From: Prevotella falsenii DSM 22864 = JCM 15124
Lineage (GTDB): Bacteria > Bacteroidota > Bacteroidia > Bacteroidales > Bacteroidaceae
Assembly (NCBI RefSeq): GCF_000613945.1
Contig: NZ_BAJY01000002.1
Location: 1-64,000, forward strand
DNA length: 64,000 bases
Direction: 5' to 3'
The notes under the pieces are model-generated. The model was given only the letters and a program-made list of their open reading frames with translations. It searched no databases and was not told where the DNA came from. The translations under genes and the position numbers were made by a program. Numbering within the stretch: position 1 is the stretch's first letter; each line of letters opens with the position of its first letter. Below, one piece after another: positions 1 through 64,000 of the stretch.

Positions 1-71
1 GCCATTACGCCGAACTCACGTTAATGGCCATTTTTTTACCGAAAAGTATATACAAATGAAAAAGAATTGTG

Positions 72-79
72 TATATTTG
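72..79 (+). promoter_or_regulatory. Probable -7 box upstream of tnaA
   Basis: TATATTTG matches the Bacteroidetes -7 consensus TAnnTTTG and lies about 85 bases before tnaA. No good TTTG -33 box is visible at the usual spacing, so this is a weak call. The first 30 bases of the window hold GAACTCACGTTA, which matches the right end of the MITE-like element found at 46 and 56 kb. Confidence 0.4.
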
Positions 80-164
80 CAAACTGTAGAAATCTATTTA
101 TCTCATAAAATAAATAAATATTCTTATAACCATTATACACAAATAATTAAAAACAAATCGAATT

Positions 165-1541
165 ATGGAAATACCATTTGCAGAGTCTTGGAAAATCAAG
201 ATGATTGAACCAATCAAGAAAAGTACACGTGAGGAAAGAGAACAGTGGCTCAAGGAAGCACACTACAACGTATTCCAACTCAAGGCAGAACAAGTTTACA
301 TCGACCTGCTTACCGATAGCGGAACAGGTTCAATGTCTGACCGTCAGTGGGCAGCAATGATGCTGGGCGACGAGAGCTATGCCGGTGCCACATCGTTCTA
401 TAAGTTCGAGGAGACGGTACAGAAAATTCTTGGACTGAAATATATTATTCCGACCCATCAGGGACGTGCTGCCGAGAACGTGCTCTTCTCTTATCTTGTT
501 AAGAAAGGTAACGTAATTCCGGGCAATGCTCATTTCGATACCACCAAAGGACACATCGAAAGCCGCAAGGCACACGCCATCGACGTAACTACCGACGATG
601 CGAAGGACACCCAAAAGGAAGTTCCTTTCAAAGGTAACGTTTGCTTGAAAAAGCTCGAGAAGGTGCTGAAAGAAAACCAAGGCAACGTGCCTTTCATGGT
701 GCTCACCGTTACCAATAACACCGTGGGCGGTCAGCCGGTCAGCATGAAGAATATCAAGGAGACCTGTGCACTCTGTCATCAGTATGGCGTACCGGTAGTA
801 ATGGACTCTGCCCGCTTTGCCGAGAACGCTTATTTTATTAAGGTACGCGAGGAAGGTTACGCTGATAAGACCATCAAGGAAATTGTTCGAGAGATGTATG
901 CCGATGCCGATGCAGCAACAATGTCTGCAAAGAAAGACGGCGTTGTGAATATGGGCGGATTTATAGCTACCAATAATAAAGAGTGGTTTGAGGGTGCAAA
1001 GATGTTCTGCATACCGATGGAAGGCTACGTTACCTATGGTGGAATGAGCGGACGCGACCTCAATGCGCTTGCACAGGGACTGGACGAGAATACCGAATTT
1101 GATATGCTTCAAACCCGAATCCATCAAGTGGAGTATCTTGCAAAGAAGCTTGACGAATACGGAATTCCTTATCAGCGTCCTGCCGGCGGCCATGCCATCT
1201 TCGTAGATGCAAGCAAGGTGCTCACCCACGTGCCTAAAGAAGAGTTCCCTGCACAGACACTGACCTGCGAACTTTACCTCGAAGCGGGCATTCGTGGCGT
1301 GGAAGTAGGCTACATGCTTGCCGACCGCGACCCTGAAACAGGCGAGAACCGTTTCGGTGGACTCGACCTTCTGCGCTTGGCTATCCCTCGTCGCGTATAT
1401 ACAGACAACCACATGAACGTGATAGCAGCTGCCTTGAAGAATGTCTTCGACCGTCGCGAGAGCGTTACACGTGGTGTTGCTATTGAGTGGGAAGCTCCGC
1501 TGATGCGCCACTTCACCGTGCAGTTGAGACGACTCGGATAA
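165..1541 (+). CDS. tnaA: Tryptophanase (L-tryptophan indole-lyase)
   Basis: This PLP enzyme splits L-tryptophan to indole, pyruvate and ammonia in the cytoplasm. The 458-residue product is full length for the beta-eliminating lyase family. The PLP lysine lies in MSAKKDG (second Lys, about residue 257). Two sites favour tryptophanase over the related tyrosine phenol-lyase: Asp in HFDTT (about 125), and Val in RGVEVG, where phenol-lyase carries Arg. The N-terminus MEIPFAESWKIKM is typical of the Bacteroidales enzyme. The gene stands alone between its own -7 box and a strong terminator. No tnaC-like leader peptide or tnaB permease is adjacent, so Trp attenuation of the E. coli type is not evident. 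Confidence 0.95.
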   Translation: MEIPFAESWKIKMIEPIKKSTREEREQWLKEAHYNVFQLKAEQVYIDLLTDSGTGSMSDRQWAAMMLGDESYAGATSFYKFEETVQKILGLKYIIPTHQGRAAENVLFSYLVKKGNVIPGNAHFDTTKGHIESRKAHAIDVTTDDAKDTQKEVPFKGNVCLKKLEKVLKENQGNVPFMVLTVTNNTVGGQPVSMKNIKETCALCHQYGVPVVMDSARFAENAYFIKVREEGYADKTIKEIVREMYADADAATMSAKKDGVVNMGGFIATNNKEWFEGAKMFCIPMEGYVTYGGMSGRDLNALAQGLDENTEFDMLQTRIHQVEYLAKKLDEYGIPYQRPAGGHAIFVDASKVLTHVPKEEFPAQTLTCELYLEAGIRGVEVGYMLADRDPETGENRFGGLDLLRLAIPRRVYTDNHMNVIAAALKNVFDRRESVTRGVAIEWEAPLMRHFTVQLRRLG

Positions 1542-1604
1542 TAATATGGCTTTATTGTTGATGGAGTCTGAAAGTTGAACGACTCTGTCAGTATCCAAGA
1601 AAAT

Positions 1605-1650
1605 GAGGGTATAATATAAAAATGAATTATGTTATACCCTCTTATTTTCT
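1605..1650 (+). terminator. Intrinsic terminator after tnaA
   Basis: GAGGGTATAA (1605-1614) pairs with TTATACCCTC (1632-1641) and is followed by a T-rich stretch. It ends the tnaA transcript. Confidence 0.8.
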
Positions 1651-1851
1651 TTTTATATATACCTTATATATATACGTTAATGCGGCATAAGAAGGCAGAT
1701 TAAGAAGGCAATCTTGCAGATGTTTTTAGTAATATCCCTGATGAGGCAGTGAAAGCTTTTCCGTTTATAAAAGGCTTTTTAAAGGTAATAAACATAAGAA
1801 TGTACCTTAAATGAAAGACGGAGAGAATGTGATATTAATTCTTCTGTTTTT
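1651..1851. other. Intergenic stretch without a recognised gene
   Basis: The gap between the tnaA terminator and the gcvT promoter is AT-rich. At 1673-1695 it holds a sequence resembling one at 42454-42475 (ACGTTA followed by CGGCATAA), possibly an end of a dispersed element. I see no convincing coding frame. Confidence 0.4.
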
Positions 1852-1883
1852 TTTGTGTTTTCCAAAAAACTTTATTATATTTG
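1852..1883 (+). promoter_or_regulatory. Promoter of the gcv operon
   Basis: TTTG (1852-1855), a 20-bp spacer and TATATTTG (1876-1883) form a near-perfect Bacteroidetes promoter. The predicted leader is about 95 nt. I could not recognise a tandem glycine riboswitch in it. Confidence 0.75.
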
Positions 1884-1986
1884 CATCGCAAGAAAAATGG
1901 GAGGTATTCCAACCTAAATCAAATAATAGCTGGACCAATGATATAACTATCAAAGGGCAGCCAAAAAATAAAATTCTAAAGCAATT

Positions 1987-3072
1987 ATGGAGAATAAAAG
2001 AACATGCCTTTATGACAAGCATGTAGCATTAGGAGCATTGATTTCACCGTTTGGTGGTTTCGATATGCCAATTCAGTATTCAAGTATTATTGATGAACAC
2101 AATGCAGTAAGAAAGCATTGTGGCGTTTTTGACGTGTCTCACATGGGCGAACTTGTTGTTTCGGGCAATGAGGCAGAGAAATTCGTTAATTATATCTTCA
2201 CCAACGACGTTACAGGCTTACCTGTAGGCAAGGTGCTTTACGGTATGTTCTGTATGGAAGACGGCGGTGTGGTAGACGATACCTGCATCTGCAAGGTAGG
2301 CGAGAACGAATTTATCCTGACAGTAAACGCTGCCAACATCGAAAAAGACTACGAATGGATAAAGAAGCATACGGAAGGTTTCGATGTTCAACTCGTTAAT
2401 GATAGCGAGAAATATGGTCAGCTTGCCATTCAAGGACCTGAAGCAGAAAAGATTATTCAGGACAAGCTCGGCATTCCTTGCTCTGACTTGAAGTTCTACG
2501 AAGTAAAGAAAGCGCAGCACGAAGGCGAAGACATTATCATTTCTCGTACAGGTTATACGGGCGAAGATGGCTTTGAACTTTATGGTGCTCCTGCATATAT
2601 TGTCAAGATGTGGGACAAGCTGATGGAGGCAGGTGCTACACCTTGCGGTCTTGGTTGTCGCGATACATTGCGTTTCGAAGCAGGTATGCCGCTTTACGGA
2701 CACGAACTTTCTGAAACAATTACTCCGGTAATGGCAGGCTTGTCAATGTTCGTGAAGTTCGATAAAGAGAACTTCCTCGGTAAAGAAGCATTGTTAAAGC
2801 AGAAGACCGAAGGCGTAACGAAGCGTCTCCGTGGTATTTGGCTGGACGACAATGCAATTCCACGCAACGGCTATAAAGTATTTAAAGATGGCAAGGAAGT
2901 GGGCGAGATAACAACAGGTTACAAGCTTATTTCTGTTGAAAGAAGCTGTGCGGTTGCATTGGTTGATGCCGATATAAAGATGGAAGACCGTGTAGAAGTA
3001 CAGATTCGCAAGAAGTTCTTCCCTGCAACAGTAGGCAAGAAGAAATTTTACGACCCACATTACGTTAAGTAA
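1987..3072 (+). CDS. gcvT: Glycine cleavage T protein (aminomethyltransferase)
   Basis: The T protein takes the aminomethyl group from the lipoyl arm of GcvH and passes it to tetrahydrofolate, giving 5,10-methylene-THF and ammonia. At 361 residues it has the usual family length. Recognisable blocks are FDVSHMGEL near the N-terminus, RTGYTGEDGFELYG, and CRDTLRFEAGMPLYGHEL with its conserved Arg and Glu. The ATG at 1987 gives the standard N-terminus (KRTCLYDKHVALGA). This is the first gene of a complete gcv operon. An imperfect hairpin separates it from gcvH, 87 bases downstream. Confidence 0.96.
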   Translation: MENKRTCLYDKHVALGALISPFGGFDMPIQYSSIIDEHNAVRKHCGVFDVSHMGELVVSGNEAEKFVNYIFTNDVTGLPVGKVLYGMFCMEDGGVVDDTCICKVGENEFILTVNAANIEKDYEWIKKHTEGFDVQLVNDSEKYGQLAIQGPEAEKIIQDKLGIPCSDLKFYEVKKAQHEGEDIIISRTGYTGEDGFELYGAPAYIVKMWDKLMEAGATPCGLGCRDTLRFEAGMPLYGHELSETITPVMAGLSMFVKFDKENFLGKEALLKQKTEGVTKRLRGIWLDDNAIPRNGYKVFKDGKEVGEITTGYKLISVERSCAVALVDADIKMEDRVEVQIRKKFFPATVGKKKFYDPHYVK

Positions 3073-3079
3073 AAAACAC

Positions 3080-3117
3080 AAGGTGAGAATGTAACAATGC
3101 CGGTGCATTCCCACCTT
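3080..3117 (+). promoter_or_regulatory. Intercistronic hairpin gcvT-gcvH
   Basis: AAGGTGAGAATG (3080-3091) pairs with CATTCCCACCTT (3106-3117) with one mismatch and a 14-base loop. There is no clear T-run, so it may be an RNA-processing or stability element rather than a terminator. Confidence 0.5.
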
Positions 3118-3159
3118 ATATATATAATAACAAAAAAACAATAAAAAGATAAACATAAA

Positions 3160-3540
3160 ATGGCAAAAGTAATTGAAGGACTCTACTATGCAGAGTCGCA
3201 TGAGTATGTAAAGGTTGAAGGCGATGTAGCTTACATTGGTATTACTGACTATGCACAGCACGCACTTGGCAACGTTGTTTACGTTGATATGCCGGAGGCT
3301 GATGATGAGTTTGAAGCAGAAGAAGGCTTCGGCGCAGTAGAAAGTGTTAAGGCTGCTTCTGACCTTAACTCACCTGTTTCTTGCAAGGTGTTGGAAGTAA
3401 ACGAGGCACTTGAAGACCAACCTGAGCTTCTAAATCAAGACCCATACGCAAACTGGATACTCAAGGTAGAACTTACAAACAAGTCTGAACTCGACAACCT
3501 CATGGACGCAAAGGGCTACGAAGAGTTCTGCGCAAAATAG
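3160..3540 (+). CDS. gcvH: Glycine cleavage H protein (lipoyl carrier)
   Basis: GcvH is the small lipoylated shuttle that visits the P, T and L proteins in turn. The product has 126 residues, as is usual. The lipoylated lysine is in VESVKAASDLNSP (about K64), inside the barrel-sandwich fold. The C-terminal portion after NQDPY is the normal family tail. It sits between gcvT and the two gcvP subunit genes, with hairpins on both sides. Those hairpins may set unequal transcript levels, since H protein is usually needed in excess; this is inference. Confidence 0.96.
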   Translation: MAKVIEGLYYAESHEYVKVEGDVAYIGITDYAQHALGNVVYVDMPEADDEFEAEEGFGAVESVKAASDLNSPVSCKVLEVNEALEDQPELLNQDPYANWILKVELTNKSELDNLMDAKGYEEFCAK

Positions 3541-3570
3541 TTTATAAACAAGCATTCTTTATTAAGTTTA

Positions 3571-3620
3571 TAGCTGTTTTCCTTCTCAAAGTAGGTTTTT
3601 GCGAAAGAAAACAGCTATTT
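3571..3620 (+). promoter_or_regulatory. Intercistronic hairpin gcvH-gcvPA
   Basis: TAGCTGTTTTC (3571-3581) pairs perfectly with GAAAACAGCTA (3607-3617), followed by a short T/C run. It could act as a partial terminator or attenuator ahead of gcvPA. Confidence 0.55.
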
Positions 3621-3655
3621 CCTTTGTGAAAGCTAAATGATTAAATACGAAAATT

Positions 3656-4966
3656 ATGACTTTTAAATTCTTTCCACATACTGAAGAGGATACACAGGCA
3701 ATGCTCAATAAGGTTGGCGTGAAAAACATTCAAGACCTTTTTGCAGGTATTCCTGAAGCATTACGATTTAAGGGAGAATATGATATTCCTGAAGCAAAGA
3801 GTGAAATCGAGATAAGAAACTTCTTTAAGAAGTTGGCAGATAAGAACCAACAGCTGACTTGTTTCGCCGGTGCAGGCGTGTACGACCACTATACACCAAG
3901 TGCTGTTCCACAGCTTGTAAGTCGTTCAGAATACCTTACCTCATACACTCCGTACCAAGCTGAAATTTCGCAAGGCACATTACACTACATATTTGAGTTC
4001 CAAAGCATGATAGCAGAACTTACCAATATGGACGTTGCCAATGCGTCTATGTACGATGGGTCTACTGCTACTGCTGAAGCAATGATGGTAGCTGCGGCTC
4101 AATCGAGCAAGCGCAAGACCGTCTTATATTCTGAAACAATCAACCCACAGATTATCGAAGTGCTCAGAACATACGCACACTTCAATGGTGTAAACCTTGT
4201 TTCAGTTGCCGGCGAGAATGGTGTAACATCTAAGAAAGACTTGGAAACTAAAATCGCAGAAGGTGGTGTAGCAGGCGTTATTGTTCAACAACCAAACTAT
4301 TATGGTATTGCTGAAAACTTCACAGGCTTTGCCGACATCTGCCACGACAATAAGGCTTTGTTTATTGTAAATAGTGTTGCAGCCGACCTTTCTATTCTTA
4401 AAACTCCGGGCGAGTGGGGGGCTGACTTTGCAGTAGGCGATGTTCAAAGTCTTGGTTTGCCCATGGCGTTCGGTGGTCCATACGCCGGTTATATGAGCTG
4501 TACGCAAAAAATGATGCGTAAGATGCCCGGTCGTATCGTCGGACAGACAAAAGATACCCGTGGACAGCGTGTATTTGTACTTACCTTGCAAGCTCGCGAG
4601 CAGCACATTCGTCGCCAAAAGGCAACATCGAATATTTGTTCTAACCAAAGTTTAATGGCACTTTATGTTACCATCTATATGTCAATGATGGGCAAGCAGG
4701 GTGTCAAGGAAGCTGCACAGATAAGTTTCGATGCGGCTCATTATCTATGCGATAAGATGGTGGCTACCGGTAAAGCACAGTTGGTTTATAATCAACCATT
4801 CTTCAATGAGTTCTTGGTGAAAGTTGAAAATCGTGATGCTTTCTACGATAAAGCAATCGAACAAGGAATCCTACCGGGCGTAAAGGTTGGCGACGACCAA
4901 CTCCTTGTTGCCGTAACGGAAAAGTGTACGAAAGAAGAGATGGAAGCACTTGTTGCACTTCTCTAA
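3656..4966 (+). CDS. gcvPA: Glycine dehydrogenase (decarboxylating) subunit 1
   Basis: This is the alpha half of the P protein, which decarboxylates glycine and loads the aminomethyl group onto lipoyl-GcvH. Its 436 residues match the split type, in which GcvPA and GcvPB are separate chains, unlike the roughly 950-residue fused enzyme of E. coli. Recognisable blocks include CFAGAGVYDHYTPSAVPQL and the YDGSTATAEAMM region. The PLP lysine lies on the partner subunit. gcvPB follows after 49 bases. Confidence 0.95.
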   Translation: MTFKFFPHTEEDTQAMLNKVGVKNIQDLFAGIPEALRFKGEYDIPEAKSEIEIRNFFKKLADKNQQLTCFAGAGVYDHYTPSAVPQLVSRSEYLTSYTPYQAEISQGTLHYIFEFQSMIAELTNMDVANASMYDGSTATAEAMMVAAAQSSKRKTVLYSETINPQIIEVLRTYAHFNGVNLVSVAGENGVTSKKDLETKIAEGGVAGVIVQQPNYYGIAENFTGFADICHDNKALFIVNSVAADLSILKTPGEWGADFAVGDVQSLGLPMAFGGPYAGYMSCTQKMMRKMPGRIVGQTKDTRGQRVFVLTLQAREQHIRRQKATSNICSNQSLMALYVTIYMSMMGKQGVKEAAQISFDAAHYLCDKMVATGKAQLVYNQPFFNEFLVKVENRDAFYDKAIEQGILPGVKVGDDQLLVAVTEKCTKEEMEALVALL

Positions 4967-5015
4967 CCTAATGAACTTTAAGCAAAGTTTTACAAACACT
5001 TAAATTATTGAAGAA

Positions 5016-6494
5016 ATGAACAATAGATTATATGGCAATTTAATATTTGAGCTTTCTCAACCGGGTTGCAAAGCTTATAGCCTACCTAAAAACGAATTTG
5101 GAAACTACGAGCTTCCAAACAACTTGAAGCGTGAAAAAGACGCAGAACTTCCGGAGTGCGATGAGCTCACAGTTGTGCGCCACTATACAAACCACAGCGG
5201 AAACAATTTTGGTGTAGACAATGGTTTCTATCCATTGGGTTCTTGTACTATGAAGTACAACCCTACTATCAATGAGGAAATAGCTGCTATGCCGGGCTTT
5301 ACAGGCATTCACCCAATGCAGCCTATCAGCACCGTGCAAGGTGCATTAGAGGTTAATTATGGCTTGGCAAATGTTCTTTCAAGCATCTCCGGTCTTGCAG
5401 ACTTTACGGTAAATCCATTTGCAGGTGCACAAGGAGAACTTACAGGTCTTATGATTATCCGCTCTTACCACGAGAAACGTGGCGATACGAAGCGTAAGAA
5501 GATTATTATTCCTGACTCTGCACACGGTACAAACCCTGCTTCGGCAGCTGTTTGTGGGCTTGATGTGGTAGAAGTTAAGAGCACTGCCGATGGTCTTGTA
5601 GACGTTGAAGACTTGAAACCATTGCTCGGCGACGATATAGCAGGTATGATGATGACCAATCCTAATACACTTGGTTTGTTTGAAAAGAACATTCCCGAGA
5701 TTGCTAAAATGGTTCACGAGTGCGGTGGTCTGATGTATTACGATGGAGCAAACCTCAACCCACTGTTGGGTGTTGCACGTCCCGGCGATATGGGATTTGA
5801 TGTAATGCACATCAATATCCACAAGACCTTCTCTACTCCTCATGGCGGTGGCGGTCCCGGTGGTGGTCCTGTTGGAGTAAGAACAGACCTTGTTGAGTTC
5901 TTGCCAAAGCCACACGTTGTGAAAACAGATGCAGGTTTCGATGTTGAATTGCCTGAAGCAACTGCCGAATACAACCTCAACAACATGCACGTTGGGCAGT
6001 TTATGGGCAACTTCCTTGTGTCTTTGCGTGCTTATACTTACATCTTGACACTGGGCAAGGAGAACTTGAAGATGATAGGTTCTTACGCTACACTCAATGC
6101 AAACTACATTAAGGAATGCTTGAAGGACGACTACGAATTGCCAATCGAAGGCATTTGCATGCACGAATTTGTATTCGATGGACTCAAAGATAAGAGCACC
6201 GGTGTTACAACGATGGACGTTGCAAAACGTTTGCTCGACTATGGCTACCATGCTCCAACGATTTATTTCCCATTACTCTTCCACGAAGCAATGATGATTG
6301 AGCCTACAGAGAACGAAAGCAAGAAGACACTTGACGGTTTCATTGATATTATGCACACCATCGCACGTGAAGCGCGCGAAACTCCGCAGGAAGTTTTGGA
6401 AGCACCACATAGCACTCCTATCGGTCGTGTTGATGACGTGTTGGCTGCGAAAGAGCCTATCCTTAACTACCGTCAGGCAATGATGAAACAGTAA
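5016..6494 (+). CDS. gcvPB: Glycine dehydrogenase (decarboxylating) subunit 2
   Basis: This is the PLP-binding half of the split P protein, 492 residues. The cofactor lysine is in HINIHKTFSTPHGGGGPG (about K270), followed by the glycine-rich loop typical of the family. The upstream SAHGTNPASA block is also diagnostic. It pairs with GcvPA as a heterotetramer. Only 18 bases separate it from lpdA, which argues for one transcript. Confidence 0.96.
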   Translation: MNNRLYGNLIFELSQPGCKAYSLPKNEFGNYELPNNLKREKDAELPECDELTVVRHYTNHSGNNFGVDNGFYPLGSCTMKYNPTINEEIAAMPGFTGIHPMQPISTVQGALEVNYGLANVLSSISGLADFTVNPFAGAQGELTGLMIIRSYHEKRGDTKRKKIIIPDSAHGTNPASAAVCGLDVVEVKSTADGLVDVEDLKPLLGDDIAGMMMTNPNTLGLFEKNIPEIAKMVHECGGLMYYDGANLNPLLGVARPGDMGFDVMHINIHKTFSTPHGGGGPGGGPVGVRTDLVEFLPKPHVVKTDAGFDVELPEATAEYNLNNMHVGQFMGNFLVSLRAYTYILTLGKENLKMIGSYATLNANYIKECLKDDYELPIEGICMHEFVFDGLKDKSTGVTTMDVAKRLLDYGYHAPTIYFPLLFHEAMMIEPTENESKKTLDGFIDIMHTIAREARETPQEVLEAPHSTPIGRVDDVLAAKEPILNYRQAMMKQ

Positions 6495-6512
6495 TCTTAT
6501 AGATTTTATATT

Positions 6513-7871
6513 ATGGAAAAGACCGATTTAATTATAATCGGTGCTGGTCCCGGAGGCTATCATACAGCTGTGCATGCGGCAAAAGATGGCCTCAAGGTTA
6601 CCATCATCGAGAAACGAAATCCCGGGGGTACGTGTCTGAACGAAGGTTGTATACCTACGAAGAGCTTTGCTCACGATGCTGACCTCTATCGCAACCCTCT
6701 GTTGTCTTGCGTGGGGGGCGGCAGTGTTAATTTCGCTCGCATACAAGAGCGTAAGAACAATGTTATCGCTCAACTGCGCGAAGGCGTAAAGGGGCTGATG
6801 TCGATGCCCGGCATCACCTATATAGAAGGTGAAGCAAAGTTTGTGGATAAGAAAGTAATAGAAGTGAACGGCATACAGATGACAGCCGATAACATTATTA
6901 TCGCCACAGGTTCGCACGCTCGTTTGCTTCCGTTTATCCCTGCTTTCGATACACCTGAAGGTGAACCGTTGAAAGACAAGGTTATGACTTCTACCGAGTT
7001 GCTCGATATAGACCACGTTCCACAGACAATGGCTATTATCGGTGCGGGTGTTATCGGGCTTGAATTGGCTTCTGCCTTTGAAACATTCGGCAGTTCGGTT
7101 ACAGTCATCGAGTTCTTGAAAGAATGTTTGCCTACTATCGACTCTGATATTGCAAAGCGTTTGCGCAAGACATTGGAGAAACGTGGCATCAACTTCAACA
7201 TGAATAGCGGCGTCAAGAGTATCGTTGCCACCGACGACAAGAAGCAAGCGATTGTTACTTTTGAACAAAAGGGACAGGAGAAGCAAGTGGTTGCCGATGT
7301 TGTGCTTGTTGCAACAGGACGTGCTGCCAACGTTGAAGGGCTCGGACTTGAAGCAGCGGGTATTAACTGCATCAAGCAAGGCATTGAAACCAACGAACAT
7401 TACGAAACCAATGTTCCCGGTGTTTATGCCGTTGGCGATGTCAATGGCAAGCAGATGCTTGCACATGCTGCAAGTTTCCAAGGAACACACGTCATTAACC
7501 GCATACTTGGAAAGGACGATAAAATACGCTTCGACATTATGCCGGCAGCAGTATTTACCTATCCCGAAGCCGGTTCGGTAGGACTATCGGAAGATGCTTG
7601 CAAGAAAGAGAGCATAAGCTACACCGTTAAGAAAGGTTTCTATCGCTCTAATGGTAAAGCGTTGGCAATGGAAGAAACCGAAGGAATGGTGAAGGTAATG
7701 GCAGACGAGAATGGAAAAATACTGGGTTGCCACGTCTTTGGTGCCCACTCTGCCGACATCACACAAGAGGTAGCCGTTCTTATGAACAACGATACAACAC
7801 TTGCCGACCTTGCCGACATGATTCACATACACCCAACCATTGGCGAGGTACTTTATGAAACAATAATTTAG
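6513..7871 (+). CDS. lpdA: Dihydrolipoyl dehydrogenase (L protein)
   Basis: This FAD enzyme reoxidises the dihydrolipoyl arm of GcvH with NAD+. The 452-residue product starts with the FAD-binding GAGPGG motif. The redox disulfide is CLNEGC (C41 and C46), a second dinucleotide site is GAGVIGLE, and the FAD-binding AVGDVNG and C-terminal HIHPTIGE (His-Glu pair) are present. It closes the gcv operon, so a dedicated L protein is supplied with T, H and P. It might also serve 2-oxoacid dehydrogenases; none is in this window. Confidence 0.95.
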   Translation: MEKTDLIIIGAGPGGYHTAVHAAKDGLKVTIIEKRNPGGTCLNEGCIPTKSFAHDADLYRNPLLSCVGGGSVNFARIQERKNNVIAQLREGVKGLMSMPGITYIEGEAKFVDKKVIEVNGIQMTADNIIIATGSHARLLPFIPAFDTPEGEPLKDKVMTSTELLDIDHVPQTMAIIGAGVIGLELASAFETFGSSVTVIEFLKECLPTIDSDIAKRLRKTLEKRGINFNMNSGVKSIVATDDKKQAIVTFEQKGQEKQVVADVVLVATGRAANVEGLGLEAAGINCIKQGIETNEHYETNVPGVYAVGDVNGKQMLAHAASFQGTHVINRILGKDDKIRFDIMPAAVFTYPEAGSVGLSEDACKKESISYTVKKGFYRSNGKALAMEETEGMVKVMADENGKILGCHVFGAHSADITQEVAVLMNNDTTLADLADMIHIHPTIGEVLYETII

Positions 7872-7879
7872 TGCAAATG

Positions 7880-7910
7880 TTTGGTACATCGAAAAAAAGT
7901 GCTACCTTTG
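7880..7910 (+). promoter_or_regulatory. Promoter of a structured RNA upstream of ribE
   Basis: TTTG (7880-7883), a 19-bp spacer and TACCTTTG (7903-7910) form a strong Bacteroidetes promoter. It starts immediately after lpdA and points at a non-coding stretch rather than directly at ribE. Confidence 0.75.
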
Positions 7911-7916
7911 TGCTTA

Positions 7917-8182
7917 GAAAGGAAAAGCTATAGTCGTATCGATTCGATTGGGATAGTCATCAAATAAATCTGAAAACCGAGAAGACTTCTCTTGACAATG
8001 GCGGGCCACATAAAACGCATTTCAGCGACTAAACCTTCGGGTCGGTGGATTACAAAAGCAGAGAGCTCTCTTATCATAGATACTCGGACTTTTCATCACA
8101 TCATCGATACGGCTTTCTCAAATCCTCTCAATACGAGGACTACAAAAAAGGTGGAGTTCCAAAGGAGTTCCACCTTATTTTT
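7917..8182 (+). ncRNA. Structured non-coding RNA, 6S-like candidate
   Basis: A strong promoter and a T-tailed terminator (8148-8182) enclose about 265 bases with no credible coding frame. CGTATCGAT (about 7935-7943) is the perfect complement of ATCGATACG (about 8103-8111), closing a domain of roughly 180 nt. Inside are smaller pairings such as CCAC with GTGG, CGAC with GTCG, and a GAGAAG/CTTCTC block. One long, bulged hairpin of this size is the hallmark of 6S RNA, which binds the RNA polymerase holoenzyme. The transcript structure is well supported; the 6S identity is inference and was not tested against a covariance model. Confidence 0.55.
8148..8182 (+). terminator. Terminator of the structured RNA
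   Basis: AAGGTGGA (8148-8155) pairs with TCCACCTT (8168-8175), with further TCC/GGA pairing inside the loop, followed by ATTTTTTG. It lies 54 bases before the ribE start, so it ends the RNA or attenuates ribE. Confidence 0.75.
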
Positions 8183-8235
8183 TGTGAGTAAAAGCATTCC
8201 TGCAAGTTTAATAAAGTTTTTAATAATAAGGAATT

Positions 8236-8841
8236 ATGTTCTCCGGAATTGTAGAAGAAATGGCACAAGTGGTTGCCATTGAGCGTTATCAAGAAAATAT
8301 AAACTTCGTTTTAAAGTGTTCGTTTACGAGTGAATTGAAGATAGACCAAAGCATTGCACACAATGGCGTGTGTCTTACGGTAGTCCGCCTGCAAGGCGAA
8401 ACCTATACCGTAACAGCCATGAAAGAAACTTTGGACAGGTCGAACCTTGGTTTGCTGAAAGTGGGCGACCGTGTAAACGTAGAACGTTCCATGCTGATGA
8501 ATGGTCGTTTAGATGGTCATATCGTTCAAGGGCATGTAGATGAAACTGCTCGTTGCATTGCTATGGAAAATGCAAATGGCAGTACCTATTTCACCTTTGA
8601 GTACAAGGGCGATGTAGAAATGGCACAGCGAGGCTACTTCACTGTGGATAAAGGTTCGGTTACAGTCAATGGCGTATCGCTGACAGTGTGCGAACCCACT
8701 GCCAACACTTTCAAAGTGGCAATTATTCCCTACACGCTCGAAAATACAAACTTTGCCGAGATACAAGTAGGGACGGTTGTAAATATTGAGTTCGACATAC
8801 TTGGCAAGTATATAGCAAGGCTCAATAGTTTGTCAAAGTAG
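8236..8841 (+). CDS. ribE: Riboflavin synthase alpha subunit
   Basis: This enzyme converts two 6,7-dimethyl-8-ribityllumazine molecules to riboflavin plus a pyrimidine. The 201-residue product begins with the family signature MFSGIVEE. It carries the tandem lumazine-binding repeats, seen as HNGVCLTV in the first half and VNGVSLTV in the second. No other rib gene is nearby. I found no FMN riboswitch consensus upstream; the terminator of the structured RNA lies between promoter and start. Confidence 0.95.
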   Translation: MFSGIVEEMAQVVAIERYQENINFVLKCSFTSELKIDQSIAHNGVCLTVVRLQGETYTVTAMKETLDRSNLGLLKVGDRVNVERSMLMNGRLDGHIVQGHVDETARCIAMENANGSTYFTFEYKGDVEMAQRGYFTVDKGSVTVNGVSLTVCEPTANTFKVAIIPYTLENTNFAEIQVGTVVNIEFDILGKYIARLNSLSK

Positions 8842-8856
8842 ATATTTCGTAAAAGT

Positions 8857-8895
8857 AAAAACCTATGTTCTGCCCCCTAAGAACATAGGTTTTTT
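8857..8895 (+). terminator. Terminator after ribE
   Basis: AACCTATGTTC (8860-8870) pairs perfectly with GAACATAGGTT (8881-8891), followed by a run of T. Confidence 0.85.
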
Positions 8896-9003
8896 AAATA
8901 TACAATCTGCTTAACAGACAATATTGATGATGGTTCGGCAGGGGGTTATTTCAGCGAATGATTTTCTTTTCACAGCTGAAAGATAGTCTTTAAAGTATCG
9001 ATA

Positions 9004-9196
9004 ATTTTGTAAAGATAATTCTCTTAAAAAGTGATAAAAGCACTTTGGCGTTGCGAAACCGTAGGTTTTGCAACGCAAAACCTACGGTTTTACCGTGCAA
9101 AACAGCCGCTTTTGCATTGCAAAACAATAGGTTTTACAATGCATTGATAACGAGATAGTTACACAAGATGTATCGTTGCTAAAAATCTTTACATAT
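9004..9196 (+). repeat. Brick-array element, copy A (four 22-bp bricks)
   Basis: This copy has a leading end (ATTTTGTAAAGATAATTCTC, then AAAAAGTGAT), four 22-bp bricks at 9055-9076, 9077-9098, 9099-9120 and 9121-9142, and a trailing end finishing near AAAATCTTTACAT. Bricks follow the pattern AAAAC, 5 bases, GTTTT, 5 bases, GC. Bricks 1 and 2 face each other: AAACCGTAGGTTTTGC (9056-9071) is the exact reverse complement of 9075-9090 with a 3-base loop. The ends are weakly inverted (GTAAAGAT and ATCTTTAC). The remainder of the ribE-aspS gap (about 9197-9472) shows nothing I recognise. Confidence 0.85.
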
Positions 9197-9472
9197 TTTC
9201 CGTCTTTTCTCCGCTTATATAAGAAGGAATATTGCTGTATTTTGAGTTTTATCGGACGGCAAATAACAGCTTGTTTTAAATGTCTCTGCCTTTAATGCAA
9301 TTGTAGCATATCGAGTGCGTTGAGTGTGTCGTACTGAAGGTTCAGATAAGGTTACGCCTATTTTAAGTTTAGCAAACAGCAATATTTCCCTGACAGAATA
9401 GGGCGCAGATACCTTATAAAGAAAAAGCTGAATTTTCCTTATTGTGTTTTATCTGTTCTCGTTAAAAGTTTG

Positions 9473-9480
9473 TACCTTTG
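9473..9480 (+). promoter_or_regulatory. Probable -7 box of aspS
   Basis: TACCTTTG lies 31 bases before aspS. The -33 region is poor, so only the -7 element is supported. Confidence 0.5.
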
Positions 9481-9511
9481 CAGAAATAAACAATAAAAAA
9501 GTAGAGAAGAT

Positions 9512-11272
9512 ATGTATCGGACTAAGACTTGTGGTGAACTTCGCTTAACAGACGCAGGTAAGGAAGTGGTACTTGCGGGCTGGGTTCAACGCTCACGTAA
9601 AATGGGTGGTATGACCTTTGTCGATTTGCGCGACCGTTATGGTATTACACAACTTGTATTTAACGAAGCTGAAGATGCTGGTCTTTGCGATGAAGCTAAC
9701 AAATTGGGGCGCGAATATTGCATTCGTGTGAAAGGTATTGTAAGCGAACGTCAAAGTAAGAATAATAAGATAGCAACAGGCGATATAGAGATTATTGCCA
9801 AGGAACTGACGGTGCTGAGCAGCTCGCTCACCCCTCCATTCACGATAGAAGACAATACAGACGGTGGCGACGACCTCCGAATGAAATACAGATATTTGGA
9901 TTTGCGACGCCCTGCGGTGCGCAGCAACTTGGAATTGCGCCATAGAATGACAATTCTTATTCGTAACTTCCTCGACAATCTGAACTTCATCGAAGTTGAA
10001 ACACCTATTCTTATAGGTTCTACTCCTGAAGGAGCACGCGACTTTGTGGTGCCTTCTCGTATGAATCCGGGTCAGTTTTATGCACTTCCACAAAGTCCGC
10101 AAACACTGAAACAGCTACTGATGGTGGCTGGTTTCGACCGCTATTTCCAAATAGCAAAGTGTTTCCGTGACGAAGACTTGCGTGCCGACCGTCAGCCGGA
10201 GTTTACCCAAATCGACTGCGAAATGTCGTACGTGCATCAAGAAGACGTTCTTCAGGTGTTCGAAGATATGGCTCGCTATCTGTTCAAGGAAATCAGAGGA
10301 TTGGAACTTCCTGCTAAATTGGAACAGATGACGTGGCACGATGCCATGAAGCGTTATGGTTCTGACAAGCCTGATGTGCGTTTCGGAATGGAGTTTGTAG
10401 AACTTATGGACGATTTGAAAGGTACGAGCGAGTTCTCTGTATTCAACGAAGCAAACTACATTGGAGGTATCGTAGTGCCGAATTGCGCTGATTATAGCCG
10501 CAAGCAACTGAACGAACTTACCGATTTCGTGAAGCGTCCGCAAGTTGGTGCAAAGGGATTGGTTTATATCAAGTACGACGAGAACGGCGAAGCAAAAAGC
10601 TCTGTCGATAAGTTCTTTACACAAGAGCAGCTGCAAAAGGTAAAGGAAACAACGGGAGCAAACAATGGCGACCTTGTTCTGATACTTTCGGGCGACAATG
10701 TAAATAAAACAAGAGTTCAGCTGTGCTCGCTTCGTTTAGAGATGGGTAATCGTTTGGGCTTACGCGATAAGAATGTTTTCAAGTGCCTGTGGATAGTCGA
10801 TTTCCCACTCTTTGAATGGAGCGACGAAGAACAACGCCTCATGGCTACCCACCACCCATTCACTATGCCAAACCCGGAAGACTTGCATTTGCTCGACGAA
10901 CACCCCGAGCAAGTAAGAGCATTGGCTTACGATTTTGTATGCAATGGCATTGAAGTTGGTGGCGGTTCTATTCGTATTCACGACACTGAATTGCAGGAAA
11001 GAATGTTTGAAGTGCTTGGATTTACGAAGCAACAGGCAGAAGAGCAGTTTGGTTTCTTGATGAATGCTTTCCGCTACGGTGCTCCTCCTCACGCAGGTAT
11101 TGCATTCGGACTCGACCGATACGTAAGTATCATGGCAGGACTCGACACAATCCGCGATGTAATAGCGTTCCCTAAGAACAACAGCGGACGCGATGTGATG
11201 CTTGACGCGCCGTCGGTTATTGCACCAAAACAGCTCGATGAATTGCAGATAAAATTAGACTTGAAAGAGTGA
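9512..11272 (+). CDS. aspS: Aspartyl-tRNA synthetase
   Basis: This class II synthetase charges tRNA-Asp. The 586-residue product is the bacterial type, with an N-terminal OB-fold anticodon domain, the catalytic core and the bacterial GAD insertion. Motif 2 is [19 protein letters not shown] and motif 3 is [16 protein letters not shown]. The start at 9512 gives the expected [11 protein letters not shown]. It stands alone between the ribE region and a small winged-helix gene. Confidence 0.97.
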
Positions 11273-11373
11273 TATATGTTGATGTAAATCAATAAAACTC
11301 AACTCTTGGGTCGTTATGGCTTCGAAGTTGTTGTTTTTTTATCAATAAATTAGTTTCATTGAGATATTTAACG

Positions 11374-11381
11374 TATATTTG
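11374..11381 (+). promoter_or_regulatory. Probable -7 box of the small winged-helix gene
   Basis: TATATTTG lies about 60 bases before the start. The -33 box is not clear. Confidence 0.45.
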
Positions 11382-11437
11382 CAGCAAATAATAGCGTTTG
11401 TTATTATCTACTTCAGTAGTATTTAAATAAGTGATGA

Positions 11438-11725
11438 ATGATTATGGTAGAAAAGAAAGAAGTTGCTAAAGCGGCAACCAAACGGACAACAACAAAGAAA
11501 ACCAGTGCAAAGAAAGTTGCAGCGAAGGTAGATTTAAGCTCAGAAAATGTAGGCTTTAAAGCCGGCGATGTGTACAATGCACTTGCAGCAGATAACAAAG
11601 GACTTACTGTTTCTGAAATTGCAAAGGCAGCAAAAATCACCATTGAAGAGACTTATCTTGGTATAGGTTGGCTTCTAAAGGAAGGAAAAATAAATAGCGA
11701 AGACGACAAAATAGTCTTGGCTTAA
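11438..11725 (+). CDS. Small winged helix-turn-helix protein (DUF2582-like)
   Basis: The 95-residue product has a basic Lys/Ala/Thr-rich N-terminal tail (about residues 1-30) reminiscent of DNA-associated proteins. A winged-helix domain follows (about 35-95), containing VYNALAADNKGLTVSEIAKA and GIGWLLKEGKI. This matches my recollection of the DUF2582 family of Bacteroidetes, whose role is not established. A second in-frame ATG at 11444 would give MVEKKEVAK and is equally plausible. A terminator hairpin follows, with its T-tract touching the next gene. Confidence 0.8.
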   Translation: MIMVEKKEVAKAATKRTTTKKTSAKKVAAKVDLSSENVGFKAGDVYNALAADNKGLTVSEIAKAAKITIEETYLGIGWLLKEGKINSEDDKIVLA

Positions 11726-11747
11726 TAAGAGAAACAAAATTAAGAGG

Positions 11748-11780
11748 GGAGTCTGTATTTATGGTATAGACTCCTTTTTT
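11748..11780 (+). terminator. Terminator or attenuator abutting the next start codon
   Basis: GGAGTCT (11748-11754) pairs with AGACTCC (11768-11774), followed directly by TTTTTT (11775-11780) and then the ATG of the next gene at 11781. A transcript crossing it would hold the next start codon right beside the stem. Confidence 0.75.
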
Positions 11781-12110
11781 ATGCGATACGAGAAAGAAAT
11801 ATTGTTGTTGTTGATAGAAGCTGGCGAGAAAGGATTGTCAGTTGGTAAGATTTCGCGCCATATATTCAACACGCACAATTCGTTCTTTCTGCCTTTAGAC
11901 GTTGAAGAAGTGCACCAAGAAGTGCAGCAAAGCCTCATAAAGATGAGCAGACGCACAGACTCTATGTTGGGAAAAGTAAAGAAAGGAGTTTATTGTATTA
12001 ATACTGAAAACCAACAAATTAAACAGTTGAGGTTAAAATTCTTGGACGAACAGAATGAAACAAAGGAAGTAAAACCTCAAGCCGACCCAAGTTTGAATTT
12101 GTTCGAGTAA
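11781..12110 (+). CDS. Conserved hypothetical protein, possibly winged-helix
   Basis: I do not recognise this 109-residue protein. Its first half (LLLLIEAGEKGLSVGKISRHIFN) reads like a helix-turn-helix of the winged type, followed by a charged C-terminal tail. There is no other usable ATG in frame until about residue 76, and the upstream frame closes at 11712 without a better start. The start is therefore accepted although a terminator T-tract leaves no room for a normal 5' leader. It may be translated from read-through of the DUF2582-like gene. Confidence 0.6.
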   Translation: MRYEKEILLLLIEAGEKGLSVGKISRHIFNTHNSFFLPLDVEEVHQEVQQSLIKMSRRTDSMLGKVKKGVYCINTENQQIKQLRLKFLDEQNETKEVKPQADPSLNLFE

Positions 12111-12131
12111 GGTAGAAAGATAAATATAAAG

Positions 12132-12163
12132 CTTGTCTTTTCAAATATTTATTTGTATATTTG
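12132..12163 (+). promoter_or_regulatory. Promoter of manC
   Basis: CTTG (12132-12135), a 20-bp spacer and TATATTTG (12156-12163) lie 40 bases before manC. Confidence 0.65.
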
Positions 12164-12203
12164 CACTTATTCTATTTACAAATAAGCTAAGCCTAAAGAA
12201 GTT

Positions 12204-13271
12204 ATGATACATACAAACAACCATCTTGTGATAATGGCAGGAGGAGTCGGCAGCCGATTCTGGCCTATGAGTACGATTGATAAGCCCAAACAGTTCATCG
12301 ATGTGTTGGGTGTCGGCAGGTCGTTAATGCAACTTACATACGACCGTTTGAAAGGTATCACGAAGCCTGAAAACGTTTGGGTGGTTACGAACGAAAAATA
12401 TTGCGAGCTGGTTCACGAACAATTGCCCGACATTCCTGTTGGTAACATCTTGAGCGAGCCGTGCAGAAGGAACACAGCACCTTGCATAGCATACGTTAGT
12501 TGGCGCATAAAGAAGTCCGACCCTAAAGCAAACATCATCGTAACTCCAAGCGACCATATCGTAACCAATCAAGATGAGTTCCGTCGTGTTGTAACAAATT
12601 GCTTGAAGTTTACCTCTGAAACCGATGCTATCGTTACGTTGGGAATGAAGCCTTCGCGCCCTGAAACGGGGTACGGATATATACAAGCCGATTTAACAGC
12701 ACCTTCTGTACGCAACAAGGAGATATTCCGCGTAGACCAATTCCGCGAAAAACCCGATGTAGAAACGGCAAAGAAGTACATCAGTATGAATAATTTCTTT
12801 TGGAACGCAGGTATCTTCATCTGGAATGTATCTACCATCGTGAACGCTTTCCGTATATACCAACCCGGCATTGCCCGTATCTTTGAACGTATTTTTGATG
12901 TGTTAGGCACTTCCGAAGAACAGAAATACATTGATGAGGTTTATCCGGAATGCGAGGGAATATCGGTCGATTACGCTATTATGGAGAAGGCTGAAGAAAT
13001 CTTTGTTTGCCCTGCCGACTTCGGTTGGAGCGACCTTGGCACATGGGGTTCGCTGCACTTGCAGTCTCAGCACGACCTTTACGGCAACGCAGTGATAGGC
13101 GATAACATACAAATGTATGATAGTAAGAACTGCATAGTCCACGCAACCGATGCAAAAAAGGTTGTAGTTCAAGGTCTTGAAGGCTATATCGTAGCCGAAA
13201 AAGATGGCATGTTGCTTATCTGCAAACTTGACGAGGAGCAGCGTATAAAGCAATTTTCAGAAAACGATTGA
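12204..13271 (+). CDS. manC: Mannose-1-phosphate guanylyltransferase
   Basis: This enzyme makes GDP-mannose from mannose-1-phosphate and GTP. The 355-residue product has the nucleotidyltransferase signature MAGGVGSRFWPMS plus DKPKQF near residue 30, and FREKPD near 180. It is the single-domain form, without the C-terminal isomerase of bifunctional ManC. It precedes gmd by 54 bases, so the pair would feed GDP-4-keto-6-deoxymannose into cell-surface glycans. Confidence 0.92.
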   Translation: MIHTNNHLVIMAGGVGSRFWPMSTIDKPKQFIDVLGVGRSLMQLTYDRLKGITKPENVWVVTNEKYCELVHEQLPDIPVGNILSEPCRRNTAPCIAYVSWRIKKSDPKANIIVTPSDHIVTNQDEFRRVVTNCLKFTSETDAIVTLGMKPSRPETGYGYIQADLTAPSVRNKEIFRVDQFREKPDVETAKKYISMNNFFWNAGIFIWNVSTIVNAFRIYQPGIARIFERIFDVLGTSEEQKYIDEVYPECEGISVDYAIMEKAEEIFVCPADFGWSDLGTWGSLHLQSQHDLYGNAVIGDNIQMYDSKNCIVHATDAKKVVVQGLEGYIVAEKDGMLLICKLDEEQRIKQFSEND

Positions 13272-13325
13272 TGAATTAAAATAAACTTCTTAAATAGCCG
13301 TTTAAAGTTTAAAACGGAATAATAA

Positions 13326-14410
13326 ATGAGTAAGAATATAGCATTAATAACAGGAATTACGGGTCAAGACGGAAGCTACTTGGCAGAATTTTTGATAGAA
13401 AAAGGTTATGAAGTACACGGACTGTTGCGCCGTAGTTCTTCTTTTAATACGGGACGCATTGAGCATTTGTATTTAGACGAATGGGTTCGCGATATGAAGA
13501 AAGACCGTTTGATTAATCTGCATTGGGCAGATATGACCGATTCGTCTTCTTTAATCCGTATTATTGGCGAAGTAAAGCTACCGAAATCTACAACCTTGCA
13601 GCACAAAGCCATGTTAAAGTCAGCTTTGATGTGCCCGAATATACAGCCGATACCGATGCGGTTGGCGTACTCCGGCTCTTGGAAGCCGTACGTATTTGTG
13701 GCTTGGAAAAGGTTTGTAAGATTTATCAGGCATCAACTTCAGAACTGTTTGGTAAGGTTCAGGAAGTTCCACAGAAAGAAACAACACCTTTCTATCCGCG
13801 TTCTCCATACGCTGTTGCAAAGCTCTATGGCTACTGGATAATGAAAAACTATCGCGAATCGTACGGAATGTACTGTTGCAACGGTATTCTTTTCAACCAT
13901 GAAAGCGAACGCCGTGGCGAGAATTTCGTTACGCGCAAAATCACTTTAGCAGCTTCTCGCATTGCTCAAGGTATGCAAGATAAACTTTATCTTGGCAATC
14001 TTAGCGCACAACGCGACTGGGGATACGCTAAGGATTATGTTGAATGTATGTGGCTAATACTGCAGCAAGACGAGCCGGACGACTTCGTTATCGCTACCGG
14101 AGAGATGTACACGGTGCGTGCTTTCTGCATGGCTGCGTTTAAAGAAGTTGGTATAGAACTTGAATGGAGAGGCGAAGGCATCGACGAAAAAGGATATAAC
14201 AAAGCCACTGGCGAAGCGATTGTGGAGGTAGACCCTAAATATTTCCGTCCTGCCGAAGTGGAACAACTGCTTGGCGACCCTACGAAAGCAAGAACAAAGT
14301 TGGGTTGGAACCCTCGCAAAACCACCTTTGAACAGTTGGTTAAGATAATGGTTGAACACGATATGAAGTTCGTTAAGAAACTATATCTAAAGGCACAGTT
14401 GCCTGAATAA
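13326..14410 (+). pseudogene. gmd: GDP-mannose 4,6-dehydratase, frameshifted
   Basis: The enzyme converts GDP-mannose to GDP-4-keto-6-deoxymannose. The 5' part encodes the Rossmann start ([18 protein letters not shown]) and runs normally to GEVK. Family sequence ([17 protein letters not shown]) then resumes one frame back. The break is at about 13578-13580, where AAG CT ACC should read AAG CCT ACC, so one C appears to be missing. Restoring it gives about 361 residues, the normal length. Downstream blocks such as [16 protein letters not shown] are intact. No fcl (GDP-fucose synthase) follows. Either a real mutation or a sequence error is possible; error seems likelier given the same pattern in other genes. 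Confidence 0.85.
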
Positions 14411-14437
14411 ATGGAAAATAGATGATAAAGACATATT

Positions 14438-14472
14438 AGGTGGTTTTCGTTTCTAATGAAAATCACCTTTTA
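14438..14472 (+). terminator. Terminator after gmd
   Basis: AGGTGGTTTTC (14438-14448) pairs with GAAAATCACCT (14458-14468), with one G-U pair, followed by T-rich sequence. Confidence 0.75.
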
Positions 14473-14692
14473 TTAATTCAAGTTCGGTATAGGAAAATTC
14501 TTAAAAAGTTGAAGCATGAAATATTTTTTGGTAACTTTATATGCGATAATCAAATCCATATCCGTCGTTTTCAACACTTCAAATCATTTCGTTTCATAGT
14601 ATATATGGAGTTCGACAGAAAGTTATGGGTGAAGGAACGATTTTCTTGTTGTTGCTTAAGCGAAATACCAAAAAATAGCTTTACTTTTGTAA

Positions 14693-14752
14693 AAACAATT
14701 CCGTTAAAAAGCGATAACTGCGATTTGACGTTGCGAAAGTGTAGGTTTTGCT
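14693..14752 (+). repeat. Brick-array element, copy B (truncated leading end)
   Basis: Only the leading end (CTTTTGTAAAAACAATTC, GTTAAAAAGCGATAACTG) and about one brick (GAAAGTGTAGGTTTTGC) are present. It ends 26 bases before the secreted esterase start at 14779, so it probably forms part of that gene's 5' region. The rest of 14473-14692 shows no recognised feature. Confidence 0.65.
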
Positions 14753-14778
14753 TACCAAAACATATAAATAGCATTTCA

Positions 14779-15801
14779 ATGAAGTTACTTTTTGCTTTAT
14801 TTCTTGCCCTTATTTCGGCATCAACGTTTGGACAAAACTATCCTAAACCGGTAGCTTTGAATGCACAACACCATTTTAAGGCAACAGTTCCAAAGGGTAA
14901 TTACAGTGGAATAACATGGCTGGGAGGTAACCGTTATGCAGTTGTTTCCGATAAAACAGAGCGCAGTGGCTTTTATATTTTCACGTTAGATATAGATTTA
15001 AACACAGGTGATATTAAGCAAGTGGTGTCTGATGGTTTCTTTGGTTCGCTTGCGTCAAATGCCGATGAAGAAGGTATTGCCTTTCATTCGGATAGAAATA
15101 GCCTCTTTATAGCACATGAAGCCGACAATACAATTTATGAATACGATTTGTCGGGCAACCTTACAGGAAAGGCATTGGTTGTACCGGCTGCTTTTCGTAA
15201 TGCTTCGCACATCTATGGATTGGAGTCCTTAACCTACAATGCTGCTACACATTTGTTTTGGACTACTACCGAATCTACATTGGAAACCGATGGCAAACAG
15301 GCAGCACCCATGCAGTTGTTGGAAAACCGTTTGCGGCTTCAAGCTTTCGACGAAAGCCTCCAACCCGTAGCGCAATATGCTTACAAAATGGATAAAAGCA
15401 CTGTGAACAAGCCTGCAATGAACTATGCCATGGGAGTTGCCGATATGGTTGCATTAGATAATGGCATGCTTCTTGTTTTGGAAAGAGAACTTTATGTTGC
15501 ACCGAAGAAGCTTGGTTCGTTTGTTAAAAACAAACTTTACAGTGTCGATACCAACACGGCGCAGCAAATAGACAGCGACAATCCGCTCACAGACGCAAGT
15601 CCCTATATGCAGAAACAGCTGCTTGCAGAATGGAAAACATCATTAACCTTGTTTCGTCAGGACTTCGCCAACTACGAAGGAATGTGCCTTGGACCTAAGC
15701 TGAACGATGGTTCGCAAGTTCTAATCCTGTGTGCCGACAGTCAAAATCAGTATGGAGGCATACTGCGCGATTGGTTTCGCACAATCGTTTTCCGTTACTA
15801 A
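14779..15801 (+). CDS. Secreted esterase-like protein of the phytase family
   Basis: The frame is open from 14440, but the upstream part overlaps a dispersed repeat. The ATG at 14779 gives a clean signal peptide (MKLLFALFLALISASTFGQ), so 340 residues are predicted. The mature part resembles the esterase-like phytase domain: YSGITWLGGNRYAVVSDK, DEEGIAFHSDRNSLFIAHEADN and a YGLESLTYN block, all reminiscent of a beta-propeller. The substrate is not known. It is probably periplasmic or exported. It converges with the sigma factor gene, 19 bases away. Confidence 0.75.
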   Translation: MKLLFALFLALISASTFGQNYPKPVALNAQHHFKATVPKGNYSGITWLGGNRYAVVSDKTERSGFYIFTLDIDLNTGDIKQVVSDGFFGSLASNADEEGIAFHSDRNSLFIAHEADNTIYEYDLSGNLTGKALVVPAAFRNASHIYGLESLTYNAATHLFWTTTESTLETDGKQAAPMQLLENRLRLQAFDESLQPVAQYAYKMDKSTVNKPAMNYAMGVADMVALDNGMLLVLERELYVAPKKLGSFVKNKLYSVDTNTAQQIDSDNPLTDASPYMQKQLLAEWKTSLTLFRQDFANYEGMCLGPKLNDGSQVLILCADSQNQYGGILRDWFRTIVFRY

Positions 15802-15820
15802 TGCCTTCCATCTGATACCT

Positions 15821-16510
15821 TTATTTCAGCCGTTTTTGTAGTTTGCGCAATGCCTTGTTGCGTATTTGGCGCACACGTTCACGCTTTATTCCCATTTCTT
15901 TGGCTATCTCTTCCATAGTATAACGTTGGCCATTCTGCAGTCCGTAGATAAGCGTGATGACTTTCTGCTGCCTTTCGTCCAGTACGTCCATGCCTTTTGA
16001 AATTTCGGCAGCAATAATCCGGCGTGTTAAATCCTCGTCGGCTTGTGGCGAGTTCTTGTTTTCCAAGACACTTTGCAAGGTGAAGTTGCCGTTGCTGCCA
16101 ACAGGTACGGGCTGGTCGATAGATAGCGTGCGGGCTTTCCGACTGCGTTGCTTTTCTTCCCCGACATTCTGTACCTTATAGGTATCGAGCTGTTCTCTTA
16201 TCGCTTCTTCCATTGCTTTGCGTATGTAGGTAGCAGCAAACTTGACGAACCGTGTACCTTTTGTACCGTCAAACTTCTGTGCTGCGTGCATCATACCAAT
16301 ATTTCCTTCGCTTATCAGGTCGTCTTCGCCAAGCCCGCGATTTCTGTATTGGTGAGCCAATGATACGACAAACTTCAGGTTAGCTTTCGTTAGTGCCTCC
16401 AAAGCCTTTGCATCTCCAAGTTTAATCTTGGCTGCAAGTTCGCGCTCTTCAGCATCGGTAAGTAGTTGCTGATTGGCAATTTCTTCTATGTATTTACTGT
16501 TTGTAGCCAT
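15821..16510 (-). CDS. RNA polymerase sigma-70 family factor (small, non-primary)
   Basis: The 229-residue protein has sigma region 2 (LKFVVSLAHQYRNRGLGEDD, then ISEGNIGMMHAAQKFD), region 3 and region 4 with its HTH (YTMEEIAKEMGIKRERVRQI). It is shorter than the primary Bacteroidetes sigma factor (about 286 residues) and its N-terminus differs, so I read it as a paralogous group 2/3 factor. It is the last gene of a minus-strand run with glnS and a TPR gene. Target promoters cannot be read from this window. Confidence 0.85.
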   Translation of the reverse strand: MATNSKYIEEIANQQLLTDAEERELAAKIKLGDAKALEALTKANLKFVVSLAHQYRNRGLGEDDLISEGNIGMMHAAQKFDGTKGTRFVKFAATYIRKAMEEAIREQLDTYKVQNVGEEKQRSRKARTLSIDQPVPVGSNGNFTLQSVLENKNSPQADEDLTRRIIAAEISKGMDVLDERQQKVITLIYGLQNGQRYTMEEIAKEMGIKRERVRQIRNKALRKLQKRLK

Positions 16511-16539
16511 AATATCTAATGTTTAGTGTTATTCTATTA

Positions 16540-17769
16540 TTAAAATGGTAGCGTGTTGTTGCTTGCCTTTCCTTTTCTCGGTGTAGGTTTAAGCAGTGGA
16601 TATGCCTCCGGTTTGCTGTCTTCGGGATATAAATCGGCCAGTAAATCTTTTGTTTCTACCAAGTTCTTCTTGATGGCAACGTCTAAAATTCTGTTGTATT
16701 CGTCCATCAATCCAAGTTCGTAACAGCATCGTGCATAATGCGCATAGCCTATGTTCCAGTCCTCTGATACTCTTTGCAGATTAGCAGAAAACAGCTTATA
16801 GGCATCGCTCATATAGCCGTTACCCATCAGCGAAATAGCCATTTGTATGTATGTTTCCTCTTTTGCTTCTGAGTTTTCAATTGCTTTTTCGAAGTACTTA
16901 AACGCCTCTTCTATCTTCTTTTGGTTCAAATAAATATCTGCAATCGTAATGTTCACGAAGTTTTGCCTTGCTCCGACAGTAACTTTCTGAAAGCGTTTGT
17001 AATAGTTTATCGCTTCATCACCGTTGCCGATGCTGTATAAGGCATTGGCTTTGTTTACGAGAGCGTCTTCGTCTTCGGGGTCGATAGCCAAGGCATATTC
17101 GCTCGCCGTGATAGATTTGTTGTATTCGCCACGAACGAAATGGCATTCAGCCAATTCGTTCCAATAAGTAGTAGAGTAGGGGTTGCTGTCGATTAGCTCG
17201 TTCAGCACATCTTCGCTTTCATTGCTTTTCCCCGTCCATAAAAGTATCTTTGCTTTTAGTTCCTTGTAGTCTTTCGCTTCTGTATCTTCATATTGGCTTA
17301 GCCATTTTTGCGCAAGTTCTGCTAAACCGTAGTCGTAAAAGAGCGAAGCAACATCGAAAATATAGTCTTGTTGTTCGTCTGCTGCAATTTCGTCGAAGTG
17401 TTCCGAAAGATACTTGTTGGCTTCTTCGTGCTTGTTCTGCATCATCATTATCTCTGCAATCAGATAATAATAGTCTAAATCTGTTTTGTCTATAATCTCC
17501 TCTGCAAGCAGTTCAGCCTTTACAGGGTCTTTGTCTACAAACAGTGCAGTGCGTGCCAAAAAGCAAAGAGGGGCAGTAGCACCCGGAAAAACATTTACTG
17601 CGTATGTTGCTGCTGCCCTTGCTTCTTCCTCCTTACCTATTATATGATAATACTCGGCAATATCGGCAAGATTCTCAGAGTCGAGGAAACTGCCGGCATT
17701 CTGCTTACATAACTCTTCGTATTCGTGAAGAATATGTTGGAATTTATTGCTTTTAAAATATTCGTTCAA
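16540..17769 (-). CDS. Tetratricopeptide repeat protein
   Basis: The 409-residue protein consists mostly of TPR helical pairs, for example ALAIDPEDEDALVNKANALY and YLNQKKIEEAFKYFEKAI. It has no signal peptide or membrane segment, so it is probably a cytoplasmic scaffold; no partner is evident. Its start is 5 bases after the glnS stop, implying translational coupling. The sigma factor gene follows after 29 bases. Confidence 0.8.
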   Translation of the reverse strand: MNEYFKSNKFQHILHEYEELCKQNAGSFLDSENLADIAEYYHIIGKEEEARAAATYAVNVFPGATAPLCFLARTALFVDKDPVKAELLAEEIIDKTDLDYYYLIAEIMMMQNKHEEANKYLSEHFDEIAADEQQDYIFDVASLFYDYGLAELAQKWLSQYEDTEAKDYKELKAKILLWTGKSNESEDVLNELIDSNPYSTTYWNELAECHFVRGEYNKSITASEYALAIDPEDEDALVNKANALYSIGNGDEAINYYKRFQKVTVGARQNFVNITIADIYLNQKKIEEAFKYFEKAIENSEAKEETYIQMAISLMGNGYMSDAYKLFSANLQRVSEDWNIGYAHYARCCYELGLMDEYNRILDVAIKKNLVETKDLLADLYPEDSKPEAYPLLKPTPRKGKASNNTLPF

Positions 17770-17774
17770 TCGTT

Positions 17775-19496
17775 TTATCCTTTATTTTGTGTTTTAGCCC
17801 ATGCGTCTTTCAGGCCTACTGTCTTGTTGAAAACAAGTTTTTCGGCTGTAGAATCGGGGTCGAGCATAAAGTAACCCGTGCGCTGGAACTGCAAGTAATC
17901 GCCCGGTTTCTTTTCCAAAAGATATTTTTCAACGTAGCAATTGTTGTACACCTTCAAGCTGTCGGGGTTCAGAAGCTCTCTGAAATCGCGCTCGTCGGCA
18001 GATGGATTTTCTACGTTGAAGAGTCTGTCGTATTCACGAACTTCCGCCTTCAGGCAATGTTCTGCGCTCACCCAGTGCAGTGTTCCCTTCACTTTACGGT
18101 TGGCTCCTTCCATTCCGCTCTTACTTGTTGGGTCGTATTCCGCTTGAATTTCCACAATGTTTCCTTGCCCGTCTTTGGTACAGCCTGTACATTTAACGAT
18201 GTATGCACTCTTCAAACGCACTTCTTTACCCGGTGTCATACGGAAGAATTTCTTAGGTGCGTCTTCCATAAAGTCGGCACGTTCTATCCATAAATTCTTA
18301 GAGAAGGTAATCGTGTGTGCGCCTTCTGCCTCGTTTTCGGGATTGTTTATGCTTTCCATTTCCTCGGTCTGACCTTCCGGATAGTTGGTTATCACCAGCT
18401 TCACAGGGTCGAGCACTGCACTTACACGTGTTGCTTTCTTGTTCAAATCGTTGCGTACGGCAGCTTCGAGCAATGCCATGTCGTTCAGTGCATCGAACTT
18501 TGTATAACCGATAGAGTCGATGAAAGCACGGATAGATTCAGGAGAATAGCCGCGACGACGCATTCCGCAGAGGGTAGGCATGCGAGGGTCGTCCCAGCCA
18601 CTTACAAGTTTTTCGTCTACAAGTGTGTGCAATTTTCTCTTCGACATCACGGTGTAGGTCAGGTTCAGACGGTTAAACTCAATCTGTCGTGGGCGGTTGT
18701 CGTTCAGCACATCAGCCGTATTGTCCGACTCTTTCAGGAAGTCGATGAGCTTATCGTAGAGCGGACGGTGGGGCACAAACTCCAATGTGCAGATGGAATG
18801 TGTTACTCCTTCAAAGTAGTCGCTTTGTCCGTGTGCAAAGTCGTACATCGGATAGCAGTTCCACTTTGTGCCTGTGCGATGGTGTGGCGTATGTATAATA
18901 CGGTATATGATGGGGTCGCGGAAGTGCATGTTGGGGTTTGCCATATCCAATTTCGCACGCAGCACCATGCTACCTTCGGCAACTTCGGGTGTATTCATCT
19001 TCTCGAAGAGAGCAAGGCTTTCCTCTATGGGTCGGTCTCTGTATGGCGACGGCGTGCCGGGCTCGGTTGGTGTACCTTTCTGAGCTGCTATTTGCTCAGA
19101 GCTTTGCTCATCAACGTATGCCAGTCCTTTCTTGATGAGCCATACCGCAAAGTCCCAAAGCTTTTCAAAATAGTCGCTTGCGTAGTATATGTTTCCCCAC
19201 TTGAAGCCAAGCCAGCTAATATCGTGGAGAATGTTTTCTACATATTCGTTGTTTTCTTTCGATGGGTTTGTATCGTCGAAGCGCAGGTTGCAAATGCCGT
19301 TATACTTTTCTGCTACACCAAAATCCATGCAAATAGCCTTTGCATGCCCTATATGCAAGTAGCCGTTAGGCTCCGGCGGGAAGCGGGTTTGTATGCGTCC
19401 TCCGTTCTTTCCTTCGGCAATATCTTCTTCTACCAATTGTTCTACAAAGCTCAAACTACGTTTTTCTTCGTTCGTGTTACTTTCTATTGTATTCAT
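17775..19496 (-). CDS. glnS: Glutaminyl-tRNA synthetase
   Basis: This class I synthetase charges tRNA-Gln. The 573-residue product has the HIGH motif in PPEPNGYLHIGHAK, the FDDTNPSKE block characteristic of GlnRS rather than GluRS, and the KMSKS-type motif VMSKRKL. The anticodon-binding C-terminal domain is complete. It is the first gene of the minus-strand run with the TPR and sigma genes. Confidence 0.96.
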   Translation of the reverse strand: MNTIESNTNEEKRSLSFVEQLVEEDIAEGKNGGRIQTRFPPEPNGYLHIGHAKAICMDFGVAEKYNGICNLRFDDTNPSKENNEYVENILHDISWLGFKWGNIYYASDYFEKLWDFAVWLIKKGLAYVDEQSSEQIAAQKGTPTEPGTPSPYRDRPIEESLALFEKMNTPEVAEGSMVLRAKLDMANPNMHFRDPIIYRIIHTPHHRTGTKWNCYPMYDFAHGQSDYFEGVTHSICTLEFVPHRPLYDKLIDFLKESDNTADVLNDNRPRQIEFNRLNLTYTVMSKRKLHTLVDEKLVSGWDDPRMPTLCGMRRRGYSPESIRAFIDSIGYTKFDALNDMALLEAAVRNDLNKKATRVSAVLDPVKLVITNYPEGQTEEMESINNPENEAEGAHTITFSKNLWIERADFMEDAPKKFFRMTPGKEVRLKSAYIVKCTGCTKDGQGNIVEIQAEYDPTSKSGMEGANRKVKGTLHWVSAEHCLKAEVREYDRLFNVENPSADERDFRELLNPDSLKVYNNCYVEKYLLEKKPGDYLQFQRTGYFMLDPDSTAEKLVFNKTVGLKDAWAKTQNKG

Positions 19497-19516
19497 AATC
19501 TATAATATTTCTTTTG

Positions 19517-19524
19517 CAAAGATA
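19517..19524 (-). promoter_or_regulatory. Probable -7 box of glnS
   Basis: On the minus strand TATCTTTG lies about 20 bases before the glnS start. No clear -33 box is seen. Confidence 0.45.
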
Positions 19525-19671
19525 GCTATTTTTTTCTTCTTATATATACATTTTCATTATTAATAATGTAATTCGATAGCCATAAAGCGTTGCATAATGC
19601 TTCTTTTGACGTAAATCTTAAAGCACTTTTATACTTACATTGAATATTTTTGAAAAATAATAATAAAAAAA

Positions 19672-19703
19672 TTTGGTAGGTATTAGAAATTAAACTATCT
19701 TTG
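19672..19703 (+). promoter_or_regulatory. Promoter of a small transcript
   Basis: TTTG (19672-19675), a 20-bp spacer and TATCTTTG (19696-19703) match the Bacteroidetes consensus very well. Confidence 0.75.
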
Positions 19704-19710
19704 CACTCGT

Positions 19711-19796
19711 TATCCTGAATACAATCTTTTTACCTTAAATGACTAATACCTATTGAGGTTGAGTGCCCGTCGCTGCGAAGCGTTGGGCATTTTTAT
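19711..19796 (+). ncRNA. Candidate small RNA, about 85 nt
   Basis: The unit runs from a strong promoter to a terminator within about 90 bases. The terminator stem pairs TGCCCGTCGCT (19764-19774) with AGCGTTGGGCA (19779-19789) around a GCGA loop, with one mismatch, followed by TTTTTATTTT. A five-codon ORF (MTNTY, from 19739) ends before the stem, so a leader-peptide arrangement is possible. No gene lies close downstream; the next starts at 20305, beyond a repeat element. The RNA family is not recognised. Confidence 0.55.
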
Positions 19797-19891
19797 TTTC
19801 TTATCGAACCGTTCTGTTCACACGCCGGAAATGTAACGAAAATACGATAGAAGCCGAAATCCGGTGGAGAAAACAGACTGAAAAGCGGCAA

Positions 19892-20092
19892 TAATTTTGT
19901 AAATATTTCTCCAAGCTTTAGCTCTTGCCTAACTTTCTCGTTACCAGCGTTTTACAAAACCTATTGTTTTGCATTCTAAAAGCGGCTGTTTTGCACGGTA
20001 AAACCGTAGGTTTTACATCGCAAAACCTACGGTTTCGCAACGTCAAATCGCAATTATCACTTTTTAAGAGAATTATTTTTACAAAATCAAAG
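19892..20092 (-). repeat. Brick-array element, copy C
   Basis: This is a full copy in reverse orientation. Its ends are ATTTTGTAAATATTT on the left and TTATTTTTACAAAATC on the right, which are inverted relative to each other. Between them lie four 22-bp bricks with the same order as copy A, including the facing pair that can form a stem. It lies about 210 bases before the gene at 20305; the rest of that gap (20093-20304) shows no clear promoter. Confidence 0.85.
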
Positions 20093-20304
20093 AGTTTTCG
20101 GGGCATTTTCATCAAGCAACGGAAAGAATGTTTTACAAAAAGAAAGAATCAATTTAACATTTGTTGTTGATAAATTTTCCTATAAAAATACGAACTTATT
20201 TAAAAAGATGTGAATAAATTTTGAATTATGGATTTTAATGCCTAAATTCGACACAAATACTAACATTGTTGTAGTTACTAACCATTTAAAGAAAGGAGTT
20301 TAAC

Positions 20305-21585
20305 ATGAAAAATTATTTACTCATCAGTATTATCGGACTATGTATGCTCTCAATACCTGCCTATGCCGACGGCGATGAAACCTTAACGCCGACGAAGTGC
20401 AGTATTGAGAACAAACTCGTATATGAGCCTATAAACGAGGCTCACATCACGTTTGCGAGCCATATCGGCATAGCCCAAGGTGCGAAAGCAACGATAACGT
20501 GCAACGGTAATACAATGGCAACCGGCGCAATCAGCTCTTATACTTATAAGGAAGAGGGCATTGCAACCGTCGCTTTCGACAATATTGTTCTTCCCAAAGG
20601 CAATTCATATAAGTTGGAAATACCGGCGGGAGCTATCTATTTGGAAGCTGCGCCCACTGTGAAAATAGGAAATCTGAAGTTCGACTTTACTGTTCCCGAG
20701 AAGATTACAGATGCTGAATGTACGGTGGAGAACGGTTCTGTGGTTGTAACGGAACGGTCTATATGGTTCTATTATAAAACAGAAACAGAGCCAATCGGCA
20801 ATCCAACCATGACGTTGTATCGTGAAGGCGTTCCCGTAAGGACGCTTAAGGCGCACGTAGGCTGGGATTGGGATTTAGGACAGGTATATGCTGACTTTGG
20901 AAAAGGAATGAACTTCGAGAAAGGTGTGCACTTTTCGCTTGTGTTACCCGAAGGTAGTCTGAGTCCGAGGTTCCGCACAGACATCACCAACGAGGAGGCA
21001 AGGGTAGACTTCATCGGAGGATATACGAAGCCACTGGAGTCGATAAGCTATGTATGGTGCAGTCTTTTTAACAACCATAATATCGACGTGATTGACGAAG
21101 TTCGCTTCTTCTACAACCAAGCCGTCGTGCTTTCGCCCAATCCGAAGATACAATTGCTGAACATAGACCAAACACTTATTAAGGAGGTAACGCCGGTATT
21201 GACCGAAGAAAACGGGCAATGGGTGGTATCTTGCAACTTCGGAGGCGTGAAGGTTCCGGAGAAAGGCTGTTGCATAACCATTCCTGAAGGAACTGTCATC
21301 TCGGCTAATGGTGATGTGGTAGTTAATGCCAAGAACACTTTTGACGTGAACGTAGCCACCAAGATAGGTAATGTATCGAACCGAAACATTGAGGTCAAGG
21401 CGTCTGACGGAAGAGTTGTCATCGATAACGCACCTATAGGAGAAACACTGTATGTATATTCTGCAGAAGGAAAGAAAGTTGCCGAGCGACTTGTTTCTTC
21501 GCCACGCACCGCTTTGGATTTGCCGTCGAAAGGCATCTATATTGTTGCCATTAATGGCAAGGCATACAAAGTCAATATACGATAA
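20305..21585 (+). CDS. Secreted protein with T9SS-type C-terminal domain
   Basis: The 426-residue product begins with a signal peptide (about 1-21, ending AYA). Three similar beta-rich segments follow, at about residues 25-130, 135-240 and 245-345, each built around patterns like KLEIPAGAIYLE and SLVLPEGSL, reminiscent of bacterial Ig-like domains. The last 70 residues (IEVKASDGRVVI to the end, with GIYIVAINGKAYKVNIR) look like a Por-type sorting domain. That would direct export through the T9SS and anchoring at the cell surface. The ligand is unknown. A hairpin (21675-21709) lies downstream without a T-run. Confidence 0.7.
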   Translation: MKNYLLISIIGLCMLSIPAYADGDETLTPTKCSIENKLVYEPINEAHITFASHIGIAQGAKATITCNGNTMATGAISSYTYKEEGIATVAFDNIVLPKGNSYKLEIPAGAIYLEAAPTVKIGNLKFDFTVPEKITDAECTVENGSVVVTERSIWFYYKTETEPIGNPTMTLYREGVPVRTLKAHVGWDWDLGQVYADFGKGMNFEKGVHFSLVLPEGSLSPRFRTDITNEEARVDFIGGYTKPLESISYVWCSLFNNHNIDVIDEVRFFYNQAVVLSPNPKIQLLNIDQTLIKEVTPVLTEENGQWVVSCNFGGVKVPEKGCCITIPEGTVISANGDVVVNAKNTFDVNVATKIGNVSNRNIEVKASDGRVVIDNAPIGETLYVYSAEGKKVAERLVSSPRTALDLPSKGIYIVAINGKAYKVNIR

Positions 21586-21717
21586 ATGCTTTGTCTGAAA
21601 CTGTCAGCGCACAATTGCGATGCCGACAGTATGGCAGAAAGAACTTAAAATCGTCGTAATTGACAGAAAACAAATAGCGTAAAGTATTGTTTGTAAATGC
21701 TTTACGCTATACCAATA

Positions 21718-21824
21718 AACTTCACTTCTTCTTCATTATAAGCATATTAAATCATAAAAAACTCTTTCTTTAAGCGTCTTAATAAGTAATATACCGGCAT
21801 AATTTTTATATCGAACTCACGTTA
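21718..21824 (+). mobile_element. Partial MITE-like element (right part)
   Basis: The stretch from CTTCACTTCTTC through ATTATAAGCATATTAAATCAT to TATATCGAACTCACGTTA matches the right part of the elements at 46388-46531 and 56104-56245. The left terminal repeat is missing. Confidence 0.65.
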
Positions 21825-21878
21825 GAGTATCAGATGTGGAAGCATAATGAATAACAATGAATAGCGAAAAATAGAAAT

Positions 21879-22037
21879 ATGGAACAGGTTAAGCGTCTTC
21901 GCCCGGTGTGCGAACATAATGCAGGCATACTGTGTCCTTGCCCGAAAGAATGTCCGCGTCATGGCAAATGTTGTGCCTGCGTGGCACATCATCGTCAGCA
22001 AGGAGTATTACCTTTATGTTTAAAAGGTTTGGCATAA
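21879..22037 (+). CDS. Small cysteine-rich protein (DUF6485-like)
   Basis: This 52-residue ORF has seven cysteines and several His, with the spacing C-P-C-P-K-E-C, then HGKCCACVAHH and a final LPLC. The pattern CxCxxxC...GxCCxC..HH...G.LP.C agrees with my memory of the DUF6485 family, presumed metal-binding. The start follows an AT-rich leader, and the stop at 22035-22037 lies 93 bases before a flavin reductase. Its role may be redox-related given that neighbour, which is inference. Confidence 0.75.
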   Translation: MEQVKRLRPVCEHNAGILCPCPKECPRHGKCCACVAHHRQQGVLPLCLKGLA

Positions 22038-22130
22038 TAATTGCTCACCTTATTATAAAGGAACAACATCGATGGCGAAACAATATAGCGACACAGAATA
22101 AGATTGAAATAAGAACAAAAGAAACAGAAT

Positions 22131-22694
22131 ATGAAAAGCTTTGGTAAGAAAGCGTGGATACTTCCACAGCCCGTGCTGATAATCGGCACATACGACGAAA
22201 ACGGTAAGCCTAACGCTATGAATGCAGCGTGGGCAGGTCAATGGGACAACCATGAAATTATGATTTCGATGGGAAAGCATCAGACAACCGAGAATTTAAA
22301 ACTTAAAGGAGAGTTCACGGTGGCTTTCGCAACGGCAGAAACGATGGTCGCTGCCGACTTTGTCGGCATTGTAAGTCAGAAGAACGACCCTGACAAGATG
22401 GCAAAATCGGGTTGGACTGTTGTGGCTTCTGAAAATGTAAATGCCCCTGTATTCACCGATTTTCCAATGACAATGGAGTGTCGCATCAAAGAAAAGCAGA
22501 AAGAATCAGCGTCAGGTTGCTACATCATTGCAGAGATTGTGAATATCCTTTGCGACGAGAACTATCTTGCAGAAGACGGCAAACCCGATGTCGAAAAGAT
22601 GAACCTCATCACCTTCGACCCTATCCACATGGGATATATTCAGTTGGGTAAGCATGCAGGCAATGCGTTCTCAGACGGTAAAGCCCTGAAGTAA
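22131..22694 (+). CDS. Flavin reductase family protein
   Basis: The 187-residue protein has the FMN-binding split-barrel fold of flavin reductases: LPQPVLIIGTYDENGKPNAM at the N-terminus, AAWAGQWDNHEIMISMG and GEFTVAFATAETMVAADFVG. Such proteins reduce or bind FMN, but physiological substrates are often unknown. It is a complete single domain with no signal peptide. It follows a Cys-rich small protein and precedes an exported nitroreductase, suggesting a flavin or redox cluster. Confidence 0.88.
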   Translation: MKSFGKKAWILPQPVLIIGTYDENGKPNAMNAAWAGQWDNHEIMISMGKHQTTENLKLKGEFTVAFATAETMVAADFVGIVSQKNDPDKMAKSGWTVVASENVNAPVFTDFPMTMECRIKEKQKESASGCYIIAEIVNILCDENYLAEDGKPDVEKMNLITFDPIHMGYIQLGKHAGNAFSDGKALK

Positions 22695-22869
22695 ACAGCG
22701 TGGGTATGGCAATATAGTCTACCCGCAGCAGTTGGTGAAGGCGAACATCGCTCCCGATGTGCAGGAATACAACGTATCTATGCCAAAGGCTTTTCCTGTT
22801 GATGAGAACGGCGAAGGGTCGCCCCATAGGCTTTTCATGGGCGAAATCGTTGAGGAAAAAACGAAGTAG
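22695..22869 (+). pseudogene. Gene fragment between flavin reductase and nitroreductase
   Basis: One frame is open directly after the flavin reductase and reads as a plausible protein tail, YPQQLVKANIAPDVQEYNVS followed by MPKAFPVDENGEGSPHRLF, ending at a TAG (22867-22869). It has no good start until an internal ATG near 22779. I do not recognise the parent family. It may be the C-terminus of a lost gene, or a short real gene starting at MPKAFP (about 30 residues). Confidence 0.4.
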
Positions 22870-22894
22870 TATATTTTATCAGACAAACAACAAC

Positions 22895-23458
22895 ATGAGA
22901 AGACTATTTTTAGGCTTAATGGTTATGATGGCAATAAACTCGTCTGATGCGCAGACAATAAACAGCGCAATGGAGCAAAACCCGGTGTTGAAGACTATTA
23001 TGGAACGCCGTTCCATTCGTAAATACATGGATAAACCTGTGGAACACGAGAAGCTGGAAATACTTGCTATGGCGGGAATCAACGCTCCAAGCTCGCACAA
23101 TGGACAGCAATGGCAGGTGCGCGTGATAGAAGACAAGAAGCTAATGGCAGAGTATAAGAGTATGTTTTACGATGCTCCGAACGTTATTTGCATCTGCACA
23201 CCAAAAGAAAACAGCGAGTACAACGCCGGTCTGCTGAGCGAAAACATCATGATAGCAGCCCAATCAATGGGCTTGGGTACCGTTTGCCTTGCTGCTTCGG
23301 TAAGGTTAATCAATTCAGATGCGCAGTACAAGTCGTTCCTCGACCGTCTGGAAATTTCGGAAGACTATAAGTTAAGCTACGTTATTGCCGTGGGTTATCC
23401 TGCCGAACAGCCACAGGCAAAGCCACGCGATGTATCGAAAGTGAAGTTTATTAAATAA
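22895..23458 (+). CDS. Exported nitroreductase family protein
   Basis: These FMN-dependent oxidoreductases reduce nitro compounds or related substrates. The start at 22895 gives a signal-peptide-like N-terminus (MRRLFLGLMVMMAINSSDAQ), so the 187-residue protein may act outside the cytoplasm, unusual for the family. Family motifs are MERRSIRKYMDKPVE, GINAPSSHNGQQWQVRVI and AAQSMGLGTVCLA. An in-frame extension up to 22757 overlaps the fragment above and is rejected as the start. An MBL-fold gene follows immediately. Confidence 0.85.
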   Translation: MRRLFLGLMVMMAINSSDAQTINSAMEQNPVLKTIMERRSIRKYMDKPVEHEKLEILAMAGINAPSSHNGQQWQVRVIEDKKLMAEYKSMFYDAPNVICICTPKENSEYNAGLLSENIMIAAQSMGLGTVCLAASVRLINSDAQYKSFLDRLEISEDYKLSYVIAVGYPAEQPQAKPRDVSKVKFIK

Positions 23459-23463
23459 ACTTG

Positions 23464-24270
23464 ATGGTTATGAAGAAGATATTTGCATTCGCCCTGATAG
23501 CGAGTTTGCTGACAATACCGGCGTTTGCACACAAGAAAACAGCCAAGGTAGCAAAGAAAGAACGCACCGCCATTACGTGGATAGAGGATAAACCGGGTCC
23601 TACTTTTCAGGCAAGGAAGATATTCTCAACGGTGCCTGACTCGCTTTGGGCATCGCTTGGACTGGGCGACGGTGTACCTTCGAGCGTGAGTTGCTTCCTT
23701 TTGCAGACGGAAGGAAAAACCATCTTGCTCGATACCGGCTATGGTGCTCCATTCAGTCAGTTGCAGAAAAAGCTGTCGGAAAAGGGGCTGAAGTCTCGCG
23801 ACATCAGGCTTATCTATCTTACGCACATGCACCGAGACCACATCGGAGGACTGCTGAAAGACGACAAGGCTGCATTCCCGAATGCAGATATATATATCAA
23901 CCGCATTGAAGTTGAGGCATGGAAGAACATGCCCGACACGGAAAATGTCCTGCAAAGAAAGGTTTTGGCAGCCTACAAGAACCATCTGCACCTCTTTGAA
24001 GCGGGCGAAACGCTTGCCGGCGGTGTGAAGACGATAGATGCCTACGGACATACTCCGGGGCATACGGTATTTCAAAAAGGCACCATACTTGTGATAGGCG
24101 ACCTTATCCACGGTGCTGCCATTCAGCTGGAACACCCCGAATACTGCCCATCTTACGATATGGACCCTGCCACTGCCACTGCTTCGCGTATCCGTATTAT
24201 GGAGTATGCACGCAAAAACCACCTCACCATGTATGGCATGCACCTGCCGGAACCCGGATATATTAAGTAG
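23464..24270 (+). CDS. Exported MBL-fold metallo-hydrolase
   Basis: The product (about 268 residues) has a signal peptide (KKIFAFALIASLLTIPAFAH) and the zinc-binding motif HMHRDH in LTHMHRDHIGG. Other ligand blocks are HTPGH near 200 and GDLIHG. This places it in the metallo-beta-lactamase superfamily, of the quorum-quenching or general hydrolase type rather than with certainty a drug-hydrolysing enzyme. ATG codons at 23464 and 23470 are both possible starts, and a TTG at 23461 is less likely. It ends an apparent operon with the nitroreductase and is followed by a terminator. Confidence 0.85.
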   Translation: MVMKKIFAFALIASLLTIPAFAHKKTAKVAKKERTAITWIEDKPGPTFQARKIFSTVPDSLWASLGLGDGVPSSVSCFLLQTEGKTILLDTGYGAPFSQLQKKLSEKGLKSRDIRLIYLTHMHRDHIGGLLKDDKAAFPNADIYINRIEVEAWKNMPDTENVLQRKVLAAYKNHLHLFEAGETLAGGVKTIDAYGHTPGHTVFQKGTILVIGDLIHGAAIQLEHPEYCPSYDMDPATATASRIRIMEYARKNHLTMYGMHLPEPGYIK

Positions 24271-24287
24271 TTTGCACGATAAAAAAC

Positions 24288-24325
24288 AAAGACCGAACTT
24301 CCGCAAATGGGAGTTCGGTCTTTTG
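24288..24325 (+). terminator. Terminator after the MBL-fold gene
   Basis: AAAGACCGAACT (24288-24299) pairs exactly with AGTTCGGTCTTT (24312-24323), followed by T-rich sequence. Confidence 0.85.
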
Positions 24326-24526
24326 TTTTGCCTTTGTTTTCGAGCGTGGGACAGCGTTGTGCTACAGCTATATAGACCTTTGTGCAGACCATTTCGGCTT
24401 GTAGCAGACGGCATTAAAGTCCATACAAATGTTAAATATCGCATCTGTTCCGTTGATTCTATTCCACAACCTATCATAAAATGAATATAAATGACTACTT
24501 TTGTGCTTGTAATAAAAGGTTGGGTT

Positions 24527-24847
24527 ATGGTTAAAACAACGATGGGAACAAAGCTTCCTCGCAAATTGGAACAGAAGATGCAGACTGTAGGCGAGCAGAT
24601 ACGGCTTGCCCGTCTGCGCCGTAATCTTAGCATAGCGCAGGTCGCTGAACGGGCAACTTGTTCTCCCGTAACCATCAATAGGGTGGAGAAGGGTGCTCCC
24701 ACGGTTGCCATCGGCATATACCTCCGTGTGCTTTATGCCTTGCAGTTGGACGACGACATCTTGCTTCTGGCACAGAAAGACGAGATGGGACGCACCTTGC
24801 AAGACCTTGCTCTCAAGCATCGTGAACGGGCATCTAAGAAGAAGTAG
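24527..24847 (+). CDS. XRE-family HTH regulator (HipB-like)
   Basis: This small DNA-binding protein has a Cro/C1-type HTH (VGEQIRLARLRRNLSIAQVA, ERATCSPVTINRVEKG). The start at 24527 gives 106 residues; an upstream extension to 24491 adds a non-conserved stretch. The gene directly downstream is the remnant of a hipA-like kinase, so this is probably the HipB-type antitoxin and repressor of a former toxin-antitoxin pair. It appears intact, leaving an orphan regulator. Confidence 0.82.
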   Translation: MVKTTMGTKLPRKLEQKMQTVGEQIRLARLRRNLSIAQVAERATCSPVTINRVEKGAPTVAIGIYLRVLYALQLDDDILLLAQKDEMGRTLQDLALKHRERASKKK

Positions 24848-24850
24848 CAG

Positions 24851-25211
24851 ATGAACAGATTATTTGTATATGGCGATTTCGATTGGCTGGAGCACCCACT
24901 CCTGATAGGTGAGCTTAGCTATGAGTCTCTTCGTGGTGCAGATTCCTATGCCTTCATGTTTGATAAGGACCGGTTTGCCAAGTATGGCTATATCTTCTTG
25001 AGTGCGATATTAACAACTATCCGGGTCAGCAGTACACGCAACCGGGAAGAGACATCTTTGGTTGTTTCAGCGATGCATTGCCCGAACCATCGTTAATGAG
25101 GTTGTGCAAGGCGTCAGCAAATGGAAGTCTCTCGCTGTAAGGTTGGGCATTAGCAATCGTGAAATCGACCTCTTTGCACATGTATATGGTAGGTCGGCGG
25201 ATAGCTTATAG
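24851..25211 (+). pseudogene. hipA-like toxin kinase remnant with internal deletion
   Basis: Three pieces lie in three frames. The first frame (from ATG 24851) encodes a HipA N-terminus, VYGDFDWLEHPLLIGELSYE. At about 25004-25006 a one-base loss shifts the frame, and NNYPGQQYTQPGRDIFGCFS followed by DALP is read in the next. From about 25080 a third frame encodes the C-terminus (RTIVNEVVQGVSKW, AVRLGISNREIDLF), ending at TAG 25209-25211. The central kinase core of some 250 residues, with its ATP-binding and catalytic residues, is gone. The product cannot be an active kinase. Confidence 0.8.
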
Positions 25212-25269
25212 GTCGGTATGGATTCTTCTCACATAGAAATAATTTCTTAAAAGTAAATAAAAAAAGATT

Positions 25270-25533
25270 ATGTTTGAACACATTGCAGACTTCACGGCAT
25301 GGCCAATACTGACAGGTTTCCTCATCGGCTATATTGCCAACCGCATTATGAGTGGCGAAGGAAAAGGGTGTTGTATGAATCTTATAGTAGGTATCATCGG
25401 TAGTTATGCCGGAACTTTCATCAGTCATCTGCTTGATATAAACTTGTTTGGTAAGGGTTATCTCACCAATTTCGTATTCTGCGTGCTTGGTGCAGTGTCG
25501 GTATTGTGGATTTGGAAGAAACTTTTCGATTAG
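25270..25533 (+). CDS. Small membrane protein of the GlsB/YeaQ/YmgE type
   Basis: The 87-residue protein has three hydrophobic segments (about 10-28, 38-58 and 65-82), with short loops such as MSGEGKGCCMN. Size, Gly-rich segments and the GxxGSYAGTF motif fit the transglycosylase-associated, stress-related family, whose function is not firmly known. It starts an apparent operon: the next ATG follows the stop by one base. Confidence 0.8.
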   Translation: MFEHIADFTAWPILTGFLIGYIANRIMSGEGKGCCMNLIVGIIGSYAGTFISHLLDINLFGKGYLTNFVFCVLGAVSVLWIWKKLFD

Positions 25534-25534
25534 T

Positions 25535-25783
25535 ATGATAACCATTGACACAGCCAATATGTGCTCGCATTTGCAGCAGAAACTGTTTGATGAACATGGT
25601 GTTTACCATCATATTTGGACAGCTATGCAAGGTGAGGACAACCTGACGGCAGTTGTTCGTTCTCGTCAATTGCACATCTACCGCAATGGAAAGAAAGTGC
25701 TGGTGCTGGCAGGAAAGGCAAAACCGAAGATTATAAGAGAAGACAAGCTGTGCGAAATGATTTCTAAGGATATGCCGAAATGA
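25535..25783 (+). CDS. Hypothetical protein, 82 residues
   Basis: I do not recognise this protein. It begins MITIDTANMCSHLQQKLFDE and contains a short beta-rich patch (VVRSRQLHIYRNGKKVLVLAG). It is tightly packed, starting one base after the GlsB-like stop, and its TGA overlaps the ATG of the next gene (ATGA, 25780-25783). That coupling supports it being real. Confidence 0.65.
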   Translation: MITIDTANMCSHLQQKLFDEHGVYHHIWTAMQGEDNLTAVVRSRQLHIYRNGKKVLVLAGKAKPKIIREDKLCEMISKDMPK

Positions 25784-26535
25784 AGCTGACGTATATTTTT
25801 CATAGCGGTTTTGCCATTGAAACAGAAACTTGTGTGCTTATTTTCGATTGCTGGAGAGACCCGGCCGGAGTTGTTTCAAAGGTTCTTTCTGCCACAAAGC
25901 CGGTCTATGTCTTCGCCAGCCATTTCCATGAGGACCACTTTTCAAAGGAGATATTGAAGTGGCGAAATGCGTATCCTTCGCTTTCTTTCACCTATATTCT
26001 TTCCAAGGATATACTGAAGCATAGGAGAGCTGTCAAGGAAGATGCAGATGCGTGGCTGGCAAAGGGGGCTGAATGGGAAGACGGGCACGTTAAAGTCTAT
26101 GCGATGGGTAGCAACGACAGTGGCGTTTCGTGGATAGTGGAAGTTGATGGCAGGCGTATTTTCCATGCAGGCGACCTCAACAACTGGTATGCACGCTTTC
26201 TGACAGACGACTATAAGGGTGGTACTATCTTCAGCGAGGAGTTCGGGAAAGTTAATCCGATGCAAGATGAGAAACGCTTTCTTGGCGAGTTGAAGGATAT
26301 TAAGAAGATTGCAGACTCCTTTGACGTTGCGATGTTCCCGATAGATGGCAGAATAGGGAACGGATATACACGTGGCGGCAGACAGTTCATAGAACGGTTT
26401 AAGGTAGGCTTGTTCGTGCCGATGCACTTCGTGGCAAGCGGATTTGAAAGTGCTTGGCGCATGAAAGAGTTTACCGACGAGTGCAACATTCCTTTCTGGA
26501 GCATTGCCTATGAAGGCGAAACAATGGAACTATAA
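25780..26535 (+). CDS. MBL-fold metallo-hydrolase (cytoplasmic, UlaG-like)
   Basis: The 251-residue protein has the zinc motif HFHEDHF (ASHFHEDH) and further ligands in FHAGDLN. It has no signal peptide. The compact N-terminus (MKLTYIFHSGFAIET) resembles the UlaG/lactonase-like branch of the superfamily. The substrate is unknown. It overlaps the preceding gene by four bases and is followed after 15 bases by an AlkZ-like gene, suggesting one operon. Confidence 0.85.
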   Translation: MKLTYIFHSGFAIETETCVLIFDCWRDPAGVVSKVLSATKPVYVFASHFHEDHFSKEILKWRNAYPSLSFTYILSKDILKHRRAVKEDADAWLAKGAEWEDGHVKVYAMGSNDSGVSWIVEVDGRRIFHAGDLNNWYARFLTDDYKGGTIFSEEFGKVNPMQDEKRFLGELKDIKKIADSFDVAMFPIDGRIGNGYTRGGRQFIERFKVGLFVPMHFVASGFESAWRMKEFTDECNIPFWSIAYEGETMEL

Positions 26536-26550
26536 ACGAAGAAGTATAAT

Positions 26551-27579
26551 ATGAATACAGTCGCTTTACGCCTTCTTAATCAGCAACTTATATCTCCGCA
26601 GTTCACGAGCGTTGAGGAAGTGGCAGACTATATGTGCGCCATGCAGGCGCAAGACTATCGCATGATGCGTTGGGCAATGGCGATGCGCACAAAAAATCCA
26701 TCGGCAAAGACATTCAAAAAGGCGTTCGACGATGGTCGCATCGTCAGGCTTCACCTGATGCGCGGCACGTGGCAGATAGTCTCGGCTGCGAACTATTGGT
26801 GGCTGTTGGAACTGTGCGCGCCACGGGCTATCAGCCTTATCAAAGGATTCATAAGCAGCAACAAGATTACTATTTCTGATGAAGAACTGTTGCGTGTGCG
26901 CGAAATCATTGCCCAAACGGCAGCCGATAAGGGCAGCGCAACGAAGGAAGACTTTGTGCAAGCATTGGTAGAGAGGGGCATTGTGATGGACGCCCACCGA
27001 TTGAACTACCATATTCGCATGGCTGAAATGGAAGGCGTTATCTGCAGCGGAGCCTTGTTGCCAACGAAAACAACGTATGCTCTCGCTGCCAATAGAATAA
27101 CCCCGGCTACGCCAATAGACAGAGATGAGGCACTGATGCGTATGGCACGGCTCTACTTTAACAGCCGCCAGCCTGCCACTTTGGACGACTTTGTATGGTG
27201 GTCGGGCTTGACTTTGCGCGACTGTCGCAAAGGCATTGCGCTGTTAGGTGATGGCATTCATAAGGAAAACTACTTCGGGCGGGAGTTCTACCTTACCGAT
27301 GACTGCCGCTCAAGGGGTTTCCGAAAAGGCAAGTATCTGCTGGTGCCACCTTACGACGAATACCTGATTAGCTACAAGAGTCGCGACATTGTGCTGCCAC
27401 CAGAATACAAACACAAAGCCCATAACAACAATGGCATCTTCCAACCCATCATCGTTCGTGATGGCATCGTTTGCGGAAATTGGACTCCATATAAGGAAAA
27501 TCCGCAGCCATCGTTCTTCCTTGGCGACCACGATACGGATTTGCAAGCCGAATGGGACGCCTACAAGAAATTCCTTTAA
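26551..27579 (+). CDS. Winged-helix DNA-binding protein, AlkZ-like
   Basis: The 342-residue protein matches the HTH_42/AlkZ family: MQAQDYRMMRWAMAMRTKN carries the conserved QxQ motif, and RLHLMRGTWQIVSAANYWW and RQPATLDDFVWWSGL follow the family pattern. Founding AlkZ members are DNA glycosylases that unhook interstrand crosslinks. Whether this one has that activity is inference. It ends the operon that starts at 25270. Confidence 0.8.
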   Translation: MNTVALRLLNQQLISPQFTSVEEVADYMCAMQAQDYRMMRWAMAMRTKNPSAKTFKKAFDDGRIVRLHLMRGTWQIVSAANYWWLLELCAPRAISLIKGFISSNKITISDEELLRVREIIAQTAADKGSATKEDFVQALVERGIVMDAHRLNYHIRMAEMEGVICSGALLPTKTTYALAANRITPATPIDRDEALMRMARLYFNSRQPATLDDFVWWSGLTLRDCRKGIALLGDGIHKENYFGREFYLTDDCRSRGFRKGKYLLVPPYDEYLISYKSRDIVLPPEYKHKAHNNNGIFQPIIVRDGIVCGNWTPYKENPQPSFFLGDHDTDLQAEWDAYKKFL

Positions 27580-27757
27580 CTTTACCGGTACGTGTTTGTG
27601 AAAGACAAAAGATGGTAACAAATGTGCCCTTTGTCAGTGTGTCAGCCATGTTGCAGTGTACAAATGTTATCAAAAGTGTATGCTAAAAATGCCGTGGCAC
27701 AAGTTTTGCACGTTAGCTAACAAACAACATTAGTAACGAAATTAAAAGCGATAGATT

Positions 27758-28078
27758 ATGAAATTCGAGAAAGGAAAAGTATTTGTAGCAAGTGAGTTGG
27801 CAGACTATACGGAAGGTGGTGTAGTAAGCAAGGAATTGGTTCACAGCAATGCAGGTAGCGTTACACTCTTCAGTTTCGATGCCGGTCAGGGACTTTCGCA
27901 GCACACTGCACCCTTCGATGCGTTTATTCAGGTAGTAGACGGCGAGATGATTCTCAATGTGGAGGGTACAGACTATCGTATTAAAGCAGGCGAAAGTTTC
28001 ATTATCCCAAGTGGCGCACTCCATTCTGTGAAGGCAGAACAGCGTTTTAAGATGATAATAACGATGATAAGAGGATAG
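27758..28078 (+). CDS. Cupin-domain protein
   Basis: A single cupin of 106 residues. Motif 1 is degenerate (GLSQHTAPFDAFIQVVDGE) with a metal-binding His and Glu-like positions, and motif 2 is ESFIIPSGALHSVKA with a conserved His. Small cupins bind metals or sugars and their functions vary, so none is assigned. The gene stands alone with a terminator behind it. Confidence 0.85.
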   Translation: MKFEKGKVFVASELADYTEGGVVSKELVHSNAGSVTLFSFDAGQGLSQHTAPFDAFIQVVDGEMILNVEGTDYRIKAGESFIIPSGALHSVKAEQRFKMIITMIRG

Positions 28079-28124
28079 AATATCATTGCTGTCCGATAAG
28101 AACTTTTATATTACGAAACAGTTG

Positions 28125-28160
28125 CGGGATTGCCTTTAAGTAGGCAATCCCGTTTCTTTT
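28125..28160 (+). terminator. Terminator after the cupin gene
   Basis: CGGGATTGCC (28125-28134) pairs exactly with GGCAATCCCG (28143-28152), followed by TTTCTTTT. Confidence 0.85.
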
Positions 28161-28174
28161 GCAACAATCTTATT

Positions 28175-28371
28175 AACCTCAATCGGTTATTAGGGCGCAT
28201 TTGTTTAGATTTGTTATTACCGTCATGCTCCCTTACTGCTTTCGTCCGCTTGCCGACATTTGCGCAGCCATTCCATCTCGCCGTAGTCCGCTACGCCTTT
28301 GATGAAATATCAGCATATCTGCTCACCAATCGAACAAAACCGGTCAAGGACGCTAACGACCGATTTGGGTT
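28175..28371. mobile_element. Possible MITE with 19-bp imperfect terminal inverted repeats
   Basis: AACCTCAATCGGTTATTAG (28175-28193) and CTAACGACCGATTTGGGTT (28353-28371) are inverted copies with four mismatches, bracketing 197 bp without a gene. No transposase is nearby and no second copy is seen in this window. Confidence 0.4.
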
Positions 28372-28393
28372 AATGGAGTAACAAGAACTTTTC

Positions 28394-28440
28394 GCTTTGA
28401 TTTTGTAAAAACAATTCTCTTAAAAGGTGATAACTGCCGA
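28394..28440 (+). repeat. Brick-array element, copy D (leading end only)
   Basis: GATTTTGTAAAAACAATTCT followed by CTTAAAAGGTGATAACTG matches the leading end of the family. No bricks follow. It sits just beside the possible MITE. The stretch after it (28441-28620) contains an open frame ending KKVQEMLKKSSKIFVS and another on the minus strand; I cannot tell whether either is a gene remnant. Confidence 0.6.
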
Positions 28441-28627
28441 ATAAGTAAGTCATCAGTTCCGTTATGTCCCGCATCCGACCAAGTGTCTACCTTTACAGCA
28501 GAACCTTTCAGCTTGTGTCCATCTATCCGGAATACCCCGAAAGATGTATCTATTGAGTTATCTAAAGAGGAAAAGAAGGTACAAGAAATGCTGAAAAAGT
28601 CGTCCAAAATCTTTGTTTCTTAAATTA

Positions 28628-28715
28628 TTTACACGTAAAGAAATATTTCTTTACGTGTAAGAAAATATTTATTTACATGTAAAGAAGAAATTATTTACGT
28701 GTAAGTAATTTGATA
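28628..28715. repeat. 22-bp tandem array, family 2 (four units)
   Basis: The 12-base motif TTTAC(A/G)(C/T)GTAA(A/G) starts at 28628, 28650, 28672 and 28694, a period of exactly 22 bp. Each motif is a small dyad (TTTAC and GTAAA), and units 1 and 2 together form a perfect 32-bp palindrome (28629-28660). The sequence is unrelated to the brick family. Confidence 0.85.
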
Positions 28716-28770
28716 AATCCTTGCTAAAGTGGGCACAAATCATAGTCAAAGACAAGGGAACAGATAAGAA

Positions 28771-28813
28771 CAACGCTGCCAAACCTACATAACGATGAGG
28801 TTTGGCAGCGTTG
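28771..28813. other. Long hairpin in the POT-downstream region
   Basis: CAACGCTGCCAAACCT (28771-28786) pairs perfectly with AGGTTTGGCAGCGTTG (28798-28813), an 11-base loop. There is no T-run on either side, so it is not an obvious terminator. Confidence 0.5.
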
Positions 28814-28847
28814 AAAGCACGTATATACTACTGATATACTGAAAATA

Positions 28848-28892
28848 AAACGAGGGTATGTCAGGATAAAAGTTTCTGACATACCCTCGTTT
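28848..28892 (-). terminator. Terminator of the POT transporter operon (bidirectional shape)
   Basis: AAACGAGGGTATGTCAG (28848-28864) pairs exactly with 28876-28892. On the minus strand the stem is followed by TTTTATTTTC-like sequence, ending the transcript of the transporter. Confidence 0.8.
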
Positions 28893-28905
28893 ATATTTAG
28901 TTTTT

Positions 28906-30434
28906 CTACTTCGCTACTTTTTCAAGTTTACCCATTACTGCAAACATGAAGATAGCAGAAAGGATACAAAGCACGATGAATACGCTCCATACAACAGTCA
29001 ATGGAAGGTCGCCCCAAAGGAAACCACCGACACTAACGAGGAGGTTACCTAAGGCTGTTGCTACGAACCAACCACCCATCATTGCGCCCTTGTACTTCGG
29101 AGGAGCAACCTTTGATACGAATGATATACCCATAGGCTGAGCAACAACTCGCCGAAGGTAAGAACAAGGTAAGTACCGATGAGCCAGTTTGGAGATGCAA
29201 ATGTCTTTGCACCTTCTGCAGCTGCCTTCTGTGCGTCAGGAGTGTTGAGCCCCATAGAAGCGAGCAACATTACCAAGAAACCGCAACCGGCAATCAACAT
29301 ACCGTAAGCAATCTTACGAGGAGCTGTTGGCTCTTTGCCCTTGCGAGCAAGCGCACCGAAGATAGCCATGCTGACAGGTGTGAGGGCTACAACATAGAAT
29401 GGGTTGAATTGCTGGAAAATAGGAGCACTAACAGATACGCTGCCCTCTACAGCACTGTACTTATAGGCTATTACTGCCAATGCACCGAGGATAACGAGAG
29501 CTGAAATACCTTTGGTTTTACCGGTCTTAGCACCGAAGAATGCAAATCCGGCATAGACAATGACAATCACCATAAAGAGGTTAATTACATCGAATACCAT
29601 GCTCTGAGCACCTTCTGCAGTAGGTTGCACAAACTCGTCGGCAAAGTAAGTAAGCGTAAGACCGTTCTGGTGGAATGCCATCCAAAAGAAGATAACTACG
29701 GCAAATACAAGGCAAAGCGCAATGATGCGTTCTTTTGTTTCTGCCGGAGAAATTTCTTCTGCTTCAGTTGCAGCACCTGATTTCTCGTCTTTTTTCTTTG
29801 AATTGCCTTCCAAATGCTTAAATCCCGGGCGGAAAGTGTAATAGATAGCAATAGAAAGAATTAAAGAAACACAAGCTACGGCAAATGCCAAGTGGTAAGC
29901 TGCGTTAGGGTCCATGTGCAACGAGGTTACAGCCCAATCGTGAATTTTCACGGCAGCTGTCGGAGCAAACAATGCACCGATGTTGATAGCCATGTAGAAG
30001 ATAGAGAAACCGGAGTCGCGTTTGCTTTCCATTCCGGGGGCATCGTAAAGGTTACCTACCATTACTTGCAGGTTGCCTTTGAACAGACCTGTACCCAGCG
30101 AAATCAAGAGTAGGGCTGCAAGCATGCTTGAGAAAGCAACGGTGCCTGTTCCCAATGGGATAGCCAAACAGAGGTATCCGATGAACATAATCATGATACC
30201 TGTTGTTACCATCTTTCCGTAACCGAACTTGTCTGCCATGATACCACCAACTAGTGGCAAGAAGTAGACTAATCCAAGGAAAGTACTGTAAATAGCCCCT
30301 GCGGCACCCGGATCAAGTCCAAAGTTTCCTCTGAGGAAAAGGGCAAAAACTGCAATCATGGTGTAATAACCAAATCGCTCTCCTGTGTTGGCTAATGCCA
30401 ATGCATAAAGACTTTTAGGTTGTCCTTCGAACAT
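28906..30434 (-). pseudogene. POT-family peptide transporter, frameshifted near the C-terminus
   Basis: This is a proton-coupled oligopeptide transporter of the major facilitator superfamily with about 12-14 membrane segments. The N-terminal block GERFGYYTMIAVFALFLRG matches the POT ExxER-type signature region, and SLGTGLFKGNLQVMVG follows. Near 29135 the frame breaks: AGC CT ATG should read AGC CCT ATG (SPMGISFVSKVAPPKYKG), one C missing. Restoring it gives 509 residues. The downstream piece (MGISFVSKV to the end) is open. A real truncation would remove the last two or three membrane helices; a sequence error is at least as likely. Confidence 0.85.
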
Positions 30435-30468
30435 AATTTTAAACTTTTAATTTTGTTATTAATTGATT

Positions 30469-31218
30469 TTATCTATTGTTTTTACTTTTTGTTATATCGA
30501 ACAGGTAGGTTGCCTTGACAATTATATTGCTGTTGTTGGATTTCCCAAAGAAATCTTCTTTTGTGTTGCCGTATATATTGCCCAACCCGTAGTAATAGCG
30601 TGCCTCTACAAGGAAATGTCCTAAGTGGCGAATACTCCATTCTGCACCTAAACCGGCTGCAATGCCATAATCGAACTTCTTTTGTGCGGGCATAGATTCC
30701 TGTTCTACGATGGTGTTGCTTCTTCCTGTGCCGTCTTTCGATAGGTTTGGTGTTTCGTAGTTCTTAGCTGTTGTCTCGTTCAGTAAAATACCAATCTGTG
30801 GTCCTGCCTGAACAAAGAAGTTGAAACCGTTCTGCTCTCGTCCCCATGCCAAATGTGCAAAAACGGGGATTTGAAGATAGTTCAAGGTACGTGAATATTC
30901 CTCTGCTGCGCCATTGGCATTGATAACAGGCTCATCTCTCGATGTCCGTATGTCTTGTTTCCACCCCATCGAAGCATAGTTTATTTCGCCATAAATGGAG
31001 CAGATGGTGTTGAAATATTTTTCGCACACATATTTAATGCTCAATCCGGCAGTAATTCCACCATGCATCGATTGCGATACTTTAGGGTCGAAACCTATAT
31101 TTGAAAGCACATAGCCGGCATTGCCACCTATGGAAAGGTCGCTGCGATGGTCTCCTACTTGTGCGTATGTACACAGTGGAAGTATCATCAACAGTGCTGT
31201 AAGTATCTTTCTATGCAT
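30469..31218 (-). CDS. Outer-membrane beta-barrel protein (PorT-like family)
   Basis: The 249-residue protein has a signal peptide (1-19, ending TYA) and alternating amphipathic strands ending in an aromatic residue pattern, with GGITAGLSIKYV, FFVQAGPQIGILL and FLVEARYYYGLGNIYG. That fits the outer membrane protein beta-barrel domain common in Bacteroidetes. It lies between the LysM protein and the POT transporter (34-base gap), suggesting an envelope operon. Its role is unknown. Confidence 0.75.
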   Translation of the reverse strand: MHRKILTALLMILPLCTYAQVGDHRSDLSIGGNAGYVLSNIGFDPKVSQSMHGGITAGLSIKYVCEKYFNTICSIYGEINYASMGWKQDIRTSRDEPVINANGAAEEYSRTLNYLQIPVFAHLAWGREQNGFNFFVQAGPQIGILLNETTAKNYETPNLSKDGTGRSNTIVEQESMPAQKKFDYGIAAGLGAEWSIRHLGHFLVEARYYYGLGNIYGNTKEDFFGKSNNSNIIVKATYLFDITKSKNNR

Positions 31219-31261
31219 GTTTTTAGTATCCGTTGTTTTTATCTGTCAGGTTATTGGAAAA

Positions 31262-32647
31262 TTAGTAGACTAAGTTCTCCATCGTCTGGTCGGCTTTGAA
31301 GTGTACCAACTGGAAATGATTATTGATATATCCGCCATCTCCTACACGTTCAAAGTTGTATCTTGTCTGTAGCGGAGCGTAGCTAACCTCTGCACTTGTG
31401 CCTTTAAAATTCTTGCCTTTATTCTTAATTCCTCTGACGAAGAATTGCGCTTGGTCGTATCCTACTATCGCAAAGCGTGGTATATAGGTATTTTTCATAG
31501 GTTCACCATATTTGCTGATATATAGTTTTTCCAATGCTTCTGTTTTCTTTGCCACCTTACTATAATAATAGGTAGAAGGGATATACACTCCGTATTTAAA
31601 GTAATTGGATAGGTTGTAGTCCTGATACATAAACCATTCGTTGTAGCCGTATGTTGAAATAGCTATGCCGGGATTTGTTCTTTTGAGCGAATCCAATTTT
31701 GCAAATACTTTATTTAGATAAGGACTCTTTTCAGAGTTTATAACTATCACATTAGGTTGCGAAGAGCTAAACTGCTTCACAAAGTTTATTTGCGGTGTGT
31801 TTATGTTCGTTACATTGTAGCGAATGTTTGCAAGTCCGAGTTGTTTTCTCAGTTCACTTGTGAAGCTGCCTACTTGGCTACCTTGGTCATTGCAATTAAT
31901 AAAGACAGGGTGATGCGTCTTCTGAAAACGTTCAAAGAAACAAGCTATTGCCTTTTTTGTTAAACGATTGTAGTCTTGATAGACTTGGAAAATGTTAGGA
32001 TTGGTGGCAACTTCTTTTGCTTCGATAGAGAAAGGTATCACCAGCTTTATGCCATAGCGTTGGCAAAAGTCGCCCAATGGTTTTACTTGATTAGAGTAAA
32101 GCGGTCCAAAGATAATGTCTAAGTTAGAAGCATTCTTATCAACCAAAGTGGTTCTGATGTCAGCATCTTTAGGTACATTCCACGCATGCACATCGGTATT
32201 AATGCCTTCTTGCTTCATTTGTTCGAGTGCAAGCAAGATTCCTCTATAATATTCCACCATTCTCAAACCGTCGCCATCTTCTCTGTGAAGTGGAAGCATC
32301 ACACCGATGCGAACAGTATTCGTAACAGGTGTGTTGGCTGTTATCGGCTTTTTAGCTGTATTGCTTGTTGTATTGGTCTCCGTGTTGGCTGCATACTTCT
32401 TGTCGCCCCCTTTTGCAAAAGGCACAAAAATCCAATTCCCCTTTTTAAGCTCGTATCCTTCTTGCTTCATTTCAGGGTTTGCGTTGATAAGTTCTTGTAT
32501 GCTGACACCATATTCCTTGGCTATACCAAAGAGTGTTTCCTTTTTCTTTACCTTATGAAGGTCTCTCCATACCGTGGTTTGTGCAACGACGTGGACGGAG
32601 AAAACCAAAACAACTAATAAAAGTAAATACTTATAATAATGTTTCAT
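31262..32647 (-). CDS. LysM protein with periplasmic-binding-like domain
   Basis: The ATG at 32647 gives a signal peptide (YKYLLLLVVLVFSVHVVAQ), so 461 residues are predicted; the longer open frame up to 32926 is not credible as protein. A LysM domain follows (about 27-75, KKKETLFGIAKEYGVSIQEL), which would bind peptidoglycan. From about 100 to the end it resembles a type 1 periplasmic-binding fold (RIGVMLPLHREDGDG, DIIFGPLYSNQVKPL). The pair of domains suggests a cell-wall-associated sensor or scaffold. It is divergent from the T9SS type B gene. Confidence 0.8.
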   Translation of the reverse strand: MKHYYKYLLLLVVLVFSVHVVAQTTVWRDLHKVKKKETLFGIAKEYGVSIQELINANPEMKQEGYELKKGNWIFVPFAKGGDKKYAANTETNTTSNTAKKPITANTPVTNTVRIGVMLPLHREDGDGLRMVEYYRGILLALEQMKQEGINTDVHAWNVPKDADIRTTLVDKNASNLDIIFGPLYSNQVKPLGDFCQRYGIKLVIPFSIEAKEVATNPNIFQVYQDYNRLTKKAIACFFERFQKTHHPVFINCNDQGSQVGSFTSELRKQLGLANIRYNVTNINTPQINFVKQFSSSQPNVIVINSEKSPYLNKVFAKLDSLKRTNPGIAISTYGYNEWFMYQDYNLSNYFKYGVYIPSTYYYSKVAKKTEALEKLYISKYGEPMKNTYIPRFAIVGYDQAQFFVRGIKNKGKNFKGTSAEVSYAPLQTRYNFERVGDGGYINNHFQLVHFKADQTMENLVY

Positions 32648-32675
32648 AATTGTACGTTGTGAGTTTAACACCTTG

Positions 32676-32683
32676 CAAAGATA
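32676..32683 (-). promoter_or_regulatory. Probable -7 box of the LysM gene
   Basis: On the minus strand TATCTTTG lies about 30 bases before the start. The -33 element is unclear. Confidence 0.4.
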
Positions 32684-32700
32684 ACAAAAAGTATTCACTA

Positions 32701-32734
32701 TTTGCTTTTCGTCAATAGTTTTTTTGTATTTTTG
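32701..32734 (+). promoter_or_regulatory. Promoter of the T9SS type B gene
   Basis: TTTG (32701-32704), 22 bases and TATTTTTG (32727-32734) lie just before the start at 32751. The divergent LysM promoter is within 60 bases. Confidence 0.55.
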
Positions 32735-32750
32735 CAGAAATAAGAAGATT

Positions 32751-33446
32751 ATGCAGTCATATTTCAATAAAATATCCTTAATAGTGGTATTGTTTTTATT
32801 TACCACGAATGTTTTTTCCCAATCGTGCGAACCATACGGAACGTACATTGGTGAAAACGGAAGTTCAGAAACCATTAATTCTGCGCAAGGCTTTTCCGGC
32901 TCTGCTCCATTGACGGTCGATTTCATTGCTAATCCTGTTGTCGATTATCCCAATGGCACTCAATTTGAGTGGCATTTCTTTGAGCAAGGTAATCGCAAAA
33001 ATGCGTTTTTAATACGTTATGAGCAGAATACGCAATACACTTTTACGACAGCAGGCTCGTTTCAAATTTGTTTGTACGAAATCTTAGGTAGCGATACAAT
33101 TAATATCTATGACCCGATAACTGTTTCAATAAGCGAGAGCGAAATATCTTTCCCGAATGCTTTTTCGCCTAACGGTGATGGTATAAACGATGTCTACAAG
33201 GCTAAAAAAGGATTTAAGAGTATTGTAGAGTTTCGTGCAATTATTTTCAACCGATGGGGACAGAAATTGTTTGAGTGGACCGACCCTAATGAAGGCTGGG
33301 ACGGAACATTCAATGGAAAACCTGTTGCGCAAGGCGTTTATTTTGTGAATGTAAAGGCAAAAGGTGCCGACGGTAGAAGGTTTCACATCAGAAAAGATGT
33401 GAATTTATTGCGTGGATACAATGAAACCACTACGCAGATGCCTTAG
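32751..33446 (+). CDS. T9SS type B sorting-domain protein
   Basis: The start at 32751 gives a signal peptide (ISLIVVLFLFTTNVFSQ) and 231 residues. A PKD-like segment (TVDFIANPVVDYPNGTQFEW) is followed by a type B C-terminal domain: FPNAFSPNGDGINDVYKA, FNRWGQKLFEW and WDGTFNGKPVAQGVYFVNV. This is the gliding-motility-type signal recognised by type IX secretion. It is short for the class, so it may be a small surface adhesin or accessory protein. Confidence 0.85.
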   Translation: MQSYFNKISLIVVLFLFTTNVFSQSCEPYGTYIGENGSSETINSAQGFSGSAPLTVDFIANPVVDYPNGTQFEWHFFEQGNRKNAFLIRYEQNTQYTFTTAGSFQICLYEILGSDTINIYDPITVSISESEISFPNAFSPNGDGINDVYKAKKGFKSIVEFRAIIFNRWGQKLFEWTDPNEGWDGTFNGKPVAQGVYFVNVKAKGADGRRFHIRKDVNLLRGYNETTTQMP

Positions 33447-33479
33447 TGGTTTTGTAAATTAACTAACACTGATTAATTA

Positions 33480-36320
33480 ATGAACGATAAAATAGAAGTA
33501 TTAGGGGCACGTGTGCACAATTTAAAAGGTGTAGACGTAACAATGCCTCGCAATGCACTGATTGTTTTTACAGGATTATCGGGTTCAGGTAAAAGTTCTT
33601 TGGCGTTCGACACTATATTTGCTGAAGGGCAAAGACGATATATCGAAACATTTTCTGCTTATGCCCGCAACTTTCTTGGTGGTATGGAACGCCCGGATGT
33701 TGATAAGATAACAGGACTTTCGCCTGTTATTTCCATCGAGCAAAAAACAACCGGCAAGAACCCACGTTCAACAGTTGGAACTACTACGGAGATATACGAT
33801 TATCTTCGTTTGCTGTATGCACGCGCGGGAACTGCTTATTCTTATATGAGTGGCGAAGCAATGGTGAAGTACACAGAAGAACGTGTTGTGGAAATGATTC
33901 TTCACGATTATGCCGACAAAAGCATCTATGTGCTTGCTCCCTTGGTGCGAAATCGTAAAGGGCATTACCGTGAATTGTTCGAACAAATGCGTCGTAAAGG
34001 TTATCTTTACATTCGTGTTGATGGCGAAATCTTTGAAATCACGCGTGGCATGAAGGTTGATAGATACAAGAACCACAACATAGAAGTTGTGATAGACAGG
34101 CTCAAACTCGGTGCTGATGATGATGAAACGTTTAAAAACCGATTAACCAAAACAGTGTCGGTTGCCATGAAACAAGGCGATTCGCTTATTATGATAATGG
34201 ATAAAGACAGCGGGTCGGCTAAATATTTCTCCAAGCGATTGATGGACCCGGTTACGGGAATAGCCTATAAAGACCCCGCTCCGAACGTCTTTTCATTTAA
34301 TTCTCCTGAAGGGGCGTGCCCCCATTGCAAAGGCTTGGGCAAGATTAGCGAAATAGATTTAAACAAGGTGATACCCGATACTTCGCTGAGTGTCCATGAA
34401 GGTGCTATTGTTCCTTTAGGCAAATACAAGAACCAAATGATATTCTGGCAGATAGCTGCCATTCTTGAGAAGAGCGAATGCACTTTAAAAACACCTATTA
34501 AAGATATTCCAAAAGAAGTGCTCGACGAAATACTCTATGGTTCTTTGGACAAGGTTCGTATATCGAAAGAACTTGTTCATACCAATTCCGACTATTTTTC
34601 AGCCTTCGATGGTGTTATAAAATATTTGCGTTCGGTAATGGAAAACGATGAAACTGCAGCAGGGAAAAAGTGGGTTGACCAGTTTATTGCCGAGCGAGAA
34701 TGTCCCGAATGTAATGGGCAGCGTCTTAATCGTGAAGCACTTTCTTATCGTATATGGGACAAGAACATTGCCGAACTTTCGGCAATGGACATTACCGACC
34801 TTAAAGTGTGGATTGAAGAAGTAGAACAACACATTAGCGAGAAGCAGCAATTCATTGCAAAAGAGATACTAAAGGAAATTCGTAAACGTATAAACTTCTT
34901 GCTTGATGTAGGTCTTGACTATCTTTCGTTAAACCGTCAGAGTGCAACACTTTCGGGTGGAGAAAGTCAGCGTATAAGGTTGGCGACGCAGATAGGTTCT
35001 CAGCTTGTGAATGTGCTTTATATTCTCGACGAACCTTCCATCGGTTTGCATCAGCGCGACAACAACCGCTTGATAAAGTCGTTGCGCGAACTACGCGACC
35101 TTGGCAATACTGTCATTGTTGTGGAGCACGACGAAGATATGATGCGTGCTGCCGATTGGATTGTCGATATTGGACCAAAGGCAGGGCGAAAGGGTGGCGA
35201 AGTTGTTTTCCAAGGTACATACGAGCAAATGCTCAAGACACATACGCTTACGGCGCAGTATCTCAATGGCGAGCAGACCATTGCGCTTCCCGAAGTGCAT
35301 CGCAAAGGAAATGGCAAATCGATATGGCTGTATGGCTGCAAAGGAAACAATCTGAAGAATGTCGATGTAGAGTTTCCGTTGGGTAAACTTATCGTTGTTA
35401 CGGGTGTATCCGGCTCCGGTAAGAGTACGTTAGTAAACGAAACCCTGCAGCCAATACTTTCACAACACTTCTATCGTTCGCTGAAACTTCCTATGGAATA
35501 TGCCAAGATAGAAGGCATAGACAATGTAGACAAGGTGGTGAATGTAGACCAAAGTCCCATCGGGCGTACCCCACGCAGCAATCCTGCCACCTATACTGGC
35601 GTGTTTTCGGATATTCGCAATCTTTTCGTAAACCTTCCGGAAGCTAAAATCCGAGGTTATAAACCCGGACGTTTTTCGTTCAATGTAAAAGGCGGACGTT
35701 GTGAAGCCTGCAGCGGTAATGGTTACAAGACAATAGAAATGAATTTCTTACCCGATGTAATGGTTCCGTGCGAGGTATGCCACGGAAAGCGTTACAACCG
35801 CGAAACGCTTGAGGTACGCTTCAAGGGAAAGTCTATTGCAGACGTCTTGGATATGACGGTTAATATGGCTGTGGAGTTTTTCGAGAACGTCCCGCTTATT
35901 CTTCCGAAAATAAAGGCTTTGCAAGATGTCGGCTTAGGTTACATCAAATTAGGGCAAAGCTCTACGACTTTATCGGGCGGAGAAAGTCAGCGCGTGAAGT
36001 TGGCTACCGAACTTTCCAAGCGTGATACCGGCAAAACGCTCTATATTCTCGACGAACCTACTACCGGTTTGCACTTTGAAGACATTCGTGTTCTTATGGG
36101 TGTGTTGCAGAAACTCGTAGACCGCGGCAACACAGTTGTCATTATCGAGCACAATCTTGATGTAATAAAACAGGCTGATTACATTATCGATATGGGGCCT
36201 GAAGGCGGACGCGGCGGAGGAAAAGTTGTTGTAACGGGCACTCCGGAAGAGGTAGCAAAGAACCAAGAGAGCTATACTTCGCCTTTTATCAGGAAGTTCT
36301 TTGAAGGCAACAAAGATTAA
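33480..36320 (+). CDS. uvrA: Excinuclease ABC subunit A
   Basis: UvrA is the damage-recognition ATPase of nucleotide excision repair. The 946-residue protein is full length. It has two ABC modules with Walker A motifs GLSGSGKSS and GVSGSGKST, signature blocks TLSGGESQRIRLA and TLSGGESQRVKLA, and zinc-binding cysteines in CPHCKGLG and in CEACSGNG with CEVCHG. A second, partial uvrA lies at the right edge of the window, so this genome carries paralogues; this one is the canonical form. Confidence 0.97.
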   Translation: MNDKIEVLGARVHNLKGVDVTMPRNALIVFTGLSGSGKSSLAFDTIFAEGQRRYIETFSAYARNFLGGMERPDVDKITGLSPVISIEQKTTGKNPRSTVGTTTEIYDYLRLLYARAGTAYSYMSGEAMVKYTEERVVEMILHDYADKSIYVLAPLVRNRKGHYRELFEQMRRKGYLYIRVDGEIFEITRGMKVDRYKNHNIEVVIDRLKLGADDDETFKNRLTKTVSVAMKQGDSLIMIMDKDSGSAKYFSKRLMDPVTGIAYKDPAPNVFSFNSPEGACPHCKGLGKISEIDLNKVIPDTSLSVHEGAIVPLGKYKNQMIFWQIAAILEKSECTLKTPIKDIPKEVLDEILYGSLDKVRISKELVHTNSDYFSAFDGVIKYLRSVMENDETAAGKKWVDQFIAERECPECNGQRLNREALSYRIWDKNIAELSAMDITDLKVWIEEVEQHISEKQQFIAKEILKEIRKRINFLLDVGLDYLSLNRQSATLSGGESQRIRLATQIGSQLVNVLYILDEPSIGLHQRDNNRLIKSLRELRDLGNTVIVVEHDEDMMRAADWIVDIGPKAGRKGGEVVFQGTYEQMLKTHTLTAQYLNGEQTIALPEVHRKGNGKSIWLYGCKGNNLKNVDVEFPLGKLIVVTGVSGSGKSTLVNETLQPILSQHFYRSLKLPMEYAKIEGIDNVDKVVNVDQSPIGRTPRSNPATYTGVFSDIRNLFVNLPEAKIRGYKPGRFSFNVKGGRCEACSGNGYKTIEMNFLPDVMVPCEVCHGKRYNRETLEVRFKGKSIADVLDMTVNMAVEFFENVPLILPKIKALQDVGLGYIKLGQSSTTLSGGESQRVKLATELSKRDTGKTLYILDEPTTGLHFEDIRVLMGVLQKLVDRGNTVVIIEHNLDVIKQADYIIDMGPEGGRGGGKVVVTGTPEEVAKNQESYTSPFIRKFFEGNKD

Positions 36321-36401
36321 CTTCACCCCCCAAAAACAAGTAAATTCAGTTACGTAGCTTTGTCGGTATTCTCCGTTTCATAAGCGAAAAACAGATGGAA
36401 A

Positions 36402-36617
36402 TACTGTAAATATTTTTCGTAAGAATATCTGTCGTGTAACTATCTTGTTATCAGCGTATTGCAAAACCTATTGTTTTGCATTCCAAAAGCGGCTGTTTTG
36501 CACGGTAAAACCGTAGGTTTTGCGTTGCAAAACCTACGGTTTCGCGTTGCAAAACCTACGGTTTCGCAACGCAAAAGCGATTATATCACTTTTTAAGAGA
36601 ATTATCTTTACAAAATT
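36402..36617 (-). repeat. Brick-array element, copy E (five bricks)
   Basis: This reverse-orientation copy has ends CTGTAAATATTTTTCG and TTATCTTTACAAAATT. It has one extra 22-bp brick compared with the other full copies: the unit GTTGCAAAACCTACGGTTTC occurs twice in tandem near 36521-36562. The rest of the uvrA-Sua5 gap (36321-36401, 36618-36772) holds nothing I recognise. Confidence 0.85.
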
Positions 36618-36772
36618 AAGGCGATTTTCTGCATTTGCTTTGGACGATAAAACGGAAATCGTTACCCTAATAAATCTTTGCGGTGCACCATGTTTCATCT
36701 GCGTTGCAGACCGGTTTGTAGTCCGTTTTTGATAGGTGCGGAATACCGTGAACCTTATTTTTGTCTTGTAGA

Positions 36773-36804
36773 TTTGTCTGTTTCCTTTTTTTTTTCTACT
36801 TTTG
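36773..36804 (+). promoter_or_regulatory. Promoter of the Sua5-type gene
   Basis: TTTG (36773-36776), 20 bases and TACTTTTG (36797-36804) fit the consensus and lie 25 bases before the start at 36829. Confidence 0.75.
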
Positions 36805-36828
36805 TACTTCTCTATTGGTTATAAGAAA

Positions 36829-37398
36829 ATGATACAACAAGAAGATATTAAGAAGGCTGTTGAAGTGTTGCGAAAGGGTGGGGTGATACTCTATCCTACC
36901 GATACCGTATGGGGAATTGGCTGCGATGCCACCAATCCCGAAGCCGTGGCTAAGGTTTACGAAATAAAACGACGCGATGATTCCAAGGCATTGGTCTGCC
37001 TTGTCGATTCCGATGCACGCTTGCAGCGATATGTGCGCAACGTTCCCGATGTGGCATGGCAACTTATTGATGCTGTGGTGAAGCCGACAACATTGATACT
37101 TGACGAAGCTGTAAACCTTGCGCCCAACCTTATAGGCGAAGATGGTTCTATCGGTATAAGAATAACCAACGAGCCTTTCTCGAAAGAGTTGTGTTACCGT
37201 TTCCAGAAAGCAATAGTCAGCACATCGGCAAATATAAGCGGCGAACCCGCTGCACAGAACTATCGCGACATTTCGGAAGAAATATTGTCGGCTGTAGACT
37301 ACGTCTGTACTTCTCGCCGACAAGAGCATAAGCCTCACCAACCTTCTACGATAATAAAGATTGGTGGAGCAGGCGAAGTGAACATAATAAGAAAATAA
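36829..37398 (+). CDS. L-threonylcarbamoyladenylate synthase (Sua5/TsaC)
   Basis: This enzyme makes threonylcarbamoyl-AMP for the t6A37 modification of tRNA. The 189-residue product has the YrdC fold with GGVILYPTDTVWGIGCDA, KRRDDSKALVCLV and IVSTSANISGEPAA. The start at 36829 (MIQQEDIKKAVEVL) is preferred because an upstream ATG at 36802 lies inside the promoter. The length fits the short TsaC-like form without the Sua5 C-terminal domain. The ClC gene follows after 54 bases. Confidence 0.9.
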   Translation: MIQQEDIKKAVEVLRKGGVILYPTDTVWGIGCDATNPEAVAKVYEIKRRDDSKALVCLVDSDARLQRYVRNVPDVAWQLIDAVVKPTTLILDEAVNLAPNLIGEDGSIGIRITNEPFSKELCYRFQKAIVSTSANISGEPAAQNYRDISEEILSAVDYVCTSRRQEHKPHQPSTIIKIGGAGEVNIIRK

Positions 37399-37452
37399 AT
37401 CATCGCAGCAGCCTTATATATACATATCTATATAGAGGAGCAGGCTTGAAAA

Positions 37453-39249
37453 ATGGCAAACGAAAATAATAGCAATATAATAAATCGGATAGACGAATGG
37501 CGGAAGAAGAATATTTCCGACCGCCAGTTTGTATTGGTGCTTGCGTTTATTGTTGGCTTCTTGGCTGCTGTGGCAGCATACGTGCTTCATATTATTATTG
37601 GCGAAATAGAGAAACTCATTACGTCCGGCTTTCGTATGACTACCATCAACTGGCTGTATCTTCTTTATCCGGTTATTGGTATTTGGCTCACCAGTTTGTT
37701 TGTCAAGTATGTTGTCCGCGACCGTATTTCGCATGGAATTACGCGTGTATTGTATGCAATTTCCACCAAGCGTTCCAAACTGAAGGCGCACAATACGTGG
37801 ACTTCCATAGTAGCATCGGCAATTACAATCGGTTTTGGTGGCTCGGTAGGAGCAGAGGCTCCTATTGTATTAACGGGTTCTGCCATTGGCAGCAACCTCG
37901 GCAGACTTTTCGATATGGACCGTCGGACGCTGATGCTGTTGGTGGGTTGCGGTGCGACAGCTGCTGTTTCGGGTATTTTCAAAGCACCCATAGCAGGTTT
38001 GGTGTTTACTTTGGAAATACTTATGGTAGACCTTACCATGGCAGCCCTGTTGCCCATCTTGATAGCTTCGGTTACGGCAACTTGCTTCTCATACTTCTTT
38101 ACGGGTGGCGAGCCTATGTATAACTTCAAGATGGACTATTTTTGGAGTCTTAGCAAAGTGCCGCCAACCATACTTTTAGGAATTGCCTGCGGTTTTCTTT
38201 CACTCTATTTCATGCGTGTCATGTCGTGGTGCGAAGACAGATATGCGAGTCTTTCCAATCGTCCTTACCTTAAATTGTTGGCAGGTGGCTTGGTTTTGTC
38301 ATCCCTTATTTTTCTTTTTCCTTCCCTTTATGGCGAAGGTTACAGCAGTTTGCGCCTTTTTATAGAAGGTAATGGCGAAGCCGATTGGAATCAGGTGCTG
38401 CGCGGTTCGATGTTTGCAGGGCAGGCAAAATTCTTGTTACTGTATGTTGGATTGGTAGCATTGACAAAGGTTTTTGCCACCAGTGCGACCAATGGAGCAG
38501 GTGGCTGTGGCGGTACGTTTGCACCGTCATTGTTTATTGGCGGATTTGGAGGCTTCTTTTTTGCACGATTTTGGAATGTTCAACAGATAGGCGAATATAT
38601 TCCTGAAAAGAATTTCACGCTTTATGGCATGGCAGCAGTAATGGCAGCAGTTATGCATGCCCCATTGACAGGCGTGTTCTTGATAGCCGAACTTACAGGC
38701 GGATACCATCTTTTCATTCCTTTAATTATTGTAACCATTAGTTCGTATCTGACCATAAACATTTTTGAACAGCACAGTATTTATGCCGTTCGCTTGGCTC
38801 GACAAGGGAAACTCTTGACGCATCACACCGATAAAGCTGTGATGACAATGATGAACATGCAGAGTATTATCGACCGCGACTATACGTCGGTAGACCCAAA
38901 CATGGAAATGGGAAAACTCGTACACGCCATTAGTTCAAGCCGCAACAACTATATTCCGGTTCTTAACGATGCCGGAATACTGTTAGGAGAAATTGATATT
39001 ACAAAACTTCGACATATAATCTTCCGCACCGAACTGTATCATCGGTTCTTGGTAGAGCAGCTTATGACACCGCCACCGGCAACAATTGGCGTGAACGACC
39101 CGATGGAGAGCGTTATGAAAGTGTTTGAAAAGACGGGAGCACAGGTATTGCCTGTAACCGAAATTGACGGCAGACTGGTTGGCTATATATCGCGTGCACG
39201 ACTGTATAACCTGTATCGACAGCTCGTAGCCGACTTTAGTGAAGAGTAG
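37453..39249 (+). CDS. ClC-family chloride channel/transporter with CBS domains
   Basis: The 598-residue protein has about ten membrane helices in the ClC fold. GGSVGAEAPIVLTGSAIG carries the GxExP motif with the gating Glu, and GAGGCGGTFAPSLFIGG is a second pore motif. The last 150 residues form a CBS pair (YTSVDPNMEMGKLVHAISSS, LMTPPPATIGVNDPMES), which often senses nucleotides. It may exchange chloride for protons, but channel and antiporter cannot be separated by eye. fmt starts 36 bases downstream. Confidence 0.92.
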   Translation: MANENNSNIINRIDEWRKKNISDRQFVLVLAFIVGFLAAVAAYVLHIIIGEIEKLITSGFRMTTINWLYLLYPVIGIWLTSLFVKYVVRDRISHGITRVLYAISTKRSKLKAHNTWTSIVASAITIGFGGSVGAEAPIVLTGSAIGSNLGRLFDMDRRTLMLLVGCGATAAVSGIFKAPIAGLVFTLEILMVDLTMAALLPILIASVTATCFSYFFTGGEPMYNFKMDYFWSLSKVPPTILLGIACGFLSLYFMRVMSWCEDRYASLSNRPYLKLLAGGLVLSSLIFLFPSLYGEGYSSLRLFIEGNGEADWNQVLRGSMFAGQAKFLLLYVGLVALTKVFATSATNGAGGCGGTFAPSLFIGGFGGFFFARFWNVQQIGEYIPEKNFTLYGMAAVMAAVMHAPLTGVFLIAELTGGYHLFIPLIIVTISSYLTINIFEQHSIYAVRLARQGKLLTHHTDKAVMTMMNMQSIIDRDYTSVDPNMEMGKLVHAISSSRNNYIPVLNDAGILLGEIDITKLRHIIFRTELYHRFLVEQLMTPPPATIGVNDPMESVMKVFEKTGAQVLPVTEIDGRLVGYISRARLYNLYRQLVADFSEE

Positions 39250-39285
39250 TTTGCAGTTTGTTTTCACAATATCAAGATAGACATT

Positions 39286-40307
39286 ATGGATAAAAAAGAT
39301 ATGAGAATCGTTTTTATGGGTACGCCGGAGTTTGCCGTAGAGTCGCTGAAGGCTTTGGTAGAAAACGGTTATAATGTTGTGGGAGTAGTAACACAACCCG
39401 ACAAACCCGTAGGACGACATCAGGAAAAGCTCCAACCACCTGCCGTAAAGGTATATGCCCAGTCGGTGGGATTGCCGGTATTGCAACCTATTAAGATGAA
39501 AGATGCTGAGTTCTTAGAGCAGTTGCGTGCTTTGAAAGCTGATTTGCAAGTGGTTGTAGCGTTTCGTATGCTTCCCGAAGTGTATGGTCGATGCCACGTT
39601 TCGGAACATTTAATGTTCATGCTGCCTTGTTGCCTCAATATCGGGGCGCAGCACCTATAAACTGGGCAGTGATAAATGGTGAAACCGAAACAGGAGTAAC
39701 AACTTTCTTTCTTGATAAAGACATTGACACAGGACGGATTATAAAGCGGAAGTATTTACCTATTCCGGATGATGCAAATGCAGAATATGTTTACGATGGG
39801 CTGATGCGGTTAGGAGCAGAGTTAGCCATTGAAACGATAAACCTTCTGTGTGAAAAAGTTGCAGATGATTTTGATGCTGATAAAATCTTATCGGTGATGA
39901 ACGAAATAACCGAAGCACAAGACGAAACACCGGATTTGCGCCATGCACCGAAGATATTTAAAGAAACTTGCGAAATAGATTGGCGACAGAAAGCAAAAGC
40001 CATTTACGACTTCGTTCGTGGACTTTCGCCTTATCCCGGAGCATGGTCAAAGATGGTATCGTTAGACAATGTTGCTGCCCCAACTGCTGAAATGGTTTTG
40101 AAGATATTTGAAGTTGCCAAGACAGACAAGGCTGTAGTAGCCGAACCGGGCACGTTTATAGTAGAAAATAAAAAGGTATATGTAAATACAAACGATTTTC
40201 TATTGGAATTGAAAGAACTGCAGCTTTCAGGCAAAAAACGTATGGACAGCCGTTCATTCTTGAATGGCTTTAAGCAGATTGAAGAGTATAGATTAGAGAA
40301 AGAATAA
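39286..40307 (+). pseudogene. fmt: Methionyl-tRNA formyltransferase, frameshifted
   Basis: Fmt formylates initiator Met-tRNA. The first part (RIVFMGTPEFAVESLKALVE) runs to MLPEV. The frame then breaks at about 39580-39585, where GAA GTG TA TGG should read GAA GTG GTA TGG, one base missing. The second frame continues SMPRFGTFNVHAALLPQYRG and AAPINWAVINGE, the formyl-THF site, to a normal C-terminus. Restored length is about 340 residues, as expected. Loss of Fmt is costly in most bacteria, so a sequence error is the simplest reading. Confidence 0.88.
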
Positions 40308-40363
40308 TTAAAGGGGCATTCATTATAATTTTATAAAAGTATGTATTAGTAAGATTTTTTTTG

Positions 40364-40371
40364 TACTTTTG
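40364..40371 (+). promoter_or_regulatory. Probable -7 box of the epimerase gene
   Basis: TACTTTTG lies 49 bases before the start at 40420, with no clear -33 partner. Confidence 0.45.
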
Positions 40372-40419
40372 CATTATTATAAGCGATAACGGATTAATTA
40401 TTTGACAGATTAGTAAAGT

Positions 40420-42334
40420 ATGAAAGTTATAAATAAGATTTTCGAATGGTATTTTACAAAGAATGCTCTGCCTTATTGGGTAGTGTTGGCAATCGATATT
40501 TTTATTTGTTATTTATCTGGAATACTTGTGTTTTGGTTCTATTATCATGGAGCCGTTGAACTTTCCAATCTGTCTATACTTACGAGAACTATATTTGTTT
40601 ATATGGTTTTCGTGCTTGTGGGGTTCCGAGTTTTTAAGACCTATTCCGGTATAATACGTTATTCTTCCTTTGTAGACTTACAGCGTGTCGGTCTTGCTAT
40701 GCTTTTATCGCTGTCCATAGCAGAAGTAATGCACTATGTAATATATTCTTGGGACATTAAATTTGTGCGTCTTCAAGGTCGCCAAATTGCGGTTATGTAT
40801 CTTGTTGCTACCATCGGATTGGTTGTTTTCCGTATTTTAGTGAAGACCATCTATGATGCATATTTAAATCCAAACAGGCGAATAAGGACGCTGATATATG
40901 GTGTTAAGGAAGGCGGAATAGGCATTGCAAACAACATTTGCAACGATAGGAATAGCAATTTCTTGTTGAAAGGTTTTATTTCTCACGACGATTTATATTC
41001 AGGAAACACACTGTTGGGTGAGAAAATATACACAATAAATGACCAACTGGAAGAAACAATAAAGGCAATTGATATAAGGGCTGTGCTTGTTTCGCCCTTG
41101 CAAGTAGACAGATTTCGAGCTGATACAAGATTGCAGGACATACTTATTAATGCCAATGTCAAGATATACCTGACGGAACATACAAAAGAATGGAAGGGCG
41201 ACAACAGCTTTGAACATGTACAGTTCAAGGAAATAAACATCGAAGACTTATTGCCACGCGATGAAATAGTTGTAGATATGGACGCTATTGGCAACTTGCT
41301 GAACGATAAATGTATTATGATTACAGGCTCGGCAGGTTCTATTGGTTCGGAAATAGTGCGGCAGATTTCTATTTATAAACCTGCAAAACTCATTCTTATC
41401 GACCAAGCAGAAACACCACAGCACGATATTAGATTAATGATGGGCTTTGATTATCCCAACATTAAGGTTGAAACCATTGTCGCAAACATAACCAATCTTG
41501 ATAGAATGGAAGCCATTTTTAAGCAGTATAAGCCCGAATACGTCTTTCATGCAGCTGCTTATAAGCACGTTCCGATGATGGAAAACAATCCTTCGGAAAG
41601 CATTCAGAACAATGTTTGGGGAACAAAAGTCATTGCAGATTTAAGTGTAAAGTATGGCGTAAGAAAGTTTGTTATGGTTTCTACCGACAAGGCTGTGAAC
41701 CCAACGAATGTGATGGGCTGTTCAAAACGCATCTGCGAAATATATTGTCAGAGCTTGAATAAAAAGATAAATCAGGCTAATAGTAAAGAAGCACCTACGC
41801 AATTTGTTACCACCCGCTTCGGTAATGTGTTAGGTTCAAATGGTTCGGTTATCCCATTATTTGAGAAACAAATAAAGAATGGTGGTCCTGTAACAGTAAC
41901 CGACCCTAATATAATTCGCTTTTTCATGCTTATTCCGGAGGCTTGCAAGCTGGTACTTGAGGCCGGAACGCACGGAAAAGGTGGAGAAATATTTGTGTTT
42001 GACATGGGTAAACCTGTCAGAATAGCCGACCTTGCTAAAAGAATGATTAAGCTTTCCGGGGCAGAGAATGTTAAAATAGAGTACACCGGACTACGTGCAG
42101 GCGAGAAGCTTTACGAGGAAGTGTTGAGCACAACAGAGAACACACTGCCAAGTTTCATGAAAAGTAAGAATAGCACAAGTGCAAGAATATGACTATGATG
42201 TTGTAAACCGACAAATCGAAGAACTTTTGCAAGTAAGCCATACATACGATAGCATGCAAATTGTAAAGATGATGAAGAACATAGTTCCCGAATATGTCAG
42301 CAACAACAGTGTTTATTCAGTATTAGATAAGTAG
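40420..42334 (+). pseudogene. Membrane nucleotide-sugar epimerase/dehydratase (WbpM/CapD type), C-terminal frameshift
   Basis: Four N-terminal membrane helices (about 15-140) precede a Rossmann domain starting ITGSAGSIGSEIVRQI (about residue 304). The STDKAVNPTNVMGCSKR block has Met where short-chain dehydratases usually have Tyr, a known trait of the large WbpM/FlaA1 group. Such enzymes prepare modified UDP-sugars for surface polysaccharides. The main frame stops at 42192 after LPSFMKSKN. Clear family sequence (AQVQEYDYDVVNRQIEELLQ) continues in another frame to 42334. The shift (42155-42164) needs one extra base removed or two bases restored; restoring TTCCAT and one A would give FHEKVRIA. 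Confidence 0.85.
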
Positions 42335-42343
42335 TAAAATGCT

Positions 42344-42378
42344 AAACGAGAGTGTCTTTATTCACTCTCGTTTTTCAT
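42344..42378 (+). terminator. Terminator after the epimerase gene
   Basis: AAACGAGAGTG (42344-42354) pairs exactly with CACTCTCGTTT (42363-42373), followed by TTCATTTT. Confidence 0.85.
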
Positions 42379-42538
42379 TTTATAGAACCATATACCCAAA
42401 TCTTTAGTTTCAATACGCATTCATTATCATCAGCATGATAATGGATTATCATGAACGTTAGTTCGGCATAAAAAAGCAGGTTTTCAAAGAAACAATATGC
42501 AGCCAATGCCCGAGTATAGGCTTATAATGAAATAGTGT

Positions 42539-42648
42539 ATCTATCTCTTTGCGAAAAACGATAGTACTTTTTGGGCAAAACAATAGTACTTTTTACTGAA
42601 AAAGTACGTACTTTTTAGTGGAAGGTGTATTCTTTTTGCGGAAAAACG
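42539..42648. repeat. 22-bp tandem array, family 3 (about five units)
   Basis: Units begin at about 42539, 42561, 42583, 42605 and 42627. GTAC occurs at 42564, 42586 and 42608, exactly 22 bp apart, each followed by CTTTTT and usually a matching AAAA(A) four bases later (TTTTT-ACTG-AAAAA). The array fills the space right up to the trmN6 stop. Sequence is unrelated to the other two arrays. Confidence 0.75.
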
Positions 42649-42649
42649 T

Positions 42650-43339
42650 CTATTTATAGAAGTCTTTTGTTATTTCTTTGTACCATTCCGATTTGTTGCC
42701 TGCACTGTCTTGTAGGTATTCTGTCGTTGAAAAATATTGGTCCGGGGCTTTGCTTAATTCTACTAAAATGCGTTTCGGTTGCTTGGAAGGAGTGGTTTTT
42801 ATGAATACTTTCTTTGTAACCGAAAAGCCTTTTAGAATGGCTTCCGGCTCTAAAATGCGGTACGATTCAACGGGAAGTACTAATGAAAAATGCCCATCGG
42901 GGGCAAGTAGTTGGTATGCGCATTTTATTAATTCGTTGAAAGGTAACGCATCTGTGTGCCGTGCAATGGTTCTGTTATTATCGTTGCTTTTCAATGAATC
43001 TACGAAATAGGGGGGATTGCAGACAATGGAATCGTACTGTTTTTTGTTTTCTGAATAGGTTTGTAGCGAACAATGTTTCACTGTTACTTGTTTGGCAAAT
43101 GGTGAGCACAATACGTTTTCGGTTGCTTGTGAAACAGCATTTTCGTCTATTTCAATGGCATCTATGTTGGCATCGGGAAACCGCTGCGCCATCATTAAAG
43201 CTATCAGCCCTGTTCCTGTGCCTATGTCAAGAATGCGTTTGCCGCCTTTTGCCCAGCTTCCTAATAAAACTCCGTCGGTGCCAACTTTCATTGCGCACTT
43301 GTCTTGCTCTATATGGAATTGTTTAAAAGTAAAGCCCAT
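42650..43339 (-). CDS. trmN6: tRNA1(Val) A37 N6-methyltransferase
   Basis: This SAM-dependent methyltransferase (YfiC family) modifies A37 of tRNA-Val. The 229-residue protein has the SAM site LDIGTGTGLIALMMAQR and the catalytic NPPYF motif used for exocyclic amino groups. The start MGFTFKQFHIEQDKCAMKVG, then TDGVLLGSWA, is typical of the family. The lipid kinase gene lies directly upstream on the same strand, its stop within a base of this start. A 22-bp array sits at its 3' end. Confidence 0.9.
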   Translation of the reverse strand: MGFTFKQFHIEQDKCAMKVGTDGVLLGSWAKGGKRILDIGTGTGLIALMMAQRFPDANIDAIEIDENAVSQATENVLCSPFAKQVTVKHCSLQTYSENKKQYDSIVCNPPYFVDSLKSNDNNRTIARHTDALPFNELIKCAYQLLAPDGHFSLVLPVESYRILEPEAILKGFSVTKKVFIKTTPSKQPKRILVELSKAPDQYFSTTEYLQDSAGNKSEWYKEITKDFYK

Positions 43340-44367
43340 TTAAATATTAAGCTTTCTTAGAATGGTTTTGTTTAATGCCTGCACTTTTCTGCTTTGTTTG
43401 TTTATGTTGCAGCGTATCAGGTCGATGTTCGAGAATAACTGTGAAAATGATGTCTGTATCATATTGGGTTGTTGTTGCTTTTTATGTTTGTTGGGGTTTA
43501 CAACAACCTTAATTCCTTTGCGGATAAGTTTAATATCGACATCGGTTCCTGCCATAATAGGGTCGCCATCGAAATGTATTACCCCTTCTTCCTTTCGGTG
43601 AATGTGTATGTGTTTCGCTTTGAATGTTTTTATTTTTGAGTTTTTATCAAGTGTTTTGTTGAACATTTCTATCGCTACTTGCGGTGCTTCGAGTATGTCG
43701 AAAGGCTCCATAATGATAATATCCAGCAGTCCGTCGCTCATAGAGGCTTGTGGTGCAATGTAGCATTGTTGCCATATTGCGAGGCATTTGCTACCGATAT
43801 AAGAAATGCTTTATAATGATGTATTCCCTCATCGTCCTCAATATCGTATGTCTGTGGCTCATACTTTAATCCTTCTTCCAATACTTTCTGAACGTAGGTA
43901 ATAACGCCACGCTTGCCTGCTTCTGCGAACTTCATCGATATGAAAGCATCGAACCCCATTCCGCAAGTACAGAAAAACGGAATGTCGTTAATCGTACCGT
44001 AATCCAATTCGTGGATACATGCTTGATTTAATATTTGAAGACTTTTCTTTATATTTACAGGAATAGCCAGATGGCGTGCCAATCCGTTGCCCGACCCGGT
44101 AGGTATGATGCCGATAGCCGTATCCGTATTAACAAGTGCTTTGCCCACTTCGTTCACAGTTCCGTCGCCGCCTATCGCTGCCACAATGTCGATTTTATCC
44201 TGTGTTGCCTGTTGCGCCAACTCCGTAGCATGGCCGGCATATTCTGTGTTTGCTATTTGGTAATCGAATAAATCTTTATCAATATACTTGTCGATTAATT
44301 CGGGAATGGAATCCTTTCTACCAACTCCCGATTTAGGGTTCATTATGAATAGAATTTTCGTCTTCAT
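43340..44367 (-). pseudogene. Diacylglycerol/lipid kinase (YegS-like), frameshifted
   Basis: These kinases phosphorylate diacylglycerol or related lipids. The N-terminal part has IMNPKSGVGRKDS, the catalytic GGDGTVNEVG and PTGSGNGLARHL. Near 43763 the frame breaks after SQYGNNA: GC TAC should probably read GCC TAC (one C missing), giving YIAPQASMSDGLLDIII in the second frame. The rest (FDGDPIMAGTDVDIKL) is normal. Restored length is about 342 residues. It overlaps or abuts trmN6, suggesting co-transcription. Confidence 0.85.
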
Positions 44368-44504
44368 ATATCACTCTTTGTTTCCTTTGAGGGAATTAAC
44401 AAACAAAATTACATATTTATCAATATTTCGTCATTATTTTATAGTGAAAAAACTTTAATTAGTTAATCAATTAATAATTAATGCCATATTTCAACAAAAA
44501 ATTG

Positions 44505-44512
44505 TATCTTTG
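44505..44512 (+). promoter_or_regulatory. Probable -7 box of serine palmitoyltransferase
   Basis: TATCTTTG lies 43 bases before the start at 44556. The -33 region is AT-rich without a clear TTTG. Confidence 0.5.
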
Positions 44513-44555
44513 CAGCCTAAAGAAAAACGTAGCTTATGCTACACCTAATTTATAT

Positions 44556-45745
44556 ATGGGACAGTTACAAGAAAAGTACAAAAGTTACCGTGAGCCGCAA
44601 AAATTTATGGAAATGGGAGTATATCCATATTTCGCGAAATCACAAGCAAGCAAGGCACGGAGGTTACTGATGTCGATGGGCATAAAATTTTAATGTTCGG
44701 TTCTAATGCCTACACAGGTTTGCCAAACGACCCAAGGGTTATAGAGGCTGGCAAGAAAGCCTTAGACAAATATGGTTCAGGTTGTGCCGGTAGCCGATTT
44801 CTGAATGGAACACTTGATTTACACGTACAATTGGAGAGAGAACTCGCAGAGTATATGCACAAAGACGATGTTCTTTGTTTCTCAACAGGGTTTTCTGTAA
44901 ATTCGGGTGTTTTGGCATCGGTAGTAGGCCGTGGTGATTATATTATCTGCGACGACCGCGACCACGCAAGTATTGTAGACGGAAGACGATTAAGTTTTGC
45001 CACACAGCTCCATTACAAGCACAACGATATGGAAGACCTTGAGCGGGTATTGCAGAAGTTGCCTCAAGAAGCCATTAAGCTCATCGTGGTCGATGGCGTC
45101 TTCTCGATGGAGGGCGACCTTGCAAATCTTCCTGAAATCGTAAGGTTGAAGCATAAGTATAACTGCTCTGTCATGGTAGACGAGGCTCACGGATTGGGCG
45201 TTTTCGGCAAGCAGGGTAGAGGAGTTTGCGAGCATTTCGGCTTAACCGACGATATAGACCTTATCATGGGAACTTTCTCAAAGAGCCTTGCTTCCATTGG
45301 CGGTTTCATCGCAGGCGACAAGGATACCATCAACTTCTTGCGCCACACGTGCAGAACTTATATCTTCTCTGCAAGTAACACACCGGCTGCCACAGCTGCC
45401 GCATTAGAAGCTCTACACATTATGCAGGCAGAACCCGAACGCCAAGAACACCTATGGGAAGTTACAAACTATGCCTTGCAGCGTTTCCGTGAAGAAGGTT
45501 TCGAGATTGGCGACACAGCAAGTCCGATAATCCCACTTTATGTACGCGATATTCAGAAAACATTTATTGTTACCAAAATGGCTTACGATGCCGGTGTATT
45601 CATCAATCCTGTTATTCCACCGGCCTGTGCTCCGCAAGATACACTCGTAAGATTTGCACTTATGGCAACACATACAAAAGAACAGGTTGAACGGGGTGTA
45701 GTAATCCTAAAGAAGATTTTCCAAGAACAAGGCATTATCAAATAG
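44556..45745 (+). pseudogene. spt: Serine palmitoyltransferase-type alpha-oxoamine synthase, frameshifted
   Basis: Serine palmitoyltransferase condenses serine with palmitoyl-CoA, the first step of sphingolipid synthesis, a Bacteroidales trait. The N-terminus MGQLQEKYKSYREPQKFMEM is followed by a frame break at 44632-44634: TTCGC should read TTCCGC (one C missing). The second frame reads EITSKQGTEVTDVDGHKILM and joins the long remainder. PLP lysine: GTFSKSLASIGGF. SPT is favoured over KBL or ALA synthase by the N-terminus and by residues such as CAGSRFLNGTLDLH. Restored length is 396 residues, the family norm. Confidence 0.85.
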
Positions 45746-45786
45746 TTTTTATTTGATATTTGCTAAAGCCTTGTGGTGAAATATAA

Positions 45787-45832
45787 AAGACTTGCAATCG
45801 CTGATAAATATGCGGTTGCAAGTCTTCTTTTT
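45787..45832 (+). terminator. Terminator after serine palmitoyltransferase
   Basis: AAGACTTGCAATCGC (45787-45801) pairs with GCGGTTGCAAGTCTT (45812-45826), followed by CTTTTTT. Confidence 0.85.
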
Positions 45833-46081
45833 TATCTTAATCTCTCGAAAGCACCATACGTTTGACCACATCTATTGGTTCTGTAGGATTTTATTGGTGA
45901 AACGACTTTCTTCTTGTTTGCTTATTGTAATTGCTAAAACACATAGAAAAGAGTAGATAGCATCTGTAAGGGCTTGTTTCTTCATCTTCCTAACCACTAA
46001 GGAAAAGTGGACTGAATATGTGAAATGCGATAAATCGCACCCCCTACGATACAACTATGATTTGTGCATCAAATCACCTTT

Positions 46082-46275
46082 ATTTTGTAAAGATAATTCT
46101 GTTAAAAAGTGATATAATCGCTTTGGCGTTGCGAAACCGTAGGTTTTGCGTTGTAAAACCTACGCTTTTACCGTGCAAAACCTACGGTTTTGGAACGCAA
46201 AACAATAGGTTTTGTAATGCGCTGATAAATAAATAGTTACGCAACAGTTATGTTTGCGAAAAATATTTACGTTTT
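46082..46275 (+). repeat. Brick-array element, copy F
   Basis: This full forward copy has leading end ATTTTGTAAAGATAATTCTG, four bricks at 46133-46220, and a trailing end finishing GAAAAATATTTACG. It is immediately followed by about 110 bp and then a MITE-like element. The whole 450-bp block is collinear with copy I at 55.8-56.2 kb. The preceding stretch (45833-46081) shows no gene. Confidence 0.85.
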
Positions 46276-46387
46276 TATTGCCTTTTTTCCGTTCTTTTCT
46301 CGTTCCTCGAAAAGTGCTTTTTCTCGCCATAACAGTGCTTAAATAAATTTGGCATTGCTCATTTGGCGGAACGAAAACGTTCATGGA

Positions 46388-46531
46388 TAACGTGAGGCAG
46401 GTGTAGGAATTTGAAGACGAAGATACTTCACTTCTTCGTGATTATAAGCATATTAAATCATAATCAAGTTCTTTCTTCAAGTATCTCTATGAATAGTATA
46501 TTGGCGTAGTTAGCATATCGAACTCACGTTA
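46388..46531 (+). mobile_element. MITE-like element, copy 1
   Basis: The 144-bp element has imperfect inverted ends: TAACGTGAGG... on the left, CGAACTCACGTTA (46519-46531) on the right. The interior (ACTTCACTTCTTCGTGATTA, then TAAGCATATTAAATCATAA) matches copies at 21.7 and 56.1 kb. It has no coding capacity for a transposase, so it would need one in trans. Confidence 0.65.
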
Positions 46532-46545
46532 TTACAGCAAACAAA

Positions 46546-46588
46546 ACACAAAGAGCCGATTCTCGATACGAAAGTCGGCTCTTTGTGT
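46546..46588 (-). terminator. Terminator downstream of hisS
   Basis: ACACAAAGAGCCGA (46546-46559) pairs exactly with TCGGCTCTTTGTGT (46575-46588). On the minus strand it is followed by TTTTGTTTG, ending the fur-purA-hisS transcript. Confidence 0.75.
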
Positions 46589-46662
46589 TTCTGAAAATTA
46601 CAAGTTCTGTGGCATGAAACAGCAACCGGCTTTCCGTGCAACAGCACTTTATTTCCTTATAT

Positions 46663-48036
46663 TTAGGGGTTGCTTGATGTTACTTTCTCTATTAGGTCGT
46701 CGGGCGAAACAAGTATCTGTTCGCCTGTATTCATATTCTTCAAAGTAAGTTTCCCTTGTTCTATTTCGTTATCGCCTGCAAGAACAACGAACGGAATGTG
46801 CTTTGCGTTTGCATAAGCCATTTGTTTTTTCATCTTTGCAGCGTCGGGGAATATCTCCGTTCTGATATTTGCCTGTCTTGCTTTTGCTACAAACGGCAAC
46901 ACGTAGCTTGTTTCTTTATCGCCAAAGTTAATGAATAGCAGCTGTGTATCGCTGATACTTTCTTTCGGATAAAGGTTTAACGCGTTGAGAACATCGTAGA
47001 TACGGTCTGCACCAAAGCTGAAACCAACACCCGAGAGGTTAGGCATTCCGAATATTCCCGTAAGATTATCGTAGCGTCCGCCGCCTGTAATAGAACCGAT
47101 TTCAACGTCCAAAGCCTTCACTTCAAATATTGCGCCTGTATAATAGTTCAGTCCGCGCGCTAAAGTTAAGTCGAGTTGTATTTCATTTTTCAGCTCTATT
47201 TGCTTCAAAACATCAAGAATATACCTTGTCTCCTCCACTCCCTTCAGTCCTGTTTCGCTGTTTTCAAGCACTTCAGCTATCGTGTTCAGCTTGTCATCGT
47301 TGCTGCCGCTTAACTGTATTATAGGTTGCAGTTTCTCTATGGAAGACTTTGACAACCCTTCCTTTTCAAGCTCGGCATTCACCGATTCAAGCCCAATCTT
47401 GTCGAGTTTGTCGATAGCTGTCGTGATTTGGACAATCTTTTCCTGCTCGCCAATTACTTCTGCGATACCCGAAAGTATCTTGCGATTGTTTATTTTAATC
47501 TGTACTCGGATACCAAACTTTGTGAAAACGGTGTCGATAATCTGCATCAACTCCACTTCGTTGAGCAGAGAATCGGAGCCGACAATGTCGGCATCGCATT
47601 GATAAAATTCACGATAACGCCCTTTTTGTGGTCGGTCAGCACGCCAAACGGGTTGTATCTGATAGCGTTTGAAAGGCATTTGCAACTCTTCGCGGTGCAT
47701 TACAACGTATCGTGCAAACGGAACAGTAAGGTCGTAGCGCAATCCTTTCTCTGCAAGTTTGGTCTGCAACTTCAACGGATTGCGCGCTAAAAGCTCCTCA
47801 TCGATAGTGTTTTTAAGGAAATCGCCTGAGTTTAAAATCTTAAAAAGCAACTTGTCGCCCTCTTCTCCATACTTTCCCATCAGGGTTTGGAGGGTTTCCA
47901 TTGCAGGCGTTTCTATCTGTTGGAAGCCATAAAGCGCATACACGCTCTTTATCGTGTCGAATATATAATTTCGTTTTGCCATCTCATCGGGACCGAAATC
48001 GCGCGTTCCCTTTGGGATAGAAGGTTTATTTGCCAT
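46663..48036 (-). CDS. hisS: Histidyl-tRNA synthetase
   Basis: This class II synthetase charges tRNA-His. The 457-residue product starts [19 protein letters not shown]. Motif 2 is [20 protein letters not shown], the histidine-binding [14 protein letters not shown] follows, and GGGRYDNL is present. The C-terminal anticodon-binding domain is complete. The start lies 5 bases after the purA stop, so the genes are surely co-transcribed. Confidence 0.96.
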
Positions 48037-48041
48037 CGTCG

Positions 48042-49319
48042 TTATTTTCTTATTATAGTTTGTTCTCGGTCCGGACCTATTGAGATAACACCTATTCGTG
48101 TTTCCAAGAAGTCTTCAAGGAACTTCACATAATCGCTGAATTCTTTCGGGAATTGTGCTTCGTCGGTGAGTTGTGTCATATCTGTATGCCAACCTTTCAG
48201 CTCTTTGTAAATTGGCTTCACGTTACTAATATCGTATGGCAACTCTTCGGTTGTTTCGCCGTTCGGCAGTTCGTAGCCAACACAAACCTTAATTGTGTCG
48301 AACGTATCGAGCACGTCGCTCTTCATCATGATGAGTTCTGTTACACCATTCACCATTATCGAATAGCGCAGTTGCACCAAGTCTATCCAGCCACAACGGC
48401 GTTTTCTGCCTGTAACGGCACCGTATTCGTGTCCTAAGTCGCACAGTTTTTCGCCTGTTTCATCGAAGAGTTCGGTTGGGAAAGGCCCTGAACCAACTCG
48501 GGTACAGTAGGCTTTCATAATGCCAAACACATTGCCTATCTTGTTAGGTCCTATGCCCAGACCCGTACAAGCACCTGCGGAAATGGTGTTCGATGAAGTA
48601 ACAAAAGGATAAGAACCGAAGTCTATGTCGAGCATCGTGCCTTGTGCGCCTTCGCAAAGAATGCGTTTGCCTGCACGAAGTGTATGGTTTATTTCGTGTT
48701 CCGAATCAACAAAGCGGAAGTTCTTCATATATTCCACGCCCTCCAACCATTGCTTTTCGGTTTCCTCAAAGCCGTCAAAGTCTGTCCAACCCATTGAGTT
48801 CAACTGTTTAAGGTGGCGTTCCTTGTGCTTCTGATATTTGCTTTCAAAGTCGTTCAGTATATCGCCTACACGCAAACCGTTCCTGCTTGTCTTGTCTGTA
48901 TAGGTAGGACCGATGCCTTTACCGGTAGTTCCCACCAGCTCTTTTCCCTTTGCAGCTTCGCTTGCCTTATCCAATATTCTGTGTGTAGGCATAATAAGGT
49001 GTGCCTTTTTGGAAATGTAAAGCCGTTCAAAGAGCGGGTGTCCCGATGCCGCCAAGTCTTCTGCTTCTTTCATAAACAAGTCCGGCGCAAGCACAACTCC
49101 ATTGCCAATGATGTTTATCTTTCCACCTTGGAAGATGCCGGAGGGGATAGAGCGCAGCACATACTTCTCTCCTTCAAACTCTAAAGTATGCCCTGCATTG
49201 GGTCCTCCCTGAAAGCGTGCCACAACATCGTAGTGCGGTGTAAGCACATCGACTATCTTTCCCTTTCCTTCGTCGCCCCACTGTAATCCCAATAGGACAT
49301 CAACTTTACCTGTTTCCAT
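48042..49319 (-). CDS. purA: Adenylosuccinate synthetase
   Basis: PurA couples IMP and aspartate with GTP hydrolysis, the first committed step to AMP. The 425-residue protein has the GTP-binding [14 protein letters not shown], the IMP-binding [20 protein letters not shown], and [10 protein letters not shown]. It sits between fur (overlapping by about 14 bases once that frame is repaired) and hisS in a tight operon. Confidence 0.96.
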
Positions 49320-49802
49320 TCGTCTTTATCTTGTTTTTTACTTTGTTACGTTCGCGTGAGAGTTTTGCCTGACAACGTGAACAGACGCCATATATATATA
49401 AGGAGAAGCCATCTTTGCGAAAACGCGTAAACTTTGTTTCGGCAATAGCTCCGTTATCGGTGTCGATTCTATCTCCGTTACAACTCCACAAACGGTACAT
49501 ATCTGATGTATATGGTCGTCATTATTATAGCAAGCCTCGTATTTGGTTTGCCCTATAAAACGATGACGCACAACCAAGCGCAGCTCTATGAAGAGCCGCA
49601 TTGTATTATAAAGTGTGGCACGCGATACTCTGAAGCTCTCTTCCAACATCTTTTCGCCCAATTCTTCTAGCGAAAAATGCCCTTGCATATCATAAACCGC
49701 ATCAAGAATGGCAAATCTTTCCGTGGTCTTTCTGTGATTATTCATCTCAAGATAGCCATCGAGTATGTTCCTAACTTTTTCTTTGACTATATCTTTAGTC
49801 AC
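49306..49802 (-). pseudogene. fur: Fur-family metalloregulator, frameshifted
   Basis: Fur-type proteins are metal-dependent repressors. The DNA-binding half is intact (TTERFAILDAVYDMQGHFSL, SFRVSRATLYNTMRLF). The first zinc pair CTVCG is followed by EIES, then the frame breaks at about 49449-49452: GAG CTA should read GAG GCT (one G missing). The second frame gives AIAETKFTRFRKDGFSLYIY and GVCSRCQAK, containing the second Cys pair. Restored length is about 165 residues. Fur, PerR or Zur cannot be separated by eye. As read, the metal-binding C-terminus would be lost. Confidence 0.8.
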
Positions 49803-50020
49803 GATTCACTGATTAAATTTCCACAAAGTTAAGGTTTTTTTCCGAACAAATATAAATAAGGGAAATAAAAAAAAAGTTAAAGATAAAGGCAAGATGGAAG
49901 AATAGAAACTTTATGAAGGCTTATCATTCGGTTTAAACCTCCGGAATGGAAAAGGCTTTCCAATCGCTATGCTGCTGCTCGTTCGTTCCTTATTTCAAGA
50001 ATGCAAAGAAAGCCGCAAAA
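49803..50020. other. Intergenic stretch upstream of fur
   Basis: AT-rich sequence with a short hairpin (GGAAAAGGCTTTCC near 49948). I could not place a convincing minus-strand promoter for the fur operon, although one is expected here. Confidence 0.3.
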
Positions 50021-50188
50021 GTGCAAATGTTTTTCACGGACGCAACTATTGTATAACCATCTTGTTATCAACGCATTGCAAAACCTATTGTTTTGCGTTT
50101 CAAAAGCGGCTGTTTTGCACGGTAAAACCTACGGTTTCGCAACGCCAAAACGCAATTGTCGGTTTTCAAGAGAATTATCTTTACAGAA
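50021..50188 (-). repeat. Brick-array element, copy G (three bricks)
   Basis: This reverse copy begins GTGCAAATGTTTTTCACG and ends AATTATCTTTACAG. It has only three 22-bp bricks; the facing partner brick seen in copy A is missing, so the perfect long stem cannot form. It lies just downstream of the AlkD-like gene. Confidence 0.8.
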
Positions 50189-50249
50189 AAGAGGCACCGA
50201 CTTGTTGATACAGCCGATACCTCTTTATGGTGTTGCAATATTTATTTGC

Positions 50250-50867
50250 TTACAATATATCGAACTTCTTCAATGCCTTTTTGGCTATGGTTTCGTATTC
50301 GTCGCCTAAATCGCAGAAGCGCATTACGCAGCGATAAGCGGCTTGTTTTGCAGCCAAATCGTTACCATCGAGGGCTGTTTCCGCTTGGTCGAGGAACTCA
50401 TTCATACCTCGTTCGTTGGGTTCTTTACCGTCAGAAAACAGACAAGCCAACGTCTGAAAGCCACACGTTTGGTACAAACTCTTATCGGACGCAAGGCATT
50501 GATAAGCCAACGATGGAGCAAAGTCTAAATATCGAAGCAGATTGAACGAAAGAAGTTCTGCGATTTCCTGCGTCGGTATTTGTTCCAACCAGATGTCTGC
50601 AATTTCCGGCAACATTTTCTCGGCCGGCATTATGTAGGTTGCAAGTATCTTACACTCGCGGCTGTTCTCTTTCCAAAGTGCAATCGCCAAGTCGTAATCC
50701 TTGCCATATTCTTTTGCTATTTTCCGCAGATTAACTAAGTCTATTCCCCAATTTACTTTGTATTCTGCCCCTTTCTCACGCATCGACTGAGCAGTAACAC
50801 CATTCATGAACAAGCGAAACGATTGCTTTATCTGCTTTAGTTTATCGTGCGTTTCTTCTGTCATCAT
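50250..50867 (-). CDS. AlkD-like DNA alkylation repair protein
   Basis: The 205-residue all-helical protein fits the HEAT-like AlkD family: NWGIDLVNLRKIAKEYGKDY, ALWKENSRECKILATYIMPA and the DLAAKQAAYRCVMRFCDLGD region. AlkD-type proteins excise alkylated bases. Several family branches, including this shorter one, are not proven enzymes. The start codon overlaps the stop of the M49 peptidase (ATGA), so translation is coupled. Confidence 0.8.
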   Translation of the reverse strand: MMTEETHDKLKQIKQSFRLFMNGVTAQSMREKGAEYKVNWGIDLVNLRKIAKEYGKDYDLAIALWKENSRECKILATYIMPAEKMLPEIADIWLEQIPTQEIAELLSFNLLRYLDFAPSLAYQCLASDKSLYQTCGFQTLACLFSDGKEPNERGMNEFLDQAETALDGNDLAAKQAAYRCVMRFCDLGDEYETIAKKALKKFDIL

Positions 50868-52853
50868 AAACTATAGTCTTTTGAATATCTCATCATTTGG
50901 TCTGTGTAGGTCTCGTTATAATCCAACTTTACATCAACTATTTGGTTATCAGAGCCATACTTTAAACTCATTACAGGATTTATAAAACCTTTGTAAGGGG
51001 CTATATTCAATCGTTCATAGCGTTGCAGAACTTCGGTATGAAGCGTCTTGTCTACCTTTATGGCGTAGCCTTCTACCAGTTCCCGCGCCTTATCGAAATC
51101 GCCCATGCCCTTTATTCGTTGTATTTCTGCAAGCTGTTGAGCAAATATCCGGCGCAACGCTGTATAGTCGTTGATGCGCACAAAGGTCTTTAGCTCGTTC
51201 GTCACACTATCGGACAGCTTCACAAACTCTATTACATTCTCCTCCTTACCCAATTCGTATGCCCACCATGCTATTAAGGCACGGTTCTGCATGTGCGATT
51301 CTTCTATCTGTTTATCGGGTTTGATGCGAGCTAACTGCGTCATCAAGCCATTCATTATATAGCTGTAATATTGCGCTTTGAAGGCTTCTTCCGATTGCAA
51401 CAGCCCCAATTCCAACAGCTTTTTGTCTGCCATATAGTAAAGCCCGAACAAGTCTGCCCTTGCCTCTTCTATGGTATTGCCATAATTCTTGAGCGAATCG
51501 GGGTCGGTTTCGGGAAGCAATTTGCCGCTACCATGCCCCAAACATTCGTGCAAATCCGTATGCAGTTCATCGGTTAAGTTGCCATAGGTATCTATCAACT
51601 CACGTGTTTGCGCATCAATAACAAACTCTTCTATGAACATTGCCTTTTGCTGCCATATCGTAAGCATGCGTAAGATTGGATATGGTAACACTTTTTGAAC
51701 CATATTCTGCCCTTATCCAATCGGCATTGGGCAGATTTATGCCAATAGCCGACGCAGGATATTCGTCGCCTCCAAGCATTGCCGCACAAACAACATTGGC
51801 AGTTACTCCCTTCACCACTTCTTTCTTGAAACGCTTATCCACAGGAGAATGGTTCTCAAACCACTGTGCGTTAGCCGAAATAGTTTGCGTTCGCTTTGTC
51901 GCTTCCAAGTTCTTGTAGTGCACTATGCCCTCCCATGAGCCTTTTAAGCCAAGCGCATCGCCATAAACTTCGATAAATCCGTTGATGAAATCCACTTGTC
52001 CGTTACATTCGGTAACCCATTTAATGGAGTATTTGTCAAAGTCTGCAAGGTCGCCCGAGGTATAATAAGCGATAAGTAAACGTATTATTTCTTTCTGGTC
52101 ATCATTCTCACAATAGGCAATTGCCTTGTTCAGCCAATGGATAATCTGCTCTATGGTTTTGCCATAACGTCCGTTCAGCTTCCAAACAACTTCTTCGAGC
52201 GTGTCCCCGCGCTTCACTAAAGTAGAGTTCAAACCAAACGACAACCGCTTATCGTCGGCAGTTTCTTTCTTCTCCGCATAGAAACGCTCCACCTCTTTTT
52301 GGCTGACACCCTCGTAATAATTGTTTGCCGATGTTTTTATTACGTCTGCTCCCTCTGCCTTGTTTACCCGTTTGGGCATACATACAGGGTTGAATATTAC
52401 TTCGCTTAATGTATTTATATGGTCTGTAAGAGATTCTTCTGCGCCAAGACCTAACTTTTCTTTGCCAACCGAACCCAACGCTTCGGCGAAATAACTGCGC
52501 GAGAAAGCGGGCACAAACTTGTCCATTGCATAATGATGATGGATACCACCGGCAAACCAAACTTTTTTCAAGTACAGTTCCAAAGCTTTAAAATCGTCGC
52601 TATCCTGCTTGTATCTTTCTGTAACGATACATTCTAAAGCCTTTCTTATCGGCAAGTTGTACTTACCGAACTGATGGAAAGTGATGTCGCGTCCCCACAA
52701 AGTAGCTTGTGCAAGACAGTATATATAGAGTTTTTTCTTTAGGGTAAGGTCTTCAAATCCATCTAAACGATAGCGCAACATCTGTATGTCGGCAAATCGT
52801 TCAGATGAATATCTAAAAGAATCTTCATTCATTTGCATTGTCGTTTTATTCAC
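50864..52853 (-). pseudogene. M49 (DPP III-like) zinc dipeptidyl-peptidase, frameshifted
   Basis: DPP III-type enzymes remove dipeptides from oligopeptides. The upstream frame (52853 to 51615) has the expected N-terminal domain. The downstream frame (to 50864) carries the zinc motif HECLGH in LHTDLHECLGHGSGKLLP and the third ligand in EEARADLFGLYY. They break at about 51635-51642: after AAKGN one frame reads VHRR while the other reads FIEEFVIDAQTREL. The shift needs two missing bases or one extra base, unlike most others here. Restored length is about 663 residues. No signal peptide is seen. It follows an AraC-type regulator by overlap. Confidence 0.82.
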
Positions 52854-53307
52854 TTTTACTTGCTTCGCCCTTGCCGGCAGCGTCCTTGTTTGCCGACTTC
52901 CGAGCGTTCAATTTGTACTCACGGGGTGTCATTCCGTTTATACGATAGAAAGAAGCATAGAACGACTGGCGATTAGCAAAGCCGACCATATCGCTAACAT
53001 CTTCCATATTCAAGTCCTTGTACTTTTCCGATGAAAGAATATTCATAGCCTCTTCTATTCTGAATTTATTTACAAATGAAGTATAGTTCATATTGAACTT
53101 TACGTTCACCACAGCAGAGATGTATCTTGTGTTGGTATTCAAATCTTCCGCAAGTTGCTTTGCAGAATAGCTCTTATCCCGATACTTCTGTTGAAAGAGT
53201 ATTACATTGAGAATTTGATCCTTCAACTCTTCCATTAACCTTTGACTTACAAGACCGCGATAGGCAGCCGTTTTCGCCTTCTTTTCTGTTATATTATACT
53301 TTCCCAT
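52846..53307 (-). CDS. AraC-type regulator (DNA-binding domain only)
   Basis: The 153-residue protein has the two HTH motifs of AraC/XylS: SAKQLAEDLNTNTRYISAVV and MEDVSDMVGFANRQSFYASF, ending with INGMTPREYKLNARK. There is no sensor domain. The coding end overlaps the start of the M49 peptidase gene by 8 bases, so it probably regulates or is co-expressed with that operon. The tail is Lys/Ala-rich and of unknown use. Confidence 0.88.
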   Translation of the reverse strand: MGKYNITEKKAKTAAYRGLVSQRLMEELKDQILNVILFQQKYRDKSYSAKQLAEDLNTNTRYISAVVNVKFNMNYTSFVNKFRIEEAMNILSSEKYKDLNMEDVSDMVGFANRQSFYASFYRINGMTPREYKLNARKSANKDAAGKGEASKSE

Positions 53308-53352
53308 AATAGTTAAGCTTTAGATAAGTTACTGCTCAAATTGTTTCTTTTG

Positions 53353-53383
53353 CAAATATAAATATTTTTTTTTACAAAGTCAA
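53353..53383 (-). promoter_or_regulatory. Promoter of the AraC-M49-AlkD operon
   Basis: On the minus strand TTG (53383-53381), a 20-bp spacer and TATATTTG (53360-53353) match the Bacteroidetes consensus. It lies about 45 bases before the start at 53307. Confidence 0.65.
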
Positions 53384-53530
53384 TTATTAATCAAACTTTT
53401 TTCTAAAATATACTAATTCATAAGTTAAAAAGAGATAAACGAAGCATTTAGGTCTCACAATAACCGATTTTCCGGTAATTAAAAAGAAAGAAAAGTAACT
53501 TCATTTTAAACACGGAAAAGAGGCACTGAA

Positions 53531-53721
53531 AGTGTAAATATTCTTCGCAAGGCTACCTTTTGATTAACTACCTATCTATCAAAGCGTTGTAAAACCTATT
53601 GTTTTGCATTGCGAAAGCGGCTGTTTTGCACGGTAAAAGCGTAGGTTTTACATCGCAAAAGAGCCGCTTTCGCAATCCTAAATCGAAATTACCGTTTCCT
53701 CTTAGAATTACTTTTACAAAA
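53531..53721 (-). repeat. Brick-array element, copy H
   Basis: This reverse copy has ends GTGTAAATATTCTTCG and TTACTTTTACAAAACT and four bricks. The bricks are more diverged than in other copies (AAAGCGTAGGTTTT, AAAAGAGCCGCTTTCGC), so the facing pair is no longer perfect. Flanks (53384-53530, 53722-53890) show no gene. Confidence 0.8.
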
Positions 53722-53891
53722 CTGCCTTGCAACTATAACGATACAAAACCAACAAAATCTCCTCGCACAAGCAATTCCAAGTGAGGGGATTTCCGTTAGT
53801 TCGTTCTTCCCTGTAAAAGGAAAAAAGAGTTTATTGCTACATCGTTTTCCGTCCATATACGCCGGAAATGCCTTATTTTACCTTATAAAAC

Positions 53892-53922
53892 TTGCTGCAT
53901 ATAAAAAATATTTATAATATTG
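53892..53922 (+). promoter_or_regulatory. Promoter of the TPR-AraC regulator
   Basis: TTG (53892-53894), 20 bases and TAATATTG (53915-53922), one mismatch from the -7 consensus, lie 39 bases before the start. Confidence 0.55.
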
Positions 53923-53961
53923 CAGTAGAATAAGAACATCTAACAAAATAATAGTTAATAC

Positions 53962-55719
53962 ATGAAGAAAAAAGCACTGACAGCTGTTTGCCTATTGATA
54001 GCATTGATTGCTAATGCGCAAAACTTCTCGTCAGATATAAACAGGAAAAACAAAGGCTTGGGTGCAAAGCCCGGTACGGACGCCTATCGGCACTCAAGCG
54101 CAGGCGGACAGAAAAGCAACAACAACAATCCGTTGATAGATTTTAAAACATATTCTAACGATTTTCTGCTCAAAGAGGCGTCTGCCTATATATACAAAAA
54201 GAATTATATGGACAGTGCGCTGATGTGTTACAGCATTATTTACAAGCGATATGCAGAGAATAAGGAAACTGTAAGCGACACAATGCTGACGAAAACGCTC
54301 AACGGCTTGTGGTACATTTACTTCTTTCATTATTACGATTACATAAAATCGAACGAGATATTGAAGGAAAGTCTGAATGTCTGCAAAGAAAGAAAGCTGA
54401 ACAGTGCTTGGGTTTATCTGGATTTCGGATTTATGTATCAGATGATTGCCGAACAGAGTATGGAAAAGAGTTTGTACCGTAAAGCATTCGAGTATTACAA
54501 ATCAGCTTTCCATGAAGCACGGAAATACAAGGACTGGGGAATTATGCTGAATGCTTTTGGCAACATCGTGATGGTTTCAACCGAATTGCAGGGTTTGCGT
54601 TCCATTCATTCAGAGGTGGCTGCCTTCAAGCAAATTCCTAAGGATTTTAATGCTTTGGAATATGAATATGACTCCTTGCTCTATTCCGGCGTCATGGCTT
54701 TGGAAAGGAATGATATAGAAACGGCTTTGAAATGCTTCAAGAAACAGCTGCTGTTGTTCAAGAACTTCGCTCTTGATTACGCCCGTTATGCCTATTTGGC
54801 ACATATCAATCTGGCGAAAGGTTACAACCTACAAGGCAACTACGAGAAAGCTTTGCAGGAATTGAAGATAGGAGTACGCATCAGTGCAGACTTTGAAACG
54901 AAGGATACAAAGCTGGAGGCTTACAAGCTTTTACACGAAACTTACACCAAGATTGGCGATGCACGGCAAGCAACAACCTATCAGAATAAATATGTATTGC
55001 TGAAAGATTCGCTGCTGAACTATCGGCTTATTGCGGGCATCAATGAAATGGAATTCGAGAATAAGATGAAAGATGTAGAGCTTCATCTGAAACAATTAGA
55101 GCATCAAAAGGAAATTCAGAGGATTGTTATTTTCCTGTTTATGATTATCGGAGGCATCGTTGCCGTCTCATTACTTTTGATAACTTCCAAGAATAAAAAG
55201 CTAAACCAATCTAATCAAGCCCTTTTCCGGAAAAACATAGAGCTTTTTCAGTCGGAAGAGAAAGAACGTTTGCGCAGACAAGAACTTGAGGAACAGATTG
55301 CGGAAAACAAGCAGGAGAGGAAGTATAAATCCAGTAATCTCAGCGACCGGCGCAAGGAGGAGTTGCTTCAGAAGGTGCTTACGCTGATGGATAACGACGA
55401 TTGTATTTATCTTTGCGACTTCTCGGCAAACCAGTTGGCAGCAAAGGTCGGGGTAAACTATAAATATATTTCTCAAGTTATCAACGAAATGATGCATTGC
55501 AGCTTCTCCAATCTGCTGAACAAGTACAGAATTAAGGAAGCCTGCAAGCGGATTGAAGACAAGGAACGATATAGCGGTTTCACTTTGGAAGCTATCGGAA
55601 ACAGCGTCGGATTTAAGTCGCGCTCATCATTCATAGCGGCATTCAAGCAGATAACCGGCTTAACACCGTTCGACTTTCAGAGAAATATTGATGCAAAAGC
55701 AAAGGTGATTTCAAAATAA
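53962..55719 (+). CDS. Membrane TPR sensor with AraC-type DNA-binding domain
   Basis: The 585-residue protein has a signal peptide or first membrane segment (KALTAVCLLIALIANAQ), a periplasmic helical region with TPR-like units (about 60-370; YNLQGNYEKALQELKIG is typical), and one membrane helix (about 388-411, IVIFLFMIIGGIVAVSLLLI). A coiled-coil linker rich in Glu/Arg (about 425-460) and an AraC HTH pair (FSANQLAAKVGVNYKYISQV, LEAIGNSVGFKSRSSFIAAF) follow. This fits one-component membrane regulators of Bacteroidetes. Two large secreted-protein genes lie downstream and are plausible targets; that is inference. Confidence 0.85.
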   Translation: MKKKALTAVCLLIALIANAQNFSSDINRKNKGLGAKPGTDAYRHSSAGGQKSNNNNPLIDFKTYSNDFLLKEASAYIYKKNYMDSALMCYSIIYKRYAENKETVSDTMLTKTLNGLWYIYFFHYYDYIKSNEILKESLNVCKERKLNSAWVYLDFGFMYQMIAEQSMEKSLYRKAFEYYKSAFHEARKYKDWGIMLNAFGNIVMVSTELQGLRSIHSEVAAFKQIPKDFNALEYEYDSLLYSGVMALERNDIETALKCFKKQLLLFKNFALDYARYAYLAHINLAKGYNLQGNYEKALQELKIGVRISADFETKDTKLEAYKLLHETYTKIGDARQATTYQNKYVLLKDSLLNYRLIAGINEMEFENKMKDVELHLKQLEHQKEIQRIVIFLFMIIGGIVAVSLLLITSKNKKLNQSNQALFRKNIELFQSEEKERLRRQELEEQIAENKQERKYKSSNLSDRRKEELLQKVLTLMDNDDCIYLCDFSANQLAAKVGVNYKYISQVINEMMHCSFSNLLNKYRIKEACKRIEDKERYSGFTLEAIGNSVGFKSRSSFIAAFKQITGLTPFDFQRNIDAKAKVISK

Positions 55720-55797
55720 GAAAGTAGGTTCAGCACGCCATCTCGCAGATGTTTTCAAGCAAGTTCACCAATGAAACAGTGAGAGATTTTCGGTTCA

Positions 55798-55990
55798 ATT
55801 TTGTAAAGATAATTCTGTTAAAAAGTGATATAATCGCTTTGACGTTGCGAAACCGTAGGTTTTGCAATGCAAAACCTACGGTTTTACCGTGCAAAACAGC
55901 CGCTTTTGGAACGCAAAACAATAGGTTTTGCAATGCACTGATGATGAGATAGTTAAGCGATAGATATTGTTGCGAAAAATATTTACGTTT
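55798..55990 (+). repeat. Brick-array element, copy I
   Basis: This full forward copy has leading end ATTTTGTAAAGATAATTCTG and four bricks from 55849 to 55936, with a facing pair (AAACCGTAGGTTTTGC against GCAAAACCTACGGTTT). It ends near GAAAAATATTTACG. Together with the following 255 bp it duplicates the 46.1-46.5 kb block. Confidence 0.85.
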
Positions 55991-56103
55991 TTATTGCCTT
56001 ATTTTCGTTCTTTTCTCGTTCCTCGAAAAGTGCGTTTTCTCGCCATGGCAATGCTCAAATAAATTTGGCATTGTCCATTTGGCTGAACGAAAACGTTCAT
56101 AAA

Positions 56104-56245
56104 TAACGTGAGTTCGGTATAGGAATTTGAGGACGAAAATACTTCACCTCTTTTTAATATAAGCACATTAAATCATAGCCAACTCTTTTTTAAAAGTATC
56201 TTATAAATAACATACCGGCGTAATTCTTATATAGAACTCACGCTA
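56104..56245 (+). mobile_element. MITE-like element, copy 2
   Basis: The ends TAACGTGAGTTCGGTATA (left, from 56104) and TATATAGAACTCACGCTA (right, to 56245) are inverted repeats with few mismatches. The 142-bp interior is AT-rich and non-coding. This is the best-preserved copy in the window. Confidence 0.7.
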
Positions 56246-56313
56246 AAGCAAAGGAAAAGCGTTCCGATTTTGTCTGAATTCAAGAATTCAAACAAACCAA
56301 ACCCCTGAATAAC

Positions 56314-56344
56314 TTGTTTTTTTCGGCAATAGTTTCTAACTTTG
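56314..56344 (+). promoter_or_regulatory. Promoter of the T9SS cargo gene at 56388
   Basis: TTG (56314-56316), 20 bases and TAACTTTG (56337-56344) give a very good match, 43 bases before the start. Confidence 0.7.
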
Positions 56345-56387
56345 TGGAAAACAATCTGATAATATTTACCTCAAAAAGTACAGAATT

Positions 56388-57968
56388 ATGAAACATCTAT
56401 CTTTTTACATTTCGTTGATTAGTGCAGCGTTTGCTGTGCAAGTTTCTGCTCAAACTCAGACAGAAAGCAATCCGCAAGTTATTTTTACAGGAACGTCTGT
56501 GAACGTAAAAGGCATATCCAACAACGGCAGATACATCTGTGGAGCTCGCATGTATACAGAGGCTTATCGCTTCGATATAGAGAAAAAGGAGCTTATAACC
56601 ATACCTGCTGCCGACTCCTATTCGGATATGGCGGCTTTAGATGTTATGGACGACGGCACCTTGGTCGGCAAGAACGACAAGAAAGAACCCGGCATCTATC
56701 GCGACAGCGAAGTAGGTTGGGAATCACTGCCCTACCCTAATGGAGATTGGAAAGAAGGTTCTTGTACGCAATGTACAGGTGATGGGAAATATATTACAGG
56801 ATATATTATGGGAAAAGGAGATGCCACCAGCCCTTACAAGACATTCCCCGCTTTATGGGAAAAACAGGAAGATGACAATTATAAATATGTGGGATTGCCC
56901 AATCCTCAAACAGATTTCTTGGGCGGAAAAACACAATTCGTTTCTCCTCGTACCATATCGCCGGACGGTAAGACCATCATCGGCGTTATGATGGAACAAC
57001 GCGGTTTCTATTCTCAACCTATCGTCTACCATAAGAAAGATAACGGTGAATGGGAATATGAAACACCTTTCGTTGCCCTATCTTATAATATGGACGTTTA
57101 TAAAACGTGGATGGATAAAGAGCCTCAAATGAAAGATTACATTACTGCCCACCCGGGCGAAAGTGGTTATATCGAACAAGTAAAAACCTACCAGAGAGCC
57201 TATGCCAAATGGCAATTTGAATTTTTCAAAGCTTGGAAGAAAGGTCCGGAGTTTACTTCTGTACCTGTTATAATGAGCGAAAACGGAAAATTCCTTGCAC
57301 CAACCACAGTTATAAATGAATATTCCTACACCGAAGGAGCTACCGACATCGAACTTGTTTCACAGTTGGTTTACCCTTGCCGTTACAATACTGCTACGAA
57401 AGAAGTGGAAATCATAAAGACAGTTCCCGACTTTGTGCCTGTGGCTGTTTCCAATTATGGCGACATGCTATCGTCTGATGGCGAAAAGATATTCCTTTTA
57501 CTACACGAGAACAACGAAAAAATCGAACTTAGCGAATGGCTTAATAAGAAGTACGGCTTTAATCTATACGATAAACTGCCTTCAAATACAGAATATTTAG
57601 ATTGCCAGACAGTTGGTGGAAGCCTCGATTTGATAGTAGCTTCTTATCGCTCAGTGCTTGAAAATGGAGATTTAGATAAAAAAGAAGTGTTCTGCATAAA
57701 GCTCCCTATCGTCAATAATATTATGCAAACACTCAACACGCCTTCTTCAGCTACCATATATATTAAGGACAATATGCTGATGCTGACTTCTTCTGAAAAG
57801 GTTGAAAAGGTAAGCATTTACGACTTGGCCGGTGGGAAAGTCTTTGAATCTGCATCAAACCAAGATTGCTATGATATAAGCAGCCTGCCTAAGGGAGTTT
57901 ATATTGTGGCAGCGAAAGTCAATGGGCAGACCGTCAAGGCTAAAGTTTACAAGGAAAGCGGAATATAA
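56388..57968 (+). CDS. Secreted T9SS type A protein
   Basis: The 526-residue protein has a signal peptide (about 1-21, ending VSA). The body contains repeats of the style ISNNGRYICGARM, ISPDGKTIIGVM and MSENGKFLAPTT, which suggest a beta-propeller built from N/DGxxI-type blades. The last 75 residues (ATIYIKDNMLMLTSSEKVEK to PKGVYIVAAKVNGQTVKAKV) form a type A sorting domain. It is expected at the cell surface. No enzymatic motif was recognised. The next gene starts 19 bases after the stop. Confidence 0.8.
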   Translation: MKHLSFYISLISAAFAVQVSAQTQTESNPQVIFTGTSVNVKGISNNGRYICGARMYTEAYRFDIEKKELITIPAADSYSDMAALDVMDDGTLVGKNDKKEPGIYRDSEVGWESLPYPNGDWKEGSCTQCTGDGKYITGYIMGKGDATSPYKTFPALWEKQEDDNYKYVGLPNPQTDFLGGKTQFVSPRTISPDGKTIIGVMMEQRGFYSQPIVYHKKDNGEWEYETPFVALSYNMDVYKTWMDKEPQMKDYITAHPGESGYIEQVKTYQRAYAKWQFEFFKAWKKGPEFTSVPVIMSENGKFLAPTTVINEYSYTEGATDIELVSQLVYPCRYNTATKEVEIIKTVPDFVPVAVSNYGDMLSSDGEKIFLLLHENNEKIELSEWLNKKYGFNLYDKLPSNTEYLDCQTVGGSLDLIVASYRSVLENGDLDKKEVFCIKLPIVNNIMQTLNTPSSATIYIKDNMLMLTSSEKVEKVSIYDLAGGKVFESASNQDCYDISSLPKGVYIVAAKVNGQTVKAKVYKESGI

Positions 57969-57987
57969 ACTTAAAAGTGTATCAACT

Positions 57988-60900
57988 ATGAGGAAATTAT
58001 TTTCTATACTCTTTTCTTTCTCTGCACTTCTGTTATCGGCACAGCCACAGGCAATGCTGAAGAAAGAAAAGATTGAAACCTACCGCATAAAGTTCCAACA
58101 ATCTCCCGACGGCACACCAATAAAGACGGAGGAGAAAAAGAACTTGGAACGTTATTTCTACGATTATCAAGGTCGTTTGGCACAAAGCAGCAAATATAAT
58201 TACACACAAGATGGCAAGTTGCAACCTCCGCTAAACACAGTTTATGTTTATGATGCACAGTCGCGTTTGCTTTCCGATAGTACAGATAGAGTAAAATCCT
58301 GCTACTTCTATAACGCAAACGGAATGTTGGATTATTCTACCCAATACAACTACAAATCCAATCTGCCTCGCCGCATAGACTCTGTCGTATGCGCGTACGA
58401 CCAGTCAAACCGATTGGCTTCCATTACCCATTATAAAAATAAGGGTGAAAAGAATACCGAGGAACAATATACTTATGACGACAAAGGCAGAACTGCATCA
58501 ATAACCTATTTATCGTACAGCAATGGAGCAAGCACACCCAAAAAGCAACGTCAGACCATCTTCGCCTATAATGCCGATGACCTGTTAAGCGAAACAAAGC
58601 TTATCAGATTTACTTCGACGAGCGAAGAACTGCAAGAAAGAAAAGTGTTCGCTTATGATGAACAGAAACGTCTGCTGTGTGATACATTATATAAAAAGGT
58701 TACCGACCGAATGGGTCTTCCAATTTCAGTTTGTATCAGAAACACGACTATATTTACACACTTACAGATACCATTCCCTCTGAAGTGGACGAATACAGGT
58801 TCAATACCACCTCGCAACAGTTCTTGCAAACATACAAGTTTGCTTATCTGAATTATCTATACAAACAGGAAAGAACACCGCAAGCAAGCATAACAGCTCA
58901 GGAAGGAACACCCGGGGATATAGTATTTCAAGTAACTCCTCCTGCAGATGCCACAGGCTTGCAAGGTTATATGGTGCTTGCAGATTATACTTTGCAAGAC
59001 GAACTGTTTACCGATGTACGTTTCACATTGCACAACCAGCCGCGTGGTATCCACTACTATCGCGTAGTTCCCGTCTACGAACAGGGAACAATGGGCAACT
59101 GCAGCGAGCTTCTCACGCATACAATCAAGATAAACTTGCCTGCTCCTACCAAGCCGGAACTGGTTTATAAAGAGTATTATACTAAATGGAATGTCAAGTT
59201 TAAGTTCTCTGCACCTCAATACCAAGGTCTTACACTAAAAGGTTATAGGTGGGCTGTATCGGGCAATGGGCACCAAACAACAGGTAAAACAGACTCCCCA
59301 AATCAGCTTTTTGGAACTTTCACTTATTACAACAAGGAAAAAGTAAAGGTTGAACTCTATGCTGTTTACGAAGAAGGTGAATCCGACCCATTGACATTTG
59401 AGATTGATTTAACTGATGTTACTGATATGATTACCGAGCATTGGAGAAATCAATACTCTACAGTTAAAGACGAGACCGGCAACATTAAACAAACCAACAA
59501 GTTCTATTATACAAGCGACTCGATGGGCGAAACGTTTTCTTTCAGTGTCGGTTACGATTCTTCGGGGCAACCGAAAGAGCGCACAACAACAACCTTACGC
59601 AAGTATTCTTCCAAGATCGAATCGGAAGAGATTGACCTCTACGACCCGACAAAAAAGAACTGGGAAGGACACCGGAAGATACTTTATACTTACAACTCTG
59701 CAAGCTCTTTATCCGGCAAGCAGGTTCTTGTCTTCAACAAAGACCAACAAACCTTCATCAAAGACAAAGCAGAATACTATTTCATGGACCCCAAAGTTTC
59801 TTATCAATATCCAATTGAAACAACTGCCTACACATTCGATACACAGGGCGACTCCACCGTTACAGCTTTCACAAACAGCACGTTAGAATTTACCGGCAAG
59901 TATCTTTCTCACCAGATAGACAGCGTCTACGCATCGTTAGATACAACTCTTCCGGCAGTCGCATGTATAGAAAAGACTTTTGACGATAAGGGAAAGATAA
60001 AGACGTCGGTAGAATCTCGCCGCATAAATGGAAAGCTCACGCCTCATCAGCGCATACAGTACGACTACTCTGCGGATACCGAACTTCCGACACGCATCAC
60101 CCATTCAGCTTTCCGCAACAACGATTGGCAAACCGATTCTATTGAAGATTTCGTTGCGTCGAAGGAGTATCACTTCACCCACATGGCAAAATCGCTGACA
60201 CTGACAAAAGACTCTTTGCGTTGGAAAGCACCGGACCGCATTCAAGACCTCACCGGTTATAAGGTATTGGTAAACGGCATCGAGACTGCCTTTGCAGACA
60301 CCTGTTGCTGGTCGGCTATGTCTCTTCCCAATGGCGTCTATACCTTCCAAGTCGTACCTGTGTATAACGACAGGGAAGCCGGCATCTCTGAAACACTCAA
60401 AATCAGATACAAGAACAGAACCATTCTTGCCGATGTTGCAGCTTTGCGCAAAGCCAAGCCAAACGTAGATTACCCCTACACCCTGACGGGCGAAGTTCTT
60501 GTTACAGGCCAGGCCGGTGCAAACCCCGCTTACACCTTCTTCGAAGACGAGACAAGCGGCATTGCGTTAGACACAAAGGAGCTTGCAGGCTATGGCATCA
60601 AGGTTGGCGACAAGATTGGCAAACTTAAAGGAAAGTTAGTGAAAGAAGCAAACGGCTTACTGCTCTTTAAGCCCACATACCTTTCTATTCTTTCTTCCGG
60701 AAATGCCGTTACAGCCAAACCGTCAGACTTCAAGACGCTCTTGGAGAACACCGAAACGCTCGAAGCACGTTTCATCGGCTTGGAAGGCATCACCTTCAAG
60801 CAAGGCGACGCAGGCACAATGCTTATAAGCGATGCCGACAAGGAACTTCCTATTCTCATTCCGAACGACACCGACGAACAGCCGGTTGCCGGTGCTAAGG

Positions 60901-61193
60901 GAAACGTTGAAGGTTTCCTGAGCCGTTCGGGCGAAGGTTTCATCTTCTTACCAACACGCATCTTCAACGTTACGGGCATTCAAGCAATCAGCGAAAACGA
61001 ATATCCCGTTGTTATCAATGGTCAATTGGTGCTGAAACAGGCGCAGGAAATTCGTGTCTACGATTTACAAGGAAGCCTTCTGAGCGTTACGAATACGAAC
61101 CATATAGACCTGTCGGCAATGCCTAAAGGCACCATCTTGTTGCAAGTCTACTACAAAAACGGTTCAAAGCAAGCCTTTAAAATCCTACATTAA
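57988..61193 (+). pseudogene. Large secreted YD-repeat-like T9SS protein, frameshifted
   Basis: The start at 57988 gives a signal peptide (KLFSILFSFSALLLSAQ). The N-terminal 240 residues hold YD-like repeats (YFYDYQGRLAQSSKYNY, YVYDAQSRLLSDSTD, YTYDDKGRTASITYL). At about 58713-58716 the frame breaks: ATG GGT CTT should read ATG GGx TCT, one base lost from a G-run. The second frame continues SNFSLYQKHDYIYTLTDT through fibronectin-like segments, an OB-like domain (YPYTLTGEVLVTGQAG, GIKVGDKIGKLKGKLV), and a type A sorting domain ending MPKGTILLQVYYKNGSKQAF. Restored length is about 1,068 residues. Confidence 0.8.
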
Positions 61194-61212
61194 TAAGTAA
61201 TAACGGTTATTC

Positions 61213-61258
61213 GCACTCTCATCTATGTCTTGACTGACATACGATGAGAGTGCTTTTT
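61213..61258 (+). terminator. Terminator after the YD-repeat gene
   Basis: GCACTCTCATC (61213-61223) pairs exactly with GATGAGAGTGC (61243-61253). TATGTC and GACATA extend the stem inward, and a T-run follows. Confidence 0.85.
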
Positions 61259-61440
61259 ATAATTTGGTAGACTGGCAATTTCAGCCTACCAAATTGTCCA
61301 TTACGCCTATTCTTCTATCGCTCTATATGTTCAGCGTATAGCCTGCTATACGTTGAACGTCTATCATCGAGACACTTGACCGTCCGTTATCGAATATCCG
61401 AATAGTCTACATTGGACAAGCGCGTCCAATATTATAAGTA
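61259..61440. other. Series of three inverted repeats, no gene
   Basis: AATTTGGTAG with CTACCAAATT (about 61261-61295), GTTCAGCGTATAG with CTATACGTTGAAC (about 61328-61357, one G-U) and ATTGGAC with GTCCAAT (about 61414-61433) follow one another. The remainder up to the uvrA2 stop (61441-61687) has no recognised feature. Confidence 0.5.
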
Positions 61441-61687
61441 TTATAGGAATGGATAATGACCTCTTATAGAAGAACCTATGGCACAAGAGAAAGTCGCTGT
61501 TCCTGCAACTTCTTTATGACGGAAAATACAGAGAAAATAGGAAAATGAGCCTTGTGGAGAAACCTAAAAAACAAGATTGGGAGATAGAAAATAAACAAAT
61601 CGGAATGCAGCAGATATATTAGAAAAGTATGGGAGAATAGTAAATGCTCTTACTTTCTTCCCTATTCCTTATGCTTTCATTGCCATT

Positions 61688-64000
61688 TTAGTATTCTTTC
61701 AACTTCTCTACAAGGTACTTTCCCGTTAAGCTGTTCTTATTGTCGGCTACTTCTTCGGGGGTGCCAAATGCAACGAGCTTGCCGCCATTATCGCCTCCGT
61801 CGGGTCCGATGTCGAGAATGTAGTCTGCACACTTTATTACATCAAGGTTGTGTTCAATAACAAGCACCGAATGTCCCTTTGCTATAAGTGCATCAAAGGC
61901 TTTCAGCAAGCGTTTTATATCGTGGAAATGCAAACCTGTTGTTGGCTCGTCGAAAATGAACAACGATGGTTCTTGCCGTTCCTTTCCTATAAAATAAGCA
62001 AGTTTTACACGTTGATTTTCGCCACCCGAAAGTGTAGAAGAACTTTGCCCCAATTTAATATAGCCCAACCCGACGTCTTCCAATGGTTGCAAGCGAGTAA
62101 CGATTGTTTTCTGCTTATTGGCGGTAAAGAACTGTATTGCTTCGGAAACCGTCATATCCAACACGTCGTTAATGTTCTTCCCTGCAAAGGTAACGTCAAG
62201 TATTTCTCGCTTAAAGCGTTTGCCATGACATTCTTCACATTCCAAAACCAAGTCTGCCATAAACTGCATTTCGATGGTTATAACACCCGCACCCTTGCAC
62301 TCTTCGCATCGTCCGCCATCTGCATTGAACGAGAAGAACTGGGGCGAATAGCCCATTTGCTTCGAAAGTTGCTGTTCAGAAAAGAGCTTTCTTATTTCGT
62401 CGTATGCCTTCACGTAGGTTGCAGGATTGGAACGCGAACTCTTCCCAATCGGGTTCTGGTCTACAAATTCTACGTGCTCTATCTGCTCGAAATCGCCTGT
62501 AAGGGAAGTATATTCACCGGGCAAATCGGATACTTCATCGAGATGACGCTTCAATGCAGGATAGAGTGTTCCCTTTATAAGCGACGACTTTCCGCTTCCA
62601 CTGACACCCGTTACGACCGTAAAGACGTTAAGCGGTATTTTGGCATCTAATCCTTTCAGGTTGTTCATTCGGCAACCTTTTATTTCTACAGAAAGATTCC
62701 AAGGGCGGCGACTCTGCGGCACTTCAATGGTTTCTGCGGCGGTAAGATACTTTATTGTGTACGAGTCGGGGTGAAATGCCAACAAGTCAGCTTTGTTTGC
62801 ATCGTTTATTTCGGGCACGATACCATTATATACTATATGTCCGCCCAATCGCCCTGCATCGGGACCGACATCGATAAGATAGTCTGCCGAACGTATTATC
62901 TCTTCGTCGTGTTCCACTACAATTACAGTATTTCCGATGGCTTGCAGCTCTTTCAGAACGTGAATAAGACGGTCGGTGTCGCGACTATGCAGCCCGATGC
63001 TTGGTTCGTCCAAGATGTAAAGCGAACCTACCAACGACGAACCTAACGATGTTGTAAGATTGATGCGCTGACTTTCGCCGCCACTGAGACTGTTTGATTG
63101 GCGATTTAGTGTAAGATAGCCAAGTCCGACATCCAAAAGAAACTGAATACGGTTGGTTATTTCCAACATCAAACGTTTACTAATGTTTCTTTCTTGCTCC
63201 GTCAGTTCTATATTGTCGAACCATTCTTTCAGGTTTATAATCGGCATTTCCACCAAGTCGGTAATGGCTTTTCCGGCTATTTTCACCCATGTTGCCTCCT
63301 TTTTCAATCGCCGTCCATGGCAATCGGGGCAGATAGTCTTGCCTCTATATCGGCTCAATAGGACACGATACTGTATTTTATATTGGTTGTCTTTCACCAT
63401 TTGGAAGAAAGAATCAATACAGATACGGTCGGAAAGCGGATTGACGGCTTCACTTGGCAGTCCGTGCCACAGCTGGTCTTTCTCTGTTTGCGACAATTCA
63501 AAATACGGTTTGAAGATGGGGAAATTATCTTTTGCAGCCCGACGGCAGAACTCATCGTTCCATACTTTCATCTTTTCGCCGTGCCAACATTGCACACAAC
63601 CCTCGTAAACAGAAAGCGAACTGTTTGGTATTACCAAACGTTCGTCGATGCCCATAATACGCCCAAACCCTTCGCAAGTAGGACAAGCACCCAACGGCGA
63701 GTTGAACGAAAACATATTGTCGTTAGGGTCTTCAAACTTAATACCATCAGCCTCAAAGCGTGTAGAAAAGTCGTAAGAGAGTTTCGATGGGAAGAACATC
63801 AGCCTCAACATGCCATCGCCCTCAAAGAAAGCCGTTTCGCAAGAGTCGGTAAGGCGTGATATTGTTTCCTTGCTATCATCGACCGAAAGACGGTCGATAA
63901 CAAGATAAATGTTCTCTACTTCTTCCATGCTCTTCTCGTCGTGCGCTTCTATCCAATCTTCAATGCGCACAATCTCGCCATCTGCATAAATGCGCGCATA
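61688..64000 (-). CDS. Second UvrA-like excinuclease subunit A, 5' end outside the window
   Basis: The frame is open to the right edge, so the N-terminus, including the first Walker A motif, is not seen. About 770 residues are present. A CPTCEGFG zinc site, SLSGGESQRINLT and TLSGGENQRVKLA signatures, Walker A GVSGSGKSS of the second module, and CEECKGAG with CECHG-type cysteines (CEECHGKR) are all there. It is divergent from the uvrA at 33.5 kb, for example INLTTSLGSSLVGSLYILDE. This suggests the UvrA2-type paralogue, often implicated in tolerance to DNA-binding drugs; that role is inference. Confidence 0.9.
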   Translation of the reverse strand, partial: YARIYADGEIVRIEDWIEAHDEKSMEEVENIYLVIDRLSVDDSKETISRLTDSCETAFFEGDGMLRLMFFPSKLSYDFSTRFEADGIKFEDPNDNMFSFNSPLGACPTCEGFGRIMGIDERLVIPNSSLSVYEGCVQCWHGEKMKVWNDEFCRRAAKDNFPIFKPYFELSQTEKDQLWHGLPSEAVNPLSDRICIDSFFQMVKDNQYKIQYRVLLSRYRGKTICPDCHGRRLKKEATWVKIAGKAITDLVEMPIINLKEWFDNIELTEQERNISKRLMLEITNRIQFLLDVGLGYLTLNRQSNSLSGGESQRINLTTSLGSSLVGSLYILDEPSIGLHSRDTDRLIHVLKELQAIGNTVIVVEHDEEIIRSADYLIDVGPDAGRLGGHIVYNGIVPEINDANKADLLAFHPDSYTIKYLTAAETIEVPQSRRPWNLSVEIKGCRMNNLKGLDAKIPLNVFTVVTGVSGSGKSSLIKGTLYPALKRHLDEVSDLPGEYTSLTGDFEQIEHVEFVDQNPIGKSSRSNPATYVKAYDEIRKLFSEQQLSKQMGYSPQFFSFNADGGRCEECKGAGVITIEMQFMADLVLECEECHGKRFKREILDVTFAGKNINDVLDMTVSEAIQFFTANKQKTIVTRLQPLEDVGLGYIKLGQSSSTLSGGENQRVKLAYFIGKERQEPSLFIFDEPTTGLHFHDIKRLLKAFDALIAKGHSVLVIEHNLDVIKCADYILDIGPDGGDNGGKLVAFGTPEEVADNKNSLTGKYLVEKLKEY

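Follow-up and report, generated by a model that had tools for sequence, protein, structure and literature searches.

Background

6S RNAs are about 160–200 nt long, conserved widely and usually encoded by a single gene per genome, and they accumulate as cells approach stationary phase. The rod-shaped RNA imitates an opened promoter and idles the housekeeping holoenzyme, and the synthesis of a pRNA on it releases the enzyme; in E. coli the rod is made up of a closing stem, a central bubble and an upper stem. The E. coli gene, ssrS (Rfam family RF00013), specifies an RNA of 184 nt and forms a dicistron with FAU1/ygfA, for which co-transcription was shown in a paper that also gives the role of the RNA (PMC7641849). 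Within the Bacteroidales, a 6S RNA with pRNA and pRNA*, two classes by dRNA-seq, was reported from Bacteroides thetaiotaomicron (Ryan et al. 2020, PMC7366714). Two families bear on the same group, both from a single paper (Weinberg et al. 2010, PMC2864571): Bacteroidales-1 (RF01693), and 6S-Flavo (RF01685), a 6S candidate of the Bacteroidetes. One Bacteroidales-1 RNA has been annotated in each of the Porphyromonas gingivalis strains covered in PMC5771137. The printed consensus of RF01693 has base pairs only in the middle of the model, leaving roughly 54 positions at the start and 60 at the end unpaired.

Results

The locus lies in a window of 64 kb (the whole stretch of DNA that was analysed, 64,000 nt) from a Prevotella-type Bacteroidales genome. 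An earlier note on this DNA had placed a probable 6S RNA between lpdA and ribE and had called for a covariance search with 6S and Bacteroidales RNA models. The position was confirmed, with lpdA, a dihydrolipoyl dehydrogenase-type gene (Pfam PF07992 and PF02852), upstream at 6513–7871 and ribE, encoding riboflavin synthase (two stretches matching PF00677, lumazine-binding domains), downstream at 8236–8841, both on the + strand. Of 123 homologous loci, the window, L022 and L024 are the only three with lpdA in the 120 nt upstream. The Rfam scan of the window gave a match to RF01693 at 7932–8120 (+) that scored 117.9 bits against a cut-off of 60 and covered the model at full length (1–179 of 179); it was the only gathering-level match in the whole 64 kb, so no different RNA family was significantly matched. 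The conserved core, running from one arm of the closing helix to the other at 7932–8114 (+) as delimited by the RF01693 match and the homologous loci, is 183 nt long and has one match in its own genome, which agrees with the size and copy number of the 6S class. The classic family RF00013 gave no match in the genome at E ≤ 10, in a search whose control matched 8 of 14 genomes, 4 of them over the cut-off, and with the assembly 94% complete no competitor for the 6S role is therefore seen. RF01685 had no match in the genome, and the control genomes likewise gave none. A candidate L20-leader match was rejected at 24.3 bits versus a cut-off of 58.7, resting mainly on the terminator hairpin. We read the locus as the 6S RNA gene of this genome, with a probability of about 0.93, a reading supported by the above-threshold membership in RF01693 and by a covarying 6S-like rod with an open central bubble.

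The promoter that the earlier note had described was borne out by a full match to the Bacteroidetes consensus, TTTG-N19-TACCTTTG, at 7880–7910, in which the −33 element TTTG occupies 7880–7883 (+; consensus taken from PMC7366714) and the −7 element TACCTTTG (consensus TAnnTTTG) occupies 7903–7910 (+). TTTG-N19-TAnnTTTG has this sole match on both strands of the 64 kb, where the chance mean is 0.53, and since at least one match appeared in 43 of 100 shuffles, the match alone is not significant. The promoter is credible because 109 of the 123 homologous loci have a TAnnTTTG box in the 45 nt before the closing helix, against 4.7 expected. Of these 109 promoters, 90 also have TTG at the −33 spacing, against 24 expected. 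The claimed terminator was likewise present, as a separate intrinsic terminator at 8148–8183 (+) consisting of a 13-pair hairpin (8148–8176) and T's up to 8183; a hairpin search over 7800–8300 found this one, with 0.4 expected. With its start taken from the promoter and its end from the terminator, the predicted primary transcript would span 7917–8183 (+). The size of about 265 nt proposed earlier therefore holds for the likely primary transcript and not for the shorter conserved core.

The same stretch had been said to offer no coding frame, which was essentially right. The longest + strand frame is a TTG-started ORF of 96 aa (7992–8282), and its overlap with the locus is the point in favor of a short coding gene; this frame passes through the terminator and over the ribE start in another frame, and substitutions at the locus follow base pairs, as described below, which makes either a short coding gene or plain intergenic sequence extremely improbable.

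Beyond ribE, a REP-like palindromic repeat with the core CCGTAGGTTTTGCA was observed between ribE and aspS (9059–9087), and further copies lie near 20004, 36511, 46137 and 55853 in the window. The core has 17 matches in the window at up to 2 mismatches, with 0.42 expected, and 93 + 86 exact copies genome-wide versus 0 for a reversed control pattern.

For the comparative analysis, 153 loci with the core motif were collected, of which 30 were dropped because the 5′ or the 3′ anchor was missing, in some cases at a contig end, leaving 123. The closing helix, P1, pairs 7932–7943 with 8103–8114 (+). It contains the helix between CGTATCGAT (7935–7943) and ATCGATACG (8103–8111) on which the earlier reading was built, and is longer than had been stated, with 12 pairs including one G-U. 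In an arm-swap test, closing-helix arms were permuted among the 123 loci independently of the alignment A2 described below. The mean duplex energy with the own arm was −21.5 kcal/mol versus −13.4 kcal/mol for swapped arms, none of 10,000 permutations reached as low a value, and the own 3′ arm was within the best tenth in 102 of the 123 loci. The window's own arm duplex has −17.4 kcal/mol, and four foreign 3′ arms would pair better with its 5′ arm.

Two alignments were used to count covariation. A2 comprises 35 representatives (at most 80% identity) aligned with MAFFT without structure; the ends of six rows (L003, L005, L007, L016, L027 and L034) were shortened by hand to line up the closing helices, so A2, and the covariance model R1 built from it, lean toward P1. 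Cells with both-sided change numbered 138 in A2 versus 49 in shuffles, a count reached by 0 of 500 shuffles. A3 comprises 97 rows (96 distinct) fitted to the structure model and hence leaning toward that structure. In A3, 89.2% of cells were paired versus 77.4% in shuffles, and both-sided change occurred in 29 of 35 pairs (18.2 in shuffles) and in 484 cells (119 in shuffles), including all 11 pairs of helix 1 and all 8 of P3; none of 500 shuffles reached any of five measures, and every slid control was far lower.

The elements of the rod follow each other inward from P1 on the + strand. The helix GAU 7946–7948/AUC 8100–8102 was paired in 97.2% of A3 cells and is followed by a helix below the bubble, AGUC 7955–7958/GACU 8087–8090, in which pairs are exchanged among loci. 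The central bubble has a 5′ strand at 7959–7978, unpaired in the structure counted on A2 and A3, and a 3′ strand at 8071–8086, which across 131 of 153 loci has a median of 15 nt before GGA and 30% GC. Above it, helix P2 (GAG 7979–7981/CUC 8068–8070) was paired in 99.7% of cells and alternates between GAG/CUC and GGG/CCC, the middle pair in A3 being AU in 73, GC in 19 and GU in 4 rows (n = 96). The imperfect helix P3 (7987–7996/8058–8065) was paired in 92.4% and 78.1% of cells in its two halves, and helix P4 (CCAC 8006–8009/GUGG 8045–8048) in 100% of A3 cells. Two near-invariant segments adjoin these helices: AUGGCGGGCC at 7998–8007, conserved in alignments A1 and A2, part of which was the locus search pattern, so that the named loci have it by choice, and GGAUUACA at 8047–8054 in the alignment. 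RNAalifold on A2 recovered P1, P2, P3 and P4, with P1 and P2 appearing unprompted; run on A1 it omitted P2.

The bubble is less securely delimited at its lower edge, since RNAalifold on A2 placed the 5′ strand below the bubble in a local hairpin that replaces GAU/AUC and ACUC/GAGU, the long-range pairs, and joins GAU to an AUC downstream of CUC. Among the 129 of 153 loci with both anchors, the helix below the bubble reads ACUC/GAGU in 124, AGUC/GACU in 4 (the window included) and AACC/GAGU, with the helix broken, in 1, the other letters of this helix being fixed by the anchors. We kept the long-range pairs because the 3′ partner changes along in the four loci with G for C, where the local-hairpin pair would break; these four loci probably reflect one double-change event. 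In A3, just 70.9% of ACUC/GAGU cells were paired, which we ascribe to a variable U count shifting columns by one. The local hairpin may be an alternative to the long-range pairs. When the latter form, the open A+U-rich strands are 20 nt and 16 nt long; otherwise the modelled bubble would extend down toward P1. With either pairing, the predicted order of closing helix, bubble, upper stem and variable tip is that of a 6S RNA, to which covariation on A2 and A3 and the arm-swap test point alike. A promoter mimic in the form of a TAnnTTTG copy in the 3′ bubble strand was tried and rejected, the mean best match being 3.29 of 6 versus 3.30 in shuffled sequences, with 115 of 200 shuffles as good; the corresponding statistic for the 5′ strand (3.60 versus 3.32) was set aside, as in the window's row the search pattern had matched the closing helix.

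The 272-nt transcript folded better than 200 of 200 shuffles (z = −3.2). For the 183-nt core alone z was only −2.0, with 6 of 200 shuffles equally good, so folding energy is weak evidence here and the comparative evidence carries the case. The single long bulged hairpin drawn in the earlier note is upheld by the comparative structure; the minimum free energy (MFE) fold of the single sequence agrees with it in the closing helix and departs from it in the interior. The MFE is −44.3 kcal/mol versus −38.6 kcal/mol for the best fold keeping the consensus pairs and −21.5 kcal/mol for those pairs alone.

The 3′ end differs among relatives. In 119 of the 123 kept loci the sequence after the closing helix was scored, and a T-tract followed the helix immediately in 99 of these, versus 18 to 60 of 119 at seven control offsets; by a stricter measure the tract was found in 76 of the 123 loci. 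A T-tract adjoining the helix suggests that the closing helix may double as the terminator in many species. The window is without a T-tract at the closing helix and has the separate hairpin instead. Such a hairpin was found in 34 of 123 loci by a finder that accepts unbroken stems only and misses imperfect ones; 11 loci had both features and 24 had neither.

RF01693 was found in 35 of 60 genomes, the window's own included, comprising 30 of 36 genomes of the same genus and 5 of 24 from other families, each represented by one genome; one of these five matches was below the cut-off. The six same-genus genomes without RF01693 are all at most 85% complete, and no match was obtained in 20 of 25 families of the order (one genome each, the window's own family apart). 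R1, the covariance model rebuilt from the 35 sequences of A2, the window among them, with the fuller structure, matched 116 of 121 genomes of the window's family, with all 16 of 16 genera represented, in single copy except for one genome with two. The family sample was requested at 95% completeness (the window's own genome stands at 94%), and R1 had no match in 5 of the 121, estimated as 95–99% complete. On the set of 60 genomes R1 matched 39 at E ≤ 0.01 and 38 at E ≤ 0.001, the threshold of the RF01693 search, and the four genomes that it added are weak, at 27–46 bits. It scores above RF01693 inside the window's family and below it in the four other families where RF01693 is over its cut-off, for example with 119.8 versus 138.7 bits in G058; in G039, too, R1 is lower, at 28.1 versus 37.5 bits. 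Run on 98 of about 155 loci, R1 matched 97. A core-motif scan of contigs gave at least 119 stretches, and the matches listed are nearly all from Bacteroidales, including Bacteroides, Parabacteroides, Dysgonomonas, Porphyromonas and Prevotella.

Several outlying records were also noted. L084, labelled Rhodobacteraceae, was rejected as a homolog, having no match with R1 or Rfam. Diverged RF01693-like RNAs occur at L053:1683–1856 and L063:757–934 (54 and 50 bits with R1), the former scoring 61.7 bits with the RF01693 model and the latter falling below its cut-off; both records are metagenome-assembled genomes, labelled Saccharospirillaceae and Chryseobacterium gleum, and the contigs are perhaps mis-binned or from other Bacteroidota. 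Weak R1 matches of 27–46 bits were seen in five other Bacteroidales families (L167, L168, L169, L170 and L035); TAnnTTTG lies within 60 nt upstream in L167 only, so the promoter does not corroborate these five as a group. In L167, L168, L169 and L035 a tail rich in GGG and T comes immediately after the match, which hints that the closing helix with its T-tract is the older terminator.

This distribution bears on whether the RNA could be a structured sRNA of unrelated function, such as an antisense regulator, that merely resembles 6S RNA. Rfam's descriptor for RF01693, '6S-Bacteroidales RNA suggested', goes no further than 'suggested', and the 6S function assigned to the locus is a comparative one, which leaves room for such an sRNA; it is nevertheless very improbable given the presence of one copy in almost every genome sampled from the family, the long rod with a conserved open bubble and the pRNAs reported in Bacteroides (PMC7366714).

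On the downstream side, 66 of the 123 loci have ribE on the same strand at a distance of at most 600 nt. The named records with this arrangement carry Prevotella or Prevotellaceae labels, plus one Marseilla massiliensis; L102 and L113 (Prevotella and Prevotellaceae) and L028 and L029 (the window's genus) are without a downstream ribE. In the 65 loci where the gap between the RNA and ribE was measured by start pattern, its median was 41 nt and it was below 45 nt in 34, some gaps being slightly underestimated because the arm-swap duplexes can include part of the T-tract. From the start of the RNA to that of ribE, none of these 65 loci has a TAnnTTTG, a pattern that other promoter types would escape. 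The short gaps and the lack of an intervening box suggest a 6S–ribE transcription unit like E. coli ssrS–ygfA, so that ribE may be co-transcribed in related species.

The same observations, together with the '?' that marks the cis-regulation of Bacteroidales-1 in Weinberg et al. (PMC2864571), are what favor a cis-acting leader of ribE, flavin-sensing or attenuating, over a stand-alone RNA. Of the 106 loci whose downstream sequence exceeds 700 nt, 45 had no downstream ribE by tblastn (1e-8), Bacteroides, Parabacteroides and Porphyromonas records among them, yet the core and promoter persist there, which indicates that the RNA is not generally a leader of ribE. In the window, moreover, no Rfam riboswitch family matched at its cut-off, and the terminator stands between the RNA and ribE. 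We therefore consider a ribE leader quite improbable and retain the 6S RNA as the preferred reading.

Discussion

The kind of RNA found here is already known, since a Bacteroides 6S RNA with product RNAs has been reported (PMC7366714), and the locus is an ordinary member of a catalogued family. The B. thetaiotaomicron 6S RNA comes from the same order as the window and may be the RF01693 RNA; the main text of PMC7366714 makes no link to ribE, the word 'riboflavin' having 0 occurrences in it. Relative to the RF01693 model, the closing helix and P2 are additions to the model and not molecular differences. With the classic 6S RNA, the locus shares its length class, a cofactor-metabolism gene next in line and, by covariation, the sequence of closing stem, central bubble and upper stem. 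It differs in having no RF00013 match and a promoter of the sigma-ABfr type, and its neighbor is ribE and not ygfA/FAU1, with co-transcription suggested only.

By analogy with known 6S RNAs, transcription would start near 7917, as placed from the promoter, and in the window's clade would end at the separate hairpin near 8183, after which the precursor would be trimmed toward the closing helix. The rod would then mimic a melted promoter and occupy the active site of the sigma-ABfr housekeeping holoenzyme, and a polymerase idled in this manner would be most useful when growth slows. Once nucleotides return, the polymerase would use the 5′ bubble strand as the template for a short pRNA, proceeding toward the closing helix, and this synthesis would disrupt the fold and free the enzyme. 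We infer, from the behavior of known 6S RNAs, a pRNA start opposite C7961, which is invariant in A1 and A2, and the predicted pRNA region would extend toward the closing helix over 7940–7961 (−).

A tentative extension concerns ribE. In Prevotella-type Bacteroidales, the 6S RNA and ribE might form one unit in which ribE lacks its own promoter and is expressed solely by readthrough past the 6S end, tying riboflavin synthesis to 6S output. This end would be the separate hairpin in the window's clade and the closing helix plus T-tract elsewhere. We regard this proposal as possible and somewhat doubtful.

Conclusions

The analysis extends the secondary structure of RF01693 by two covarying elements, a closing helix and a helix above the bubble, and the fuller structure points to a concrete predicted pRNA start in Prevotella-type species. 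The recurrent 6S–ribE arrangement in this lineage is the less familiar feature. If the readthrough proposal is true, the arrangement would stand as an independent counterpart to ssrS–ygfA in E. coli, and the 6S rod would serve both as a polymerase decoy and as an attenuator of a cofactor gene.
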